A DNA stretch of 64,000 bases from contig BBSY01000003.1 in assembly GCA_000974665.1 (NCBI GenBank), positions 124,001 to 188,000 of the forward strand, in the 5' to 3' direction. Under the pieces are notes generated by a model that made no database searches, had not been told where the DNA came from, and was given only the letters and a program-made list of their open reading frames with translations. Each line of letters opens with the position of its first letter. Within the stretch, counting starts at the first letter, position 1. The position numbers and the translations under genes are program-made. Positions 1-64,000 of the stretch are shown in pieces. Source of the stretch: an alpha proteobacterium U9-1i (GTDB taxonomy: Bacteria > Pseudomonadota > Alphaproteobacteria > Caulobacterales > Aquidulcibacteraceae).

Positions 1-1923
1 GGGCGCGGCGGTATTCGAGACATCGAACTCTTCGTGCAAACGCAGCAACTCATTCTTGGCGGTCGGAACAAGAAGCTGCGTGTGATCGGAACCTTGGCGG
101 GGCTTGAAGCGCTGGCTGAAGCAGAAGCAATCTCCGCGGAGGCGCGCGATGCGCTTTCCGCTGCTTACGTGTTTTTCCGCGACGTTGAGCATCGCATCCA
201 AATGCTCGAGGACGGGCACACCCATCGCGTGCCCGCCGATCCCGATACGCGTGCGCGCGTGGCCGCGCTCGCGGGCTTTGAGACGAACGCGGCATTTGAG
301 GCCGCTTTGATCGAGCAGCGTCGCATCGTGTCGGACATCGATCATCAGCTCTTCGGCGGTGGTGAAAGCCTCGCAGATCCTCTGGGGAGTTTGATTTTTA
401 CGGGCGTGGAAGACGACCCGGAAACATTGAAGACCATTGCCCGGTTGGGCTACGAGGGCGCGGGCTTCGTCAGTCAGACAATTCGCGGGTGGCACCACGG
501 ACGCATCCGCGCCATGCGTGCGGAACGCGCGCGCGAGCTGCTGACGACGTTGACGCCGAAAATGTTGCGCGCGTTCTCCGCGACCGGCGAACCAGATCAA
601 GCCTTCTTGCGATTCAGCCTGTTCTTCGGCCGGCTCTCCGCCGGCGTACAAGTGTTGGCGTTGCTTGATGCGCGGCCGACCTTGCTGGAGCTCTTGGCCC
701 GCCTGTTTGCGTTGGCCCCCAAACTGGCCGAACGCCTTGCGCGCCGGCCCTCTTTGCTGGACGCCATGGTCGAGCCGCGCTTCTCGCAGCCGCTCACGCG
801 AGACGCGCCGGGTGGCCGCCTTGACGATTTGCGTGAACGACTGGCGGATGCGGACTCGTTTGAGGCGCGGCTGAATGAAGCGCGACGCTTTCAAAGCGAT
901 GAGGGGTTTCGCATTGGCGTACAGGTGCTCGAAGGCGCCGCCAGCGCTGAAGCCGCGGGTGCGGCCCATGCCGACCTCGCGGAAGCTTGCGTCATCGCCA
1001 TGGCGGAGGTTGCACTAGCAGAGGTGACACGTACGAGCGGCGCGGCGCCTGGCGTATTCACGGTTCTAGCGCTCGGAAAGTTTGGCGGACGCGAACTCGC
1101 CGAAGGCTCTGACCTCGATCTCATGCTCGTTTATGATGCGACGGCGGAAGCGAACGAACGGGGACTGATGGCCGGCGAGTATTTCGCGCGCCTTACGCAG
1201 CGTTTGATCAGCGCGCTCTCCGCGCCAACCGAAGCGGGTTTGCTTTACGAGATCGATGCCAAGCTCCGCCCGTCCGGTTCAAAGGGGCCGGTTGCGGTGC
1301 GATTGTCGTCGTTTGAGCGCTATTACGAACAGGAAGCATGGACCTGGGAATTGCAGGCGCTAACGCGCTTGCGACCGGTCGCGGGCGACGCGGCGCTCGG
1401 CGCGCGCGTTCAAGCGCTGGCGCATGCTGTGCTGGCGCGACCGCGCGATGTGGCAAAAACCCTCGGCGACGTCGCCGATATGCGCGCGCGTATGGAACGC
1501 GAGCGCCGGCCGCGCGGCGCATGGGACTTGAAGCTCGCGCCCGGTGGGCTTGTCGATGTGGAGTTCATTGCCCAAGCCCTGCAACTGACCGCCGGCACGG
1601 ACCAAGTTCTCTCGCCCAACACAGGGCAAGCGCTGAGCGCACTCGCGGCCCATGGATCGTTGGACCCGGCGCTCCACCAGCGCCTAAGTGCGGCTTGGCT
1701 CCTTTGGGGCGACCTGCAGCAGACACTTCGGATCTGCGTTGAAGGCGAGTTCGACCCCAGCGAGGCGTCGCCGGCCCTTCAAGCCAAGCTCGCTCAACTT
1801 GCAGGATCGCCGGATTTCGAAGCTCTTGAGGCGCGCGTCGAAGACACTCAAGCAAACGTTCGCGCCGCGTTTGTTCAGCTTGTCGGCCCGCTCACCGACG
1901 GAACTGCGCCGCTCGGCCGTTAA
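1..1923 (+). CDS. glnE: Bifunctional glutamine synthetase adenylyltransferase/deadenylase, 3' part
   Basis: GlnE attaches and removes AMP on glutamine synthetase in response to PII, and so sets nitrogen assimilation. The frame is open from the first base, so the gene is cut by the window edge; about 640 C-terminal residues of a protein that is normally 900-1000 are present. The first visible residues, GRGGIRDIELFVQTQQL, are the conserved strand of the N-terminal (deadenylylase) nucleotidyltransferase domain. The C-terminal (adenylylase) domain shows GSDLDLMLVYD near base 1105, and later GGLVDVEFIAQ. The gene ends in TAA and is convergent with the histidine kinase 41 bp away. Confidence 0.95.
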   Translation, partial: GRGGIRDIELFVQTQQLILGGRNKKLRVIGTLAGLEALAEAEAISAEARDALSAAYVFFRDVEHRIQMLEDGHTHRVPADPDTRARVAALAGFETNAAFEAALIEQRRIVSDIDHQLFGGGESLADPLGSLIFTGVEDDPETLKTIARLGYEGAGFVSQTIRGWHHGRIRAMRAERARELLTTLTPKMLRAFSATGEPDQAFLRFSLFFGRLSAGVQVLALLDARPTLLELLARLFALAPKLAERLARRPSLLDAMVEPRFSQPLTRDAPGGRLDDLRERLADADSFEARLNEARRFQSDEGFRIGVQVLEGAASAEAAGAAHADLAEACVIAMAEVALAEVTRTSGAAPGVFTVLALGKFGGRELAEGSDLDLMLVYDATAEANERGLMAGEYFARLTQRLISALSAPTEAGLLYEIDAKLRPSGSKGPVAVRLSSFERYYEQEAWTWELQALTRLRPVAGDAALGARVQALAHAVLARPRDVAKTLGDVADMRARMERERRPRGAWDLKLAPGGLVDVEFIAQALQLTAGTDQVLSPNTGQALSALAAHGSLDPALHQRLSAAWLLWGDLQQTLRICVEGEFDPSEASPALQAKLAQLAGSPDFEALEARVEDTQANVRAAFVQLVGPLTDGTAPLGR

Positions 1924-1964
1924 ATCCGGCGAGCTGGTGCACAGACGCTGGCTCCTTAGGGGCC

Positions 1965-4421
1965 TTACTCGGCCGCTGTCGCTTCGGCGGTTTGGCCGCC
2001 GCCAAATTGACGTGGCAGCGTGATGGTCACGATGGTGCCTCGGCCCACTTCGCTTTGGATTGTAAGCTTGCCGCCGTGCATTTCAGCCAGCGACTTGGTG
2101 AGCGCCAAGCCGAGGCCGGTGCCGTGATTGTTACGCGTGAGTTCGGTTTCCACCTGTTGGAAAGGCTGCGCGAGGCGCGGCAGATGCTCCGGTGGAATAC
2201 CGCAGCCCGTATCGACGACGCGTAGGGTGAGGCCTTCGGCGTTCGGCCGCGCGTGCACCATGATCGCGCCGCTGTCGGTGAATTTCACTGCGTTTGACAA
2301 CAGGTTGAGCAGCATCTGCTTCACCGCCCGGTGATCAGCTTCGATCTCCGGCAGGTTTTCCGCATCGACGACGATGGAGAGACTTTTCTCCTCGGCCTTG
2401 CGCTTGGTGAGCCGCACTGCCTGTTCGATCGCGACGCTAGGATCGAGCGGGCGCGGTGAGAGCGTCAACTTGCCGGCCTCGATCTTTGCCATGTCGAGGA
2501 TGTCGTTGATCAGGTCCAGCAGGTGATTGCCGCTATCGTAGATGTCGTGGGAATATTGCTTGTACTGATCGTTCTGCAGCGGCCCGAACAATTCCTTTGC
2601 CATAATCTCCGAGAAGCCGATCACGGCGTTGAGCGGCGTGCGCAACTCGTGGCTCATGTTGGCAAGGAACGCGCTTTTCGCACGGCTCGCGTCCTCGGCT
2701 TTGAGCCGTTCCTCATGCGCTTCTCGCGCCAGTTGCTTGATGCGATATTCCTGGCTCTCGGCGCGACCAAGCGCATCTTGCAAGCGCCGTTCGTTGCGGG
2801 CGAGTTCTTCTTCCTTGCGTTTCAAAGGCGTGATGTCGACACCAACGGTAATCACGCCGCCGTCAGCGGCGCGCCGCTCAACAATGTGCAGCCAATCGCC
2901 GCTTGTGAGTTCCACGACGCGTACGTCCGGGTCGGACGTGTCGTGCTTCTCGCGCCTGATGCGCGCCGTCGAAGCGGCGGCGATGGCCTCATAAGAGGCG
3001 CGTGGGCGCAGCAATTCCGGGCCGAGATCGAACGTGCGCGCGAAGCTCTGGTTCCACAGAAGCAAGCGACGGCGCGAATCCCAAAGCGCGAACGGGCCCG
3101 AGAAGCTTTCGATCGCCGCGCGGAGTTGGCGCTCCAGACGAGACACGCGCGCCTCGGCCTCATAACGCTGCGTGACATCGACAACGCTGCAGAATAGGCG
3201 CGGTTCGCTGCCGCTGGCGTTGCCAAGCGCCGTGCCGCGGGCCTCGATCCAGGCGACGTTGCCGCCGCGAGTGACGCGGAAGCGCGCATCAAGCAGGCCC
3301 GACTGGCGCGCGCGGCGAAACTCTTCGTCGACCGCGAACCGATCCTCGGTGAGAATGAGATCAAGAAACTCGCGCAGGCCGAGTGTATCGCCCATCGCGC
3401 CGAGCAATCGAACCGCTTGCTCAGACAGTTGAACTTCATCGACATCTGGGCGCCATTCGAGAAGCCCGATCTTCGCTCCGTCGGCTGTGATCTTGGAATG
3501 GGTTTCCGCGCGCTCAGCTTCGGCTTCCGCAAGACGGGCGCGCTGCAGATTCTGCCGTTGCAGGATGTAGAGGACGCCCACTGCGGCCATCGGCGCGGCC
3601 GCGAGAATTGCAAACCTGAAGAGCGCTTCCAGCCACAATGAGAGCGGCGTTGGGGCCGGCGCGGCGACGATGACGCGGAACTCTCCCAATGGCGCGATCG
3701 CTTCGGCTGCTGACCAAGAGCCGCCATTGCTGTCGCTCAGCATCGCGCCAGCGTTTGGGTTTCGCTGCGTGGACGCCACCAATTGCTGTTGCGTGCGAAG
3801 CCCCGCTTCCCGCAGGGCGGGCGAAGCGAAGATAACTTGGCCCGATGGCGCGGCGATGAGAACGCGCGCATTGGCTTCGAGGTCTGGCAGCAATCCGGCG
3901 GGATCAAGCACGGTGACGACAGCGCGATCGCCGATGCGGCGAACAATGGTCGGCGCGCTCGGAAGCTCGCCGGTGTTGGGTGCGCCGGTCCAGACGCTCG
4001 ACTGACTGGCTGTAGCGAGTGCGGCCATCACCAACGCGGTTCGGGCGTTGTCGGTGATCGCCTCCATGTCTCGTCCGCGGTTCACGACCGCGGCCGCAAC
4101 CGCCGGAGGAACAAGCGACGCCGCGTGCGCGAGACTCATCGCGTCGGCGCCCCCGCCGGACCGTGCAAGCTCCACCGCGCCCGCCGAAGCGCCCACCGCG
4201 GCGGCGATATTGGTGTTGACCCGCTCGGCGATCAGGCCGGCCGTCGATCGCTGTGCGCCAAGAATGTTGCGCACGGCGGAATCGTGATGCGCTTTGATCT
4301 GAAAAACAGTCGCGAGAATGAATGCGATGACGAAGAGCGCGACCAGGCGCATGATCGAACGCCCGCCCTGTTCGGGCGCAGCGCCATGCGCAGCGTCGTT
4401 GTTTGCAGCAGTCTTTGACAC
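1965..4421 (-). CDS. PAS-domain membrane sensor histidine kinase (PleC/DivJ-like core)
   Basis: This is a membrane histidine kinase of 818 residues. A first membrane segment lies at about residues 23-43 and a variable sensor region at 44-260, which should be periplasmic. A second membrane segment is at about 262-287. Two PAS-like domains follow (about 305-420 and 430-540), then a coiled-coil linker and the dimerisation/phosphoacceptor helix FLANMSHELRTP with His591. The ATPase domain has the N box around Asn710, the DTGCG box near 737 and a GTGLGLAL box near 768. There is no receiver domain, so the response regulator is encoded elsewhere. The core resembles the alphaproteobacterial PleC/DivJ/PdhS group, but the signal and partner are unknown. 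The start is GTG, with a GGGGAA upstream. Confidence 0.88.
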   Translation of the reverse strand: MSKTAANNDAAHGAAPEQGGRSIMRLVALFVIAFILATVFQIKAHHDSAVRNILGAQRSTAGLIAERVNTNIAAAVGASAGAVELARSGGGADAMSLAHAASLVPPAVAAAVVNRGRDMEAITDNARTALVMAALATASQSSVWTGAPNTGELPSAPTIVRRIGDRAVVTVLDPAGLLPDLEANARVLIAAPSGQVIFASPALREAGLRTQQQLVASTQRNPNAGAMLSDSNGGSWSAAEAIAPLGEFRVIVAAPAPTPLSLWLEALFRFAILAAAPMAAVGVLYILQRQNLQRARLAEAEAERAETHSKITADGAKIGLLEWRPDVDEVQLSEQAVRLLGAMGDTLGLREFLDLILTEDRFAVDEEFRRARQSGLLDARFRVTRGGNVAWIEARGTALGNASGSEPRLFCSVVDVTQRYEAEARVSRLERQLRAAIESFSGPFALWDSRRRLLLWNQSFARTFDLGPELLRPRASYEAIAAASTARIRREKHDTSDPDVRVVELTSGDWLHIVERRAADGGVITVGVDITPLKRKEEELARNERRLQDALGRAESQEYRIKQLAREAHEERLKAEDASRAKSAFLANMSHELRTPLNAVIGFSEIMAKELFGPLQNDQYKQYSHDIYDSGNHLLDLINDILDMAKIEAGKLTLSPRPLDPSVAIEQAVRLTKRKAEEKSLSIVVDAENLPEIEADHRAVKQMLLNLLSNAVKFTDSGAIMVHARPNAEGLTLRVVDTGCGIPPEHLPRLAQPFQQVETELTRNNHGTGLGLALTKSLAEMHGGKLTIQSEVGRGTIVTITLPRQFGGGQTAEATAAE

Positions 4422-4581
4422 CCGAAGTTCCCCGGCCGCCCCGAATCGCCGTGCGGAAATCTGGAGCGATTAAATCGTAACGAGAGTGTAAATGGGTTGT
4501 CGAGACGCGCAGGCCAATCGTGCACAGCTTGTCACGCTGGTGTGTCCGTCCGCGTTAACGAATGCACGAGCCGAAGGCCCA

Positions 4582-7182
4582 CTAGGCCAGTGTGCGTTCG
4601 ACCATTTCTCGAGCGTTCTTTGACAATTGCGGCAATGCGGCCAGTTTTTCGAGCTCCGCACGCGCCTGCTTCTGTCGCCCCGAATCGAATCGCTTCCAGG
4701 TTTCGAATGGTGTCAAGAGTCGTGCGGCGAGCGCAGGATTGGTTGCATCCGCCTCCTGAACCAAGGTTGCAAGGAACCGGTAGCCGCTGCCATCGGCCGC
4801 ATGGAAGGCGCGCGGGTTGCGCATGGCGAAAGCGCCGCCGAGTGCGCGCACGCGGTTTGGATTGCGCATTTCGAAGTCCGGGTGCGCGCGCAGACGTTCA
4901 ACGCGTTCGATCGCGTCTGCGCGCGGAGATGCGGCCTGCACCGAGAACCACTTGTCCATGACGAGCGGATTGCTGCGCCACTTTGCGTAGAACCGTTCAA
5001 GCGCGGCGTCGAACAATGGCGAACCCGTGGCGCCCAACGCATCAAGCGCGGCCATGGCTTCGGCCATGCTGCCGGCTTCGTCAAACGCCCTGGCGATGTC
5101 GTCAGCTGCTTCCGCACCAAGTGAAGAGAGGAGATCAAGCGCCGCCGCTTTGAGCGACCGGCGGCCAGCTGCATCCGCGCCGGGCGAGAAAGGCGTTTCG
5201 CTCTTGGCAAGCGCCAGCGCGCGCAAACGCGCGCTGAAAGCCGACGCGATGTCCTTCCGCAAGCTTTCGCGCGCGATGTGCAGCGCGTCCGGATCGGGAG
5301 CGGCGGAAGCGAGCAGTAATTCGTTGAGGTCGGGCAAGCGCAACGCCAGCGCCGCAAACGCGGGATCTTCCTGCGCGCGATCGAGCTCGCGGCCAAGCGC
5401 CGCAACGAGCGCCGAACTTGGCGCGCCGTCGGCTTGGCCCAACATCATCGCCCGAGCGATTGTTTGGCCCGCTTCCCAGCGGGTGAACGGGTCTGGGTCG
5501 TGCGCCATTTGCGCGAGCCGGTCGGGCACGGTGAGTCCATCGTCCAGCGTCACGGGCGCAGAGAAGCCGCGCAGAAGCGCCGGAATGGGCGGCTGCGCGA
5601 CGTCGGAAAATGTGATGATCGCCACGTCGTTGTCGACCACGACGTGGTGACAGTCGCGCAGTTCGCCGTCGATCTTCGATTTCAGAATTGCGCCGTCCGC
5701 CCCGATGAGCCCGACGCTGAGTGGGATAGGCAAAGCCTTCTTGGTCGACTGGCCTGGCGTCGGCGCTGTGCTTTGCGAGACTTTCAGCGTGTAAGTGCGG
5801 TCGGCCTGATCGTAGACGCCGCGCGCCCGAAGGGCGGGTGTCCCAGCCTGGTCGTACCAACCCATGAACGCGCTCAAGTCACGGCCAGATACTTCTTCAA
5901 AGCAAGCGATGAAGTCTTCAACGGTCGATGCCGTACCGTCGCGGCGTTCAAAGTACAGCTGCATGCCGCGCGCGAAAGCGTCATCGCCGATCAAGCGCTT
6001 CAACATGCGAATGACCTCGCCGCCTTTCTCGTAGACGGTGGCGGTGTAGAAATTGTCGATCTTCTGATAGCTCGACGGTCGTACCGGGTGCGCAAGCGGG
6101 CCGGAATCCTCGACAAACTGTCGAGCGCGCAACCGCTTGACGTCCTTGATGCGTTGCACCGCGCGCGAGCGTTGATCGGCCGAAAATTCCTGTTCGCGGA
6201 AAACCGTGAGGCCTTCCTTCAAGCAAAGTTGGAACCAGTCGCGGCAGGTGATGCGGTTGCCCGTCCAGTTGTGGAAATATTCGTGGCCTACAACGGCTTC
6301 TATGGCTTCGTAGTCGCCGTCCGTGGCGGTGTCTGGATCGGCGAGGACCAAGGATGAATTGAAGACGTTGAGGCTCTTGTTCTCCATCGCCCCGAAATTA
6401 AAGTCGCGGACGGCGACAATGTTGAAGATATCGAGATCGTATTCGCGCTCGAACACGTCCTCGTCCCATTTCATTGAGCGCTTGAGCGAGTCCATTGCAT
6501 AGAGCGCACGCTGTGCATCGCCGGGATCGACGTAGATCGCCAACGCCACTGTGCGTCCGCTACGCGTGACAAACACATCGTGGATCGCGTCAAACCGGCC
6601 TGCGACAAGGGCGAAAAGGTATGACGGCTTTGGATGGGGATCGACCCAAACAGCGAAGTGGCGCCCATTCTCCATATCGCCGCTTTCGACCAGATTGCCA
6701 TTCGAGAGGAGCGTCGGATACGCGGCCTTGTCGGCTTCAATGCGAACGGCGTAACGCGCCAGAACGTCCGGCCGATCGAGCGCGTAGGTGATTGCGCGAA
6801 AGCCCTCGGCTTCGCACTGCGTGCAAAACCGCCCAGCCGACATATAGAGGCCTTCGAGGGCGGTGTTCTGCGCGGGCGCGATGCGTGTGACGATGTCCAG
6901 CTTGAACGCGGCCGGCGGATTGTGGACCACAAGCTGACCCGGCTCGATGCTGTACTGATCGGTGGTCAGGGGCCGGCCGTCGATGGTGATGCTTTGCAGC
7001 TCCAGCCGTTCGCCGCTGAGCACGAGCGGGCAGGGCGCCTCCACCGTCCGCCGCACTTGGCTGCACGCGGCGACCAAAGTCGCGTCCGGCTCGAGTGCAA
7101 ACACGAGCGCCACATCGTCGATCACATAGTCCGGTGGGTGATACTCGGAGAGGCGGATGGTCTTGGCTTCGGCGTCGCGCAT
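4582..7182 (-). CDS. pepN: Aminopeptidase N (M1 family)
   Basis: This cytoplasmic zinc aminopeptidase removes N-terminal residues from peptides. Its 866 residues match the usual length of bacterial PepN. The substrate-binding GAMEN motif is at 264-268, and the zinc site HEYFH-x18-E uses His300, His304 and Glu323. The C-terminal half is the helical DUF3458-type domain of PepN. The ATG is preceded by GGAG at good spacing. It lies 57 bp downstream of a gene of unknown function on the same strand and is probably co-transcribed with it. Confidence 0.95.
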   Translation of the reverse strand: MRDAEAKTIRLSEYHPPDYVIDDVALVFALEPDATLVAACSQVRRTVEAPCPLVLSGERLELQSITIDGRPLTTDQYSIEPGQLVVHNPPAAFKLDIVTRIAPAQNTALEGLYMSAGRFCTQCEAEGFRAITYALDRPDVLARYAVRIEADKAAYPTLLSNGNLVESGDMENGRHFAVWVDPHPKPSYLFALVAGRFDAIHDVFVTRSGRTVALAIYVDPGDAQRALYAMDSLKRSMKWDEDVFEREYDLDIFNIVAVRDFNFGAMENKSLNVFNSSLVLADPDTATDGDYEAIEAVVGHEYFHNWTGNRITCRDWFQLCLKEGLTVFREQEFSADQRSRAVQRIKDVKRLRARQFVEDSGPLAHPVRPSSYQKIDNFYTATVYEKGGEVIRMLKRLIGDDAFARGMQLYFERRDGTASTVEDFIACFEEVSGRDLSAFMGWYDQAGTPALRARGVYDQADRTYTLKVSQSTAPTPGQSTKKALPIPLSVGLIGADGAILKSKIDGELRDCHHVVVDNDVAIITFSDVAQPPIPALLRGFSAPVTLDDGLTVPDRLAQMAHDPDPFTRWEAGQTIARAMMLGQADGAPSSALVAALGRELDRAQEDPAFAALALRLPDLNELLLASAAPDPDALHIARESLRKDIASAFSARLRALALAKSETPFSPGADAAGRRSLKAAALDLLSSLGAEAADDIARAFDEAGSMAEAMAALDALGATGSPLFDAALERFYAKWRSNPLVMDKWFSVQAASPRADAIERVERLRAHPDFEMRNPNRVRALGGAFAMRNPRAFHAADGSGYRFLATLVQEADATNPALAARLLTPFETWKRFDSGRQKQARAELEKLAALPQLSKNAREMVERTLA

Positions 7183-7239
7183 TGTGGGCTCCCGGAGAGC
7201 CCCTCACATGACGCGCCAAAGCCTCAAAATCAATGCGCG

Positions 7240-7809
7240 TTACTCAGCCGCGACGCTGCTCGCATCGGTGCGCGGCGACGTCTCGTGATAGATAGCTGCG
7301 AGCACCATTTCCGCCTGTTGCGCCAGATCCATCAGCTGTGCAGGCGTTTCATGCGAGTAATCTTGCGTGAACTGAATGAGTTCGCGCGAAACCCGCATCA
7401 AACGCAGCGCATTGGCGACGATCCGCGCTTGGCGCTCGATGTGCTGCGGGTCGCGGTCATACTCGGCCATCGGCACGCGCCAGCCGCCCCAGTCTTTCTC
7501 GTCCGTCACCACCACAGGGTATGTGCCTGGATAGGGGTGGCGTTGCGCGCCGGCATCGGGGCTCAAGCGGTTCACCGCGCGCAGCACGCGCCAGTTCTCA
7601 GTCTCTAGGAGGTCCGGCTTTGCCGGCTCGCGATCCTCGGCGGCCAGTTCGTGGGCCTGGAAGTCGCGGCCGAGGCCGACGTCATAGCTGACGCGCAACG
7701 GCTCTTCGACACCTTTGACCCATTGCGGATTGACGTGCTCGATCATGGCCCACGTCGCCACGGGTTTGACGTAAACCCGCTGACCTTTGTGAAAGACAGC
7801 CTTAGCCAT
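7240..7809 (-). CDS. Conserved hypothetical protein upstream of pepN
   Basis: I do not recognise a family for this 189-residue soluble protein. It has no signal peptide or membrane segment. The N-terminal third (residues 1-60) is beta-like and rich in Val, Lys and Trp. The C-terminal half (about 120-175) is helical and contains a run of Arg/Gln-rich heptads. Codon use fits the neighbours, and it is the first gene of a likely two-gene unit with pepN. The ATG has only a weak ribosome binding site. Confidence 0.7.
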   Translation of the reverse strand: MAKAVFHKGQRVYVKPVATWAMIEHVNPQWVKGVEEPLRVSYDVGLGRDFQAHELAAEDREPAKPDLLETENWRVLRAVNRLSPDAGAQRHPYPGTYPVVVTDEKDWGGWRVPMAEYDRDPQHIERQARIVANALRLMRVSRELIQFTQDYSHETPAQLMDLAQQAEMVLAAIYHETSPRTDASSVAAE

Positions 7810-7966
7810 AGGGGACGCTCCGCCCGAAATCCAAGCGGTCGAACCTAATGCATCTCAATTGAGGCTTCGTGAACCGACGTTGACGCCAAGGCGCCCTTTC
7901 ACACCGGTGCGCGCTCTTGTTAAGGTCGCTTCAACCAAGAAAGCCGGCTGATGTCGGGAGGATAGT

Positions 7967-9082
7967 GTGAATTTCGATTTTTCCGATGATCAAAAATCGC
8001 TGAAAGACCAAGCGAGAAAGTTTCTGTCCGAGAAAGCCGGCGCCAAGGTGACGCGCGGCGTCTTGGATAACGCTGCGGTATCTTTTGACGAAACGCTTTG
8101 GCGATCCGTCGCAGAGATGGGCTGGCTGGGTGCGGCCATTCCAGAGGAACATGGCGGCCTTGGCCTCGGCCGGCTTGAATTGTGTGTGCTGGCCGAGGAG
8201 CTCGGCCGCGCGGCTGCGCCGATCCCGTTTTCATCGACCGTCTACCTGTTTGCTGAAGCTTTGATGCTGGCCGGCAGCGATGCGCAGAAGGCGGCGCACC
8301 TGCCAAAGGTGGCCGCCGGCGACACCATTGGCTGCTTCGCAACCTCGGAAGGGCCAGGCCTCGCCACGCCGTCGAGCATCGAGACCACCTTCTCCGGCGG
8401 TGTGCTGAACGGCGTCAAAATTCCGGTCACGGATGGCGATTGCGCGCATTACGCTGTGGTCACAGCGAAGGAAGGCGCAGGCGTTTCGCTGGTGCTTGTC
8501 GATCTCACCCAAGCGGGCGTCACCCGCACGACGTTGAAGACGCTCGATCCAACCCGCGGTCACGCCAAGCTTGAATTCAAGAACGCCAAAGCGGAGCGTT
8601 TGGGTGCAGCCGGGCAAGGTTGGGAGTTGGCCGAGGCCGTGCTCGACCGCGCGGCCGTGCTCATCGCGTTCGAGCAAGTGGGCGGGTCGCAAGCCTGCAT
8701 GGAAATGGCGCTCGATTACGCCAAGAGCCGCTACGCGTTCTCGCGGCCCATCGGGTCGTTCCAGGCGATCAAGCACAAGCTTGCGGATATGTATGTCGCC
8801 ATCGAGGTGGCGCGCTCCAACGCCTATTACGGCGCGTGGGCGCTTTCGACGGAAGCGGCCGAGCTGCCTTTCGCGGCGGCGGCGTCCCGCGTCGCGGCGA
8901 GCGATGCATATTACCTGTGCTCCAAGGAGAATATTCAAACCCACGGCGGCATGGGCTTCACGTGGGAGGTGGATTGCCACCTCTTCTTCCGCCGCGCCAA
9001 GCTGCTTGCCGTGCAAGCGGGCGCACCGGCCGTGTGGAAGGAAAAACTGGTGAAGCGGCTCGAACAGAAGAATGCGGCGTAG
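7967..9082 (+). CDS. Acyl-CoA dehydrogenase family protein (short, degenerate signature)
   Basis: This 371-residue acyl-CoA dehydrogenase fold protein would catalyse, or help to catalyse, alpha-beta dehydrogenation of an acyl-CoA. The region that normally carries the SEPGAGSD-type FAD signature reads TSEGPGLATPSS, so it is degenerate. The C-terminal region keeps the THGGMGFTWE segment. The start is GTG with GGGAGG upstream. It lies 12 bp upstream of a second, canonical acyl-CoA dehydrogenase, so the two may form a heteromeric enzyme; that is inference. The substrate is unknown. Confidence 0.85.
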   Translation: MNFDFSDDQKSLKDQARKFLSEKAGAKVTRGVLDNAAVSFDETLWRSVAEMGWLGAAIPEEHGGLGLGRLELCVLAEELGRAAAPIPFSSTVYLFAEALMLAGSDAQKAAHLPKVAAGDTIGCFATSEGPGLATPSSIETTFSGGVLNGVKIPVTDGDCAHYAVVTAKEGAGVSLVLVDLTQAGVTRTTLKTLDPTRGHAKLEFKNAKAERLGAAGQGWELAEAVLDRAAVLIAFEQVGGSQACMEMALDYAKSRYAFSRPIGSFQAIKHKLADMYVAIEVARSNAYYGAWALSTEAAELPFAAAASRVAASDAYYLCSKENIQTHGGMGFTWEVDCHLFFRRAKLLAVQAGAPAVWKEKLVKRLEQKNAA

Positions 9083-9094
9083 GGAGAAACGACG

Positions 9095-10330
9095 ATGGAT
9101 TTCAACGATACGCCGGAAGAAGCCAAGTTTCGCGCCGAAGCGCGTGCGTTTCTTGAAGCGAACTGCAAGCCCAAGCAGGCCGAGAACGACCGCATGTCGC
9201 GCTCGCTGAAGCCCGAAGAATATATGAAGGCCGCAAAGGTCTATCAAAAGAAAAAGGCCGAGGCGGGCTTCGCCGGCATCACCTGGGCGAAAGAGCAAGG
9301 CGGGCGTGGTTTGCCGCCGATCTACAGCGTCATCTTCAACCAGGAAGAAGCCAAGTTCGATGCGCCCTCCGGCGTGTTTTCGATCGGCCTCGGCATGTGC
9401 GTGCCGACGGTGATCGCGTTCGCCAGTGACGAGATCAAGAACCGCTACGTCGCCAAATCACTCCAAGGCGAGGAGATTTGGTGCCAGCTGTTTTCCGAGC
9501 CAGGCGCCGGTTCAGATGTCGCGGCATCGAAAACGAAAGCCGTGCGCGACGGTGATGATTGGATCGTCAACGGCCAAAAGGTTTGGACAACCGGCGCTCA
9601 CTTCTCCGACTTCGGCATCGTGCTCGCACGCACCAATCCGGACGTGGAGAAGCACAAGGGCCTCACCATGTTCATCGTCGATATGAAGGCGCCGGGCGTT
9701 GAAGTGCGGCCGATCCACCAGATGTCGGGCGGGCGCGATTTCAACGAAGTGTACTTCACCGATGTCCGCATCAAGGACAGCCATCGCTTGGGCGAGACCG
9801 GCATGGGCTGGAACGTCGCGCTCGTCACTTTGATGAACGAGCGGCTTGCCGTCGGCGGCTCCTACGGGCCGGATTACAAGGAAATCTTCGAGTTCGCGCG
9901 TGGGATCAATTCGCCGACCAGCGACGGCCCACTGATCAAGAACGAAGCGTTCCGCCAGAAGCTCGCTGACTGGATCGTGCGCGCGGAGGGCTATAAGCTC
10001 ACCAAATTCCGTACCATGACGGCGCTGTCGAAAGGCCAAATGCCAGGGCCGGAGAACGCCATCGGCAAAGTGATCAACGCCAACCAGATGATGGACATCG
10101 GCAACACCGCAATCGAAGCGCAGGACCATTACGGCATCATCAACGATCCTGAGCTCGCCGCGCTCGAAGGCGCATTCCACCAAAGCTACATGTTCGCGCC
10201 TGGCCTGCGCATCGCCGGCGGCACCGATGAAATTTTGAAGAACATCATCGCCGAACGCGTGCTTGGCCTGCCGCAAGATCAACGCGCGGACAAGGGCATC
10301 GCGTTCAAGGATCTGCCGACGGGGCGGTGA
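9095..10330 (+). CDS. Acyl-CoA dehydrogenase
   Basis: This 411-residue flavoenzyme of the acyl-CoA dehydrogenase family carries the intact LFSEPGAGSD signature. It ends with the GTDEILKNIIAERVLGL segment typical of the C-terminal domain. GGGAGA precedes the ATG by 7 bases. It forms a tight pair with the shorter gene upstream. The length and pairing recall two-subunit acyl-CoA dehydrogenases used on bulky or ring substrates, but nothing here fixes the substrate. Confidence 0.9.
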   Translation: MDFNDTPEEAKFRAEARAFLEANCKPKQAENDRMSRSLKPEEYMKAAKVYQKKKAEAGFAGITWAKEQGGRGLPPIYSVIFNQEEAKFDAPSGVFSIGLGMCVPTVIAFASDEIKNRYVAKSLQGEEIWCQLFSEPGAGSDVAASKTKAVRDGDDWIVNGQKVWTTGAHFSDFGIVLARTNPDVEKHKGLTMFIVDMKAPGVEVRPIHQMSGGRDFNEVYFTDVRIKDSHRLGETGMGWNVALVTLMNERLAVGGSYGPDYKEIFEFARGINSPTSDGPLIKNEAFRQKLADWIVRAEGYKLTKFRTMTALSKGQMPGPENAIGKVINANQMMDIGNTAIEAQDHYGIINDPELAALEGAFHQSYMFAPGLRIAGGTDEILKNIIAERVLGLPQDQRADKGIAFKDLPTGR

Positions 10331-10362
10331 TCATCGAGCGATCTGTTCAGTTAACACCGCGC

Positions 10363-10464
10363 CCGTCATCCCGGACACGCGGAGCGTGATCCGGGACCCA
10401 GGGCAAATGTCGCGCCCTTCAACTCCTGGGTCCCGGCTCTCCCTTTGGTCGGCCGGGATGACGG
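10363..10464. repeat. Intergenic inverted repeat (REP-like)
   Basis: The outer arms CCGTCATCCCGG (10363-10374) and CCGGGATGACGG (10453-10464) are a perfect 12-bp inverted repeat. Nested complementary blocks (GATCCGGGACCC against CTGGGTCCCGG) lie inside. It sits between the stops of a plus-strand acyl-CoA dehydrogenase and a minus-strand methyltransferase gene, where it could act as a bidirectional terminator. The form matches the dispersed palindromic repeats common in alphaproteobacterial intergenic regions. Confidence 0.75.
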
Positions 10465-10509
10465 TAGGTTTTTGTCGGTGCAGGTTGGCGGCGAAACCCG
10501 CGGCCAATC

Positions 10510-11052
10510 TTAAGCCATTTCATCGAACAAGCTTGGCTCGTTCGCTTTCCAGCCTTCGATCTCCAGCATCTTCAGCTTGGTGATCACGCCGCCATTGGCG
10601 GAAAAGCCAACAAGCCGACCATCAGCGCCGATAACGCGATGGCACGGAACGATAATCGGAAACGGATTGCGCCCGAGCGCTTGGCCGACGGCGCGCGCAG
10701 CGTCCGGCTTGCCGACGGCGCGGGCGATCTCGCCATACGTGCGCGTCGTGCCCGGCGGAATGGCGCGTGTGGTTTGGTACACACGTGCGTTGAACTCGGC
10801 GACGTAGCCCATGTCGAGTTGGATCGCGCGCAGCGTTTTCTTCTCGCCTGCGAGCAATGCTTTAATATCGGCGATGGCGCGCTCGATCGTCCGCGTTGGC
10901 GTTTCTTCGTCTGCCTCCGGGCAATGCCGAAGTAGACGCAGCCGCGTTTGCGCGATGGTTTTCTCCGGCAATTGAACGCCCAGAATTCCGTCCTCGGTCC
11001 ACGCAATTCCACAGCGGCCGATGGGAGTATCGAAGAGGGAATAGGCGCTCAT
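10510..11052 (-). CDS. ogt: Methylated-DNA--protein-cysteine S-methyltransferase
   Basis: This suicide repair protein transfers alkyl groups from O6-alkylguanine to its own cysteine. The active-site PCHRV is intact with Cys137, and the helix-turn-helix region TTRTYGEIARAVGKPDAARAV (about 103-122) precedes it. At 180 residues it is Ogt-sized and lacks the Ada regulatory domain. It is divergent from imuA, with 104 bp between the two starts, so it may share that promoter region. Confidence 0.92.
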   Translation of the reverse strand: MSAYSLFDTPIGRCGIAWTEDGILGVQLPEKTIAQTRLRLLRHCPEADEETPTRTIERAIADIKALLAGEKKTLRAIQLDMGYVAEFNARVYQTTRAIPPGTTRTYGEIARAVGKPDAARAVGQALGRNPFPIIVPCHRVIGADGRLVGFSANGGVITKLKMLEIEGWKANEPSLFDEMA

Positions 11053-11141
11053 CGGGGTGGCCTTTCTGGTTTCGACGTCGGCCCCCCGGCCACGTCCTGA
11101 ACTGTACCTCTGAGCCTTGCGGGCAGGGACTCATTGATGTA

Positions 11142-11156
11142 GAACATATAGAGAAC
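11142..11156 (+). promoter_or_regulatory. LexA (SOS) box upstream of imuA
   Basis: GAAC at 11142-11145 and GAAC at 11153-11156 are separated by exactly seven bases. This is the GAAC-N7-GAAC form recognised by alphaproteobacterial LexA. It directly abuts the ATG of imuA, the first gene of a classic LexA-regulated mutagenesis operon, which makes a chance match unlikely. Confidence 0.85.
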
Positions 11157-11861
11157 ATGACTGTGCGTCTACACACTTCCGTATCCGAAACGATACCTGC
11201 CGGCTTCTCCGGTTACCTCGCCCAGATGGCGGGGGCGGCTTTGCATGAGATTTGCCCTGCCGGGCCAGGGTCGGACGCCGCGGCTCTGGGGTTCAGCCTC
11301 AGCCTCGCCGCCCATTGGGCGCGAGCTGCGGGCGTGATTTGGGCTGGAGAAGAAGGTCTTTTCGCTGAGGATGGCGCCCCGTACCCGCCTGGGCTCGCCC
11401 AGTTTGGGCTAGATCCAGCCAAGCTGATCGTAATCCGCGCGCAAAAACGCGACGAAGCTTTGTGGGCTGCAGAGCAGGGGCTCGCCGCATCGGGCGCCGT
11501 TGTGATCTGTGCGCTCTCCGATCGCGGCAAGCCGCTCGATCTGAAGGCGACGCGCCGCTTGCTCCTCTTCGCTGAGCGTAATAATTCGCGCTGCTTGCTG
11601 TTGCGCCCGCTTACGGACGCGAGCGCGGCGTGGACGCGCTGGGCCGTCGCGCCCGCGCCAAGCGACGCCGCCCCGAGAGAACTTGGCGCCCCTGCCTTCA
11701 ACCTCGAACTCACCCGCAACCGCGCTGGCCCCGCCGGCGCCCGCTTCATTGTCGAATGGAACGCCCATGAGCGACGCTTTGCCGAACGCAACGCGCTGGC
11801 TCGCGATCTATCTGCCGCGCCTGAGAACCGATCGGCTGATCCGATCCAGTTGCACGGATAA
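11157..11861 (+). CDS. imuA: ImuA, RecA-like component of the SOS mutasome
   Basis: ImuA acts with ImuB and DnaE2 in damage-induced mutagenesis and lesion bypass. The 234-residue product is a divergent RecA/SulA-like protein without a clear Walker A. I start it at the ATG that abuts the LexA box. The frame stays open upstream, but that stretch lies over the opposite-strand ogt gene. No good ribosome binding site precedes the ATG, so a very short or leaderless transcript is possible. An internal ATG at 11226 is the alternative start. Its end overlaps the start of imuB by 95 bp. Confidence 0.85.
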   Translation: MTVRLHTSVSETIPAGFSGYLAQMAGAALHEICPAGPGSDAAALGFSLSLAAHWARAAGVIWAGEEGLFAEDGAPYPPGLAQFGLDPAKLIVIRAQKRDEALWAAEQGLAASGAVVICALSDRGKPLDLKATRRLLLFAERNNSRCLLLRPLTDASAAWTRWAVAPAPSDAAPRELGAPAFNLELTRNRAGPAGARFIVEWNAHERRFAERNALARDLSAAPENRSADPIQLHG

Positions 11862-13395
11862 GGATCGCCCGCTCGCGACATACTCCAAGGAAGCCGGTGC
11901 GTTTCTGCTCACCGGTGTCGATGCACGCGCCGCCGCACTTGGCCTCAAGCTCGCCATGTCGCTCGCCGACGCGCGCGCCATTCATCCGAATCTCAACGCC
12001 GTTGAAGGCGCGCCGGATGAGGACGCCCGCACGCTCGACAATATCGCCGCCTGGTGCGAGCGCTTTACGCCAATTGTCGTTGTCGATGCGCCCGAGGGGC
12101 TTTTCCTCGATGTCACCGGTTGCGCGCACCTGTTCGGCGGCGAGGAAAAACTGCGCGATCAGATCGTCACGCGCCTCCACGCTCAAGGCTTCGCCGCCCG
12201 CGCCGAAATCGCGCCGACCACAGGCGCGGCTTGGGCGTTCGCGCGCTACGGCAAGAGGAGTGACGACCTGTTCACCGCGCTCGCGCCGTTGCCGGTGGAT
12301 GCGCTACGACTGAACGAAGCCGCCGCCGCTTTGCTGCACCGCCTTGGCCTGCGCACCATCGCCCAGCTTTTCAACGCACCGCGCGCCAATTTCACCGCCC
12401 GCGCCGGCGAGCACGCGATGTTGCGACTTGATCAAGCGCTCGGCCACGCTCGCGAAGTGCTGACGCCGCGGCGTCCCGCGCCGCCGGTTTACGCGCTGCG
12501 GCGTTTCCTCGAACCCATCTTCACGATGGAGGCGATGCTTGAGGTTACGCAAACGCTCTGCGCCGATGTGCTGGAGAAGCTCGATCTGCGTGGCGCGGGG
12601 CTCCGGCGGGCGGAGCTGCATCTGTTTGGCGTCGATGGCCGCGACCGCGACATCCAGATTGGCGCGAGCCGGCCGGAGCGCGACCTCAAACCCCTGATGC
12701 GGCTCTTCCGCGAAAAGCTGGATCGCGCAGCGGAAAACCTCAACGCCGAGTTCGGCATCGAAGCCGCGCGCCTCGATATCGTGCAGATGGAGCGTGTTGA
12801 CGGCGTCGCGCGCACGCTTGTCACGATGGAGGAAGCGCAAGCGAGCGCGGAGAAGATTGATGCCTTTGTCGACGTCTTGAGCGCACGCCTCGGCGGCCAG
12901 CGCGTCTTGCGTCCCCAAATGCACGCGCTTAATGCGCCCGAACGCGCAGGCGGCTGGAAGCCTGCTCTTTCTGCCCCCGCTTGCGGGGGAAGTGGATCGC
13001 GCGAAGCGCGAGACGAAGGGGGGCTTCGCCTATCCCCCCTCAGTCATCGCGCTGCGCGCTCTGACAGCTCCCCCGCAAGCGGGGGAGCAAAGCCGCCAAA
13101 GGACAACGTGCCGCGCCGCCCGCTCACCATGTTTGCGTGCCCGCAATTGATCGACGCCATCGCCACGGTTCCGGACGGTCCGCCCATCCGCTTCCGCTGG
13201 CGACGCGTGTTGCGCGAGGTCGCACGTGCGGAAGGGCCGGAACGGATCAGCGGCGATTGGTTGGGCGGTGCGCCGACGCGCGATTATTATCGCGTCGAGG
13301 ATAAAGCTGGCCGCCGTTACTGGCTCTATCGCGAAGGGCTCTACGGCGAAGGCGATGTCGTTCCGCGCTGGTTCGTGCACGGGCTGTTCGCATGA
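11767..13395 (+). CDS. imuB: ImuB, catalytically degenerate Y-family polymerase-like protein
   Basis: This Y-family polymerase relative is thought to link DnaE2 to the beta clamp at lesions. The N-terminal strand reads LAIYLPRLRTDRL, where active polymerases carry a DMDxFFA motif. The usual SIDE motif is replaced by DAPEGLFLDVTG, so catalytic acids are missing, as is typical of ImuB. The start ATG at 11767 lies inside imuA. An earlier in-frame start at 11683 adds only a Pro/Ala-rich tail. Residues about 401-442 of 542 are encoded by an inserted palindromic element between the polymerase core and the C-terminal domain, which begins near VPRRPLTMF. The stop overlaps the dnaE2 start as ATGA. Confidence 0.9.
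   Translation: MSDALPNATRWLAIYLPRLRTDRLIRSSCTDKDRPLATYSKEAGAFLLTGVDARAAALGLKLAMSLADARAIHPNLNAVEGAPDEDARTLDNIAAWCERFTPIVVVDAPEGLFLDVTGCAHLFGGEEKLRDQIVTRLHAQGFAARAEIAPTTGAAWAFARYGKRSDDLFTALAPLPVDALRLNEAAAALLHRLGLRTIAQLFNAPRANFTARAGEHAMLRLDQALGHAREVLTPRRPAPPVYALRRFLEPIFTMEAMLEVTQTLCADVLEKLDLRGAGLRRAELHLFGVDGRDRDIQIGASRPERDLKPLMRLFREKLDRAAENLNAEFGIEAARLDIVQMERVDGVARTLVTMEEAQASAEKIDAFVDVLSARLGGQRVLRPQMHALNAPERAGGWKPALSAPACGGSGSREARDEGGLRLSPLSHRAARSDSSPASGGAKPPKDNVPRRPLTMFACPQLIDAIATVPDGPPIRFRWRRVLREVARAEGPERISGDWLGGAPTRDYYRVEDKAGRRYWLYREGLYGEGDVVPRWFVHGLFA
12967..13092. repeat. Palindromic repeat element inserted in frame within imuB
   Basis: The two ends are inverted copies that match at 21 of 25 positions. 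Each holds its own hairpin, CCCCCGCTTGCGGGGG at 12974-12989 and the equivalent CCCCCGCAAGCGGGGG near 13070-13085. Further self-complementary blocks lie between (GCGCGAAGCGCG; GGGGGG...CCCCCC). With these borders the length is 126 bp, or 42 codons. The frame stays open and adds a Ser/Gly/Ala/Arg-rich low-complexity segment. The exact borders are my estimate. Confidence 0.75.
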
Positions 13396-16300
13396 GCTTT
13401 GCTGAGCTTTGCGTCACCACCAATTTTTCCTTCCTCCGCAGCGGCTCACATCCGGAGGAGATGACGGAGCAGGCCAAGCTGATTGGTCTTGCCGGCATTG
13501 GCGTCGCCGATCGCAACACGCTCGCCGGCGTTGTTCGCGCGCATGTGGTGGCGAAGGAAAAGAAACTCCGCATGATTGTCGGCGCGCGACTGGTGTTTCG
13601 CGACGGAACGCCGGACCTGATCGCTTATCCGAAAGACCGCGCCGCCTACGCCAATCTCACGCGCTTGCTCACCGTGGGAAACCGCCGTGCGCCGAAGGGC
13701 GAATGTTATCTGGATTTCGCGGATTACCTTGCCCACGCCGAGGGGCTTCAAACGATCCTCGTGCCTGTCTTTGCTCCTGGCGAAACACCGGACGGGTTCG
13801 CGCTTTATCTCCAGCAGATCAAGCAAGTCGCCGGCGCCGCGTGGCTCGCCGCGCCGTTCCGTTTCGACGGCGAAGAGCGGCGCAATTTGCGGCTGTTGAA
13901 GCAACTCGCCGCCCAAACCGGCGCGCGTCTGTTGGCGACGACCGAGCCGCTAATGCATGTTCCCGAACGTCGTGCGCTGCTCGATATCGTCACCTGCATC
14001 CGCGAAAAGAAGAAGCTCGACGAAGCGGGCGATTTGCTCGCGGTGAACGCCGAGCGCCACCTCAAGCCGCCAGAAGAAATCGTCCGCCTCTACGCCGCCA
14101 CGCCGGAAGCGGTGGCGGAAAGTTTGCGCTTCCTTGAAGGCATAAGCTTCTCGATGGAGCATCTGCGCTACGAATACCCGGAAGAAACCGCCGCTGGCTT
14201 CTCCGATCCGCAAGACGCGCTGGAGCATCTCGTGTGGGAGGGCGCGGAGGATCGTTATCCCAATGGCGTGCCGGAAAAAGTGAGAGACGCGCTGACCCGT
14301 GAACTCGGGATCGTCGGACGCATGCGTTATGCGCCGTATTTTCTCACCGTCGCCGATATCGTGCGCTTCGCGCGTTCCGGGGTCGATAAAGACGGCAATC
14401 CGGTCAAGCCAATTCTGTGCCAAGGGCGCGGTTCGGCGGCGAATTCCGCCATCTGCTATTGCCTCGGCATCACTTCGGTCGATCCAGCGCGCAACACGCT
14501 CTTGTTCGATCGCTTCGTCTCCGAAGAACGCGGCGAACCTCCGGACATCGACGTCGATTTCGAGCACGAACGCCGCGAAGAGGTGATCCAGTACGTCTAT
14601 CAGAAATACGGCCGCGATCGCGCGGGGCTGGCCGCGACTCTCATATGCTATCGCGGCCGCAGCGCCATTCGCGAGGTCGCGAAAACGTTCGGCTATTCCG
14701 AGGATCGCGTCAGCAGTCTCGCCAAGATGTTGCACTGGTGGTCAAGCGGGGTTTCCGAGCGTGATCTCAAAGAAAACGGCCTCGACGTCGCGGACCCGAA
14801 ACTCATGGCGTGCGTGAGATTGGCCAACGAGCTGCAAGGCTTTCCGCGTCATCTCTCCCAGCACGTGGGCGGCTTCGTGATTACGCGTGAGAAGCTGCAC
14901 GACGTCGTGCCGGTGCAGAATGCGGCGATGGACGAGCGCACTGTCGTTGAATGGAATAAGGATGATCTCGAAGATCTTGGAATCTTGAAGGTCGATCTGC
15001 TTGGGCTTGGGATGCTCACGTGTTTGCAAAAAGCGTTCGATCTCCACAAGAAACACTACCCAGACGACGATTGCATTAAGCTCACGTCTCCCACGGACGA
15101 TCCGCGCGTTTACAAGATGCTGCATCGCGCGGATTCGATCGGTGTGTTTCAGGTCGAAAGCCGGGCGCAGATGTCGATGCTGCCGAGGCTCAAGCCTGTC
15201 GATTTTTACGATCTCGTGATTGAGGTTGCGATCGTTCGCCCAGGCCCGATCCAGGGCGGGATGGTGCATCCGTATCTGAAGCGTCGCCAAGGTTTGGAAA
15301 AGCCTATCGCGCCCAAGCCGGAGCTTTGGGAGGTGCTGAAGCGCACGCTCGGCGTGCCGCTGTTCCAAGAGCAAGCCATGCAGATCGCCATCGTTGCTGC
15401 GGGTTTCTCACCGCCGGAGGCGGATAAACTGCGACGCGCCATGGCGACGTTCAAGCGTGTCGGCACGATCGGTTCGCTGAAGGCCAAGTTCATCGACGGC
15501 ATGCTCGCCAACGGCTACGAGCGCGCCTTCGCGGAGGCCTCGTTCGCTCAAATCGAAGGCTTCGGCGAATACGGCTTTCCCGAAAGCCATGCCGCGAGCT
15601 TTGCGATCCTTGTCTACGCTTCGTCCTGGCTCAAATGTTATTATCCAGACGTGTTCGCCGCCGCTTTGTTGAACGCGCAGCCGATGGGCTTTTACGCCCC
15701 GGCACAGATCGTGCGCGACGCGGTCGATCACGGCGTCGAGGTGCGCTCCATTGATGTGAATTGCTCCGAATGGGACAACATTCTGGAAGATGGCCCCGTC
15801 GCCGCCCAGCGTCTGCATGCGCGTCACATCGAGATGGAAAACGACGTGCGTAGCACGCACGCGATGCGCCTCGGTTTTCGCCAGGCCAAAGGCTTGGATG
15901 AGGCGGAGCTCAAACAACTCGTGGATCGCCGCGGCGTTGGATACGATTCAGTACGAGACGTCTGGCTCCGCAGCGGCGTGCGCCCATCCACCATCGAACG
16001 CTTGGCGGATTTGGATGCGTTCCGCTCCATCGGCTTAGATCGCCGCGACGCATTGTGGGCGGCGCGCGGCCTCAACCGCGTCGGCGGGCAGGAGGATTTG
16101 CCTCTATTCGCCGGGCGTCGCGGCGTCGATCCGAGTCTCGAACCGGATTTCGATCTGCCGTCCATGCACATGGGTGAGCACGTTGTGGAGGATTATCGCA
16201 CGCTCGGGCTGTCGCTGAAAACACACCCTGCCGCGTTGCTGCGCGACGAACTCAGTGCGCGCCGCGTCATAAAGAGCGAACAGCTTACGCACATCCCCAA

Positions 16301-16724
16301 TGGCCAGCGCACGCGTGTCGCCGGCCTTGTGCTTGTACGTCAGCGCCCCGGCACGGCGTCCGGCGTCATTTTCATGACGTTGGAGGACGAAACCGGCATC
16401 GCCAATATCGTCGTCTGGCCCAAGCTGTTCGAGCAATTCCGCGCCGAGGTGATCGGTGGGCGCCTCGTGGCGATTGATGGGCCGGTGCAAAGCGAAAGCG
16501 GCGTCATTCATGTGATCGCTGAGCGTGTCTACGATTACACGCCGTTGCTGGCGAAGCTCTCGATCGCCGGCCCGCAAATCGATCCGTCCGGCCCCACTGA
16601 CGAACCGCGTCGTGGCGGCCAAGGCGACGCGCGCATGCAGCACCCACGCAATGTGCGCATCGATTTAAAAGTGGAGCCACCGCCCGCGGCCGGCGTGATG
16701 CCCAAAGGGCGGAATTTTCATTAA
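13392..16724 (+). CDS. dnaE2: Error-prone DNA polymerase III alpha subunit DnaE2 (ImuC)
   Basis: This is the C-family translesion polymerase of the SOS mutasome. Its 1110 residues are usual for DnaE2 and shorter than the replicative DnaE1. The PHP domain is at about 1-210. The catalytic palm motif PDIDVDF contains Asp387 and Asp389, with the third acid further on, near the DLLGLG segment. A C-terminal OB fold is recognisable around TRVAGLVLVRQRPG. It overlaps imuB by 4 bp, so translation is probably coupled. The last 4 bases overlap the stop of the opposite-strand methyltransferase gene. Confidence 0.95.
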   Translation: MSFAELCVTTNFSFLRSGSHPEEMTEQAKLIGLAGIGVADRNTLAGVVRAHVVAKEKKLRMIVGARLVFRDGTPDLIAYPKDRAAYANLTRLLTVGNRRAPKGECYLDFADYLAHAEGLQTILVPVFAPGETPDGFALYLQQIKQVAGAAWLAAPFRFDGEERRNLRLLKQLAAQTGARLLATTEPLMHVPERRALLDIVTCIREKKKLDEAGDLLAVNAERHLKPPEEIVRLYAATPEAVAESLRFLEGISFSMEHLRYEYPEETAAGFSDPQDALEHLVWEGAEDRYPNGVPEKVRDALTRELGIVGRMRYAPYFLTVADIVRFARSGVDKDGNPVKPILCQGRGSAANSAICYCLGITSVDPARNTLLFDRFVSEERGEPPDIDVDFEHERREEVIQYVYQKYGRDRAGLAATLICYRGRSAIREVAKTFGYSEDRVSSLAKMLHWWSSGVSERDLKENGLDVADPKLMACVRLANELQGFPRHLSQHVGGFVITREKLHDVVPVQNAAMDERTVVEWNKDDLEDLGILKVDLLGLGMLTCLQKAFDLHKKHYPDDDCIKLTSPTDDPRVYKMLHRADSIGVFQVESRAQMSMLPRLKPVDFYDLVIEVAIVRPGPIQGGMVHPYLKRRQGLEKPIAPKPELWEVLKRTLGVPLFQEQAMQIAIVAAGFSPPEADKLRRAMATFKRVGTIGSLKAKFIDGMLANGYERAFAEASFAQIEGFGEYGFPESHAASFAILVYASSWLKCYYPDVFAAALLNAQPMGFYAPAQIVRDAVDHGVEVRSIDVNCSEWDNILEDGPVAAQRLHARHIEMENDVRSTHAMRLGFRQAKGLDEAELKQLVDRRGVGYDSVRDVWLRSGVRPSTIERLADLDAFRSIGLDRRDALWAARGLNRVGGQEDLPLFAGRRGVDPSLEPDFDLPSMHMGEHVVEDYRTLGLSLKTHPAALLRDELSARRVIKSEQLTHIPNGQRTRVAGLVLVRQRPGTASGVIFMTLEDETGIANIVVWPKLFEQFRAEVIGGRLVAIDGPVQSESGVIHVIAERVYDYTPLLAKLSIAGPQIDPSGPTDEPRRGGQGDARMQHPRNVRIDLKVEPPPAAGVMPKGRNFH

Positions 16725-17620
16725 GTGCGCCAGCGGGCGTAGATCGCTGTCGGCAGTACGCGCTCATCGTCGGCGTGCGGCAACGCCATTTCACCAAATT
16801 CCCAGGCGCCGCCCCGGAATGATGTGGCGTCCTGGGCGGCCTGTGCGAGCGCGATGAACGACAGGCGCACGGCGTAGACGGTGAGGATCATGAATTGCCC
16901 TGGTCGCGCATCGCCCAGCAGCGCGGCGCAATCGCGGATCAATTCCGAGAGAGTGTCCTCAAGCTTCCACGTTTCGCCATTGGGGCCGCGCCCATACTTT
17001 GGCGGGTCGAGGATGATGCCGTGGTAGCGTTTGCCGCGCCGCAGCTCGCGCTTTACGAACCCGTGGGCGTCGTCGCAAATCCAACGGATCGGCGTATTGT
17101 CCAATCCAGCCGCGGCTTGGTTCTCCCGCGCAAATCCGATCGCCTTCTTCGACGCGTCAACATGCGTGACCTTCGCGCCGGCGCGCGCCGCCGCAAGCGA
17201 CGCGAGGCCAGTATAGCCAAACAAGTTCAGCACTTCGGCAGACTGTTCACGCTTCACGCCGCTGATTGCGTCGGCGGCATAACGCCAATGCACCGAATGT
17301 TCGGGGAAGAAGGCCAAGTGCCTGAACGGCGTCGGACGTGAGAGAAACGTCATCCCATCCCAGGCGATCGGCCATGTCGGCGGCAGTTCGCGGTCGAAGC
17401 GCCAGCGTCCCGCTTCGCTTTCTTCGTCGCCGCTTGCCGCGAACACTGCGTCTGCTTTCGCCCATTCGTTTTCGCGTCGTGGCCTCCACAGCGCCTGCGG
17501 CTCGGGCCGGTCGAAGCGATAAGGTCCGACTTGCTCAAGCTTGCGGCCGTTGCCGGAATCGATAACGCGATACTCGCGCCAATCGTCAGCCACTAGGATT
17601 TTAGGCACGGGCGCCGTCAT
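16721..17620 (-). CDS. Class I SAM-dependent methyltransferase (RlmI/RlmL-like)
   Basis: This probable RNA methyltransferase has about 299 residues. The SAM site motif VLNLFGYTGLASLAAARAGA is followed by an acidic loop (HVDAS). The catalytic-type motif is LDPPKYGRG, as in the large-subunit rRNA cytosine methyltransferases, and the exact target is unknown. I start at ATG 17620 because GGCGGAGGC lies just upstream; the frame is open a further seven codons. The first 20 bp overlap the end of the upstream TrmH-family gene, so the two are probably translated together. Confidence 0.82.
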   Translation of the reverse strand: MTAPVPKILVADDWREYRVIDSGNGRKLEQVGPYRFDRPEPQALWRPRRENEWAKADAVFAASGDEESEAGRWRFDRELPPTWPIAWDGMTFLSRPTPFRHLAFFPEHSVHWRYAADAISGVKREQSAEVLNLFGYTGLASLAAARAGAKVTHVDASKKAIGFARENQAAAGLDNTPIRWICDDAHGFVKRELRRGKRYHGIILDPPKYGRGPNGETWKLEDTLSELIRDCAALLGDARPGQFMILTVYAVRLSFIALAQAAQDATSFRGGAWEFGEMALPHADDERVLPTAIYARWRT

Positions 17621-18407
17621 AGCCTCGCCTCCGCCACACATCGTAAAGTGTCACCGCCGTCGCGACGGCCAGGTTCAAGCTGTCCGCCCGCCCGCGCATC
17701 GGCAGCTTTACCAAGAGATCGCACGCGGCCTCCATCTCGGCGCTGAGGCCCGATTGTTCGTTGCCCATGAGCACAATGATCCGCCCGCCAACACCGACGT
17801 CGTCGCCCAGCGCCGCGCCCTTCAGCGATGTCCCGAGCAGTTTGGCGCCGCGCGTGCGTTTGAACCGCAGAAGTTCGTCGAACGACGCGCGGGCGATCTT
17901 GACGCCGAACACCGACCCCATGGTCGCACGCACGGCTTCAATCGAAAATGGGTCGCAGCTCTCGCCGACCAGGACAACGCCGCCTGCGCCGACTGAGTCT
18001 GCGGTGCGCATGATCGTGCCCAAATTGCCGGGGTCACGGACGCCATCGAGGGCCACGATCAGCTCGCCGTTGATCTCCTCGATCGGCGCAAGGCGCTGCT
18101 TGTAGGCGCCGATCACCGTCTGGGCGTTCTCGCGTTTGGCGATTTGAGCGAGGATGGCCTCGCTTGTCTCCACGACCCGCACCCGCCGCGCCCCGGCGCG
18201 ATTTACCAAGTCGCGCACCTGAGGGCGCTCGAGTGCCGCTTCCGACACCACCAGAATTTCCGGCCACACCCCGACATCGGCCGCCTCCAGAGCGAGGCGA
18301 GCACCTTCGGCGAGGAACAAGCCGGTTTCGGCGCGTCCCTTCTTCGCGTGTAGCGATTTCAGCGTTTTGATGAGCGGATTGGCGGCGCTCGAGATCTTGT
18401 GCGGCAT
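17601..18407 (-). CDS. TrmH/SpoU-family RNA 2'-O-methyltransferase
   Basis: This SPOUT-fold methyltransferase of 268 residues should methylate a ribose 2'-OH of tRNA or rRNA. An N-terminal substrate-binding domain (about 1-95) is followed by the SpoU motifs: LDGVRDPGNLGTIMRTAD (motif 1, with the conserved Asn and Arg), VLMGNEQSGLS (motif 2) and LPMRGRADSLNLAVATAV (motif 3). I chose ATG 18407 because GGAG lies at the right distance. A TTG three codons upstream is possible but overlaps that site. Confidence 0.9.
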   Translation of the reverse strand: MPHKISSAANPLIKTLKSLHAKKGRAETGLFLAEGARLALEAADVGVWPEILVVSEAALERPQVRDLVNRAGARRVRVVETSEAILAQIAKRENAQTVIGAYKQRLAPIEEINGELIVALDGVRDPGNLGTIMRTADSVGAGGVVLVGESCDPFSIEAVRATMGSVFGVKIARASFDELLRFKRTRGAKLLGTSLKGAALGDDVGVGGRIIVLMGNEQSGLSAEMEAACDLLVKLPMRGRADSLNLAVATAVTLYDVWRRRGYDGARA

Positions 18408-18511
18408 GGGCTCCAACCGCGCTCAACCGCGGGGGTTTTCCGTTTCTCGCTTATTTTGATTGAGGTTAGAAGGGCAAGTGGGGCGAAAAGGCACACGCGA
18501 CGCGGGAAAAT

Positions 18512-18694
18512 ATGGTCGGGCTCATCCTTTCTGAGGTGCTGTTGTTCGCGGTCGCGATTGTGGCCGGCTTTGCGATCGGCTGGCGCGTTCATGTCGTGGC
18601 TGAGACGGCGCGTCGCCGAGAGGCCGAGCGCGAGATTGATTTGCTGCGCGCCGCTCTGAGCGACGCCCAAGTGCGCCGCGCGCGGATTTCGTGA
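18512..18694 (+). CDS. Small single-pass membrane protein
   Basis: This 60-residue protein has one N-terminal membrane helix (about 5-24) and a charged C-terminal helix rich in Arg and Glu. GGGA precedes the ATG. Its stop overlaps the start of the BON-OmpA gene as TGATG, so it is probably the first gene of a three-gene envelope operon. I recognise no family. Confidence 0.6.
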   Translation: MVGLILSEVLLFAVAIVAGFAIGWRVHVVAETARRREAEREIDLLRAALSDAQVRRARIS

Positions 18695-19803
18695 TGACTG
18701 ACGAGAGCTCCCTTCGTCGTTTGTTTTGGGTAGGCGTGGCGGGCGTCGCCGTCGCAATGCTTGGCGGCGTGTTTGGTGCGCACGATGGTTCGGTCTGGCG
18801 CATGCCGCGCGCTCTCGACGCGAGGGTCGAAGCGGCCTTGCAACGCGCGAACATGCCTGGGCTCGACGTGCGCATGCAGGGGCAGCGCGCCATCGTCAGC
18901 GGCATTGTTGAAACCGAGGAGGACGTCGAAGCCGCACGCCAAGCGACACTCACCGCCGCCGGCGCCGGCGGCGCGTGGGCCGGTGGGATCACGAGTGTTG
19001 ATGTCTCCGGCGTAAGCGCTGGCGTTTTCGAGCGCCCCTATGCGTGGAGCGTACGGCGCGATGGTAATCGTGTTCGACTAAACGGCGCCGTGCCCAGTGA
19101 GACCTCGCGTGAGCGCCTCATGGAAACCGCGCGCGCCTCGTTTCCAAATGCTGAAGCGATTGACGAGATGCGCGTCGTTGGCGGCGCCCCCAGCTCCACA
19201 TTTACCGATGTGGCGCGCCAAGCGATCATTGAGCTCGTGAATCTGCGCAATGGGCAAGTCCGCATTGTCGACAACCAAATTGCCGTCATTGGCGATGGCG
19301 ACGGTGAAGTGGTTGACGCGCTGCAGCACCGATACGCCAGTCCGCCGCCGCCATTTCGCGCGCGACTGGATCTCACTATAGATGGCCTCGACATCGCCAA
19401 CCCGGAGCTTCAGGGGCTCGACTTAAGGTCCGGCCGCGCCGAGACGTGCGCTCAGGCGTTTGATCGGCTGCTCGACGGGAATGTCATCAGCTTTGCGTCT
19501 GGCTCGGCGGCAATCGATCCATCAAGCCGTCGATTGCTGAATTCGCTGGCGTCGGTGGCGCTTCGCTGCGACCGATTCACTATCGAGGTGTCGGGTCACA
19601 CCGACAATCAAGGCGCGCGTGAACTCAACATGACCTTGTCCGAGGCGCGCGCAGAGGCGGTTGCGGCGTATCTCGCAAGCCAAGGCGTGTCTCGCGCGCG
19701 GTTGCGTGCGCAGGGCTTTGGTCCCGACCGGCCGCGCGCGCCAAACACGACGCCATCCGGACAGGCGCAAAACCGACGCATCGACTTCAGCGTGAGCGGG
19801 TAA
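18694..19803 (+). CDS. BON-OmpA envelope protein
   Basis: This 369-residue protein has an uncleaved N-terminal membrane anchor at about 10-29 and two BON-like repeats (about 40-108 and 115-170). A linker leads to an OmpA/MotB-type peptidoglycan-binding domain (about 255-368) containing SGHTDNQGARELN and the matching Arg in LSEARA. It should sit in the inner membrane and hold the cell wall, in the same general style as BON-OmpA proteins of other bacteria. A GTG one codon upstream is an alternative start. The next gene begins 4 bp after the stop. Confidence 0.82.
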   Translation: MTDESSLRRLFWVGVAGVAVAMLGGVFGAHDGSVWRMPRALDARVEAALQRANMPGLDVRMQGQRAIVSGIVETEEDVEAARQATLTAAGAGGAWAGGITSVDVSGVSAGVFERPYAWSVRRDGNRVRLNGAVPSETSRERLMETARASFPNAEAIDEMRVVGGAPSSTFTDVARQAIIELVNLRNGQVRIVDNQIAVIGDGDGEVVDALQHRYASPPPPFRARLDLTIDGLDIANPELQGLDLRSGRAETCAQAFDRLLDGNVISFASGSAAIDPSSRRLLNSLASVALRCDRFTIEVSGHTDNQGARELNMTLSEARAEAVAAYLASQGVSRARLRAQGFGPDRPRAPNTTPSGQAQNRRIDFSVSG

Positions 19804-19806
19804 GTC

Positions 19807-21045
19807 ATGATCTATTTGATCACACAATTGGCTGGGTTTTTGCTGCTTGCTTCGGCAAGTGCAGCGCTGATGGGCTGGGTGTACGCAGCGGTTCAAGCGA
19901 TGCCCGCGCGGGCGCGCCAGCGTTCGGAACGCGAGGCTTTGGTGCGTGATCTGCGCGCTCTCGCTACAGCTGAAGGCGGCGCGCCGGCGCCGCTTGCCGA
20001 CCCGGAGCTCGCATCGTTGCGTAGCCGGGTCGCCCTTGAAGGCGCCCGCGCCGCGGAGGCAGAGCGCAACCTAGAGGCCGCGCGCGCCCGCGCCGACGAC
20101 GCCGTGAGCCGCATTGCGGAACTGGAACGCGCGCTCGAGCAGCAATCACCCGCGCCCGAGATCATGCCGTCCGACGCCATTGAGGTAGAGGCGATTCCAG
20201 TGCTCGCCACCGACAGTGCATTGCAGGCGTGGCGCTTGCGCTATTTCGAGCAGCGCGTGCGTTACCTGGAGGCAACGCTCGCGCCTGCGGCGCCGCCGGC
20301 GCTTGAGGTCGCTGATCCCGCGCCCTTGGAATGGCGCGCGCGCGTCGCCGAGGCGCGAGCGTCTCACCTTGAAGAGGAAGTGCGCAACGCCGAGCGCGGT
20401 GCGCGCAATGAGCCGGCGCCGATCGACCCTGAGCCACAAGAAGTGTCCGCGTTCGCGGCCGACGTCGAGACGGATGCACTGCTGCGTTGGCGGATGCTGT
20501 ATCTTGAGCGCCGCGTTGCTCACTTGCAGGCAGAAGCCGCCGCGGCCCCGCCACCTGCGCCCGTTTCCGCGCCAACGGGCCCCGATCCTGAATTGTGGAA
20601 GTGGCGTTCGCGCTACCTCGAAGCACGCTTGCGCCATTTGGAATCGCGTGAACCACTCATGCCGCCGCAGACGGCGCCTGCGGTTGCGGTTGCACCGCAG
20701 GTCGTAGCTGCCGATCCGGATGAGCCGCCAGAGCGCGTCACGCGCCTGGTGCCCGCAGGAGCCGAGGAGCGCCCGCCGACTTTGCCTGGTCCGCGCGGCG
20801 GCGCGCCGGACGACCTTACCCTGATCGACGGCGTCAGCCAGCTTCAGCAAACCACGTTCTATTCGCTCGGCGTGTTTCACTTCGACCAGATCGCTTCTTG
20901 GTCGCCGGCCAATGTCGCTTGGGTTGACCAGTATTTGCGGCTGCGCGGTCGCATCGTTGACGAAGAATGGGTTGAGCAGGCCGAGGACCTCTCCCGTGAC
21001 GGCGTGGTCGCTGCACGGCGCGTGCTTGAGGGCGAGGACGCTTAA
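19807..21045 (+). CDS. Membrane-anchored repeat/coiled-coil protein with a C-terminal helix-hairpin-helix domain
   Basis: This 412-residue protein has an N-terminal membrane segment (about 4-30) and a charged coiled coil (36-112). Four spaced copies of a WR-x-x-Y/V-x-E-x-R-x-x-x-L-E motif follow at about 139-156, 174-191, 226-243 and 263-280. Pro/Ala-rich linkers separate them. The C-terminal domain (about 335-395, DDLTLIDGVSQLQQ through WVDQYLRLRGRI) resembles the small helix-hairpin-helix domain found fused to NuoE or ribosomal L21 in alphaproteobacteria. No function is known. It is probably co-expressed with the two upstream envelope genes and ends over the stop of recQ. Confidence 0.7.
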   Translation: MIYLITQLAGFLLLASASAALMGWVYAAVQAMPARARQRSEREALVRDLRALATAEGGAPAPLADPELASLRSRVALEGARAAEAERNLEAARARADDAVSRIAELERALEQQSPAPEIMPSDAIEVEAIPVLATDSALQAWRLRYFEQRVRYLEATLAPAAPPALEVADPAPLEWRARVAEARASHLEEEVRNAERGARNEPAPIDPEPQEVSAFAADVETDALLRWRMLYLERRVAHLQAEAAAAPPPAPVSAPTGPDPELWKWRSRYLEARLRHLESREPLMPPQTAPAVAVAPQVVAADPDEPPERVTRLVPAGAEERPPTLPGPRGGAPDDLTLIDGVSQLQQTTFYSLGVFHFDQIASWSPANVAWVDQYLRLRGRIVDEEWVEQAEDLSRDGVVAARRVLEGEDA

Positions 21046-22877
21046 GCGACAGCGCCAAGTACGGCCAGCACGCTCGCGCCGTGCCGCGCAAGCTTGGCTT
21101 CACCAATGCCCGAGATGCGCCCCAGCGCCGACAAATTGGCTGGCTTTGCTGTGACAATCGCCGCCAGTGTCGCGTCGTGAAAAATCACGTAAGGCGGAAC
21201 GCCAAGCGCGGCCGCGGTCTCGCGCCGCCAATTGCGCAACGCGTCGAACAATTTGGCGTCGTCGCCGCTGAAGCCGGCCTGTGTGCCTTTTTTGGCGCCG
21301 CGCGCGGCGCGGCGCTCCTCCTTGGAGCGGCGGCCTGATTTGAGCTCCTCGCGGATGCGCACTTGGCGCTCCTTGCGGAAGATTGCCCGCGATGCCTCTT
21401 CGTCCGCGACAGCCAGCGTGGGGCGCTCGGTTTCGTCCTCCGTCAGCACGCCTTCAAACAAAAGGTGCTCGATCACACGCCGCCACAACGCTTCGCTCTG
21501 GTCAGCGCCGATGCCGTAAGTCGTCCGCGTCGCGTATTGTTCGTCCAGCCCATCGCGCGGCGCGCCGCCAAGCAAATGGTGGATTACGCGCCCACGCCCG
21601 AACCGTTGATCCATCCGGATCACCGCTGAGATCGCCTTCGCCGCAAATTCCGTCGCATCAATCGAAGCCGGCGGATCGGCGCAAATATCGCACACGCCAC
21701 ATGGCTCCGCATTCTCTTCGCCGAAATAACGCCGGACGCCGGCGCGGCGGCAGGTGAGGCCATCTAGGAAATTATAAAGCTGGCGAGCCTTTTTGATCTG
21801 TACCGCCTTAACTTGATCCGCTGCACTTGATTGGTTTGCGAACATGAGCGCGCGCCGCAGATCGCCTGCGCCGTAAAGCGCGACCCCTTCGGATTGTTCG
21901 CCGTCGCGGCCTGCGCGGCCAACCTCTTGCCAATACGCTTCTATCGATTTGGGCGGGTCGGCATGGATCACGTAGCGTACGTCGGGTTTGTCGACGCCCA
22001 TGCCGAACGCGACGGTCGCCACCATCACCACATCATCGGCTTCTTGGAAGTGGTGCTGACGCTGCGCGCGCAGCGGAGCATCAAGGCCGGCGTGATAACC
22101 GAGCGCGTCGATGCCTGCAGCTTGCAGGTTGGCGGCCAGCGTCTCGACATTATCGCGCGTCGCGGCGTAAACGATGCCTGACACGCCCTTGCGCGCCGCA
22201 GCCAACTGCAACACCCGTTCGCCTGGTTTGGCGCCCTTGCGCTCTGCGCTGAGCACCAGATTCGGCCGATCGAACGAAGCGACGAAGGCGCGCGCGTCTT
22301 GCAGCTGAAGCTGCTCACGGATATCGGCTTGGGTCCGGAGATCGGCTGTCGCCGTCACTGCAATGCGCGGCGTTCGCGGAAACAGCTCCGCCAGCCTCCC
22401 CAGCGCGCGATAGTCAGGGCGGAAGTCGTGTCCCCATTGGCTGACGCAATGCGCCTCATCGATGGCGATCAAAGACAGCGGGCATTGCTGCAGGAAGTTC
22501 AGAAGGTTCGACGCGAATAAACCTTCGGGGGAAACATAGATGAGATCGAGCTTGCCTTCGCGCATCGCGGCCAAGCATTCATTGCGCGCGTCGCGGTCGA
22601 GCGACGAATCCAACCGCGCTGCGGCGATGCCCGCCACGCGCAGCGCCGCGACTTGATCCTGCATCAACGCGATGAGCGGCGAGACCACCAGCCCGCAGCC
22701 CGGCCGAAGGATCGCCGGAATTTGGTAGCAGAAGCTTTTGCCGCCGCCGGTCGGCAGCACCGCCATCACGTCGCGCCCGGCGAGCACTTCGCCGATCACG
22801 TCCGCTTGCAGGCCGCGAAACTCGGCATGGCCGAATACGCGCTGCAGAAGCTCGCGGGCGGTGGAGAGGTCGGCCAT
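21042..22877 (-). CDS. recQ: ATP-dependent DNA helicase RecQ
   Basis: This 3'-5' helicase of superfamily 2 acts in recombination and fork repair. The 611 residues include Walker A TGGGKS (43-48), the DEAH box at 140-143, the aromatic-rich loop after it (CVSQWGHDFRP), and motif VI QEVGRAGRDG. The zinc-binding domain includes CGVCDIC, a winged-helix region follows, and an HRDC domain lies at the C-terminus (about 535-608). The ATG lies 9 bp after the yhhN stop, so it may be the last gene of the mutase operon. Confidence 0.95.
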   Translation of the reverse strand: MADLSTARELLQRVFGHAEFRGLQADVIGEVLAGRDVMAVLPTGGGKSFCYQIPAILRPGCGLVVSPLIALMQDQVAALRVAGIAAARLDSSLDRDARNECLAAMREGKLDLIYVSPEGLFASNLLNFLQQCPLSLIAIDEAHCVSQWGHDFRPDYRALGRLAELFPRTPRIAVTATADLRTQADIREQLQLQDARAFVASFDRPNLVLSAERKGAKPGERVLQLAAARKGVSGIVYAATRDNVETLAANLQAAGIDALGYHAGLDAPLRAQRQHHFQEADDVVMVATVAFGMGVDKPDVRYVIHADPPKSIEAYWQEVGRAGRDGEQSEGVALYGAGDLRRALMFANQSSAADQVKAVQIKKARQLYNFLDGLTCRRAGVRRYFGEENAEPCGVCDICADPPASIDATEFAAKAISAVIRMDQRFGRGRVIHHLLGGAPRDGLDEQYATRTTYGIGADQSEALWRRVIEHLLFEGVLTEDETERPTLAVADEEASRAIFRKERQVRIREELKSGRRSKEERRAARGAKKGTQAGFSGDDAKLFDALRNWRRETAAALGVPPYVIFHDATLAAIVTAKPANLSALGRISGIGEAKLARHGASVLAVLGAVA

Positions 22878-22886
22878 TGGCCGTAC

Positions 22887-23558
22887 TTAGGAGCGCTCTG
22901 CCTGCTTGTGCAATCCAAGCGCGCCGAAGCAGATGGCCGCTTGTCCGGCCCAATAGATTATCCAGCCAGCAAAGCTGCGCCAGAACGCCAGTGTCGGATC
23001 GCTGGCGGTATGGAACATGTTCCAGGCGACGAAGCCGTCGGAGATGAAGAACAACACCGCGCCCGCCATCGCCAGCCAGCGTGTGGCAGGCAGCGTGAAG
23101 GACGCAAGCGCCATGAGGGTGAGGACGCCGGTGTAGACGCTGAGCGGTGCGAACATCGCATTGTCGCGCGGCACGAGCAGCGATGTCATCGCGAACGCGG
23201 CGACGACGAGCGCCAGCGCGGCGAGCAGGCGCGTCGGCTGCTTCAACGCGGAGACGCCGAGGCCGACGCGGAGAAAAAGCGCGATGTAGAAGAGGTGGCC
23301 GATAAAAAACGCGAGCGCGCCGTAGAGAAACGTCTCCGGGCTCCACGCCAACAACGCATCGCCCAGCGCGCCAAAGAGGAGGCCCGCCGCAAGCAGGCGC
23401 GAGCGCGTGATAAGGGCGATCAGCCCGAGGATGATGATGCTGGAGGCTTTGAAGATCGTGCCGACGACGAAAGGCGGATCGCCGGCGTAGAGGCTTGAGC
23501 CGAACGCGCCGTAGGCGATGGCTAGGATGGCGGAGAGGGCTAGGAGCGCCGTCGTCAC
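22887..23558 (-). CDS. YhhN (TMEM86/lysoplasmalogenase-like) membrane protein
   Basis: This 223-residue integral membrane protein has about seven to eight hydrophobic helices. The family's conserved segments are present, including FGALGDALLAW and GAVLFFISDGFVAWNMF, which carry the Asp residues typical of YhhN proteins. Eukaryotic members hydrolyse lysoplasmalogen vinyl-ether lipids; the bacterial role is not settled. The GTG start overlaps the upstream stop by 4 bp. Confidence 0.85.
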   Translation of the reverse strand: MTTALLALSAILAIAYGAFGSSLYAGDPPFVVGTIFKASSIIILGLIALITRSRLLAAGLLFGALGDALLAWSPETFLYGALAFFIGHLFYIALFLRVGLGVSALKQPTRLLAALALVVAAFAMTSLLVPRDNAMFAPLSVYTGVLTLMALASFTLPATRWLAMAGAVLFFISDGFVAWNMFHTASDPTLAFWRSFAGWIIYWAGQAAICFGALGLHKQAERS

Positions 23559-23914
23559 GTATATCTCCGTTCTTCTTGGACCTTTCGATCGCAGGATTCA
23601 CAAAGAACTCGAGTGTTCTCCAAAGTGTATCCCTTGGGCGCGTCGTAACGATCCAGAACGGCATACTTCTCCGGCAGAAGATTGGAGCACACGGCACATA
23701 TGTCGTTCTGCTCTCTACGTTTTTGAGTCTTGATCTTGCGGCGAACCATTGGTCCGTCGCGTTCGTCATAAACGAGTTCTTTCGAGATCTTGCGCCGATA
23801 GGCGAAGAGAAGATCGGAATCTCCGCACGCTAGAGCATCAAGCTTTAGCCGGATTTCTTCGAGCAACCGATGTGCTTTCTCTAATTCTGAGCCGGAGAGC
23901 CTTCTATTGGGCAT
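23555..23914 (-). CDS. Small HNH-like zinc-binding protein
   Basis: This 119-residue protein has a helical N-terminal half. A C-terminal module reads CAVC, then LDRYDAPKGYTLENTRVLC, then ESC. Two CxxC-type pairs around an LDR...GYTLENT core resemble the zinc-stabilised HNH fold, although the usual catalytic His is not obvious, so it may bind without cutting. It overlaps the mutase large-subunit stop (TGATG) and the next gene's start (GTGA). Confidence 0.6.
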   Translation of the reverse strand: MPNRRLSGSELEKAHRLLEEIRLKLDALACGDSDLLFAYRRKISKELVYDERDGPMVRRKIKTQKRREQNDICAVCSNLLPEKYAVLDRYDAPKGYTLENTRVLCESCDRKVQEERRYT

Positions 23915-26067
23915 CAGTCCTTCCGCGCCGGCTGCGCATACCCGAGCTTCTGGTTCAGCGCGCTGAGCAGGTCTTGCGCGATGTCCGCGATCACGCCGCC
24001 GGGCGGGTAGACGGCCGCCGCGCCCATGTCTTTTAGTGTTGCGATATCTTCCGGCGGGATAACGCCGCCGACGACGATCATGATGTCGCCGCGTCCGCGT
24101 TCGGTGAGCGCCGCGCGCAAAGCGGGCGTGAGCGTGAGGTGGCCGGCCGCCAGCGAAGACACGCCGACAATATGTACGCCCTTGGCGATGGCTTGGTCGG
24201 CGACCTCTTCCGGCGTTGCGAACAGCGGGCCGATCTCGACATCGAAGCCAAGATCGCTGAACGCGCTGGCGACAACCTTTTGTCCGCGATCGTGGCCATC
24301 CTGTCCCATCTTAGCGACGAGGATGCGTGGGCGTTTGCCTTCGCTCTCCTCGAATGCCTTCACGCTCTGCCGCGCGCGCTCAACCGCGCCGTCGTTTGCG
24401 GCCTCGCGCGAGTAAACGCCGGTTACAAGCCGGATCGGCGGCTGGTGGCGGTTGAATGCGCGTTCGAGCGCAAGCGACATCTCGCCGACAGTAGCTTTCG
24501 CCCGGCCGGCCTTAACCGCCAGCTCCAGCAGATTGCCTTTGCCGATGGCGCCGTTGTGCAACGCTTCGAGCGATGCTTGCACCGCCACTTCATCGCGCTC
24601 ACCGCGCAGGCGCTTCAGCTTATCAAGCTGCATCGTCCGCACCTTGGCGTTATCGACCTTCAGCACCGGAACCTCTTCTTCCACATCGAGCTTGAACTTG
24701 TTCACGCCGACGATGGTTTGATGCCCGGTGTCGATCCGCGCCTGTGTGCGGGCCGCGGCTTCCTCGATGCGCGCTTTCGGCAAGCCTTGATCGATCGCTT
24801 CCGACATGCCGCCGAGTTTCTCGACTTCTTCGATGTGGGCCCACGCTTTCGCCGCGAGGTCGGCCGTGAGGCGTTCGACATAATACGAACCGCCCCAGGG
24901 ATCGGCGGGGCGCGTCACGCCGCCTTCGCTTTGCAACAGGATTTGCGTGTTGCGGGCGATGCGAGCCGAGAAATCCGTTGGCAGCGCGAGCGCTTCATCC
25001 AGCGAATTGGTGTGCAGCGATTGGGTGCCGCCATAGGCCGCCGCCATCGCTTCGACGCAGGTGCGCACGGCGTTGTTGTAAACGTCCTGCGCGGTGAGGC
25101 TCCAGCCGCTGGTTTGGCAGTGCGTGCGCAGCGCGCGGGATTTGTCGCTGGCGCCGAATTGCGTGAGCAGCTTCGCCCACAACAGACGCGCGGCGCGCAT
25201 CTTGGCGATCTCCATGAACGGGTTCATGCCGATCGCCCAAAAGAACGAAAGCCGCGGTGCAAACTCGTCGATCTTCAAACCCGCCGCCACACCTGCGCGC
25301 GCGTACTCGACGCCATCGGCCAGCGTGTAGCCAAGCTCGAGGTCGGCCGTCGCACCGGCTTCCTGCATGTGATAGCCACTGATTGAGATTGAATTGAACT
25401 TCGGCATCTCCTTCGCAGTGTAAGCGAAGATGTCCGAGACGATCCGCATCGACGGCTTGGGCGGATAGATGAACGTGTTCCGCACCATGAATTCTTTGAG
25501 GATGTCGTTCTGGATCGTGCCGCTGAGCTTCGCGTGCGGCACGTTCTGCTCTTCGCCGGCGACGATATAGAGCGCCATGATCGGCAGCACCGCGCCGTTC
25601 ATGGTCATCGACACGCTCATCTGATCGAGCGGAATGCCGGCGAACAATGTCCGCATGTCGTAGATGGAATCGATCGCCACGCCGGCCATGCCGACATCGC
25701 CAACGACGCGCGGGTGATCCGAATCGTAGCCACGATGCGTGGCCAGATCGAACGCGACCGAAAGGCCCTTCTGTCCGGCCGCCAGATTGCGGCGATAGAA
25801 AGCGTTTGAATCCTCCGCCGTCGAAAAGCCGGCGTATTGCCGGATCGTCCACGGTTGCTGCACGTACATCGTCGGGTACGGCCCGCGCCCGTACGGTGCG
25901 AGGCCCGGATAGCCATCGACAAAGTCTAGTCCCTCGCGGTCTTTGGCGTCATATGCGGTCTTCACCGCGATGCCTTCCGGTGTGAGCCACGTGTCGCCCA
26001 ACATCGGTGCGGTGCGCGCTACATCTGGGTCGCTGAGCGCGAGCTTGGAGAAGTCGGGGAGGGTCAT
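23914..26067 (-). CDS. scpA: Methylmalonyl-CoA mutase, large (catalytic) subunit
   Basis: This B12 enzyme interconverts methylmalonyl-CoA and succinyl-CoA, for example in propionate breakdown. The 717-residue protein has an N-terminal TIM barrel with the family segments [21 protein letters not shown] and [12 protein letters not shown]. The C-terminal cobalamin domain has the base-off motif DGHDRG (Asp590, His592, Gly595), so this is the active subunit. It overlaps the lysozyme-like gene upstream (ATGA) and the HNH-like gene downstream. The small subunit is two genes upstream in the same operon. Confidence 0.95.
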
Positions 26068-26840
26068 GAGTTTGGCCGTGGGCTTGGTGATGCAAAATTG
26101 GCGAGTGCACGCGCATCGCCGCGGAAGGCGTTGAGATCGATCGGGCCACTGACGCCCTGCTTATGGCCGCGATTGTGGTGCTGCCAAATGATCCAATCGC
26201 GCTCGCGAAAACGCGGCTCGACGCCGAGCGAGCGGATCCAAAAGCGTTCGCCGGTCATATCGGTGAGATGCAGATCGTGAAATTCGCGCGTCGTATAAAT
26301 CAGCGGGCGCACGCCATAATGCGCCTGCACGATGTCAAGGAACACGCGCGCTTCGCCGACGACATCCGTCATCGTCGGCCCGCGCCGACAGGGGCCCTTG
26401 TGTTCGAGGTCGAGCGCGTGCGGCAGCGCGCCGGCGACGCGCGGAACGATGGCGATAAAATTGGCCGCTTGCCGTGCGCCCGGTTGGCAGAGCGTGAAGA
26501 AATGGTACGCGCCGCGATAGAGCCCCGCCGCGCCCGCCGCGTCCCAATTGAACGCGAAGCGTTCATCAACGTGATCGGCGCCCTCGGTTGCCTTGATGTA
26601 GGCGAACGCCACATCGTCAGCGGCCAAAGCGCGCCAGTCGATCGCGCCCTGATGCCAAGACACGTCAACGCCCTGCACATAGCGGTTGGCCCAAGGCGTC
26701 CACCAACCGCCCGCAAGCGCGCCAAGCGCTCCAATTGCGAAAACAGCGCCAAACGCGAACGCGGCCAACACCGCACGCTGCCGACCTTCGCGGCCAGTGC
26801 GGCAAACGTCGCGCGCCATCGGAGGCGTGTCTGACGCCAT
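26064..26840 (-). CDS. GH25 lysozyme-like muramidase, membrane anchored
   Basis: This 258-residue protein has an N-terminal membrane anchor or signal segment (about 22-45) and a GH25 catalytic domain (about 55-250). GVDVSWHQG supplies the N-terminal Asp, and HALDLEH carries the Asp-x-Glu pair of the family active site. It should cleave peptidoglycan glycan strands in the periplasm. It lies between the two methylmalonyl-CoA mutase subunit genes, overlapping both (TAATG at its start, ATGA at its end). The placement is odd for a cell-wall enzyme. Confidence 0.85.
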
Positions 26841-28708
26841 TAGGGCCCAACACCTAGCGCCGCATGCAGCGTTTTCAGCTCCGCGACCATATCCTGCCCG
26901 ACAAACACAAACTGGTCGACGCCGGCGGCGCGCAAACTGGCTTCCGCTTCGCCCGGTTTGCCCGCCAGCACCAACCAGTCCGAGCCCGCATCCTTGAGTG
27001 CGCGCGCTGCGTGCTGTGCATGCTCGGCGTAGCAGGCATCCGTGCCGGTGATCACCGCGACGCGCACCCCGCTTTGCCGGAATGCCGCGACCAGCGTCTC
27101 CATCGTCGCGTGATGTGATTCAGGTCCGATTGCGTCTACGCCGCCGGCGGCGAAAGCGTTGCGCGCGAAGTTCGCGCGCGGCGTGAACTCCGCCAGCGCG
27201 CCCATGTTGGCGAAGAATACTTTGGCCCCGCGCGCTTCGGCGCTCGCGCGCAGCTCTTCAAACGGCGCGGCCCAGCGGATCGGCGCGAGCGGAGTTGCCT
27301 TCACATCACGCGTCGCGCGCTTGGGCGCCGCTTTGGCGGGTATAGCAGCGCCCGCATCGACGGCGGGCAACGCAACGCCAAGCAGCGGAAAGTCGGTGAC
27401 GCCAGTGATGGCTTCCTTGCGTCGCGCGAACGCCGCTTCGCGTTTGGCGCACGCGGCACTGACGTCCTGCTGCAGCGTTCCCGTCGTAAGCGCCGCGACA
27501 ATGCCGCCAGCTGCCTCGATTGTTTGCATTTTTCTCCAGGCAATGTCAGCCAGGTCGCGCGTCAGCTTTTCGACGAACCACGCGCCGCCGGCTGGGTCGG
27601 CGACGTGTCCGAGCCGACTCTCTTCCATCAGCACAAGCTGGGTGTTGCGCGCGACGCGCCGTGCGAATGGCGTGGGGCGTCCAATCGCGTCGCTGAACGG
27701 CAGGGTGGTGACCGCCTGCGCCCCGCCGATCACTGCCGCAAACGCGGCTGTCGTGACGCGCAGAATGTTGGTGTGGGAGTCGTATCGCGTCATCATCCGG
27801 CGTGAGGTGACAGCGTGAATGCGCGCTCCGCGATGCACCGCTTCCACGCCTGAGGCTTCCAGAACGCGCGCCCACGTCAGCCGCAACGCGCGGACCTTGG
27901 CGGTTTCCACCAAAACGTCGGGACCAATGGCGACTGTAAACTCCATTGTCTGCGCCGCGTCGGTAGGCGAGACGCCGACTTCACCGAGCGCGCGCAAATA
28001 GGCGATGCCCGTGCTCAAAGCTGCGGCGATTTCCTGCGCTTCGGTTCCGCCGGCTTCATGCACCGGCCGCGCGTCGACGCGCAGCGCCCGCGCCGCGGGC
28101 ATGGTTGCGCGCGCTTTAGTGGCAAATCGTGCGGCATCGGCGATATCGGCGCGGGCGGTTGCGCCGGTGCGCATCAGCGTGCCGATAGGATCGACATTGA
28201 ATGCGGTGCCTGGCGAAGCGACGCCGCGCAGTTTGGCCGCCAACAGGTCCGCGGCCCACAATCCGTCTGCGCCGGCATCGAGCGACACTGGCGCGGCCTC
28301 GAGGACAACGTTCGCCAGGGCGATGTCAAGATCAACGCCGCCACGGATCGCTACACCCGCCGCGCCGCTTGGGTCGATCACCAACTCAATGGCGCCAACG
28401 CCGCCTTGCAGGTCAGCAAGTATGGCCTTGTTGGCGTGTTCGGGATCGGCGTGATCAAAGCTTTGGCGGATGGTCCACCCAGCGGCGCCGCGAATGAAAG
28501 GCGCCACGCCCGGGGGCCCCGATACATCCGTCGCCGTCGCAAGGTCGGGCTCGCGGTAAAGTGGCTTGAGGTCGATGCCGTCGGCGGTCTTCCCGGTCAG
28601 CTTTTCCCAGCCTGCGCCTTTCAGTCCCTTATCCACTTGTGCGCGCCAGTCGGCTTCGTCGGCTGGTTCGCCCAGGCTCAACGCCGCGCTTATGCTCTTG
28701 TCGGCCAC
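26840..28708 (-). CDS. mutA: Methylmalonyl-CoA mutase, small subunit
   Basis: This is the non-catalytic partner of the mutase heterodimer (622 residues). It has the same barrel fold as the large subunit, with RGAAGWTIRQSFDHADPEHAN near the N-terminus. In the C-terminal cobalamin-like domain the DxHxxG motif is absent, as expected for a subunit that does not bind B12. The start is GTG with GGAGA upstream. It is the first gene of the overlapping operon and is divergent from the nitronate monooxygenase. Confidence 0.93.
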   Translation of the reverse strand: MADKSISAALSLGEPADEADWRAQVDKGLKGAGWEKLTGKTADGIDLKPLYREPDLATATDVSGPPGVAPFIRGAAGWTIRQSFDHADPEHANKAILADLQGGVGAIELVIDPSGAAGVAIRGGVDLDIALANVVLEAAPVSLDAGADGLWAADLLAAKLRGVASPGTAFNVDPIGTLMRTGATARADIADAARFATKARATMPAARALRVDARPVHEAGGTEAQEIAAALSTGIAYLRALGEVGVSPTDAAQTMEFTVAIGPDVLVETAKVRALRLTWARVLEASGVEAVHRGARIHAVTSRRMMTRYDSHTNILRVTTAAFAAVIGGAQAVTTLPFSDAIGRPTPFARRVARNTQLVLMEESRLGHVADPAGGAWFVEKLTRDLADIAWRKMQTIEAAGGIVAALTTGTLQQDVSAACAKREAAFARRKEAITGVTDFPLLGVALPAVDAGAAIPAKAAPKRATRDVKATPLAPIRWAAPFEELRASAEARGAKVFFANMGALAEFTPRANFARNAFAAGGVDAIGPESHHATMETLVAAFRQSGVRVAVITGTDACYAEHAQHAARALKDAGSDWLVLAGKPGEAEASLRAAGVDQFVFVGQDMVAELKTLHAALGVGP

Positions 28709-28786
28709 ACTTCTCTCCAGTTGACGCGGAGGCAGGATCGACGCGCCCGCGTCGGCAGGCTAGGCGTCATTTTGTTCCAGGAGACG

Positions 28787-29752
28787 ATGATGGCCCTGCC
28801 GCCTTTGTTCGACAAGTTGCGCCTCCCCGTGGTGGGAGCGCCGCAATTCATCATCTCCAACCCCGACCTGGTGGTCGCCCAATGCACCGCAGGCGTCGTC
28901 GGTTCATTTCCCGCGCTCAATGCGCGGCCCCAACCGCTGCTGGATGAGTGGCTGGATCAGATCAAGGATCGTTTGGCGGCATGGGACGAAGCCAATCCGT
29001 CGTTGCCGTCCGCGCCGTTCGCGGTGAACCAGATCGTCCACAAGAGCAACGACCGCTTAGAAGCCGACGTTGCCTCGTGCGTGAAGCACAAGGTCCCGAT
29101 CGTCATCACCTCCCTCGGCGCCCGCCAGGATGTGAACGACGCAATTCATTCCTATGGCGGCATCGTGCTGCATGACATCATCAACATCCCATACGCCAAG
29201 AAAGCGCTCGAGAAGGGTGCTGACGGCCTAATCGCGGTGTGCGCCGGCGCGGGTGGGCACGCCGGCGGGCTTTCGCCGTTCGCGCTCATCAGTGAAATCC
29301 GGGAATTCTTCGACGGGCCGCTTTTGCTCTCCGGCGCTATCTCGAACGGCCGCGCGGTCCTTGCCGCGCAAGCGCTCGGCGCAGACCTCGCCTACATTGG
29401 CTCAGCCTTCATCGCGACGACCGAGGCGAACGCGGTCGATGGGTACAAGGAGATGATCGTCGAGAGCGCGGCGTCCGACGTAGTCTACACAAACCTCTTC
29501 ACCGGCGTGCACGGCAACTACCTCAAGGGCTCGATCGTCAATGCGGGCCTCGATCCCGCGAACCTGCCCGAAAGCGATCCTTCCAAGATGAATTTCGGCT
29601 CTGGCGGCAACACCAAAGCCAAAGCCTGGAAGGACGTCTGGGGCGCCGGGCAGGGCGTGGGCGGCGTGCACGAAATCGTACCAACCGCGCAGCTCGTCGC
29701 GCGCATGAAGCGCGAGTACGACGCGGCGAAAGCGGGGATAGCCGCGCGCTAA
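28787..29752 (+). CDS. Nitronate monooxygenase (2-nitropropane dioxygenase family)
   Basis: This FMN-dependent TIM-barrel enzyme of 321 residues oxidises alkyl nitronates such as propionate-3-nitronate. The family is recognised by PVVGAPQFIISNPDLVVAQC at the N-terminus and the FMN/active-site segment CAGAGGHAGG, which contains the catalytic His. The ATG at 28787 follows CCAGGAGA. The open frame extends much further upstream, but only as the antisense of mutA. It is divergent from the mutase operon, 78 bp away. Confidence 0.88.
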   Translation: MMALPPLFDKLRLPVVGAPQFIISNPDLVVAQCTAGVVGSFPALNARPQPLLDEWLDQIKDRLAAWDEANPSLPSAPFAVNQIVHKSNDRLEADVASCVKHKVPIVITSLGARQDVNDAIHSYGGIVLHDIINIPYAKKALEKGADGLIAVCAGAGGHAGGLSPFALISEIREFFDGPLLLSGAISNGRAVLAAQALGADLAYIGSAFIATTEANAVDGYKEMIVESAASDVVYTNLFTGVHGNYLKGSIVNAGLDPANLPESDPSKMNFGSGGNTKAKAWKDVWGAGQGVGGVHEIVPTAQLVARMKREYDAAKAGIAAR

Positions 29753-29901
29753 TCCCCGGATTTTCGACGCGCGGAGCGCCCGCGCTTCACGATAGTTTCG
29801 CCTGATTTCAAGGCCATCAGTGCGAGACCGCGCCCAACCGCCCGCAAACAATCCGACCGATCCGCCAAGCCCTTACGCTCTTCGAAACACCGAGGAGCGA
29901 T

Positions 29902-30120
29902 ATGACCGATCTTCCCCCAGCGACCCGACCAGCGATTGACTCGCTTACTCTGAAAAGTGCGGCCGCCATCGCCGTGGCCGCTGCCGCTGATCGGCTTGGC
30001 GTGGTCTTGCCTGCAGGCGTCGCCCACGAACTGGCGAGTTCGATGATCGATCTCATCGTCACGCTCGGCCTCATCGGCGTCGCCATCGGCCGCTCGCGAG
30101 CTCGTGGCCCCATCGTCTAA
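29902..30120 (+). CDS. Small membrane protein, phage holin-like
   Basis: This 72-residue protein has two hydrophobic stretches (about 18-35 and 47-63) separated by LPAGVAHELASS, and a short basic tail. The layout and the 'LGVxLPA...ELASxxxDLIVxLGL' pattern recall small holins of alphaproteobacterial phages. The likeness is by eye only. GAGGAG precedes the ATG. It is the first of three closely spaced small genes. Confidence 0.55.
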   Translation: MTDLPPATRPAIDSLTLKSAAAIAVAAAADRLGVVLPAGVAHELASSMIDLIVTLGLIGVAIGRSRARGPIV

Positions 30121-30137
30121 AATTTGGAGAACCGACA

Positions 30138-30593
30138 ATGCGCAAATACTCGCGCGCGCTGGCGCTCGCCTGCGCACTTACCCTAACGCCTGCGTGCGCC
30201 GCTTTCGAAGCAGCTGCGCCACGCTTTGAAAATCCTGTGAGCGCCGCGCGTACGATCGATCAGCGCGCCTTCGCGCTCCTGAACACCTACGCGGCGGTGA
30301 TCGAGGAGGCGACCGACATTGTGCGCGACCCATCCGCGCCGCTGGCCTTCAAGCGCGCGCTCGGACAAGCCGAAGCCGTGGCGACGCCGTCTGCGGAAAC
30401 GTTGAATATCGCGGTCACCGCGTATTTGCGAGCGCAGGCCGATTTCGACGCCGCTGCGCGCGAGGGCCAAACGCCGGTTGAGCGCGCTTCAGCGGCGCTC
30501 GCCATCGCTGCGCGCCGGTTGGCCGAAGCCACGTCCGCCGCGCAAGCGCCGATCGCCGAACTTGAAGACCTCGTCCGCGCGCGCCGCGGCTAA
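30138..30593 (+). CDS. Probable exported lipoprotein, helical
   Basis: This 151-residue protein has a signal peptide, MRKYSRALALACALTLTPAC. Cys20 is in an imperfect lipobox (TPAC) and may be lipidated. The rest is alpha-helical, Ala/Glu-rich and without other cysteines. GGAG lies 9 bases before the ATG. It lies 17 bp after the holin-like gene and 13 bp before a third small gene. No family recognised. In phage cassettes this position often holds a spanin-like or tail accessory protein, but that is only analogy. Confidence 0.6.
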   Translation: MRKYSRALALACALTLTPACAAFEAAAPRFENPVSAARTIDQRAFALLNTYAAVIEEATDIVRDPSAPLAFKRALGQAEAVATPSAETLNIAVTAYLRAQADFDAAAREGQTPVERASAALAIAARRLAEATSAAQAPIAELEDLVRARRG

Positions 30594-30606
30594 CGGAGAC
30601 AAACCC

Positions 30607-30924
30607 ATGCTCGCCCTGATGTTGCAATTGCAGATGTTGCTGGCCGCGCTCTCCGCGTTCTTGCCCCTGGTGCCTAGCGAAAGCCGCGCCCGCGCAGCGG
30701 AAATACTGGACCTTGCCGCCAAGGCGCTCGCCGCTGGTGGATCGGTGGCGGCAAACCTTGATGATCTCGCGGTAAAACTCGCCGGCATCCGCGCCGAGGT
30801 GGAGGCCATGGCAGCCCACGGGCGCGCCGTTACTCCGGAGGAACTTGACGCTTCGATGGTGCGCGTACGAGCCGCATCAGCGGCGTTTCGCAGTGCGCTT
30901 CAGACAGCCGAGGCAGGCGCATAG
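30607..30924 (+). CDS. Small helical protein, third gene of the holin-like cluster
   Basis: This 105-residue protein has a hydrophobic N-terminal helix (about 1-22) and then two amphipathic helices rich in Ala. The start at 30607 is favoured by GGAG at 30594-30597. The frame is open upstream only through the preceding gene. No family recognised; the operon position suggests work with the upstream lipoprotein and holin-like protein. Confidence 0.55.
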   Translation: MLALMLQLQMLLAALSAFLPLVPSESRARAAEILDLAAKALAAGGSVAANLDDLAVKLAGIRAEVEAMAAHGRAVTPEELDASMVRVRAASAAFRSALQTAEAGA

Positions 30925-30937
30925 CCAACTCGGCTCA

Positions 30938-31013
30938 GGGGAGGCGCTGACGCCCGCTCGGAGGAGGTCCCCCGCCCGTCTTCGATATGCGGAATTGACC
31001 TCGGCGCCTCCCC
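30938..31013. terminator. Inverted repeat between small-gene cluster and glpK, possible terminator
   Basis: GGGGAGGCGC (30938-30947) and GCGCCTCCCC (31004-31013) are a perfect 10-bp inverted repeat around a 56-base loop. CTCTTTT follows. It lies 16 bp before the glpK ATG, so it could terminate the upstream cluster or act in the glpK leader. The long loop lowers confidence. Confidence 0.4.
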
Positions 31014-31029
31014 GCTCTTTTGTCTGGCG

Positions 31030-32508
31030 ATGAGCACCCACATCCTCGCCATCGACCAAGGCACCACCTCCACGCGCGCCATTGCCTTCGATCGCGGGTT
31101 TACGCCCCGCGCTATCTCCCAACTCGAATTCACGCAGCACTACCCTCAGCCCGGTTGGGTCGAGCACGATCCCGAGGAGATTTGGAGCAAGACCCTCAAA
31201 GTCTGCCGCGACGTGATCGAGGAGGTAGGCGGCGCTGCGAACATCGCCGCAATCGGCATCACCAATCAGCGCGAAACGACACTGGTATGGGACCGCAAAA
31301 CAGGCGCCTGTGTGCATCGCGCTATCGTCTGGCAAGACCGGCGCACGTCGGCCCGCTGCACCGCTTTGCGCGAGGCGGGCGAAGAACCTGGGGTGCAGGC
31401 TGCTACAGGGTTGCTGCTCGATCCCTATTTTTCCGCCACCAAGATCGCATGGATTCTCGATCAAAGGCCCGAACTGCGCTCCCGCGCGGAAGCAGGCGAA
31501 CTTGCGTTTGGCACCATCGATAGCTTTCTGACGTGGCGGCTTACAAATGGCCGCGCTCATGTCACTGACATCACCAACGCCGCGCGAACGCTGCTGTTCG
31601 ACATCAACAAGCGCACTTGGAGCGATGATCTTTGCACGCTCTTTGGCGCGCCACGCGTGTTGTTGCCACAGGTAAAAGCGTGCGACGCGCAATTCGGCGA
31701 AACTGATCCGGCTCTGTTTGGTCGCTCCATTCCGATCACAGGCGTGGCGGGAGATCAGCAGGCCGCGTTGGTGGGGCACGGCTGCCTTGAGCCTGGGATG
31801 GCGAAAGCAACGTTCGGAACAGGCTGCTTCCTTGTCATGAACATGGGCGCAACGCCGCCACGTTCGACCAATCGCTTGCTCGCCACCGTCGGCTATCAAA
31901 CGTCGGACGCGATCGCCTACGCGCTTGAAGGATCGATTTTCTCCGCAGGCGCCACGATGCAATGGCTGCGCGATGGCTTGAAATTGATTACGTCGTCGGC
32001 GGAGTCTGAAGCCATCGCCGCCGCGTTGCCCGACAATGGCGGCGTCTATCTCGTGCCGGCTTTCGCGGGCCTCGGCGCGCCGCAATGGAACGCCGAGGCC
32101 CGAGGCGCGATCTGTGGGCTCACGCGCGATTCAACGTCGGCGCATGTCGTGCGCGCCGGCCTGGAAGCGGTCGCCTATCAAACGCGCGATCTTCTAGCGG
32201 CGCTCAAAGCCGACGGTGCGCGGCTCAATGCCTTGCTGGTTGACGGCGGGATGACCGCGAACGGCTGGGCCATGCAATTTCTCGCCGACATTTGCGAGGT
32301 CGAGGTCGCGCGCCCCGCATTTCAAGAAATCACAGCGCTTGGCGCCGCGCGCTTGGCGGCGCGCGGGGCGGGGCTGGACGCCGACGCGGGTGGCAAGCAG
32401 GAGGAAACCCAGCGCTGGCGCCCCAGCATGGACCGTGCCTCGCGCGATCGGTTCCTTTCAGGCTGGGACGCGGCCGTGCGCGGAACTTTGGCTGTAGCCA
32501 AGCCCTAA
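31030..32508 (+). CDS. glpK: Glycerol kinase
   Basis: GlpK phosphorylates glycerol to glycerol-3-phosphate in the cytoplasm. The 492 residues have the FGGY-kinase layout. The phosphate-binding IDQGTTSTRAI is at the N-terminus and NQRETTLVWD and WQDRRT in the substrate domain. The ATPase-domain segments GDQQAALVGHG and GTGCFLVMN follow. No glpF or glpD lies alongside. The ribosome binding site is weak. Confidence 0.95.
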   Translation: MSTHILAIDQGTTSTRAIAFDRGFTPRAISQLEFTQHYPQPGWVEHDPEEIWSKTLKVCRDVIEEVGGAANIAAIGITNQRETTLVWDRKTGACVHRAIVWQDRRTSARCTALREAGEEPGVQAATGLLLDPYFSATKIAWILDQRPELRSRAEAGELAFGTIDSFLTWRLTNGRAHVTDITNAARTLLFDINKRTWSDDLCTLFGAPRVLLPQVKACDAQFGETDPALFGRSIPITGVAGDQQAALVGHGCLEPGMAKATFGTGCFLVMNMGATPPRSTNRLLATVGYQTSDAIAYALEGSIFSAGATMQWLRDGLKLITSSAESEAIAAALPDNGGVYLVPAFAGLGAPQWNAEARGAICGLTRDSTSAHVVRAGLEAVAYQTRDLLAALKADGARLNALLVDGGMTANGWAMQFLADICEVEVARPAFQEITALGAARLAARGAGLDADAGGKQEETQRWRPSMDRASRDRFLSGWDAAVRGTLAVAKP

Positions 32509-32573
32509 GCCGAGTTGCGCGCGCGCCCACATCCGCGTAACTCCCCACGTCCCGAGCGAATCGTTCGGGGAGC

Positions 32574-32649
32574 GAGCCCGTAGCTCAGTTGGTAGAGCAT
32601 CTGACTTTTAATCAGGGGGTCGCGGGTTCGAATCCCGCCGGGCTCACCA
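32574..32649 (+). tRNA. tRNA-Lys (anticodon TTT)
   Basis: A complete cloverleaf of 76 nt can be drawn. Acceptor GAGCCCG pairs with CGGGCTC, and the D arm GCTC-AGTTGGTA-GAGC follows. The anticodon stem TCTGA/TCAGG holds loop CTTTTAA with anticodon TTT. The T arm is GCGGG-TTCGAAT-CCCGC. The 3' CCA is encoded (32647-32649). Confidence 0.97.
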
Positions 32650-33107
32650 CCCCCGAATGTGACGCGCCGGCCACGCCTGCCGGCAAATGGCTCGCCCTGG
32701 CGCCTGTCAACGGTCACAAGTCAGAATTTCCCGGTTAGGTTACCCAAACGAAACAAATTTCCTGCGCCGGGCGTGTCGCCCAGCCGCAGGGGGCTTGAGG
32801 GGACGGGGGCCGTGGCCGGGGGGCGCGGCCCCTTTTCGTTTTGCTCACAGATCGAGGGCGGCAAAAAGTCAACGCCCTCCGGGAAAATCGCTGCGGGCCT
32901 TGCGCTTTTGTGGACTTCAGGGGGTGAGGGCGCCAGATTGCAGCCAACTCGCGCGGGGGACTCGCTGCGAGATACGGGGCGTCGCTTGCGGTGTCGCGTG
33001 TTTGGCTGGGTCCCCGTGAGAGCGATACAACAAGCGAGGCGCTTTCGCGCGAAACCTCTGCCGGATGTTGCGGCGCACTGGGGATCATCACTTTGAGAGG
33101 GGTGAAA
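32650..33107. other. Noncoding region between tRNA-Lys and first ompA gene
   Basis: There is no credible gene in these 458 bp. It contains one terminator-like hairpin near 32806-32836 and the start region of the porin gene, with GAGAGGGG just before its ATG. It presumably holds the porin promoter and a leader, but I cannot place a -35/-10 pair with confidence. Confidence 0.6.
32806..32836 (+). terminator. Rho-independent terminator after tRNA-Lys
   Basis: GGGGCCG (32806-32812) pairs with CGGCCCC (32826-32832) across a 13-base GC-rich loop, followed directly by TTTT. It lies about 160 bp past the tRNA end and would stop read-through into the porin gene. Confidence 0.6.
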
Positions 33108-34154
33108 ATGAAATCGAAAACAAAAACGTTCGCGCTGGCGGCCTTGATGGTCGGCGCTGCGGGCGGAGCCAACGCGACCGAAGGCTGGTATGGCCGTATC
33201 GACGCTGGCCAGTCGTTCGAAAACGAAGCTGATTTCAATTACGGCGACGCTGAACTCGGTGATGACTGGAGCCAGCACCTCGGCCTCGGCTACGCATTCG
33301 CGAACGGCTTCCGCCTCGAAGGCGAAGCCGCGCATCGCTACAACGATTTCGAAGTTACGCCCGGCGTCGTGCAGAGCGGCGAAATCCAAGCCTGGTCGGC
33401 GATGGTCAACGGCTACTACGACTTCAATCGTGGCGGCGCGTTTGAGCCCTACGTCGGTCTTGGCGTCGGTATGACGCGCGCGGACGTGCAAGCGTGGAAC
33501 CCGGCTGCGCCATGGGTGAACGTCAACGACGCCGATTCCGTTGTGGCCTACCAAGGCCTCGCGGGCGTTGCGATCGGCCTCTACGAGAACATCGATCTCG
33601 ACATCGGTTATCGCTACCACGTCGCCAACGACGTGCAGACGCGCGGCACGTTTAATGGCGTCCTGAACTCGGCGTTCAAGACGAACTACATCCACCAAGC
33701 GGTGACGGTTGGTCTGCGTTGGCAGTTTGCGGGTGCGGCTCCGCCGCCACCGCCGCCGCCGCCACCCCCGCCGCCTCCGCCTCCGCCGCCGCCTCCGCCG
33801 GTTCAGGCTGCATGCCCGACGTCGGAATTCGTTGTGTACTTCGAGTGGGATCGCTCGAACCTCAACCAAGCGGCGCTTGAAACGATTGACGCGGCTGTTG
33901 CGCGTGCACGTCAGTGCAACGTCGGCGGCGTGGTTGTTGTGGGCCACACGGATACGTCTGGTTCGCCGACGTATAACCAAGGTCTGTCGGAGCGTCGTGC
34001 TTCGGTGGTTCGCGATGCGCTGGTGGCGCGTGGCATTGGCGCCGGCTCGATCACAGCGCAAGCGCGCGGTGAATCGGATCTGGCCCGTGCGACCCGTGAC
34101 GGCGTGCGTGAGCCTCTGAACCGCCGTACCGCGGTGACGATCTCCTTCCGCTAA
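33108..34154 (+). CDS. OmpA-family outer membrane protein (copy 1, intact)
   Basis: This outer membrane beta-barrel protein of 348 residues should link the outer membrane to peptidoglycan. A signal peptide ends near ANATEGWYG (about residue 24), and an eight-strand OmpA-like barrel occupies about 25-205. A run of about 20 prolines then leads to an OmpA C-terminal domain with GHTDTSGSPTYNQGLSERRA. GAGAGGGG precedes the ATG. The region from the last barrel strand to past the terminator (33692-34219) is repeated exactly 1382 bp downstream. Confidence 0.92.
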   Translation: MKSKTKTFALAALMVGAAGGANATEGWYGRIDAGQSFENEADFNYGDAELGDDWSQHLGLGYAFANGFRLEGEAAHRYNDFEVTPGVVQSGEIQAWSAMVNGYYDFNRGGAFEPYVGLGVGMTRADVQAWNPAAPWVNVNDADSVVAYQGLAGVAIGLYENIDLDIGYRYHVANDVQTRGTFNGVLNSAFKTNYIHQAVTVGLRWQFAGAAPPPPPPPPPPPPPPPPPPPPVQAACPTSEFVVYFEWDRSNLNQAALETIDAAVARARQCNVGGVVVVGHTDTSGSPTYNQGLSERRASVVRDALVARGIGAGSITAQARGESDLARATRDGVREPLNRRTAVTISFR

Positions 34155-34219
34155 ACCTAGCTGGAAGCAACTCAACGGATGGGCCCGGCGGAAACGCCGG
34201 GCCCATTTGCGTTAAAATG
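33692..34219 (+). repeat. 528-bp direct repeat, copy A
   Basis: This copy covers the end of the beta-barrel, the polyproline linker, the OmpA C-terminal domain, the stop codon and the terminator of the first porin gene. By reading line by line I find no difference from copy B at 35074-35601, and the offset stays at 1382 bp from end to end. Confidence 0.9.
34179..34206 (+). terminator. Rho-independent terminator after ompA copy 1
   Basis: There is a perfect 12-bp stem, ATGGGCCCGGCG against CGCCGGGCCCAT, with a GAAA loop. It starts 24 bp after the stop and is followed by a short T-containing run. It is part of the duplicated block. Confidence 0.85.
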
Positions 34220-34473
34220 AGGCAGTTCGCGCTTTCGGGGAATTCGGTCGTTCCGTGGCTCCCTCGTGTCAATTTTGATGGGAACCAAGGCGCTCCGGTG
34301 GCGTTGGAAAATCATCGCAAGGGGATACGTTTGCGTGGCGTTGCCCAATTGCCCGCGCCAAACGGAAAAAAATGCTTCGCAAGAGACTGGTATGGACAGA
34401 TGAGCCGGCCTCTGGGAAATCATTAACTGTCGCGGGGCCACAAATTTTCGTTCTCACGTCAAGGGGAAGTTCT

Positions 34474-35536
34474 ATGAGCTCAAAATTGAAGCGAACACTC
34501 GCGCTCGCGGCGTTGATGACCGGCGCTGCCGGCGTCGCCAACGCCACTGAGGGTTGGTACGGCCGGGCCGACGCCGGCTATTCCGTCGATGGCAGTTTCG
34601 AAAACGACTCCACCGGTTACGCCTGGGGAGACGGCAATTTCGAGAACGATTGGAGCCAGCATCTCGGGCTGGGCTACGCGTTCGCGAACGGCTTCCGCCT
34701 CGAAGGCGAACTCGGCCACCGCTTCAACGAAATCGAGCCGACCGCCACCATCGATCGTGGCGGGGACGTGCACGCCTACACCGGCATGCTCAACCTGTTT
34801 TATGATTTCGCCCGTGGCAGCCGCTTCGAGCCGTACCTCGGCCTCGGCGTCGGCATGGCGCGCGTAAACGTATCGCAGCACGATGATACGCCGCCGCCGC
34901 TCTTCACCGTGAACGACGAAGACTCCGTGCTGGCCTATCAAGGCCTCGCAGGCGTTGCGATCGGTCTGACCGAGCGCCTGGACCTCGATATTGGCTATCG
35001 CTATCTCGTCGCCAACAGCGCGGAGCTGGTCTCGCTCGAGCCCGCGTCCACGTCGCACGAAGGCGATTACACGCCACCAAGCGGTGACGGTTGGTCTGCG
35101 TTGGCAGTTTGCGGGTGCGGCTCCGCCGCCACCGCCGCCGCCGCCACCCCCGCCGCCTCCGCCTCCGCCGCCGCCTCCGCCGGTTCAGGCTGCATGCCCG
35201 ACGTCGGAATTCGTTGTGTACTTCGAGTGGGATCGCTCGAACCTCAACCAAGCGGCGCTTGAAACGATTGACGCGGCTGTTGCGCGTGCACGTCAGTGCA
35301 ACGTCGGCGGCGTGGTTGTTGTGGGCCACACGGATACGTCTGGTTCGCCGACGTATAACCAAGGTCTGTCGGAGCGTCGTGCTTCGGTGGTTCGCGATGC
35401 GCTGGTGGCGCGTGGCATTGGCGCCGGCTCGATCACAGCGCAAGCGCGCGGTGAATCGGATCTGGCCCGTGCGACCCGTGACGGCGTGCGTGAGCCTCTG
35501 AACCGCCGTACCGCGGTGACGATCTCCTTCCGCTAA
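34474..35536 (+). pseudogene. OmpA-family outer membrane protein (copy 2), frameshifted at repeat border
   Basis: The first 200 codons encode a signal peptide (to about ANATEGWYG) and a beta-barrel related to copy 1 but clearly diverged. At 35074 the sequence becomes identical to copy 1, but in a frame one base off. The barrel frame then reads an Ala/Ser-rich junk tail and stops at 35262. The polyproline linker and the OmpA domain (to 35536) are open only in the next frame. It may be a true pseudogene, a product of recombination, or an assembly or sequencing error at the repeat edge. AAGGGGAAG precedes the ATG. Confidence 0.8.
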
Positions 35537-35601
35537 ACCTAGCTGGAAGCAACTCAACGGATGGGCCCGGCGGAAACGCCGGGCCCATTTGCGTTAAAAT
35601 G
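35074..35601 (+). repeat. 528-bp direct repeat, copy B
   Basis: This is the second copy of the block at 33692-34219, in direct orientation. Identity starts at CCACCAAGCGG, directly at the frameshift in the second porin gene. It ends at GTTAAAATG, after which the two flanks diverge. Confidence 0.9.
35561..35588 (+). terminator. Rho-independent terminator after ompA copy 2
   Basis: This is the same 12-bp GC-rich stem with GAAA loop as after copy 1, carried by the duplicated block. Confidence 0.85.
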
Positions 35602-35660
35602 CGACCAGCTTGCAGGCGAGGCCGCTGGACACTCATCGCGCGCACCGGCATTTTCGGCCC

Positions 35661-36923
35661 ATGTCGGCCCCTCCCGAAACCGCCGGCCGCTCCTATTGGG
35701 GCGCCGGGGTCCAAGATGTTCTGAACGACCTCGACAGTCAGGCTGAAATGATCGTGACGCGCACCGAAGCGTGGGCGCAGATCAATTCGGGCTCCTACGA
35801 GCGCGCCGGACTCGACCGTATGGCCGGACTGCTTGCCGATGCGTTCGCAGTGCTGCCAGGGGAAATCAGCGATGTCGCGCTGCGGCCCAGTCAGCGCGTC
35901 CGCGCTGATGGTGAACTGATCGAAACCGGACACGCCGCCGCGATTCGCATCCGTGTTCGTCCAGACGCCCCAATCCAGATCGCTCTCACCGGCCATTACG
36001 ACACCGTGTTTCCCGCCGCCCACGCATTTCAGAACGTCTGGCGCGCGGAGGGTGCGTTGCGTGGTCCTGGCGTCGCCGACATGAAAGGCGGCCTCTCGCT
36101 CATGCTGGCCGCGCTGCAGGCGTTTGAGGCAGCGACGGGCGACAAGCGCGTCGGCTACGAAGTGCTGATGAGCCCAGACGAGGAAATCGGCTCGCCCGCG
36201 AGTGCGACGCTCCTCGCTGAACTCGGCGCCCGCGCACATGTTGGCATGACATACGAGCCGGCCATGGCGGATGGCAGCATCGTCAGCTGGCGCAAAGGCA
36301 GTGGCAATTTCAGTCTCGCATTCCGCGGGCGCGCCGCGCATGTCGGCCGTGCGTTCCAAGACGGCCGCAACGCCGTGATGGCCGCCGCAGAAACCGCGAT
36401 CGCGCTCTCAGCGCTCAACGGCCAACGCGAAGGTGTAACGCTCAATGTCGGCGCCATAGACGGCGGCGGCGCTGTCAATGTCGTGCCTGAGCGGGCGGTG
36501 CTACGCTTCAATGTGCGCGCGCCGGATGCCGAAAGCGCCCAATGGGCCGACGGAGAAATTAGGCGCATCGCCGCCGACACCAGCAAGCGTGACGGCGTCA
36601 GTGCGCATCTGCACGGCGGCATCACGCGTCCGCCAAAGCCGCTGACGCCTCAGCAGGAAACGATGCTGGGTTGGGTGCGGCGGGCCGGCCACGCGCTGGG
36701 CGTGGAGATTGGCGCGAAGCCTTCGGGCGGGGTGTGCGAAGGCAACAACCTCGCCGCCGCCGGCTGCCCGAACATCGACACGTTGGGCCCATGCGGTGGC
36801 GGCCTCCATTCCGGTCAAGAATTCGCCCTCATTTCCAGCTTCGCCGAGCGCGCCAAACTTTCTTTCCTAATGCTCGACGCCATCAATAGCGGCGCCTTTG
36901 ACGTGCGGAGCCTGCGCGCATGA
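35661..36923 (+). CDS. M20-family metallohydrolase linked to the ast genes
   Basis: This 420-residue hydrolase of the M20/M25/M40 clan should remove an acyl or amino-acid group with two metal ions. Metal-site motifs are TGHYDTVFP (His, Asp), RGPGVADMKGG (bridging Asp), SPDEEIGSP (catalytic Glu and metal Glu) and the late GGGLHSGQEF His. The dimerisation domain lies between. The ATG at 35661 gives the normal N-terminus. It overlaps astA by 4 bp and leads the astA-astD-astB operon. No classical astE is present, so it may act as the final desuccinylase; that is inference. Confidence 0.85.
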   Translation: MSAPPETAGRSYWGAGVQDVLNDLDSQAEMIVTRTEAWAQINSGSYERAGLDRMAGLLADAFAVLPGEISDVALRPSQRVRADGELIETGHAAAIRIRVRPDAPIQIALTGHYDTVFPAAHAFQNVWRAEGALRGPGVADMKGGLSLMLAALQAFEAATGDKRVGYEVLMSPDEEIGSPASATLLAELGARAHVGMTYEPAMADGSIVSWRKGSGNFSLAFRGRAAHVGRAFQDGRNAVMAAAETAIALSALNGQREGVTLNVGAIDGGGAVNVVPERAVLRFNVRAPDAESAQWADGEIRRIAADTSKRDGVSAHLHGGITRPPKPLTPQQETMLGWVRRAGHALGVEIGAKPSGGVCEGNNLAAAGCPNIDTLGPCGGGLHSGQEFALISSFAERAKLSFLMLDAINSGAFDVRSLRA

Positions 36924-37954
36924 CAACGCCCGCTTACGTCATCCGTCCTGCTGGTCCCGCTGACATCGAAAGCTTCAAGCAACTGCGTGAGATCGCGGGC
37001 GCAGGGTTCACAAGCTTGATGCTGGACGATGCCGCCATGGCGGCGAAACTCGCGTTGTCAGAAGCGAGCTTCGCTTCCGCGGCGGCTACACCCGGAACCG
37101 AACGCTATTTCATGGCGCTGGAACACGTCGAAAGTGGCGTGCTGGCCGGTTGTTGCGGTGTGAAGGCGACCATTGGTGCGACCCCGCCGTTCTTCAATTT
37201 CCGCGTTATCCGCGAAGCGCAATCCTCGCGCGTCGTCGAACGCCGCTTCGACATGGACATACTGATCGGCGTCAATGACTTCACTGGCTGCACCGAAGTC
37301 GGATCATTGTTTGTTCGTCCGGAGCACCGCGCCGCCGGCGTTGGCCGCGCGCTCGCCCAGAGCCGCTACATGCTGATGGCCGCGCAGCGCGAGCGCTTCC
37401 ATGACCAAGTGGTGTCGGAGCTGCGCGGTGTCGTCTCCGCGGATGGCGTGTCGCCGTTTTGGGAGGCGGTGGGGCGGCATTTCTTCAAGATGGATTTCTC
37501 GGAGGCAGACAAGCTCAGCGCCACCACCGACAATCAGTTCATTCTCGATCTCATGCCGCAGCATCCGATCTACGTGAACCTGTTGCCCGAGAGCGCGCGC
37601 GCCGTCATTGGGCAATGCCACAAGGATGGCGAAGGCGCGCGGCGCTTGCTTGAGTGGGAAGGCTTCAGCTTTGGCTCCGTGGTGGACATCTTCGATGGCG
37701 GCCCTCTGATGACGGCGCCGCGCGATCACATCCGCACCGTGCGCGAGGCCAAGCGCGTGCGTCTCGCCGCGCACGCGGACTTCGCCAGCCCACGCCGCGC
37801 CTTGATCGCCGCGCCGGCGATCAAGGGCTTTCGCTGCACGCCGGTGCGCGCCGAGATCGCCGGCGAGATCGCGCGCGTTTCTCCGGCGGCGCTCAAGGCG
37901 CTGCGTTTGGAAGACGGACAGGACGCATTGGCGTGGGTCGACAATGAAGGGTGA
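36920..37954 (+). CDS. astA: Arginine N-succinyltransferase
   Basis: AstA transfers succinate from succinyl-CoA to arginine, the first step of the AST degradation pathway. The 344 residues match AstA throughout, for example the N-terminal IRPAGPADIESFKQL, EVGSLFVRPEHRAAGVGRAL in the GNAT-like core, and DQVVSELRGVVSADGVSPFW. It overlaps the M20 gene (ATGA) and astD (11 bp), which shows one translationally coupled operon. Confidence 0.93.
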   Translation: MTTPAYVIRPAGPADIESFKQLREIAGAGFTSLMLDDAAMAAKLALSEASFASAAATPGTERYFMALEHVESGVLAGCCGVKATIGATPPFFNFRVIREAQSSRVVERRFDMDILIGVNDFTGCTEVGSLFVRPEHRAAGVGRALAQSRYMLMAAQRERFHDQVVSELRGVVSADGVSPFWEAVGRHFFKMDFSEADKLSATTDNQFILDLMPQHPIYVNLLPESARAVIGQCHKDGEGARRLLEWEGFSFGSVVDIFDGGPLMTAPRDHIRTVREAKRVRLAAHADFASPRRALIAAPAIKGFRCTPVRAEIAGEIARVSPAALKALRLEDGQDALAWVDNEG

Positions 37955-39392
37955 ACTCTACATTAGCGGCGTGTGGCGTGAAGGCGGCGGCGAGCGCTTC
38001 GCCTCTTACGATCCCGCCACCGGAGATCGTATGTGGGAGGGCCGCGCCGCGACCGCGGCGGATGTTGCCGACGCCATGAAGGCGGCGCGCTCGGCGTTTC
38101 GCGCTTGGTCTCGTCTGCCCTTGGACGAACGGCTCGCTATCGTGCGCGCTTACGCCAAGGCGCTCGAGAGCAGGGCATGTGCACTCGCCGAGATCATCAG
38201 CCGCGAAACCGGCAAGATCGGTTGGGATGCGCGCGGCGAAGTGCAGGCGATGATCGGCAAGATCGAAATATCGATCCGTGCGCAAGCCGAGCGCGCCGGC
38301 GCGCGGGAGGAGAAGGCCGCCTTCGGCGCGATGACGCTTTCGCACCACGCCCACGGCGTGCTCGCGGTGTTCGGTCCATTTAACTTCCCCGGTCATTTGC
38401 CGAATGGCCACATTGTGCCGGCGCTGCTGGCGGGCAATTGCGTGGTCTTCAAACCAAGCGAACTCACACCTGGCGTCGCCGCGCTCATGGTGGAAGCATG
38501 GACCGAGGCGGGCTTGCCGGCGGGCGTGTTGAACCTCGTGCAAGGCGCCCGCGAAACCGGTGCGGCGTTACTGGATGCGCCGGGCTTGAACGGGGTATTG
38601 TTCACCGGCTCCGCTGAAACGGGCGCGCTCATCCATCGCAAGTTTGCTGGTCGCCCCGACGTCGTGCTGGCGTTGGAGCTTGGCGGCAACAACGCATTGA
38701 TTGTCTGGCCACCGTTCGATGTGAAAGCCGCCGTCAACCTCGTCGTGCATTCCGCTTACGCCACCAGCGGCCAGCGTTGCTCGTGCGCGCGACGCCTTAT
38801 CATTCCCGCCGGCGCTGAGGGCGACGCCTTGCTGGTGGCGCTGAAGGATCTGATCAGCCAAATCGCGGTCGGCGCAGCGGCGCAAACGCCCGAGCCGTTC
38901 ATGGGGCCGCTCATCAATGCGCACTCGGCAGAACGCGCAATGGCGTTCGAGGCGCGTTTATCTGGTCTTGGTGGCAAACCGATCGTCCCGCTCCGGCGTG
39001 ACGGCGCATTTGTGCATCCGGGTTTGATCGACGTGAGCGACGTCGAGACGCCCGACGAAGAACTGTTCGGCCCGTTGCTGCAAGTTCGACGTGCGCGGAC
39101 TTTTGATGAAGCGCTCGATTTCGCCAACGACACACGCTTCGGCTTGGCGGGCGGACTGATCAGCGACGATCCCACGCTTTGGGCGCGCGTGCGCCAAGAG
39201 TTGCGAGCCGGCGTGTTGAATTGGAATCGTCCCACGACCGGCGCGTCAGGCGCGATGCCCTTTGGCGGCCCGGGCCTGTCCGGTTCGTTGCGGCCAAGCG
39301 CGTACTACGCGGCGGACTACGTGGCCTATCCGGTGGCGACCCAGCTCTCGGAGAAAGCCGTTGCCGTTCCGGCGCCCGGCTTGCCGGCATGA
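37944..39392 (+). CDS. astD: Succinylglutamate-semialdehyde dehydrogenase
   Basis: This aldehyde dehydrogenase of 482 residues oxidises N-succinylglutamate semialdehyde with NAD. Glu245 in LELGGNN and the catalytic Cys279 in GQRC are intact, and the FGPFNFPGHLPNGH segment is that of the AstD group. The last bases overlap the astB start as ATGA. The transaminase astC of the pathway is not in the window and may be supplied by an ArgD elsewhere. Confidence 0.93.
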   Translation: MKGELYISGVWREGGGERFASYDPATGDRMWEGRAATAADVADAMKAARSAFRAWSRLPLDERLAIVRAYAKALESRACALAEIISRETGKIGWDARGEVQAMIGKIEISIRAQAERAGAREEKAAFGAMTLSHHAHGVLAVFGPFNFPGHLPNGHIVPALLAGNCVVFKPSELTPGVAALMVEAWTEAGLPAGVLNLVQGARETGAALLDAPGLNGVLFTGSAETGALIHRKFAGRPDVVLALELGGNNALIVWPPFDVKAAVNLVVHSAYATSGQRCSCARRLIIPAGAEGDALLVALKDLISQIAVGAAAQTPEPFMGPLINAHSAERAMAFEARLSGLGGKPIVPLRRDGAFVHPGLIDVSDVETPDEELFGPLLQVRRARTFDEALDFANDTRFGLAGGLISDDPTLWARVRQELRAGVLNWNRPTTGASGAMPFGGPGLSGSLRPSAYYAADYVAYPVATQLSEKAVAVPAPGLPA

Positions 39393-40729
39393 GCACGGTC
39401 GAGGTCAATTTCGATGGCCTGGTAGGGCCAACACACAATTACGCAGGCTTGTCGGAAGGCAATCTCGCTTCCGCGCGCAACCGCGACGCCGTCTCACGGC
39501 CGCGCGACGCAGCGCTTCAAGGATTGGCGAAGGCGAAGCGTCTGGCCGCCTTGGGTCTGGCGCAGGGTGTGTTGCCGCCGCAGGAGCGCCCGAACATTTC
39601 TTGGCTTCGCACTTTGGGCTTTAGCGGTGCAGACCGCGACGTCTGGCGCAAAGCTTGGGAGCAGGCGCCGCTCGTCGCCCGCGCCGCCGCCGCTTCATCG
39701 TCAATGTGGGCCGCCAATGCGGCGACCATTTCGCCCAGCGTTGATTGCGCGGACGGCAGGCTTCACGCGTCTGTCGCCAACCTGCAGACCATGCTGCACC
39801 GGACGATCGAAGCGCCGCAAACTGAACGGACGCTCCGCAGGCTTCTCCCGGACGAAGCGCGCTTTGCGGTCCACCCCGCGCTTGAACCACACGAGGCACT
39901 TTCAGACGAAGGCGCCGCGAACCATTCGCGTATGTGCGCGTCGCCCGGCGCGCCCGGCGTCGAGATATTCATTTACGGCCGACGCGGCGGGGACGTTCGC
40001 GCCGGCTTTCCTGCACGCCAGACGCTCGAAGCGTCGCAAGCGATCGCGCGCCGTCACGGTCTGGCGCCTGAGCGCACGGTGTTCGGGCTGCAAGCCACGC
40101 GCGCGATCGACGCCGGCGCCTTTCACAACGATGTGGTTGCGGTGGCGCATGAGCATATCCTGTTTCACCACGAAGAAGCGTTCGAGGATAAGGCCGCGCT
40201 GTTCGCCGAAATCCGAGCCAAGGCGGCTGGCCTGTTCGAGCCTGTGTTCATCGAAGTCCCCGCCGCGCGCGTGTCCTTGGCCGAAGCCGTGGCGTCGTAT
40301 CTCTTCAACTCGCAGCTGGTGCGTTTGCCGGGTGACGCGACGCTAACTCTGATCGCCCCAACCGAAGCGCGGGAAAACAACAAGACCGCCTCCGTGATCG
40401 ACGAACTTGCTGCCGCACCCAAGGCTGAGATCGGGCGGGTGGAGTACGTCGAGGTGCGTGAGAGTATGCGCAACGGCGGCGGACCGGCTTGTTTACGCTT
40501 GCGCGTGGTGATGACGCCGCAAGAGCGCGCCGCCGCTGCGCAGGGCTTCTTCCTTGACGACGCGCTCGCCGGCGCACTCGAAGCATGGATCAACGCGCAC
40601 TATCGCGAAGAGATTGCGCCCGCTGATCTCGCCGATATTTCTCTCATCGACGAGACGCAGCGGGCGCTGGACGCACTTACGCGCATCTTGCCTCTAGGAT
40701 CGGATTTCTACGATTTCCAACGAGCCTAG
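39389..40729 (+). CDS. astB: N-succinylarginine dihydrolase
   Basis: AstB removes two ammonia and CO2 from succinylarginine to give succinylornithine. Its 446 residues are the normal length. It has the family N-terminus VNFDGLVGPTHNYAGLSEGN and the late catalytic Cys368 in GGGPACLRLRVV. The start is fixed by the ATGA overlap with astD; the open frame further upstream is antiparallel noise in another gene. It ends 4 bp inside the stop of the opposite-strand hspQ. Confidence 0.95.
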   Translation: MSTVEVNFDGLVGPTHNYAGLSEGNLASARNRDAVSRPRDAALQGLAKAKRLAALGLAQGVLPPQERPNISWLRTLGFSGADRDVWRKAWEQAPLVARAAAASSSMWAANAATISPSVDCADGRLHASVANLQTMLHRTIEAPQTERTLRRLLPDEARFAVHPALEPHEALSDEGAANHSRMCASPGAPGVEIFIYGRRGGDVRAGFPARQTLEASQAIARRHGLAPERTVFGLQATRAIDAGAFHNDVVAVAHEHILFHHEEAFEDKAALFAEIRAKAAGLFEPVFIEVPAARVSLAEAVASYLFNSQLVRLPGDATLTLIAPTEARENNKTASVIDELAAAPKAEIGRVEYVEVRESMRNGGGPACLRLRVVMTPQERAAAAQGFFLDDALAGALEAWINAHYREEIAPADLADISLIDETQRALDALTRILPLGSDFYDFQRA

Positions 40730-41049
40730 TTGAGGCTCTCCGGACGTAGCTTGTAGTCGCCGGCATCGGTTTGATCGAACATCACCGAAATCTCCGGGTG
40801 ATCGACCGGCTCGCCGGTCTCATCGACCAGCAAGTTCTGTTCGGACACGTAGGCTACATAGTGGCTGTCGGAGTTCTCGGCCAACAGATGGTAGAATGGC
40901 TGGTCGCGGCTCGGACGGATCGCTTCCGGAATAGATTCCAGCCAGTCTTCCGTGTTGGAGAATTCCGGATCGACGTCGAATACGACGCCCCGGAACGGGA
41001 ACAACTTATGGCGGACCACTTGCCCGATGGAGAATTTGGCTTCGCGCAT
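40726..41049 (-). CDS. hspQ: Heat shock protein HspQ (hemimethylated-DNA-binding YccV family)
   Basis: This 107-residue beta-barrel protein is known in enterobacteria to bind DnaA or modulate Lon specificity. The hallmark segments are FSIGQVVRHKLFPFRGVVFDVDPEF and PFYHLLAENSDSHYVAYVSEQNLL. The ATG at 41049 follows AAGGAGGAGAAG, a strong ribosome binding site, which rules out the longer upstream frame. Confidence 0.92.
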   Translation of the reverse strand: MREAKFSIGQVVRHKLFPFRGVVFDVDPEFSNTEDWLESIPEAIRPSRDQPFYHLLAENSDSHYVAYVSEQNLLVDETGEPVDHPEISVMFDQTDAGDYKLRPESLN

Positions 41050-41282
41050 CTTCTCCTCCTTTTCCTCTCCAACAAATCTCTCGCCCTCGTAACGTAGGAA
41101 TGGTTTGGAAGGCGGGCAAGTTCCCGCACCCCACGCGCGCGAACCTGTGACCCCATTGGCGCGCTTTTCCAGGTCGCCGCCGCAAATCGCGTCAAAACAG
41201 TGCTGTCGCTGCGGCGCGAACCCGGTAGCATGTGACGAAATTGGAACATGCGGGCGCTTTGGCGTCCGCCAGGACGTTAAGT

Positions 41283-42341
41283 ATGGGAAGTGATGGACGG
41301 GTCGGCATGCCGCAAGGCGGCGCGCGGCCCGGCCTGCGATCGAGAACGGCGCCGGTGTTCGCCGCGCTCGATCTGGGCACCAACAATTGTCGCCTGCTAA
41401 TGGCGGCCGCGGATGACGACGGAAGTTATCGCGTGGTCGATGGCTTCTCGCGCATCGTGCGGTTAGGCGAGGGGCTAAAACACACCGGGCGACTTGCAGA
41501 CGCTGCAATGGCGCGCGCCTATCAGGCGCTGGCGGCGTGCGCCGAACGTATCAGTACGCGTCGGCCAATAGCGATCGGCTGCATCGCCACGCAGGCGTGC
41601 CGTATCGCCACGAATGGTCAGCGCTTTCTCGATCGTATCGAGAAGGATCTCGGGCTTAAATTCGACGTGATCAGCTCGGAGCAAGAAGCGCATCTAGCGG
41701 TGCTGGGCTGCGCCAATTTGCTCGACCGCGATGCCGATGTCGCGCTTATCGTGGATGTGGGCGGCGGCTCGACGGAATTGTCATGGGTCTCGCCCGGCGC
41801 CGTGATGCAAAGCGTGGCGCGCGGGGAAGTCGATCCGCCTGTGCTGGCTTGGGGTTCGGCGCAATTGGGCGTCGTCACCCTGGCCGACGAAGAGGCCGAA
41901 CCAGACACCGGCCGCCGCGAATGGTATGATGCGATGGTGCAACGCATCGCCGAAGCCATCGAAGCAATCCCAACGCCGCCGCTCGTGCGTGAGGCGTTCG
42001 CAGCCGGCCGCGCGCACATCGTCGGCACGTCCGGCACGGTGACGAGCCTCGCGGGCGTACATCTGGGGCTTACCCGATATCAGCGTTCGCGCGTCGATGG
42101 ACTGTGGCTCAATGTCGATCAATGCCGCGCCACCATCGCCGCGTTGTTGGACGGCGGGCTTGATGCGCGCGCCGCAAACCCGTGCATCGGCAAGGATCGC
42201 GCTGATCTCGTGATACCTGGCGGCGCCATCCTTGAAGCGGTGTTCAATTCTTGGCCAACGCAACGCATCCGCGTCGCCGACCGCGGCCTGCGCGAAGGCG
42301 TGCTGATGCGGCTGATCTCGCAGTGGCGGGCGCGGCGATGA
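41283..42341 (+). CDS. Ppx/GppA-family phosphatase
   Basis: This ASKHA-fold exopolyphosphatase or pppGpp phosphatase has 352 residues. Phosphate-binding motifs are [13 protein letters not shown] near the N-terminus and [13 protein letters not shown] in the middle. It is the short form typical of alphaproteobacteria, lacking the C-terminal HD-like extension of E. coli Ppx. I chose ATG 41283 because CCAGGA precedes it; a GTG at 41232 is possible. The stop overlaps the rlmE start (ATGA). Confidence 0.88.
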
Positions 42342-43048
42342 GCGACGACGAGGAAAAGCGCCGTTGGAGCGGCGCCGGAAAGGACGGCGAGGGGGCGGGC
42401 CGCAAGCTCGCGCAGCGCGTGCTGAAGCGGAACATTCCAAAGGAGAGTTCGCGTAGATGGATCGAGCGCCAGCTCAATGATCCATATGTCCAGCGCGCGC
42501 GGGCCGAGGGTTATCGTGCGCGAGCCGCCTATAAATTGATTGAACTCGACGACAAATTTCACGTCTTGAAACGTGGCGCCCGCGTGATTGACCTTGGCGC
42601 GGCGCCGGGCGGTTGGGCGCAGGTCGCCGTTAAGAAGGGTGCTTCGGCCGTGGTCGGCATCGATCTGCTGCCGATCGAACCACTTCCGGGCGTCACCTTT
42701 TTCGAAATGGATTTCCTCGCGCCCGAAGCCCCCGGCGCGCTGATGGAGGCGCTCGGCGGATCGCCTGACATCGTGCTTTCAGACATGGCCGCCAACACCA
42801 CTGGTCATTCCAAGACCGACCAGATCCGCACTGGCGCCCTCGCGGAAGCCGCCGCCGAATTCGCCATAAAGCACGTTGCGGAGGGCGGGACGTTTGTGAC
42901 CAAGGCGTTTCAGGGGGGACTCGATTCTGATGTGTTGGCGCACTTGAAACAAACCTTCACGGCTGTCCGCCATGCAAAACCGCCCGCCAGCCGTGCGGAA
43001 AGCTCCGAGGTCTACCTCATCGCCACGGGCCGCAAGCCGCGCCTCTGA
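42338..43048 (+). CDS. rlmE: 23S rRNA (uridine-2'-O-)-methyltransferase RlmE
   Basis: RlmE (FtsJ) methylates U2552 of 23S rRNA. The 236-residue protein has the SAM motif [15 protein letters not shown] and the catalytic K-D-K-E tetrad, in [30 protein letters not shown] and SSEVYLIA. The N-terminal 40 residues are basic, as in alphaproteobacterial members. The start is set by the 4-bp overlap with the phosphatase gene. Confidence 0.94.
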
Positions 43049-45009
<1,961 letters not shown>

Positions 45010-45019
45010 GGGGCATCCC

Positions 45020-46297
45020 ATGAGACCTGGCGCACGCGCGGCCGCCGCGATCGAAATCCTGACTGACCTTGAAACACGCCGTCGGCCGGCGGCGGAGGCG
45101 GTGCGTGATTGGATGCTCTCGCATCGCTTCGCGGGGTCCAAGGATCGCGCCGAGATTGGCGACATCGTCTTCGGTGCGTTGCGTTGGAAGCAGTCGAGCG
45201 CTTACCGGTTCGGCGAGGACACGCCGCGCGCTTGGGTGTGGGGCGCGCAGCGTTGGGGCTTTGGCGTTAGTGCGGAAGCGATCGCTCAAGCATGCGTGGA
45301 CGATCCACACGCCCCACCGCCACCCACTGACGCCGAGGTCAGTGCGCTCGCGAATGCGACGATTGAGGGCGCGCCAGCCCACGTGCGCGGCGATTATCCT
45401 GAATGGCTCGACGCCAGTTTCACGCGCGCTTTCGGTGACGCGCGCGCGGATGAGGGCGCTGCGCTGGCCGCGCCTGCGCCGCTCGATCTGCGCGCCAACA
45501 CCCTGAAGGCCACGCGAGACAAGCTCATCGCCGCGCTTGGCCAAAGTCCGCGCCTGAAAGAGCCGCCCGCGCCCACGCCGTACGCACCAGAAGGCGTACG
45601 CATTCCGTGGGCGCAAGGGCGCACGTTTCCCTGGGCGACGGAGCAGAGCTTCGTCAAAGGCTGGTTTGAGGTGCAGGACGAGGGCAGCCAACTCGCTGCG
45701 CTCATGTCAGGCGCTGCGCCTGGAATGCAGATCGCTGACGTTTGCGCTGGCGGTGGCGGCAAAACGTTGGCGTTGGCGGCATTGAGCAACGGCAAGGGCC
45801 AGGTGTACGCGTTCGACGTCGACGGCCGCCGTCTCGCACCGCTGAATGAGCGCGTTGATCGCGCCGGCGCGCACAACGTACAAATCCGAGCGCCGTCGCG
45901 CACGCGCGACGTGCTCGCCGATCTGCACGGCAAAATGGATATCGTGTTCGTTGATGCGCCTTGCACCGGTTCGGGCACCTGGCGGCGCAATCCGGATTCA
46001 AAGTGGCGCTTGCGCCCGAATGCGTTGGAGAAGCGCTTGCAGGAACAGGGCGAAGCACTGGCGCTCGCCGCGCCGCTTGTAAAGCCGGGCGGCAAGCTTT
46101 GTTATGTCACCTGCTCTGTGCTGCCGGAGGAGAACGAGGATCAGGTAGCCGCTTTCGTTGCTGCCAACCCCGCGTTCAAGCCCACGCCGCTGGCGGTCCA
46201 AGCGGCCGGCCACGCGCGTGGGTTGGCGCTGCAGATGACGCCGCTTTTAACCGGTTGCGATGGCTTCTTCGTCAGCGTGTTGGCGCGCGCCGGTTAG
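45020..46297 (+). CDS. RsmB/NOP-family RNA (cytosine-5-)-methyltransferase
   Basis: This m5C RNA methyltransferase of 425 residues has an N-terminal NusB-like helical domain (about 1-140) and a Rossmann methyltransferase domain. The SAM motif is DVCAGGGGKTLALAAL, the release Cys315 is in DAPCTGSGTWRRNPD, and the catalytic Cys365 is in YVTCSVLPEEN. The family member is most like RsmB (16S C967), but the site is not proven. It lies 10 bp after the GNAT gene. Confidence 0.88.
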   Translation: MRPGARAAAAIEILTDLETRRRPAAEAVRDWMLSHRFAGSKDRAEIGDIVFGALRWKQSSAYRFGEDTPRAWVWGAQRWGFGVSAEAIAQACVDDPHAPPPPTDAEVSALANATIEGAPAHVRGDYPEWLDASFTRAFGDARADEGAALAAPAPLDLRANTLKATRDKLIAALGQSPRLKEPPAPTPYAPEGVRIPWAQGRTFPWATEQSFVKGWFEVQDEGSQLAALMSGAAPGMQIADVCAGGGGKTLALAALSNGKGQVYAFDVDGRRLAPLNERVDRAGAHNVQIRAPSRTRDVLADLHGKMDIVFVDAPCTGSGTWRRNPDSKWRLRPNALEKRLQEQGEALALAAPLVKPGGKLCYVTCSVLPEENEDQVAAFVAANPAFKPTPLAVQAAGHARGLALQMTPLLTGCDGFFVSVLARAG

Positions 46298-46584
46298 GCC
46301 TTCACGTCTACCGAGCGGCCGCGCCGGTCCAGCAAGCTGCGCTGGTATTCGGCTTTGTCTTCCGCGAGGCGTTTATCACGCGTCGTGCCGCCCGTTTGGC
46401 GTTCAGCCAAACGCGCGCGATCGGCGAGTGCTGCGGGGTCCACACGCATCTTCTCTTGCACCAAGTCGCGATGCGTCACCGCTGCGCCGTAATTGACCGG
46501 CGCGCGGGTCGGTTCAGCTCTGTCCGCACGTGTCGGCGGCGGCGCGGGGGCGACAGGGTGGATGCCTGACATTACGGGCATCAT
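46294..46584 (-). CDS. Small hypothetical protein
   Basis: This 96-residue hydrophilic protein has a Pro/Ala-rich N-terminal third and a highly charged C-terminal helix. It has no membrane segment or known motif. It is convergent with the rsmB-like gene (4-bp overlap). Three ATG codons lie close together at the N-terminus, so the start is uncertain. Confidence 0.5.
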   Translation of the reverse strand: MMPVMSGIHPVAPAPPPTRADRAEPTRAPVNYGAAVTHRDLVQEKMRVDPAALADRARLAERQTGGTTRDKRLAEDKAEYQRSLLDRRGRSVDVKA

Positions 46585-46657
46585 GCCGCATCGCGGTTAG
46601 TGTTTCGTTCGGAAGTGTTGACAATTTCCGGGTAACCATGGGTCCGCTGGATCGGAC

Positions 46658-47848
46658 ATGAGACCGCTTGAGATCGCCATTGCTGGCTGTGGTGTCGCCG
46701 GGCTCGCGTGCACGAGCCTGCTGCGCAAGCAGGGCGCGCGCATCGTCGTGTTCGATAAGCTCGACGCGCCACAGCCGTTGGGCTCGGGGCTCATTCTGCA
46801 GCCTGTCGGCCTGCGCGTCCTGGATGAGATTGGCGTGCGATCGGCGATGGAGGCGCTAGGCGCGCCGATCGAACGGCTTTACGGCCAGAGCGTGCCTAGC
46901 CAGCGCGTGGTGCTCGACGTCCGCTATCGCGATCTCGGCCCCCACGCGCCGCTCGGTTTGTCCGTACACCGCGGAGCGCTCTTTCATGTGCTCTACGCCG
47001 CAGCGCTCGCGGCAGGCGCGGAAATCGAGTCCAAGCGCGAGATCGTGCGCGCTGGCGACGGACGTTTGCATTTCGCCGACGGCACACAAAGCCCGCGTTT
47101 CGATCTGGTGATCGATGCGCTCGGCGTGCGTTCGCCGCTGTCGCATCCGCCAAAGTTCGCGCTGCCGTTCGGTGCGCTGTGGGCGAGCCTCGATTTGGCA
47201 GGCGTGTTCGACCCCGCCGCGCTTGAGCAACGTTATGAAGCCGCGCGCAAAATGGCGGGCGTTCTGCCGATTGGCCGGTTGCCTGGCGCCAGGCAAGACC
47301 AAGCGGCATTCTTCTGGAGCTTGAAGCACGCCGATGTGGAGCGCTGGCGCGTCACGCCGCTTGAGGCGTGGAAAGACGATGTGCGCGCGCTCTGGCCGCA
47401 GACTGCGCCTTTGCTGGAACAAATCAGGGCGCGCGAGCAATTGGTGTTTGCATCCTACGCGCACCGTACGCTCGCTTCGCCCATCGGCCACCGCTTCGCG
47501 CATGTCGGCGACAGTTGGCATTGCGCGAGCCCCCAACTCGGGCAGGGCGCCAACATGGCGCTGCTCGATGCGCTCGCACTCGCCCGCGCCTTGGCGTCGC
47601 AAGACGATCTCGACATTGCGCTCGGCGAATATCAGCGGCTGCGGCTCTGGCACATTCGACTGTATCAGCTCGCCTCTTTCCTGTTCACGCCGGCCTATCA
47701 ATCCGACAGCACAGCGATTGCCTGGTTGCGCGACGCAATCGTCTCGCCGCTCTCCCGTGTGCCGCCGGGGCCGAAAGTGTTGGCGGCGTTGGTGGCGGGG
47801 CAAGTTGGCGCACCGTTGCGGGCGATGGGATTACGCAAACCTTCGTGA
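46658..47848 (+). CDS. FAD-dependent monooxygenase (PHBH/UbiH-like)
   Basis: This 396-residue flavoprotein has the dinucleotide motif IAGCGVAGLACTS at residues 8-20 and an acidic end to the second strand (VFDKLDAP). The second FAD motif is HVGDSWHCASPQLGQGANMALLDALALARAL, about residues 285-315. The group hydroxylates aromatic or quinone substrates with NAD(P)H; this substrate is unknown. It stands alone between two intergenic gaps. Confidence 0.85.
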   Translation: MRPLEIAIAGCGVAGLACTSLLRKQGARIVVFDKLDAPQPLGSGLILQPVGLRVLDEIGVRSAMEALGAPIERLYGQSVPSQRVVLDVRYRDLGPHAPLGLSVHRGALFHVLYAAALAAGAEIESKREIVRAGDGRLHFADGTQSPRFDLVIDALGVRSPLSHPPKFALPFGALWASLDLAGVFDPAALEQRYEAARKMAGVLPIGRLPGARQDQAAFFWSLKHADVERWRVTPLEAWKDDVRALWPQTAPLLEQIRAREQLVFASYAHRTLASPIGHRFAHVGDSWHCASPQLGQGANMALLDALALARALASQDDLDIALGEYQRLRLWHIRLYQLASFLFTPAYQSDSTAIAWLRDAIVSPLSRVPPGPKVLAALVAGQVGAPLRAMGLRKPS

Positions 47849-47970
47849 GGCGCGTAATCGCTCTAGATACGAAACGATCGCAATCACAAAGCTGCGGCGC
47901 CGAAGCAACGCAGAGGAACTCCGCACCGCCGCTGCGTTGACGTCTCCGCCGAAGCACTACATTTCGGCCC

Positions 47971-49551
47971 ATGGCCCAGACCACAGCGCAGAGCGCCTCC
48001 GATCACGACCACGTCCTGATCATCGATTTCGGCAGTCAGGTGACGCAGCTGATTGCGCGGCGGGTGCGCGAGAGCGGGGTCTATTGCGAAATCCATCCCT
48101 ACAACAAAGCTGGGGAGGTGCTCGCGGCGGGGTTCAATCCAAAGGCCGTGATCCTCTCGGGCGGTCCGGCGAGCGTCATTGAGGGCGAGAGCCCGCGCGC
48201 GCCGGATGAAGTGTTCAAGCTCGGCGTGCCGGTGCTGGCGATTTGCTACGGGCAGCAAACCATGGCCGTGCAGCTGGGCGGCGTTGTCGAAGGCGGGCAC
48301 GCGCGTGAGTTCGGCCGGGCGGACGTTGAGATATTGCGCGATAGCGCATTGTTCGAAGGCTTCTGGGAAGTCGGCGGCCGCTATCCGGTGTGGATGAGCC
48401 ACGGCGACCGGGTGACGAAGCTGCCGCAAGGCTTTGTCGTGGCGGCGACGAGCGAAAACGCGCCCTTCGCGATCGCGGTCGATGAGCAATACCGCTTCTA
48501 CAGCGTGATGTTTCATCCCGAAGTCGTGCACACGCCAGATGGCGCCAAGCTACTGCGCAACTTCACCCACAAAATCGCCGGTTGCCGCGGCGATTGGACC
48601 ATGGCGGCGTTCAAGGACGAAGCAATCGCCCGCATCCGTGCGCAAGTCGGCGATGGCACGGTGATTTGCGGCCTGTCGGGCGGCGTTGATTCAAGCGTGG
48701 CGGCGGTTTTGATCCACGAGGCGATCGGCGACAATCTGCATTGCGTGTTCGTGGATCACGGCCTGATGCGTGCGGGCGAGGCCGAGCAGGTCGTGTCGCT
48801 GTTTCGCGACCATTACAACATCCCGCTAATCCACGCCGACGAAAGCGAACGTTTCCTGGGCGCGCTCGAAGGCGTCGACGATCCGGAAGTGAAGCGCAAG
48901 ACCATCGGCAAATTGTTCATCGACGTGTTCGAGGAGAAGGCCAAAGCCATCGGCGGCGCGGCGTTCCTGGCGCAAGGCACGCTCTATCCTGACGTGATCG
49001 AAAGCGTGAGCGCCATCGGCGGCCCGTCGGTGACGATCAAATCGCACCACAATGTCGGCGGATTGCCTGAGCGCATGAACATGAAGCTGGTCGAGCCGCT
49101 GCGCGAATTGTTCAAGGATGAAGTGCGCGCGCTCGGGCGTGAGCTTGGCCTGCCGGAAAGCTTTATTGGCCGCCATCCGTTTCCGGGGCCGGGGCTGGCG
49201 ATCCGCGTGCCCGGCATGATCACGCGCGAGAAACTCGACATCTTGCGCCAAGCCGACCTGATCTATCTCGATGAAATTCGCAAGGCCGGGCTCTACGATC
49301 AGATCTGGCAAGCCTTCGCGGTGCTGTTGCCAGTGAAAACCGTGGGCGTCATGGGCGATGGGCGCACGTATGAATTTGTCTGCGCGCTCCGCGCCGTCAC
49401 CAGTTCAGACGGCATGACGGCGGACTTCTTTCCGTACTCGATGGATTTCCTCGGCCGCACCGCGACGCGCATCATCAACGAAGTTCGCGGCGTAAACCGC
49501 GTCGTCTACGACGTCACGTCAAAGCCGCCCGGCACGATCGAGTGGGAATGA
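47971..49551 (+). CDS. guaA: GMP synthase (glutamine-hydrolysing)
   Basis: GuaA aminates XMP to GMP. The 526 residues contain a class I glutamine amidotransferase (Cys92 in AICYGQQ; His/Glu in MFHPEV), the ATP-pyrophosphatase loop [10 protein letters not shown], and a C-terminal dimerisation domain ending [18 protein letters not shown]. The 3' end is complete and is followed at once by island DNA with an integrase. Its last codons are therefore the likely left attachment site. Confidence 0.97.
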
Positions 49552-49867
49552 TTCAGTAGGGTCCGGCGTCCTTCGCCGACATTCGCTGAATAGCCATAAA
49601 ACGACATAAAATCAAAAGAGTAATCTTCGAAGCCGATCGCCAAGGATCGGCTCTAAGCGGAAATACGTGACGGTGTTTTTGACGGTATCGCTTCGAGCGG
49701 GCACGCAGAGATTTGCCCATACCGTCAGGCGCGGAAATCCAAGCGTACCCGTGTGGTTTGCGCTACACGACTGAAATACATCGGAAAAACGTATAGCTTG
49801 ACGGTGTTTTGGCTGACGGTAAAAATGGACGGCAGAACCTGAGAAACTGCGCCAGAAGAGGCCGCCT
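49552..49867. promoter_or_regulatory. guaA-integrase junction with repeated TGACGGTR sites
   Basis: There is no gene in these 316 bp. The 8-mer TGACGGT(G/A) occurs at 49668-49675, 49680-49687, 49799-49806 and 49814-49821, and inverted at 49720-49727. A sixth copy lies at 49933-49940, just inside the integrase gene. The layout of two close pairs plus an inverted single copy fits integrase arm sites or a regulator of the integrase promoter. A perfect hairpin (AGCCGATC, loop GCCAAG, GATCGGCT) lies at 49631-49652. Confidence 0.65.
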
Positions 49868-51130
49868 GTGCTGACCGACCTTGCTCTCAAGAAGATGAAA
49901 CCAAAGGAAAAAATCTATAAGGTCGGAGACCGTGACGGTATGTACGCGCTGGTCGCCACTTCGGGGCTCATCACGTTCCGATACGACTATCGTTTCAACG
50001 GCCGGCGCGAGACGTTGACCATTGGCAAATACGCGCCCGACGCCGGCGGGCTGTCGCTGTCGGAGGCAAGAGGCAAGTGCGCGGAGGCGCGCCAGCTTCT
50101 GAGTGAAGGCCAGTCGCCGGCCATCAAGAAGCAGAAGGAAAAACGCAAGCTGGTCGAGGCCGACAGGTTCGGCCAGGTCGGTCTGCGCTATTTCAAGGAA
50201 GCGCGCATGGCAGAGAGCACGCGCGCCATGCGCCGGGCGATCTATGACCGCGACATCCATCCCGAATGGAAGAACCGCCTGCTGGCGGAGATCGGACCGG
50301 AGGATCTGCGCGTGCTCTGCGCACGGGTGAAAGATCGCGGCGCGCCAGCCACCGCCATCCATGTGCGCGACATCGTCAAACAGATCTATGGCTTCGCCAT
50401 CCTGCACGGCGAGAAGGTCTCCAATCCCGCCGACGAGGTGGGGCCGGCCTCGATCGCACAGTTCGAGGTGCGCGACCGGGCGCTGTCGCCGGGCGAAATC
50501 CGGATAATGCTGTCCTTGCTTGAGCGTATCGCGACCTTGCCGACGATCCGCCTCGGGCTGAAGCTGATCTTGCTCACCATGGTCCGCAAGGGCGAGCTTC
50601 AAGACGCTGTCTGGGACGAGGTCGAATTCGAGAATGCGGTCTGGTCGATCACCAAGGAGCGAATGAAGCGCAAGAAGCCGCACAATGTATATCTGTCGCG
50701 GCAGTCGCTCGACATCATGGTCGCGCTCAAGACCTGCGCTGGCAATTCACGCTATCTCTTGCCCTCGCGCTACGAGGCCAGTGAGCCGATGTCGCGGGCG
50801 ACGTTCAATCGCGTTACCACCGCGATCGCCGAACTCGCCAAAAAGGAAAATCTTCCGCTGGCGCCGTTCACGGTTCACGATCTGCGGCGGACCGGCTCAA
50901 CGCTTCTGAACGAGGCGGGCTTCAACAGTGACTGGATCGAGAAGTGCCTGGCGCACGAGGACAATCGCTCCTCGCGCGGCGTCTACAACAAGGCCGAATA
51001 TGAGCCCCATCGCCGGCACATGCTGCAGGAATGGGCGAATATGGTCGACGCCTGGACGCGGGGCGAGAAGTACACGCCAACTCTGACCCCGCCGACATCG
51101 ACCCTCGCAATCCACGATCCTAACTTCTGA
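49868..51130 (+). CDS. int: Tyrosine-type site-specific integrase (P4-like, DUF4102)
   Basis: This is the island integrase, 420 residues. An N-terminal DUF4102 arm-binding domain (about 1-85) and a core-binding domain (about 95-190) precede the catalytic domain. The active-site residues are Arg240 (LLTMVRKGEL), His337 and Arg340 (HDLRRTG), His363 (LAHED) and the nucleophile Tyr373 (VYNKAEY), all intact. The start is GTG with GAAGAGG upstream. It lies directly behind guaA, in the same orientation, as expected for an element using the guaA 3' end as its target. Confidence 0.93.
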   Translation: MLTDLALKKMKPKEKIYKVGDRDGMYALVATSGLITFRYDYRFNGRRETLTIGKYAPDAGGLSLSEARGKCAEARQLLSEGQSPAIKKQKEKRKLVEADRFGQVGLRYFKEARMAESTRAMRRAIYDRDIHPEWKNRLLAEIGPEDLRVLCARVKDRGAPATAIHVRDIVKQIYGFAILHGEKVSNPADEVGPASIAQFEVRDRALSPGEIRIMLSLLERIATLPTIRLGLKLILLTMVRKGELQDAVWDEVEFENAVWSITKERMKRKKPHNVYLSRQSLDIMVALKTCAGNSRYLLPSRYEASEPMSRATFNRVTTAIAELAKKENLPLAPFTVHDLRRTGSTLLNEAGFNSDWIEKCLAHEDNRSSRGVYNKAEYEPHRRHMLQEWANMVDAWTRGEKYTPTLTPPTSTLAIHDPNF

Positions 51131-51419
51131 CTGGCCTCGTGCGCCGGCGCCCGACATCGGGCGCGGGCGCGCGCTTGATGCGCCCTTCCTCGGAGGCTTG
51201 CATGCGCGCAGCCAGCCAATCCTGCACCTCCTGAAAGTCCCACGCGACGCAGCGCGACGTCAGAAAGAAGCGGCGCGGGAATTCGTTGCGTTGCTCCATC
51301 TCCCAAATCGTCGTGTCGCCGAGCGGCACGATCTTGCGCAATTGCGGGCGCGTGATCGCTTGCCGGAGCGGTGAAGGCTGCTTGCGAACTTGCGCGGTCA
51401 TTTCTGCAACGTCTGACAT
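51120..51419 (-). CDS. AlpA-like helix-turn-helix regulator
   Basis: This 99-residue protein carries the AlpA/excisionase-type winged helix, ITRPQLRKIVPLGDTTIWEMEQRNEFPRRF followed by VAWDFQEVQDWLAARM. Such proteins control integrase or act in excision. The start at 51419 is chosen because GGAG in the upstream in-frame ATGGAG is well spaced for it. The 3' end overlaps the integrase 3' end by 11 bp. Confidence 0.8.
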   Translation of the reverse strand: MSDVAEMTAQVRKQPSPLRQAITRPQLRKIVPLGDTTIWEMEQRNEFPRRFFLTSRCVAWDFQEVQDWLAARMQASEEGRIKRAPAPDVGRRRTRPVRS

Positions 51420-51534
51420 GGTGTTCTCCATGGCTCGGCCAATATCGGCCTTGGCCGCCATCTTTCGCGTCGTGATTCGCCCGGAGATGGCGGGAAATGC
51501 CGGGAAATGACGGGAAACGGTTCGGAAGCGTCGT

Positions 51535-51834
51535 CTAGTGACGCGCGTGGTCGCGTCGGCACTGACGGAGCCATTCGTCGCGCCCGTGTGCATTCCACTC
51601 AAGCCAGGAGGCAAAGGCGTTTGCCTGCCCAATCAGGATGGCGAACAGGAACGCAATCATGGCTTCGCCCCACTCGCCGACCCATAGGCGCGTCACGGCG
51701 TAGAGCAGAAGGAGCGGCCCGCCCCAGCGGAGCAGTACGCAGAAAGCAATGAGCGCCGCGGCCACGACGAGGACGTGCTGCGGGATCAGTGAGAAGATAG
51801 GGAGCGGAGATGAGTCAAAGAGGTTGGAGTGCAT
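51535..51834 (-). CDS. Small membrane protein in the island
   Basis: This 99-residue protein has two to three hydrophobic helices (about 15-37, 39-53 and 56-72) and a charged tail. No family recognised. It lies between the relaxase and the AlpA-like gene on the same strand. Confidence 0.55.
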   Translation of the reverse strand: MHSNLFDSSPLPIFSLIPQHVLVVAAALIAFCVLLRWGGPLLLLYAVTRLWVGEWGEAMIAFLFAILIGQANAFASWLEWNAHGRDEWLRQCRRDHARH

Positions 51835-52002
51835 GGCGCCGTTTCCTGAAAGGGGAATGAGGCGCTGCGTTCAACCGGGTGGGTTCCCGGTACTTTCTCT
51901 GGTCGTCCGTCGCGCACCATGTCAGTGCGCACTGCCGGACGCCGATCCTCGGTGACCCGATGCGAACACAAGTGCGCCTGCCGTGCAAGCGTGATGTCGC
52001 CC

Positions 52003-53214
52003 TTAGCGATCCAGGCCAGGCGGCAGCTTCAGCGCCTTCGACATTTGCCGCGCTGGATCGGTGAGGCTGCGGGTGAGGTCTTGCGTGCGCGAGCGCACCA
52101 GCGCCTTGCGGATGTCGAGGTGGAGTTCCATCGCCTTGAGGCGGTCGCGCCATTCCGGCTCGAACTGGAAGATGTTGCGTCCAACTTCGGTAGCGAGGCC
52201 AAGGCGCTTGAGTTCTTGCGCCCGCGCTTTCAGCGCATCGGTCACTTCCGGCGACCGATCCGGCGCCTGTAGGTGGGCGAGGCGAATGCGGCCATGCGCA
52301 TCGAGTTGGCCCTCGATCATGCGGTCGAGCCGACTTGGGCGATGCGCGCGCGCTTCCCGCGCCAGCGCGAGACGGGCGTCGTCCCTGCCGCGCGGACCAA
52401 GGCGTTCTGTGGCGATGTCCTGCGCCGCTGATCGGAAGCCATGGCTTACATACTCGCGGGGGATGACGAGATCGCGCCCGTCCTCGTGGCGACCGCGCAG
52501 GATAATGTGCGTATGCGGGTTGTCGGTGTCCCAATGATCGACCGCGATCCAGGTCAGCCGCGTTCCGAGTGCGATCTCCGCCCGCCGCATCACCTCGCGG
52601 GTGTAGCTCTTGAGATCGCCAAGCCGGCCGCCGTTCTCTGCTGACAGGATGAGCCGGAAGTGGCGCCGGTCCTCCCGAGCCCAGGCCGCCGCACGTGCGC
52701 CGCCATCCACGCTGTCGTCCAGCGCATCGTAGAAGACGGAGCGTTCGGCGCTGCGCTGCAGGTAGCGCGCATGGGCGTTCGCCGGCGCATCAGCTTCGCG
52801 CCCGCCACTGACGGGCGCGTCCTCGCCGGGCAATGCCGGCGATGGCGCCTTGGCGGCCGCGTCCCGCGCCACATAGCGGGCGTGCGCGCCGAGGGCCGCG
52901 CCGCCGCCGCCAGCGTGGCCGAAATAGTGGATCTTCACGATCGCGCGTTGCCGCGGGTCGAACTTGAATTTGCCGGCTTTGCCCAACCCTTTCGCGGTTT
53001 TGCGCGACGAGCCGATGCGCTTTTGCAGTTGAGAAGACAGCGCCGGCGTAGCGCTTCCGCGACCGCGTCCTTCGTGGCGGCCGGTGAGACTTTCCGCATC
53101 GATGGGACGCGCAATGCGCAAGCGTGAGCCGGGAGAGAACGTCTCGCCGCGCATCGCGTCGCGCAGCAATTTACTGAATCGAAAGGCCGGCGCGGTGATC
53201 GTTGTGGGGGTCAT
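52003..53214 (-). CDS. Relaxase/mobilisation nuclease (VirD2/RlxS-like), short form
   Basis: This DNA-nicking relaxase has 403 residues. The metal-binding motif III is HWDTDNPHTHI with His227, His234 and His236. Candidate nucleophile tyrosines are Tyr114 and Tyr151, each in an HARY context, and Tyr162. RlxS/DUF3363 relaxases are usually well over 550 residues, so this one is a short form or lost its C-terminal domain. A 161-bp gap with palindromes separates it from the S26 peptidase gene. Confidence 0.8.
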   Translation of the reverse strand: MTPTTITAPAFRFSKLLRDAMRGETFSPGSRLRIARPIDAESLTGRHEGRGRGSATPALSSQLQKRIGSSRKTAKGLGKAGKFKFDPRQRAIVKIHYFGHAGGGGAALGAHARYVARDAAAKAPSPALPGEDAPVSGGREADAPANAHARYLQRSAERSVFYDALDDSVDGGARAAAWAREDRRHFRLILSAENGGRLGDLKSYTREVMRRAEIALGTRLTWIAVDHWDTDNPHTHIILRGRHEDGRDLVIPREYVSHGFRSAAQDIATERLGPRGRDDARLALAREARAHRPSRLDRMIEGQLDAHGRIRLAHLQAPDRSPEVTDALKARAQELKRLGLATEVGRNIFQFEPEWRDRLKAMELHLDIRKALVRSRTQDLTRSLTDPARQMSKALKLPPGLDR

Positions 53215-53241
53215 CGGTGCGATGCTCGCCAGCGCTGTGCG

Positions 53242-53284
53242 CGCACCGTGCGCCGCACTGTGCGATTGTGCTCCGCACGGTGCG
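53242..53284. promoter_or_regulatory. Array of CGCACNGTGCG palindromes upstream of the relaxase gene
   Basis: Three copies of the 11-bp palindrome CGCAC-N-GTGCG lie at 53242-53252 (N=C), 53254-53264 (N=T) and 53274-53284 (N=G). A fourth copy (N=G) is at 53540-53550, inside the S26 peptidase gene. The spacing suggests binding of a dimeric protein to an operator or an oriT region. This is the only such cluster I see in the window. Confidence 0.65.
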
Positions 53285-53374
53285 TTTGCGCCAACGCATT
53301 CAACTGCTTGGCGTGCAGAACGACTCTCTCTTTATCTAGCCTTCCACCGTGTTTTGTCGCCTCCACGTTGGTTG

Positions 53375-53869
53375 CTAGAAAAGTTTGCGCCAAACGCCTT
53401 CGATATTCGCGGCGGATACCGGCCCAAAGTAGCGGCTGTCAAAACTGTCTGGCGTATCGCCCATCAAGAACAGCTCATCTGCAGAGAGCTGCCTGCATCC
53501 GCTCCAATACGGTAGTGCGCGTCCTTGGCTGTCATGCACCGCACGGTGCGCCACGGTGCGGTCATTGATGCGAATGGTCTCTCCGTCGGCGCAGACGCTA
53601 TCGCCATCATTCGCGGCGATACGTTTGATGAAGCGATCGCCTGCGTCGGTGAAGTTGCGCGCTGCGGCGTAGTCTGGCGCTGCATCCTGCGCACGCACCG
53701 TGACCAAGGCGCCGATCGTGATCTCGCCAGAGCTGCGCGCGTACCACCCGACCGGCACGGAAGGTGTGTGATTGTAGAGGAGCCAGTCGCGGCCATTCTC
53801 AGACGCAACCGCCATGAGGGCGATTGCCGCCGCACCGATCGCAAGCGAGGTTCGGGTCCGTGTCTGCAC
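53375..53869 (-). CDS. S26-family signal peptidase (TraF-like)
   Basis: This 164-residue membrane-anchored peptidase resembles TraF, which matures conjugative pilin. An N-terminal hydrophobic segment (about 8-23) is followed by the catalytic Ser37 in TPSVPVGWY, the Lys82 in RFIKRIAA, and the C-terminal box FLMGDTPDSFDSRYFGPV. The start is GTG. Its place upstream of a relaxase gene fits conjugative-island order, but no other pilus genes are seen here. Confidence 0.85.
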   Translation of the reverse strand: MQTRTRTSLAIGAAAIALMAVASENGRDWLLYNHTPSVPVGWYARSSGEITIGALVTVRAQDAAPDYAAARNFTDAGDRFIKRIAANDGDSVCADGETIRINDRTVAHRAVHDSQGRALPYWSGCRQLSADELFLMGDTPDSFDSRYFGPVSAANIEGVWRKLF

Positions 53870-54298
53870 ACGCTCAGCAAGGGGGCGGTTCTGTCACGCG
53901 CAAGCGGATGCTCCTTCGAGGCTCACCCGTGAACCGAGGCGCGTCTTCTTAAGGGGCGGGAGGGCGGGTGTTGCGATAGGGATCGAAGCCCGAAGGGCCG
54001 AGACCCAAATGGGGCTCGGTTCACAAGAGCCCGGCCCGGCGGCGGAGCCGCCGGGATCGCCCAAACCACACAACAGGCGGAACGGCTGACGCGGCAACGC
54101 TGGAACTTCAAGTGCGAACGTATCCGACGGCGCGCGGCGGCGGGGTGGGCGGGTGGGAGCATCGCTTGGCCTCATGCAGAAGCCTCGGGGCTTACTCACA
54201 GGGCCAATCAGATGGCTTCGGCGCCGAAAGGGTGGAGGGGGTTGAGGCGGGCCGTTACACAGGGTTGTAGCTGGCGACAGATTCGGCGGGGGCGCTAT
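53870..54298. other. GC-rich noncoding region between mobilisation and restriction genes
   Basis: There is no credible gene in these 429 bp; the open frames are Pro/Arg-rich and lack start signals. A perfect hairpin, CCCGGCGGC-GGA-GCCGCCGGG, lies at 54035-54055. The region separates divergently read units and must hold both promoters. It is also a place to look for an oriT, though I see no known nic consensus. Confidence 0.5.
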
Positions 54299-57200
54299 TT
54301 GACCACTTTGCGGGACTTGCTCATTTCGTACCGGGAACGGGCAAGTTCCGAGCGCGAGAAGGGCGACTATTTCGAGCGGCTGGTCCGTATCTGGCTGCAG
54401 CATGCGCCAACCCAGCAGGGCCAGTTTCTGCGGGTTCTGTCCTACGCCGACTGGGCGGCCGAGAACCGCATCTCACAGCAGGACACCGGAATTGATCTCG
54501 TCGCGCAGCTCGCCGACAGCCCCGACGATTGGTGCGCCGTTCAGTGCAAGTTCTATGCTGGCGGCTATCGCATCCAGAAAGCCGACATCGACAGCTTCTT
54601 TACAGCGTCCGGGAAGCGCCCGTTCACGCGCCGCCTCATCGTCGACAGCACCGGGGCGCCGTGGAGCGAGCACGCCGCGGAAGCGCTAGTCGGCCAGACC
54701 ATTCCTTGTAACCGCATCGGCCTTGCCGATTTCGAAGAGAGCGGCATCGATTGGGACGCTTTCGCCAAGAGTGGGGAAGTTCACGTCACCAAGAAGGCGC
54801 CGAAGCCGCACCAGCTTGATGCGCTGCGCGAGGTGCAAAAGGGGTTGAGTGACGCCGATCGCGGCAAGCTCATCATGGCGTGCGGCACGGGTAAGACCTA
54901 CACCGCGCTCCAGATCGCACAGGCCATGGCGGGCCGTGGCGGGCGCGTGCTTTTCCTCGTGCCGTCTCTTTCGCTGATGTCGCAATCGATCCGCGAATGG
55001 TCGGTCGATACGGCGATCAACCTGCGCTCGTTTGCGGTGTGCTCCGACGTGCAGGTCGGCGTGCGGAGAGCGAAACAGGACGATCTGGCCGACATCAGCG
55101 CTACCGATCTCGAAATCCCCGCGACCACGCTCGCCAATGTGCTCGCTGCGAAAGCCAGCAAGCCCGATCCCGAGCGAATGACGGTCGTGTTCTCGACCTA
55201 TCACTCGATCCAAGCGGTGGCTGACGCGCAAGCAAAGTTCGGGCTGCCCGCGTTCGATCTCATTATCTGCGACGAGGCGCATCGCACGACTGGCGCCACG
55301 CTCGCGGGTGAGGAAGAAAGCAATTTCGTCAAGGTTCACGACGCCGACTTCATCAAGGGCAAGAAGCGCCTCTACATGACGGCGACGCCGCGCATCTTTG
55401 GTGAGGCGGTGCAGCAGGTCGCGGATGAGAAAGGCGCGATGCTCGCGTCCATGGACGACGAGAGCCTCTACGGCCAGGAACTCTTTACCCGCAATTTCTC
55501 CTGGGCGGTCCAGAACGGCTTGCTGACCGATTATAAGGTCATCGTGCTGGCGGTGGATGAAGCCTCGCCAGACGTGCAGCGGCTCCTGCGCGATGGCGGC
55601 AATGAGCTGAAGCTCGATGACGCGACCCGGATTGTCGGTTGTTACAAGGCGCTGACGAAGACCGACTTGAAGCCTGATACAGACGCTGATCCCGCGCCCA
55701 TGAAACGCGCGTTGGCGTTCTGCAAGACGATTAAGGCTTCGCAGCTCTTCGAGGAGCAATTCGCGCGGGTTTCGGAAGAGTGGCGCGATGGGCTGGAGTC
55801 AGATCGCGCAGCGGCGCTGCCGCCGCTTACGCCGCAAGTACGCCACGTCGATGGCAGCTTCAGCGCCAATATGCGCAATGAGCGTCTGGCCTGGCTGAAG
55901 GATGAGGCCGGCGCCGAGCATTGCCGCATTCTGACCAATGCGCGCTGCCTTTCGGAGGGCGTGGACGTTCCCGCGCTCGACGCCATCCTCTTCCTGCATC
56001 CGCGCAAGTCGCAGATCGATGTGGTGCAGTCGGTGGGCCGCGTCATGCGCCGCGCCGAAGGCAAGAAGATGGGCTATGTCATCCTGCCCATCGGCGTCCC
56101 CGCCGGCATGGCGCCCGAACAAGCGCTTAACGACAATGAGCGCTACAAGGTCGTGTGGCAGATCCTGAACGCGCTGCGCGCGCATGACGATCGCCTCGAC
56201 GCAACCATCAACAAGATCGATCTCGGCGTCGATCCCGGCGACCGGATCGAGATCATCGCCGTCTCCAATGATTTTCCCGTCCGCGCCAAGGCGGCCAAAG
56301 CCAATCTCGATATTGGCGGCGGCGTCGCGGTTGATGGCGACGATTTTGCGACCTCGACGCCGCGTGTTCCGAATGGGCCGGCGCAACTTGCCTTCGACTT
56401 CCCGGAATACGCCAAGGCGATCATGGCGAAGATCGTCAAGAAGTGCGGCACCCGGACCTATTGGGAGAATTGGGCGGGCGATGTTGCACGCATCGCTGAA
56501 ATCCACATCACGCGCATCAAGGCGGCGGTGGAGCGGGCTGGTTCGGAAGAGAAGGCGGCGTTCGACACATTCCTGGAAGAGATTAGGGATGATCTGAACG
56601 ACTCCATCACGACGGACGAAGCCATTGAGATGCTGGCGCAGCATCTCATCACCAAGCCAGTTTTCGACGCGCTGTTTGAGGGCTACGCGTTCGCCGCGAA
56701 CAATCCGGTCAGCCGCGCGCTTGATCAAGTTCTCTCGGTGCTGGAGCGCCAGAACCTCGATAAGGAAACCGAGAGCCTCGAAAAATTCTACAACAGCGTC
56801 CGTATCCGCGCGGCGGGGATCGCCAGCGCTACGGCGAAGCAGAAGATCGTAGTCGAACTTTACGACACCTTCTTCAAGACCGCGTTCCCCAGGCTCGCCC
56901 AGCGCCTGGGCATTGTTTACACGCCGGTCGAAGTTGTCGATTTCATCATCAAGTCGGTGGACGAGGTGCTGCGCGAGGAGTTCGGGCAGAGCCTGTCATC
57001 CGAAGGCGTTCACATTATCGATCCGTTCGTCGGGACGGGCACGTTCATTACGCGGCTGCTGCAATTGGGCCTCATCCAACCCGAAGACCTGCCGCGCAAG
57101 TTTTCCTCGGAAATTCACGCCAACGAGATCGTGCTGCTCGCCTATTACATCGCCGCGATCAATATCGAGGCGACCTATCACGAAATGACCGGCGAGTATG

Positions 57201-59206
57201 CGCCATTCCCCGGCATCTGCCTTACCGACACCTTCCAGCTCTATGAGAAGGAAGACCTCATCTCTGGTATGATGGCGGACAATTCCAGCCGTCGAAAGCG
57301 GCAGAAGACTCTTCCGATCAAGGTCATCCTTGGCAATCCTCCCTATTCGATTGGGCAGACGAGTGAGGACGACAACGCGGCCAACGTCAGTTATCCGCAC
57401 TTGGACGAACGCATCGCTTCCACGTATGCCAGTGCTTCGTCGGCAAAGCTCACTCGCGGTCTATATGATAGCTATGTCCGCGCGATCCGGTGGGGCTCTG
57501 ACCGTATTCAGGAGACTGGCGGAGTGCTTGCGTTCGTAACGAACGCTGGTTGGATCGACGCCAATTCCGCCGATGGCATGCGCAAATGCGTCGCCGATGA
57601 GTTTACCAGGGTGGATGTTTTCCACCTTCGTGGAAATCAGCGCACTCAAGGGGAACAGTCGAGGCGTGAGGGTGGGAAGATATTCGGACAGGGGAGTCGC
57701 GCGCCCGTGGCGGTTACTCTGCTTACCAAGAATGGCAAATCCTCAGGGCCAGCGCGGATTCGACTGCACGATATTGGTGACAATCTGAGTCGCGAGGAGA
57801 AGCTTGATCGTGTCACAAAGTTTGGGAGCGTAGGTGGCATCACCAAGAAGGGTGCCTGGCTACCGATCGCGCCTGATGAGCATGGCGATTGGATCGGGCA
57901 GCGCGACAAGAGTTTCGATCTGCTATTTCCGGTCGGTGACAAGGACAAGAAGTCCGATGCGCCGCTCTTCGCAAATTTCTCTTTGGGGGTGGTAACCAAT
58001 CGCGATGCTTGGTGCGTGAATGCCTCGCGGAGCGAGTTGCTGCGCAACGTGGGCGGACTCATCTCTACTTTTGAGCAAGAGCGTCATCGCTTTGCATCTC
58101 TTGGAAAGGCGTTCGCAAGTGCGGCGGCCCGTGATGACTTTGTTGATGACTTCGTGGTCGTCGATTCAAAGCGGATAAGCTGGACGCACAATCTTAAGGG
58201 TGACCTCGCCACGAACAAGCAGTTGACGCTCGCGCCCGAGAAGGCGTCTACCTGTATGTATCGCCCGTTCAACCGGGCTTGGCTCTACTACGACCGCCGT
58301 CTCAACGAGCGCGTCTATCAAATGCCACGCATCTTCCCGACAGGTGCGCATGAGAATTTGGTCATAGGGCTTACCGGCGGCACCAACCGAGGCGAGTTTA
58401 CGACACTCATGACCTCGGCGCTTCCAAGCCTTCACATGGCTGACTCCAACGGTGCTCAGTATTTACCGCGATATGTCTATGTGGATGTCGAGGCCAGGGA
58501 CGGGTTGTTTGCGGCTGACGGGGGAGGTCAAGAGCGCCGTGATGCCATCACCGATGCTGGGCTGAAGCATTTTGCGAGGGCGTACCCCAGCGAAACAATC
58601 ACGAAGGACGATCTGTTCTATTTCGTCTATGGCATCCTGCACTCGCCTGAGTATCGCGCGCGCTACGCTGACAATCTGCGCCGTCAGCTTCCCCGCATGC
58701 CGATCTTGAAGCGCGCAGAGGACTTCTGGGCCTTCGTTGAAGCTGGTCGAAAACTTGGCGATCTCCACGTCAACTATGAAACGGTCGAGCCATACCCGGT
58801 AGCCATCGGTGAAGGCGATCTGCGCCTTGCCAATATCGACGATCCTGTCTCGTATTTCCGCGTCGAGAAGATGAAGTTCGCCGGCAAGCGCCCGAAGCTC
58901 GATAAGACCACGGTGATCTACAATCCGCGGATCACGATCACGAACATCCCGCTTGCGGCCTACGAATATGTCGTCAACGGCAAGCCGGCGCTCGAATGGG
59001 TGATGGAGCGCCAGTGCGTCTCCACCGATCCCGCCAGCGGTATCGTCAACGACGCCAACGCCTACGCCAACGAAACCGTAGGCGATCCGCGCTACCCGTT
59101 CGATCTCTTCTGCCGGATCATCACAGTCAGTCTGGAAACGATGAAGATCGTCAAAGCGCTGCCGGCACTGGATATTCGCGAGAATGCCGAAGCGACGCCA
59201 GCTTAG
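54299..59206 (+). CDS. Type ISP restriction-modification enzyme (single-chain helicase-nuclease-methyltransferase)
   Basis: This 1635-residue protein has the layout of LlaBIII/LlaGI-type enzymes. An Mrr-like nuclease domain has Asp66 in GIDLVAQ and Gln82-x-Lys84 in AVQCKFY. An SF2 helicase follows, with Walker A ACGTGKT (Lys199), DEAH at 325-328 and QSVGRVMRRAEG. Next come a helical coupler and an N6-adenine methyltransferase, with SAM motif DPFVGTG (908-914) and catalytic NPPY (1013-1016). A target-recognition domain lies at the C-terminus. I start it at TTG 54299 because GGCGGGGG precedes it and TTLRDLL is the usual N-terminus. The frame is open 29 codons further upstream. Confidence 0.9.
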   Translation: MTTLRDLLISYRERASSEREKGDYFERLVRIWLQHAPTQQGQFLRVLSYADWAAENRISQQDTGIDLVAQLADSPDDWCAVQCKFYAGGYRIQKADIDSFFTASGKRPFTRRLIVDSTGAPWSEHAAEALVGQTIPCNRIGLADFEESGIDWDAFAKSGEVHVTKKAPKPHQLDALREVQKGLSDADRGKLIMACGTGKTYTALQIAQAMAGRGGRVLFLVPSLSLMSQSIREWSVDTAINLRSFAVCSDVQVGVRRAKQDDLADISATDLEIPATTLANVLAAKASKPDPERMTVVFSTYHSIQAVADAQAKFGLPAFDLIICDEAHRTTGATLAGEEESNFVKVHDADFIKGKKRLYMTATPRIFGEAVQQVADEKGAMLASMDDESLYGQELFTRNFSWAVQNGLLTDYKVIVLAVDEASPDVQRLLRDGGNELKLDDATRIVGCYKALTKTDLKPDTDADPAPMKRALAFCKTIKASQLFEEQFARVSEEWRDGLESDRAAALPPLTPQVRHVDGSFSANMRNERLAWLKDEAGAEHCRILTNARCLSEGVDVPALDAILFLHPRKSQIDVVQSVGRVMRRAEGKKMGYVILPIGVPAGMAPEQALNDNERYKVVWQILNALRAHDDRLDATINKIDLGVDPGDRIEIIAVSNDFPVRAKAAKANLDIGGGVAVDGDDFATSTPRVPNGPAQLAFDFPEYAKAIMAKIVKKCGTRTYWENWAGDVARIAEIHITRIKAAVERAGSEEKAAFDTFLEEIRDDLNDSITTDEAIEMLAQHLITKPVFDALFEGYAFAANNPVSRALDQVLSVLERQNLDKETESLEKFYNSVRIRAAGIASATAKQKIVVELYDTFFKTAFPRLAQRLGIVYTPVEVVDFIIKSVDEVLREEFGQSLSSEGVHIIDPFVGTGTFITRLLQLGLIQPEDLPRKFSSEIHANEIVLLAYYIAAINIEATYHEMTGEYAPFPGICLTDTFQLYEKEDLISGMMADNSSRRKRQKTLPIKVILGNPPYSIGQTSEDDNAANVSYPHLDERIASTYASASSAKLTRGLYDSYVRAIRWGSDRIQETGGVLAFVTNAGWIDANSADGMRKCVADEFTRVDVFHLRGNQRTQGEQSRREGGKIFGQGSRAPVAVTLLTKNGKSSGPARIRLHDIGDNLSREEKLDRVTKFGSVGGITKKGAWLPIAPDEHGDWIGQRDKSFDLLFPVGDKDKKSDAPLFANFSLGVVTNRDAWCVNASRSELLRNVGGLISTFEQERHRFASLGKAFASAAARDDFVDDFVVVDSKRISWTHNLKGDLATNKQLTLAPEKASTCMYRPFNRAWLYYDRRLNERVYQMPRIFPTGAHENLVIGLTGGTNRGEFTTLMTSALPSLHMADSNGAQYLPRYVYVDVEARDGLFAADGGGQERRDAITDAGLKHFARAYPSETITKDDLFYFVYGILHSPEYRARYADNLRRQLPRMPILKRAEDFWAFVEAGRKLGDLHVNYETVEPYPVAIGEGDLRLANIDDPVSYFRVEKMKFAGKRPKLDKTTVIYNPRITITNIPLAAYEYVVNGKPALEWVMERQCVSTDPASGIVNDANAYANETVGDPRYPFDLFCRIITVSLETMKIVKALPALDIRENAEATPA

Positions 59207-59604
59207 CCGCCGAAAACCTTACGAAGCCAATTCCAGAAACGGCGCCAGAAGCCGCGCTCGCGCTCTTGCGCGGCGTAGTGGTCGCGGCGGCGCTGCTCCT
59301 CCGCATTGCGCCCCGCGAGGACTTGGGCCTCGGACCATCCTTTGGCCCAATGAATCTGACCGTCACTGATCACATAGTGCGATCGGCAGGGCAGTTGCCA
59401 ATTGCCGATAGAAGGGCGGAGGCTCGGGCGTCCATGGCGCTCTGTAAAGCTCCATTCGGCCGGACCAAGCGGGGTGACGACCTTTGCGCCGCATCCGCAC
59501 GCGCACAGATGCGCTGCGACAGCGTATTCCAGTGAGACGTAGAGCACGCCCGGCGCGAGGTCGCGCGGAACGTAGGTAACATGCTGGAGCTTCAGTTCGT
59601 TCAC
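59203..59604 (-). CDS. DUF6527-family protein, last gene of the Ubl cassette
   Basis: This 133-residue protein has a compact, probably zinc-binding core: CACGC (Cys34, Cys36, Cys38), WSF, PSIGNWQLPCRSHY (Cys73, His76) and IHWAKGWS. The C-terminal 35 residues are basic and helical, with many Trp and Arg. This core is that of the DUF6527 family, which travels with prokaryotic ubiquitin-like and E1 genes. A peptidase or zinc-dependent accessory role is possible. It overlaps the E1 gene by 4 bp and is convergent with the restriction enzyme gene. Confidence 0.8.
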   Translation of the reverse strand: MNELKLQHVTYVPRDLAPGVLYVSLEYAVAAHLCACGCGAKVVTPLGPAEWSFTERHGRPSLRPSIGNWQLPCRSHYVISDGQIHWAKGWSEAQVLAGRNAEEQRRRDHYAAQERERGFWRRFWNWLRKVFGG

Positions 59605-60773
59605 TCGAAAGCCTCTGTGAACAGCTTCAGCCCGCCAAGTTCAAAGAGCATGTGATGCGCCCCGTTGTCATTGGCGTAGAAGCGGCGAATTTGTTTGTAG
59701 CGAATGACCGCCAGGGCCGCGTTTAAGGCGTTCAGTTCGGCGATTTGGATGTTCTGACGATAGACGTCGTTCGGATCATCCGACATTTCCGCCAGGCCCA
59801 TTTGTTGGACCCTTCGACCATCTGCTGTCGAATAGTAGGTGGCGCGCATCATGCCAGTGAGGGCGTCCGCATTGCGGGTAAGGCCCATCCCGACATCGAT
59901 GAATGGAATGCCTAGGCCCAGCAGAAGCTCGAATAACTCGGCGCGCGCCGAGCCTTTGTCCACGCACACGAACGCGAACGTCACGCCCTCGAAATCGCCG
60001 GCGCAGGAGCGATCAATGTATTTGCGGGTAAGGACGAGCCCTTCGCGAAAGTTCGCATAGCGCGATGCGTAGACGTCCGCCTTCCCCTGGCTCAGTTCGC
60101 CTTCGTCGAGCCTTCCCGGCGATCGATAGGCATTGTGGACATGATAGGCGTCGCCATCGAACCCGCGGATCTGTTTAACGGGCGTTTTGGCGAAGAAATC
60201 CAAGACGTAGGCGCCAGTTCCGCCGAGGCCGATGATGGCGATGACTTCGTCCTTAAAGCGCGCCGCCAGATCGCCAATCTCAGCCCGGCTGGTCAGCGTG
60301 TCATGAAACTTAAAGACCGAGTCCTTCACCGCTTCGTTGTCGACGCGGAAGGTTAGCGGATTGGCGCAGTGGAGCTCGATCGCAGGGCCGGAAATCATGC
60401 CGACGTAATGTTCAATCTTATCGAAGAAGTCGGCAAACCCGTTGCTGGGCTTGTTGGAGAATGTGCGCTGCACGACCACGTCTGCATGGGCGAGGGTAAG
60501 GCTCGTCGGGCCTCCGGCCAAATTAGGGATCGGCTGACCGTTCAGCCCGTAGGGCGGTGAGCCGGCGAAGAACACTTGATGGTCCTGCTGTTTGACGCGG
60601 ACCTTGTCGATGAATTCGAGCTTCGTCACGAGGGCGCCGATCTGCAGCGTCTTCTGGCTGTCGAGATAGGGAATGTCGCGCACGACGAGATGCGCGCTGT
60701 CGAGCCGCAGCGCGTATCCCTTTTCCATCAGGCGACGGATGTCGTCGTTATGATTGGCCAGTTCGATTAACAC
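59601..60773 (-). CDS. E1-like ThiF-family adenylyltransferase with N-terminal DUF6791 domain
   Basis: This 390-residue protein should adenylate the C-terminus of the neighbouring ubiquitin-like protein. The DUF6791-type domain is at about 1-160. The ThiF/E1 Rossmann domain follows, with IGLGGTG (181-187), FDGD (205-208), the conserved Asn and Arg of VHNAYRSPG, and GKADVYASRYANF. Cysteines are few (about 136, 257 and 270), and no typical E1 catalytic-Cys loop or CxxC zinc pairs are seen. The GTG start lies inside the Ubl gene (26-bp overlap), which implies coupled translation. Confidence 0.87.
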   Translation of the reverse strand: MLIELANHNDDIRRLMEKGYALRLDSAHLVVRDIPYLDSQKTLQIGALVTKLEFIDKVRVKQQDHQVFFAGSPPYGLNGQPIPNLAGGPTSLTLAHADVVVQRTFSNKPSNGFADFFDKIEHYVGMISGPAIELHCANPLTFRVDNEAVKDSVFKFHDTLTSRAEIGDLAARFKDEVIAIIGLGGTGAYVLDFFAKTPVKQIRGFDGDAYHVHNAYRSPGRLDEGELSQGKADVYASRYANFREGLVLTRKYIDRSCAGDFEGVTFAFVCVDKGSARAELFELLLGLGIPFIDVGMGLTRNADALTGMMRATYYSTADGRRVQQMGLAEMSDDPNDVYRQNIQIAELNALNAALAVIRYKQIRRFYANDNGAHHMLFELGGLKLFTEAFE

Positions 60774-61011
60774 GGAAGACCATTCCTTCTTTTGCTTTGA
60801 CCGTGCCGCCGGGGGCCAAGATGCCTTCCGGCTTGTCGCCGTGGCCGCGCGTGAAAGTGACGGAATAGGTGATTTCCGGGTGCTGCGCGTAGTCGGGATA
60901 GGCCAGCGTCACGACTTCCGCGTAGGTTAGAATTTCCTTCTTCGGCACCTCATGGGGCGTGCCGTCCACGATGATCGTGATGGTCTTGTCCTTGTCTTCC
61001 TGCTTGCTCAT
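60748..61011 (-). CDS. Ubiquitin-like protein (single multiubiquitin-type domain)
   Basis: This 87-residue beta-grasp protein begins ITIIVDGTPHEVPKKEILTYAEVV and runs to VKAKEGMVFRVNRTGQS. It is recognisable as a single copy of the bacterial multiubiquitin domain. The C-terminus does not end in Gly-Gly, so it needs trimming, uses another residue, or works without classical conjugation. ATG 61011 follows GGAGG. It lies between the SinR-like gene (35-bp gap) and the E1 gene (overlap). Confidence 0.85.
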   Translation of the reverse strand: MSKQEDKDKTITIIVDGTPHEVPKKEILTYAEVVTLAYPDYAQHPEITYSVTFTRGHGDKPEGILAPGGTVKAKEGMVFRVNRTGQS

Positions 61012-61046
61012 GCGAGCCTCCATTAAGAGTTGCTTTGGGCGTGCCG

Positions 61047-61325
61047 TTAGGCGGCCATCTTCACTTGGCGCGCGTTGATCCACTCCCAGGCTTTTTGCGG
61101 AAGCCAGCCTTGGTATTCGCGCGTCACGCCGATCACGAGGACGAAGTCGCCGGTATCGACGTGCGGGGCCAGGCGCGCCCAGACCCCATTGGCGTCCAAA
61201 GACGAATCAACCAACCAGGTTGATCCGAGAAAATGCCACCACGAGCCGCAGCTCTTGATGGCCTCATAAAGACCCGCGTAGTTCTGGCCGGGGCGCTTCA
61301 GGTCGTAGTTGATCGCGTAGATCAA
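61047..61325 (-). CDS. SinR-family (Cas2/VapD-like fold) small protein
   Basis: This 92-residue protein begins IYAINYDLKRPGQNYAGLYEAI and contains GSWWHFLGSTWLV and GWLPQKAWEWIN. It fits the small 'SinR' proteins that share the ferredoxin-like fold of Cas2. It may be a nuclease or nucleic-acid-binding subunit. The start is TTG with GGGAG upstream. It is the first gene of the minus-strand Ubl cassette; there is no CRISPR array nearby. Confidence 0.75.
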   Translation of the reverse strand: MIYAINYDLKRPGQNYAGLYEAIKSCGSWWHFLGSTWLVDSSLDANGVWARLAPHVDTGDFVLVIGVTREYQGWLPQKAWEWINARQVKMAA

Positions 61326-61453
61326 TGTCGGTCTCCCGTCCGGCCAACGAAGCCGATACTTACCTATGCGGACGAGGTGTCGGATGCGGACATTGGCTGC
61401 CTATGTCCGCGTTTCGCGATCCTTCCGCATAGGAGTCCGAGGAGATAACCCGT
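61326..61453. promoter_or_regulatory. Divergent promoter region of the Ubl cassette and sigma/ImmA genes
   Basis: This 128-bp gap between divergent starts holds ordered motifs. ATGCGGAC occurs at 61366-61373 and again at 61384-61391, 18 bp apart. GTCCGC (inverse) is at 61405-61410. CCTATGCGG (61363-61371) and CCGCATAGG (61425-61433) form a perfect 9-bp inverted repeat. A shared regulator or sigma-dependent promoter pair is likely. Confidence 0.6.
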
Positions 61454-62038
61454 GTGAGTCTGAGCCAGGCCGCCACCACACGCAGCCGGGATGAGGTCGC
61501 CGCCGCGATCCGCGCCTTCACGCCTGCCGATTGGGCCAGGTTGAAGCGGGTCGCGGCGAAGTATGCGTTTGCACGTCCTGTTAGCCCCGAAGATCTGATG
61601 CAGGAGGCGTTTATGCGGGCGCTCGATACACGCGTGTGCCCCTCCGACATAGACGTGGTGAAGTTTCTGGCGGAGATCATCCGCAGCGTGGCCGACGGCG
61701 AGGCCGAGAAGATTGAGCACAAAGCGAAGCTGGTGCCGATCGCCAATACCGGCGACCCGGACGATTTGGTCTATGACATCGCTGACGGGGCAGCCAATGC
61801 GGAGGCGCGCCTGATCGAGGCGCAGCACGCCGAGCGCTGCATTGCCGCTCATGCCGGCCTCGTTGCGCTCTTCGATGATGATCCGACAGCACAACTCATT
61901 TTGGAAGGAATGATGGATGACATGGCGGGCGAGGAACTGCGTGAGCTGACGGGCCTCGACAAGGTGGCGTATGACAGCAAACGCAAAGCCATCCGCCGCA
62001 AAATTACCAAGCACTATCCCAATGGATGGAAGCCATGA
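61454..62038 (+). CDS. Sigma-70-like (ECF-type) RNA polymerase sigma factor
   Basis: This 194-residue protein has a region-2-like helix set (VSPEDLMQEAFMRAL, about 43-57) and a region-4-like helix-turn-helix at the C-terminus (LRELTGLDKVAYDSKRKAIRRKI). The layout is that of small ECF sigma factors. The GTG start follows GAGGAGA. It is the first gene of a plus-strand trio that ends with an ImmA/IrrE protease and is divergent from the Ubl cassette. Confidence 0.78.
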   Translation: MSLSQAATTRSRDEVAAAIRAFTPADWARLKRVAAKYAFARPVSPEDLMQEAFMRALDTRVCPSDIDVVKFLAEIIRSVADGEAEKIEHKAKLVPIANTGDPDDLVYDIADGAANAEARLIEAQHAERCIAAHAGLVALFDDDPTAQLILEGMMDDMAGEELRELTGLDKVAYDSKRKAIRRKITKHYPNGWKP

Positions 62039-62475
62039 CCGGGAAAGGCGACAAAGAGCGCATTGCGCTAAGCCGATTGGCAAATGCTCTTACGGACGAC
62101 ATCTTGAATGCCTCGGATGAAGACATTCTGGCTGAACTACAAGACGCTGGAGGAGATCCGGCGAAGAATGCCGACGATATGAGGGCGTTGTTCGAGAAGA
62201 CGGTCTTGCTGGCCAACAAGAAGCGATTAAGCGCGGCAAAGGCTGGCGCGGCATCCGTGCGGGAAGTGTTTGCGCCGCCGGTTTCGTCTGCAGTCGATAT
62301 TGGGGCTGCTAGAGCACGTCTTCGAAAGATCATTGAGACGCCGGGCGGAGCGCACAAAGTTACTTTAGCCGCGCGCAAAGAAAGCGAGATGTCTGACTCC
62401 GACGTGATGGGGATGCTCGATGATCTGGTCGAACTCGGCATTCTGTCGCGACCGAACGACGCCGAGAGCGACTGA
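62026..62475 (+). CDS. Hypothetical protein between sigma factor and ImmA/IrrE genes
   Basis: This 149-residue soluble, helical, highly charged protein has no recognised domain. It overlaps the sigma gene by 13 bp (an ATG at 62035 is an alternative) and ends 5 bp before the protease gene. By position it could be the protease's substrate, an anti-sigma factor or an antitoxin-like partner. Confidence 0.65.
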   Translation: MEAMTGKGDKERIALSRLANALTDDILNASDEDILAELQDAGGDPAKNADDMRALFEKTVLLANKKRLSAAKAGAASVREVFAPPVSSAVDIGAARARLRKIIETPGGAHKVTLAARKESEMSDSDVMGMLDDLVELGILSRPNDAESD

Positions 62476-62480
62476 TCGCA

Positions 62481-63236
62481 ATGTCACCTGCGGAGCGACT
62501 GCTGCAAGAATTGGGCGTGACGGACCCCAAGGAAATCGATTTGGAGGCGATAGCATTCCACGTCAAAGCACGGGTCCGCTACCGCGCGCTGGAAGGATGC
62601 GAGGCGCGAATTGTCGGCAATGAGCGCGAGGCGATCATTACTGTAAACTCTGCCAGTTCGGCGCGGCGCCAAAGATTTTCCATTGCCCACGAATTGGGCC
62701 ATTGGCACCATGACCGTGGGAAGTGCCTTGCGTGCCGCTTGGAGGACTACCGTCCCAGTGAAACGCGCTCGCCGGAGCGGGTCGCTGACGGCTACGCCGC
62801 CGATTTGTTGATGCCGTACTATCTATTTCGGCCGCTGGCCCGAGAGATCGGGAAGCCGAACTTCAAAACCGTAGCGGCGCTGGCCGAAATATTCAAAGCA
62901 AGCAAAGTCGCGACAGCCATTCGGCTGGTGGAGAGCAATCAGGCGCCAACCATTCTTGTTTGTCATGGGTCGAATGGCCGTAAGTGGTTCACGCGGGCAC
63001 AGAGCGTGCCGAAGAAATGGTTTCCGCAGGATAGCTTGCACAGCGACAGCTATGCCTTCGGGATTCAGTTCGGAAACAGCTCGGATGATGCGACGCCGCA
63101 CAAAATCGGCGCTGATGCTTGGTTTGATCGCCGCGATGCAGATCGCTTTGAGGTGTTCGAGCAAACGATACGGATGAGCGCCCAGGAGACGCTTACCCTG
63201 TTGCAGATTAACAATGGAAAGATGCTCGAAGACTGA
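62481..63236 (+). CDS. ImmA/IrrE-family metallo-endopeptidase
   Basis: This 251-residue zinc protease has HELGHWHH at about residues 70-77 and a downstream Glu in ERVADGYAADLLMP as third ligand. ImmA/IrrE proteins cleave repressors when triggered by damage or phage. There is no N-terminal helix-turn-helix, so the DNA-binding partner is separate, possibly the small protein or sigma factor upstream. The C-terminal 120 residues are an unrecognised sensor-like region. Confidence 0.87.
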   Translation: MSPAERLLQELGVTDPKEIDLEAIAFHVKARVRYRALEGCEARIVGNEREAIITVNSASSARRQRFSIAHELGHWHHDRGKCLACRLEDYRPSETRSPERVADGYAADLLMPYYLFRPLAREIGKPNFKTVAALAEIFKASKVATAIRLVESNQAPTILVCHGSNGRKWFTRAQSVPKKWFPQDSLHSDSYAFGIQFGNSSDDATPHKIGADAWFDRRDADRFEVFEQTIRMSAQETLTLLQINNGKMLED

Positions 63237-63261
63237 AGAGTGGTCGAGCGCGGGGGCTTGC

Positions 63262-63531
63262 CTAGCGTCGATGTGGGCAAGCGCGCGGGCTCAGAAGCGA
63301 TCCCTCTGCGACAAAAACATAGTCGCGTTTGTTCGTGGCAAAAATTCTTCCGCTCGCCGTGTTCGGGTTGGAACGAAGAGTGCCGTAGATACGAACTCGT
63401 GATCGGCACGTCTGGCAATATGCCGTCTTATCGTCCAGCACGCCGTTCCAGCGACCGATGGTGTGCCCTTTGTCGGTCAGAAGGGATTCGTACCGCTTGC
63501 GCAGCGCTAGATGCTCGGGAAAGTCTGCCAT
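63262..63531 (-). CDS. Small hypothetical protein with CxxC motif
   Basis: This 89-residue basic protein has a CQTC pair in the middle and one further Cys near the end. I start it at ATG 63531, 8 bp after the upstream gene's stop. No family recognised. Confidence 0.5.
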   Translation of the reverse strand: MADFPEHLALRKRYESLLTDKGHTIGRWNGVLDDKTAYCQTCRSRVRIYGTLRSNPNTASGRIFATNKRDYVFVAEGSLLSPRACPHRR

Positions 63532-63538
63532 CTGGGCC

Positions 63539-63727
63539 TTAGCAGACGCCGCTCTTGCGCAGTTCCCATCCGCGGTAGACGACAAATGCGTCGTCCGCAC
63601 GGATCGCGCATGGTGTTGGCGTCAAGCCGGTCTCATTCAAGAAGGCGGACCACAAATCGCTTTCCAGAAAGGCACCATCAGCACCACCATCGTCGATCAT
63701 TTGGTCTACAATGTTGCGCGCAGTCAT
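63539..63727 (-). CDS. Small hypothetical protein
   Basis: This 62-residue acidic protein is the likely first gene of a two-gene minus-strand unit with the CxxC protein. Nothing in it is recognisable. Confidence 0.5.
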   Translation of the reverse strand: MTARNIVDQMIDDGGADGAFLESDLWSAFLNETGLTPTPCAIRADDAFVVYRGWELRKSGVC

Positions 63728-63830
63728 CCCAAACTCCTCCGACTCGATGGAGGACGCTATCGGTTAATAAAGAGTGGATGTTACCGGGTATGATCGCTGG
63801 CGGCGCCGAAGCGACGCCAGCGATCGGCCC

Positions 63831-64000
63831 TCATGCCGCCTCAGCGGTGTCGGCCATGCCCTTCGAGCGCACATGGCCTTCGCCGGGATCGATTGCGACG
63901 AAGACCTTGCCGGTCCATTTGCCGGACGCCTTGTCCTTCCAGCGGTCGTGACGGAGCTGCCCGGAGATGTCGGCGATGACGCCGGCGCGCATCGCCTTGG
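63831..64000 (-). CDS. Unrecognised island gene, 3' end only
   Basis: The minus strand is open from the window edge to a TGA at 63831-63833. It encodes at least 56 residues with the segment RWKDKASGKWTGKVFVAIDP. The 5' end is outside the window. Codon use looks genuine, but I do not recognise the family. Confidence 0.5.
   Translation of the reverse strand, partial: KAMRAGVIADISGQLRHDRWKDKASGKWTGKVFVAIDPGEGHVRSKGMADTAEAA

Follow-up and report, generated by a model that had tools for sequence, protein, structure and literature searches.

A putative sigma factor-based controller with a CapP-type peptidase facing a ubiquitin-like protein operon in an alphaproteobacterium

Introduction

Controllers of the CapH+CapP type were reportedly described by Lau et al. 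in 2022. With CapW and CapK+CapS, they are one of three portable immune-operon controllers that act through repressors, and CapH+CapP pairs stand beside CBASS, Bub and other operons (PMC13373217, available text). CapK+CapS, an HTH-STAS-GHKL kinase with a STAS-wHTH repressor, is a damage-responsive controller found ahead of Bub, CBASS and other operons, whose Bub members place a Ubl and an E1 in one operon (same text). In CalpL/CalpT/CalpS a Lon-SAVED protease activated by cA4, an anti-sigma factor and an ECF sigma factor are wired to type III CRISPR defence (PMC11417357, available text), and in PprI/IrrE-DdrO an ssDNA-activated M78-family protease cleaves a transcription regulator, a DNA-binding repressor that governs a genome-wide damage regulon (PMC10904395, available text).

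Here we analyze a locus in a 64,000-nucleotide stretch of DNA from alphaproteobacterium U9-1i (the window), where genes for a putative ECF-type sigma factor, a small middle protein and a CapP-type peptidase (the trio) face a Ubl-E1-DUF6527 operon. Like CapH+CapP, the trio pairs a CapP-type peptidase with a small partner near an immune operon and meets the same kinds of payload; unlike it, the trio adds a sigma factor, its small partner has no visible HTH, and it would activate a private promoter where CapH+CapP lifts repression (PMC13373217, available text). The wiring would resemble that of CalpL/CalpT/CalpS, but with an M78 peptidase, mirrored private promoters and a portability that extends to payloads of the CBASS, Ubl, Pycsar-like and restriction kinds. 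Portability is shared with CapK+CapS, for which the available text describes no sigma gene, and the protease family with PprI/IrrE. The payload shares its Ubl and E1 with Bub but has a single Ubl, a DUF6791-E1 and DUF6527. The trio is best read as a sigma-based form of the CapH+CapP-type controllers that works most like CalpL/CalpT/CalpS. A literature search over titles and abstract openings, with partial coverage, returned no report of a sigma factor working with CapP.

Results

An ORF check of the window confirmed all seven genes that an earlier note on this DNA had placed here, and the gap between the two divergent operons spans 61326-61453, the 128 bp that it had claimed. Judged from sequence, the gene arrangement is far beyond chance. 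The sigma gene (61454..62038, plus strand) matches Pfam Sigma70_r2 with E 3.3e-4, scoring 20.8 bits against a Pfam cut-off of 24, and Pfam support is weak across the sigma members (region 2 in 18/44, region 4 in 1/44). The sigma profile matches solved ECF sigma factors (6jcy, E 3.4e-5), with a sigma-2 domain at about residues 9-89 and a sigma-4 domain at about 116-187. An AF2 model shows two domains, and a Foldseek search with it returned entries titled sigma factors or transcription-complex chains at ranks 1-26, with no match reaching E 0.001; as modeled, the protein has the sigma-2 plus sigma-4 architecture of an ECF sigma factor. The third plus-strand gene (62481..63236) is an M78 metallopeptidase (E 5.3e-17), which bears out the ImmA/IrrE identity first given to it. 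It carries the motif HELGHWHH, is named capP by PADLOC (E 5.8e-64) and matches CapP of PDB 7t5t by profile (E 4.8e-20); HELGH is invariant among the 30 aligned peptidases. Phage carriage of CapP was considered and rejected, as only 3 of 50,697 records match, all at 46% query coverage and 33% identity.

The middle gene (62026..62475, plus strand) directly follows the sigma gene, and its product falls in no Pfam family. PADLOC calls it capH weakly (E 1.6e-5), and gives weak matches to 16 of the 47 middle proteins, the best at 1.9e-8; that model is an HTH model, which matched the XRE protein of locus L090 at 1.2e-29. No HTH was seen in the window's middle protein by Pfam or in its AF2 model, which is helical and matched no fold in Foldseek (best E 1.7). 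In a reverse profile test on a set of six sequences, two CapH-like XRE proteins scored E 0.11 and 0.35, showing no link to the middle protein. Identification as an HTH-bearing CapH is thus unsupported by the HTH, fold and reverse-profile tests, the weak PADLOC match being left unexplained. The protein bears a C-terminal TLAAR motif, of which A-x-R is invariant in 47/47 aligned middle proteins; this invariance refers to the aligned position, a separate count of the letters AAR having ignored position in the protein. Weak middle-like ORFs stay directly 3' of sigma where CapP is absent (L096, L109, L111 and L112). At the place of the motif L109 reads ISMAFKSR, and the middle-like proteins of L111 and L112 end ahead of the site. 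Position, size and this weak retention beside sigma suggest that the middle protein is likely an anti-sigma factor.

The payload operon lies on the minus strand. Its first gene (61047..61325) is a real, conserved ORF for a 92-aa protein that is retained ahead of differing payloads. The label 'SinR/Cas2-like' that it had been given found no confirmation: the protein matched nothing in Pfam or NCBIfam, and its best PDB-sequence match stood at E 0.11. A single Ubl follows (60748..61083; Multi_ubiq, E 6e-16), whose true start is probably at 61011 because the ORF of the close relative in L002 begins there, and which ends in GQS without Gly-Gly. It shares the operon with a DUF6791-ThiF E1-like adenylating enzyme (59601..60773; PF20590, E 2.1e-44; ThiF, 1.3e-7; NCBIfam NF004803, 605 bits), as in the Bub Ubl pathway. 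Among ten aligned sequences of this enzyme a GxGGxG motif and D/N/R/K/D residues are invariant, and no cysteine is. The operon ends with a DUF6527 protein (59203..59604; PF20137, E 4.5e-25) in which C34, C38, C73 and H76, invariant in 14 aligned sequences, likely form a zinc site. No separate E2 or DUB gene is present among the four payload ORFs, and nothing in the trio, the payload or the adjacent type ISP gene was assigned to type III CRISPR. An immune operon beside a CapP-type controller is found in relatives; for the window's Ubl-E1-DUF6527 operon we infer an immune role, probably as an anti-phage or stress protein-tagging system. An attachment-site repeat of the guaA end was ruled out by the absence of any exact repeat of at least 14 bases from 49,861 to 40 kb past the window.

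Compared across loci, the trio is a conserved module. In 50 loci found with the peptidase, a sample skewed toward near relatives of the CapP in the window, the same sigma gene is present in 45 (that of L021 being split and that of L037 truncated), and the middle gene in 48. Three of these loci (L003, L033 and L035) end at contig ends, L041 keeps a 41-residue sigma remnant, and L011 has two CapP-like ORFs with neither partner. A plasmid search seeded with sigma gave 20 records, and sigma, middle gene and CapP stand in order in 11 of the 14 read, with no CapP in the stretch examined of L109, L111 and L112; the 6 unread records (5 Cereibacter sphaeroides, 1 Bradyrhizobium barranii) have identity and scores as in those read. 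Alignments covered 44/45 full sigma proteins, 47/48 middle proteins and 30/49 peptidases; for L093, L094 and part of L096/L097 the assessment was by profile alone. Divergent partners of the trio include CBASS (one such copy on plasmid pDE of the laboratory strain C. sphaeroides 2.4.1), Ubl-E1-DUF6527, Bil-like, Pycsar-like, type I restriction and other operons. A defence label falls on the payload in 34/46 trio loci and is missing in 12/46, some labels having been transferred by clustering from a labeled member.

The earlier note had held that the two halves would be chance neighbors if the trio rarely adjoined Ubl-E1-DUF6527 elsewhere. Such adjacency is indeed rare, in 5/46 trio loci and, among seven genomes of the host's class with DUF6791, in the window's own alone. 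Chance does not follow, however: as a portable controller, the trio stands opposite many defence operons. The Ubl operon changes controllers as well: in 4/7 genomes of the host's class that carry its E1, the operon stands opposite a CapP-like peptidase lacking the sigma gene. A Ubl-specific seven-gene system is ruled out by the varying payloads, and comparison of the loci shows payload and controller to have been exchanged independently in evolution.

The gap holds two mirror-image promoter-like elements of the form TGTCCG-N15-CCGCATAGG, one directed at the payload operon (61363..61392, minus strand) and one at the controller's own operon (61404..61433, plus strand). The earlier note's claims had not included them. 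These are the only two exact copies in the 4.05-Mb genome, where no one-mismatch copy occurs at the same spacing. Promoter counts used 45 regions including the window, with L095 added; L037 (truncated sigma) and L021 (sigma divided between two frames) were excluded, and a usable sigma was lacking in L003, L011, L033, L035 and L041. An exact CGGAC...GTCCG pair is present in 38/45 regions (shuffle mean 1.07, maximum 6) and in 8/14 plasmid regions (shuffle mean 0.26, maximum 3), where the sigma starts of L112 and L115 are estimates. No such motif was found in L036 and L107, and that of L095 has diverged. The -35-like box is near-constant across loci, and the -10-like box is variable yet matched left to right per locus: agreement within a locus is 7.7/9 against 6.0 permuted (0/10,000 permutations) and persists at sigma identity below 40%. 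The first selection of pairs partly used arm similarity where several pairs existed; a test on 32 loci allowing a single pair only removes this and again gave 0/20,000 permutations. The matched arms could be the product of recent duplication of one arm. The -10 core was located in 55 of 64 arms (distances of 12-21 searched) and lies 17-18 from TGTCCG in 54 of these, while the two -35 boxes stand 8 to 32 bp apart, so two independent promoters fit better than one rigid palindromic operator, which is disfavored. Similarity of -10 boxes between loci correlates with identity of the two sigma halves (0.46 and 0.45) no better than with CapP identity (0.51), so descent and sigma-promoter co-evolution are not separated; no link of the -10 type to the sigma-2 half in particular was found. 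These elements, though predicted promoters, make the promoter and sigma part of the model well supported at the sequence level, and the mirrored, locus-matched, genome-unique pair strongly favors a dedicated sigma factor that would switch on both the divergent operon, as the earlier note proposed, and its own.

Discussion

We propose a model in which the trio works as a portable, sigma-based controller of defence operons, and give it as a whole a probability of roughly 0.7. In the quiet state the ECF-type sigma factor would be kept inactive by the small middle protein. Damage or infection would activate the CapP-type peptidase, most likely through ssDNA as reported for CapP and PprI, and active CapP would cut the middle protein near its TLAAR motif. 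The freed sigma factor would then bring RNA polymerase to the two promoters of the 128-bp gap, as their sequences suggest; one would transcribe the trio itself, giving positive feedback, and the other the 92-aa protein with Ubl, E1 and DUF6527.

The mirrored repeats might instead be repressor operators and the middle protein a derived CapH, so that CapP cleavage would derepress the operons with sigma as a helper. The weak capH matches among middle proteins speak for this, and palindromic operators would likewise yield matched arms, but we consider it unlikely given that the middle protein shows neither an HTH nor a reverse profile link to the XRE proteins, that arm spacing is fixed across a variable gap, and that L090-L093, which have CapP without sigma, contain no exact pair in the divergent gap, although exact pairs do occur elsewhere in some of their 16-kb stretches. 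A comparably improbable reading keeps the sigma-driven promoters and makes the middle protein a co-activator or chaperone, or has CapP act on sigma itself, anti-sigma cleavage then not being the switch. Structure gives the middle protein no anti-sigma identity, which leaves room for such a role; yet the A-x-R motif accompanies CapP, and weak middle-like ORFs are retained beside sigma where CapP is absent, as would be needed for a sigma inhibitor. That the halves are chance neighbors within a defence island would fit a Ubl payload that is one among many and the single co-occurrence in the host's class, but is extremely improbable and was rejected on the promoter-pair evidence, the trio moreover standing repeatedly opposite defence-type operons.

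If the sigma-based controller operates as proposed, it would work as an activator through a promoter of its own, uniting the CapP damage sensor with Calp-type sigma/anti-sigma logic. Such a switch would account for the same control being acquired by unrelated defence operons, and it predicts when the Ubl-E1-DUF6527 operon is produced. The locus-matched promoters are candidate orthogonal sigma/promoter pairs. We speculate, tentatively and on the doubtful side of even, that the trios form a mobile family of insulated sigma switches, each copy with its own promoter pair, a -10 box co-evolving with its sigma and no cross-talk between copies; a defence operon landing behind a trio would then gain damage control and positive feedback. 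Sphingomonas yabuuchiae NS355 carries three trio copies (L042, L043 and L051), and their -10 boxes are of two different types.

Genes of the U9-1i locus

A conserved operon of a sigma factor, a middle protein and a CapP-type peptidase (the trio), mirrored promoter-like elements that are specific to each locus, and exchange of the operon opposite (the payload) are evident in the sequences compared here. In the window, the trio occupies the plus strand (sigma gene 61454-62038, middle gene 62026-62475, peptidase gene 62481-63236) and faces a minus-strand payload (59203-61325) encoding a 92-aa protein, a Ubl, a DUF6791-ThiF E1 and a DUF6527 protein. The seven ORFs described in the earlier note are all present in the ORF listing of the window, and the gap it reported between the divergent operons (61326-61453) is exactly 128 bp. 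Its description of 61047-61325, the 92-aa gene, as SinR/Cas2-like was not borne out: Pfam and NCBIfam gave no match, and the best hit among PDB sequences had E 0.11. Pfam families were assigned to five of the seven ORFs, the sigma gene being among them under the Pfam cut-off; the 92-aa gene is without a family match and is conserved, with a mean column identity of 70% over nine sequences. PADLOC named the peptidase capP and, weakly, the middle gene capH (E 1.6e-5).

A type ISP restriction-modification enzyme of 1664 aa (54212-59206, plus strand) converges on the DUF6527 gene with an overlap of 4 bases, and a small minus-strand ORF 3' of CapP (63262-63600) gave a GRF-like zinc-ribbon match under threshold (E 0.011). 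Because a tyrosine integrase gene lies immediately 3' of guaA (47971-51130, plus strand) and a relaxase-like gene (52003-53214, minus strand, weak match) is present, the cassette probably belongs to a mobile island inserted at guaA. A search extending to 40 kb beyond the window detected no exact repeat of at least 14 bases that could mark an attachment site.

Conservation of the trio

Scanning genome contigs with the window peptidase gave 50 loci, a sample biased toward close relatives. A sigma homolog lies 5' of the peptidase in the same order in 45 of these, including one with a split sigma gene (L021) and one with a truncated gene (L037), and a middle homolog precedes the peptidase in the same order in 48. 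Contig ends cut L003, L033 and L035, and in L041 just 41 residues of the sigma protein remain. L011 (4847-7314) carries two adjacent CapP-like ORFs and neither a sigma nor a middle gene. A sigma-seeded scan of 72,556 plasmid records returned 20, of which 14 were examined; sigma, middle and CapP genes occur in order in 11, and CapP was not found within the 14.5-kb stretches of L109, L111 and L112. The strain of L111 carries a CapP relative on another plasmid. Two of the 385 genomes in the class set, the window's own and G323, match the CapP profile at the strict threshold of E 1e-30, and in both CapP adjoins a strict sigma match (E below 1e-15). Strict sigma matches occur in four genomes, those lacking CapP being G361 (locus L096) and G035 (locus L097). 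One Sphingomonas yabuuchiae strain holds three copies of the trio (L042, L043, L051) with two different -10 boxes.

The sigma profile matches solved ECF sigma factors (best 6jcy, E 3.4e-5). The AF2 model (mean pLDDT 86, pTM 0.49) has two helical domains at about residues 9-89 and 116-187, and the 26 top-ranked Foldseek hits are titled as sigma factors or transcription-complex chains, none of them reaching E 0.001. Pfam detected region 2 in 18 and region 4 in 1 of 44 sigma members. The peptidase is, by its sequence, CapP-like (PADLOC capP, E 5.8e-64; PDB 7t5t, E 4.8e-20), and HELGH is invariant in 30/30 aligned peptidases.

The middle protein is modeled by AF2 as extended helices (pLDDT 82, pTM 0.38), for which no PDB match was found (best E 1.7). 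Its C-terminal part contains an A-x-R motif invariant in 47/47 aligned sequences, usually AAR (the window has TLAAR). Of 48 middle proteins in the genome set, 47 contain the string AAR somewhere in their sequence, the exception being L022, as do all 12 further middle proteins adjoining CapP. PADLOC capH weakly matches 16 of 47 middle proteins. We take capH to be an HTH model, since its matches to the XRE proteins in L090, L091 and L092 range from 1.2e-29 to 1.5e-10; the middle-protein profile did not match two of these XRE proteins, so any homology to CapH is tentative.

Promoter-like elements in the divergent gap

The gap holds two outward-pointing copies of TGTCCG-N15-CCGCATAGG, one directed at the payload (61363-61392, minus strand) and one at the sigma gene (61404-61433, plus strand). 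Within the 4.05-Mb genome these are the only exact copies; at the same spacing there are none with one mismatch and 16 with two, against 4 at up to two mismatches for a reversed-pattern control. With the two halves of CGGAC...GTCCG allowed to lie up to 44 bases from each other, exact pairs occur in 38 of 45 regions, against a mean of 1.07 and a maximum of 6 over 200 shuffling rounds; with one mismatch, pairs occur in 43 (mean 16.5, maximum 25 in shuffles). The 14 plasmid regions contain 8 exact pairs (mean 0.26, maximum 3 in 500 shuffles) and 5 with one mismatch; L107 has none, and the left arm in L111 is implausible as a partner. The mirrored pair is absent from L036, and L095 has a diverged form only.

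The -10-like box varies between loci (CCGCATAG, CGAGCTA, GTCCGCTTTATAG, GTCGGCATTATG, GTCCGTATAGG), yet the boxes of the left and right arms agree inside each locus, with a mean match of 7.7/9 versus 6.0 when partners were permuted (0/10,000 permutations, 43 loci). The agreement also holds in 16 loci with sigma identity below 40%, in 32 loci offering no choice of pair (0/20,000) and in 12 of low sigma identity (<40%) under that restriction. TGTCCG lies 17 or 18 from the -10 core in 54 of the 55 arms with a core found (64 arms in total; 12-21 searched), and the spacing between the two -35 boxes varies from 8 to 32. Taken together, this constitutes strong evidence for putative paired promoters. 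Across loci, -10 similarity correlates at least as well with CapP identity (0.51) as with sigma identity (0.46 and 0.45 for the two sigma halves) and therefore cannot be credited to the sigma factor specifically.

Exchange of payloads and controllers

A payload class was obtained, directly or via clustering, for 34 of 46 trio loci (45 and the window), the other 12 being without a defence label. CD-NTase CBASS is found at 16 (L004, L008, L012, L013, L016, L017, L019, L020, L023, L025, L028, L031, L032, L036, L037, L044), with HORMA and TRIP13 in L025, L028 and L032 and additionally NucC in L028 and L032. Ubl-E1-DUF6527 operons occur at five (window, L002, L010, L018 and, as a multi-Ubl-E2 form, L024), E1/JAB with patatin at four (L026, L027, L029, L030), and DUF2604 with an E2-C/ThiF fusion (L014, L038), Pycsar-like (L034, L046) and subtilase (L049, L051) payloads at two each; single loci carry type I restriction (L022), GmrSD with an ATPase (L007) and, weakly, DUF3800 (L005). 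In G323, a Bil-like operon faces the trio (PADLOC BilD 8.6e-18, BilB 3.3e-6; Pfam JAB). By annotation, plasmid payloads include CBASS (L102, L108, L113), multiubiquitin-ThiF (L109, L110, L114), E1-patatin (L107) and S8 peptidase (L111). The 92-aa gene leads differing payloads (window, L002, L004-L009, L015, L102-L105; remnant in L010) and therefore may be part of the controller. On plasmid pDE of Cereibacter sphaeroides 2.4.1 (L102), the trio and 92-aa gene accompany a nucleotidyltransferase/E2/SAVED CBASS operon, the sigma, middle and 92-aa genes being annotated as hypothetical.

Controllers are exchanged as well as payloads. DUF6791, the N-terminal domain of the E1, occurs in 7 of the 385 class genomes, all with Ubl, E1 and DUF6527 in one shared order; the window's own has the trio beside it. 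In four (L090-L093) the operon lies opposite a CapP-like peptidase without sigma, partnered by an XRE-HTH protein in the three loci checked (L090, L091, L092); the exact promoter pair is absent from the divergent gaps of these four, pairs occurring elsewhere in L090 and L093. Profiles for sigma, middle and CapP were all unmatched in L089 and L094.

Proposed mechanism and relation to known systems

We propose that the middle protein would inhibit the sigma factor and that CapP would cleave it near TLAAR. By analogy with PprI and CapP, the trigger may be ssDNA (PMC10904395, PMC13373217). The proteolytic step is plausible as proposed. The closest known mechanism is that of CalpL/T/S (PMC11417357). 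In the available text of PMC13373217, CapW or CapH+CapP accompanies 219 of 544 Bub operons, and sigma factors are mentioned only alongside CapK/CapS and VapK/VapS. Among portable immune controllers, we consider the trio a new variant, one based on a sigma factor.

CapP-less loci hint faintly that the C-terminal tail of the middle protein may serve CapP. L109 weakly matches its C-terminal part but has ISMAFKSR in place of the usual motif; in L112 (7432-8548) sigma is followed by an 81-aa ORF that weakly matches its N-terminal part only; and L111 has a truncated form (14-19 bits over the three). In L096 (from 7616) a weak middle-like ORF follows sigma. In L097 (8498-9541), where the stretch has no CapP, the protein encoded after the sigma relative is 347 aa long and gives a marginal match. 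In L109 (7566-9486), sigma and the motif-changed protein precede a 478-aa protein, which PADLOC did not match and whose N-terminus we take to resemble proteasome-like (Ntn) hydrolases; it is perhaps a different protease replacing CapP.

Payload chemistry

The DUF6527 protein has four invariant candidate ligands, C34, C38, C73 and H76 (a CCCH set; 14 sequences aligned). No invariant cysteine was found among ten aligned E1 sequences, and the Ubl ends in Ser in nine of ten and Ala in one, with Gly-Gly in none. These features of 59203-61083 and its relatives point to unusual Ubl chemistry, for which one might speculate about a non-thioester route.
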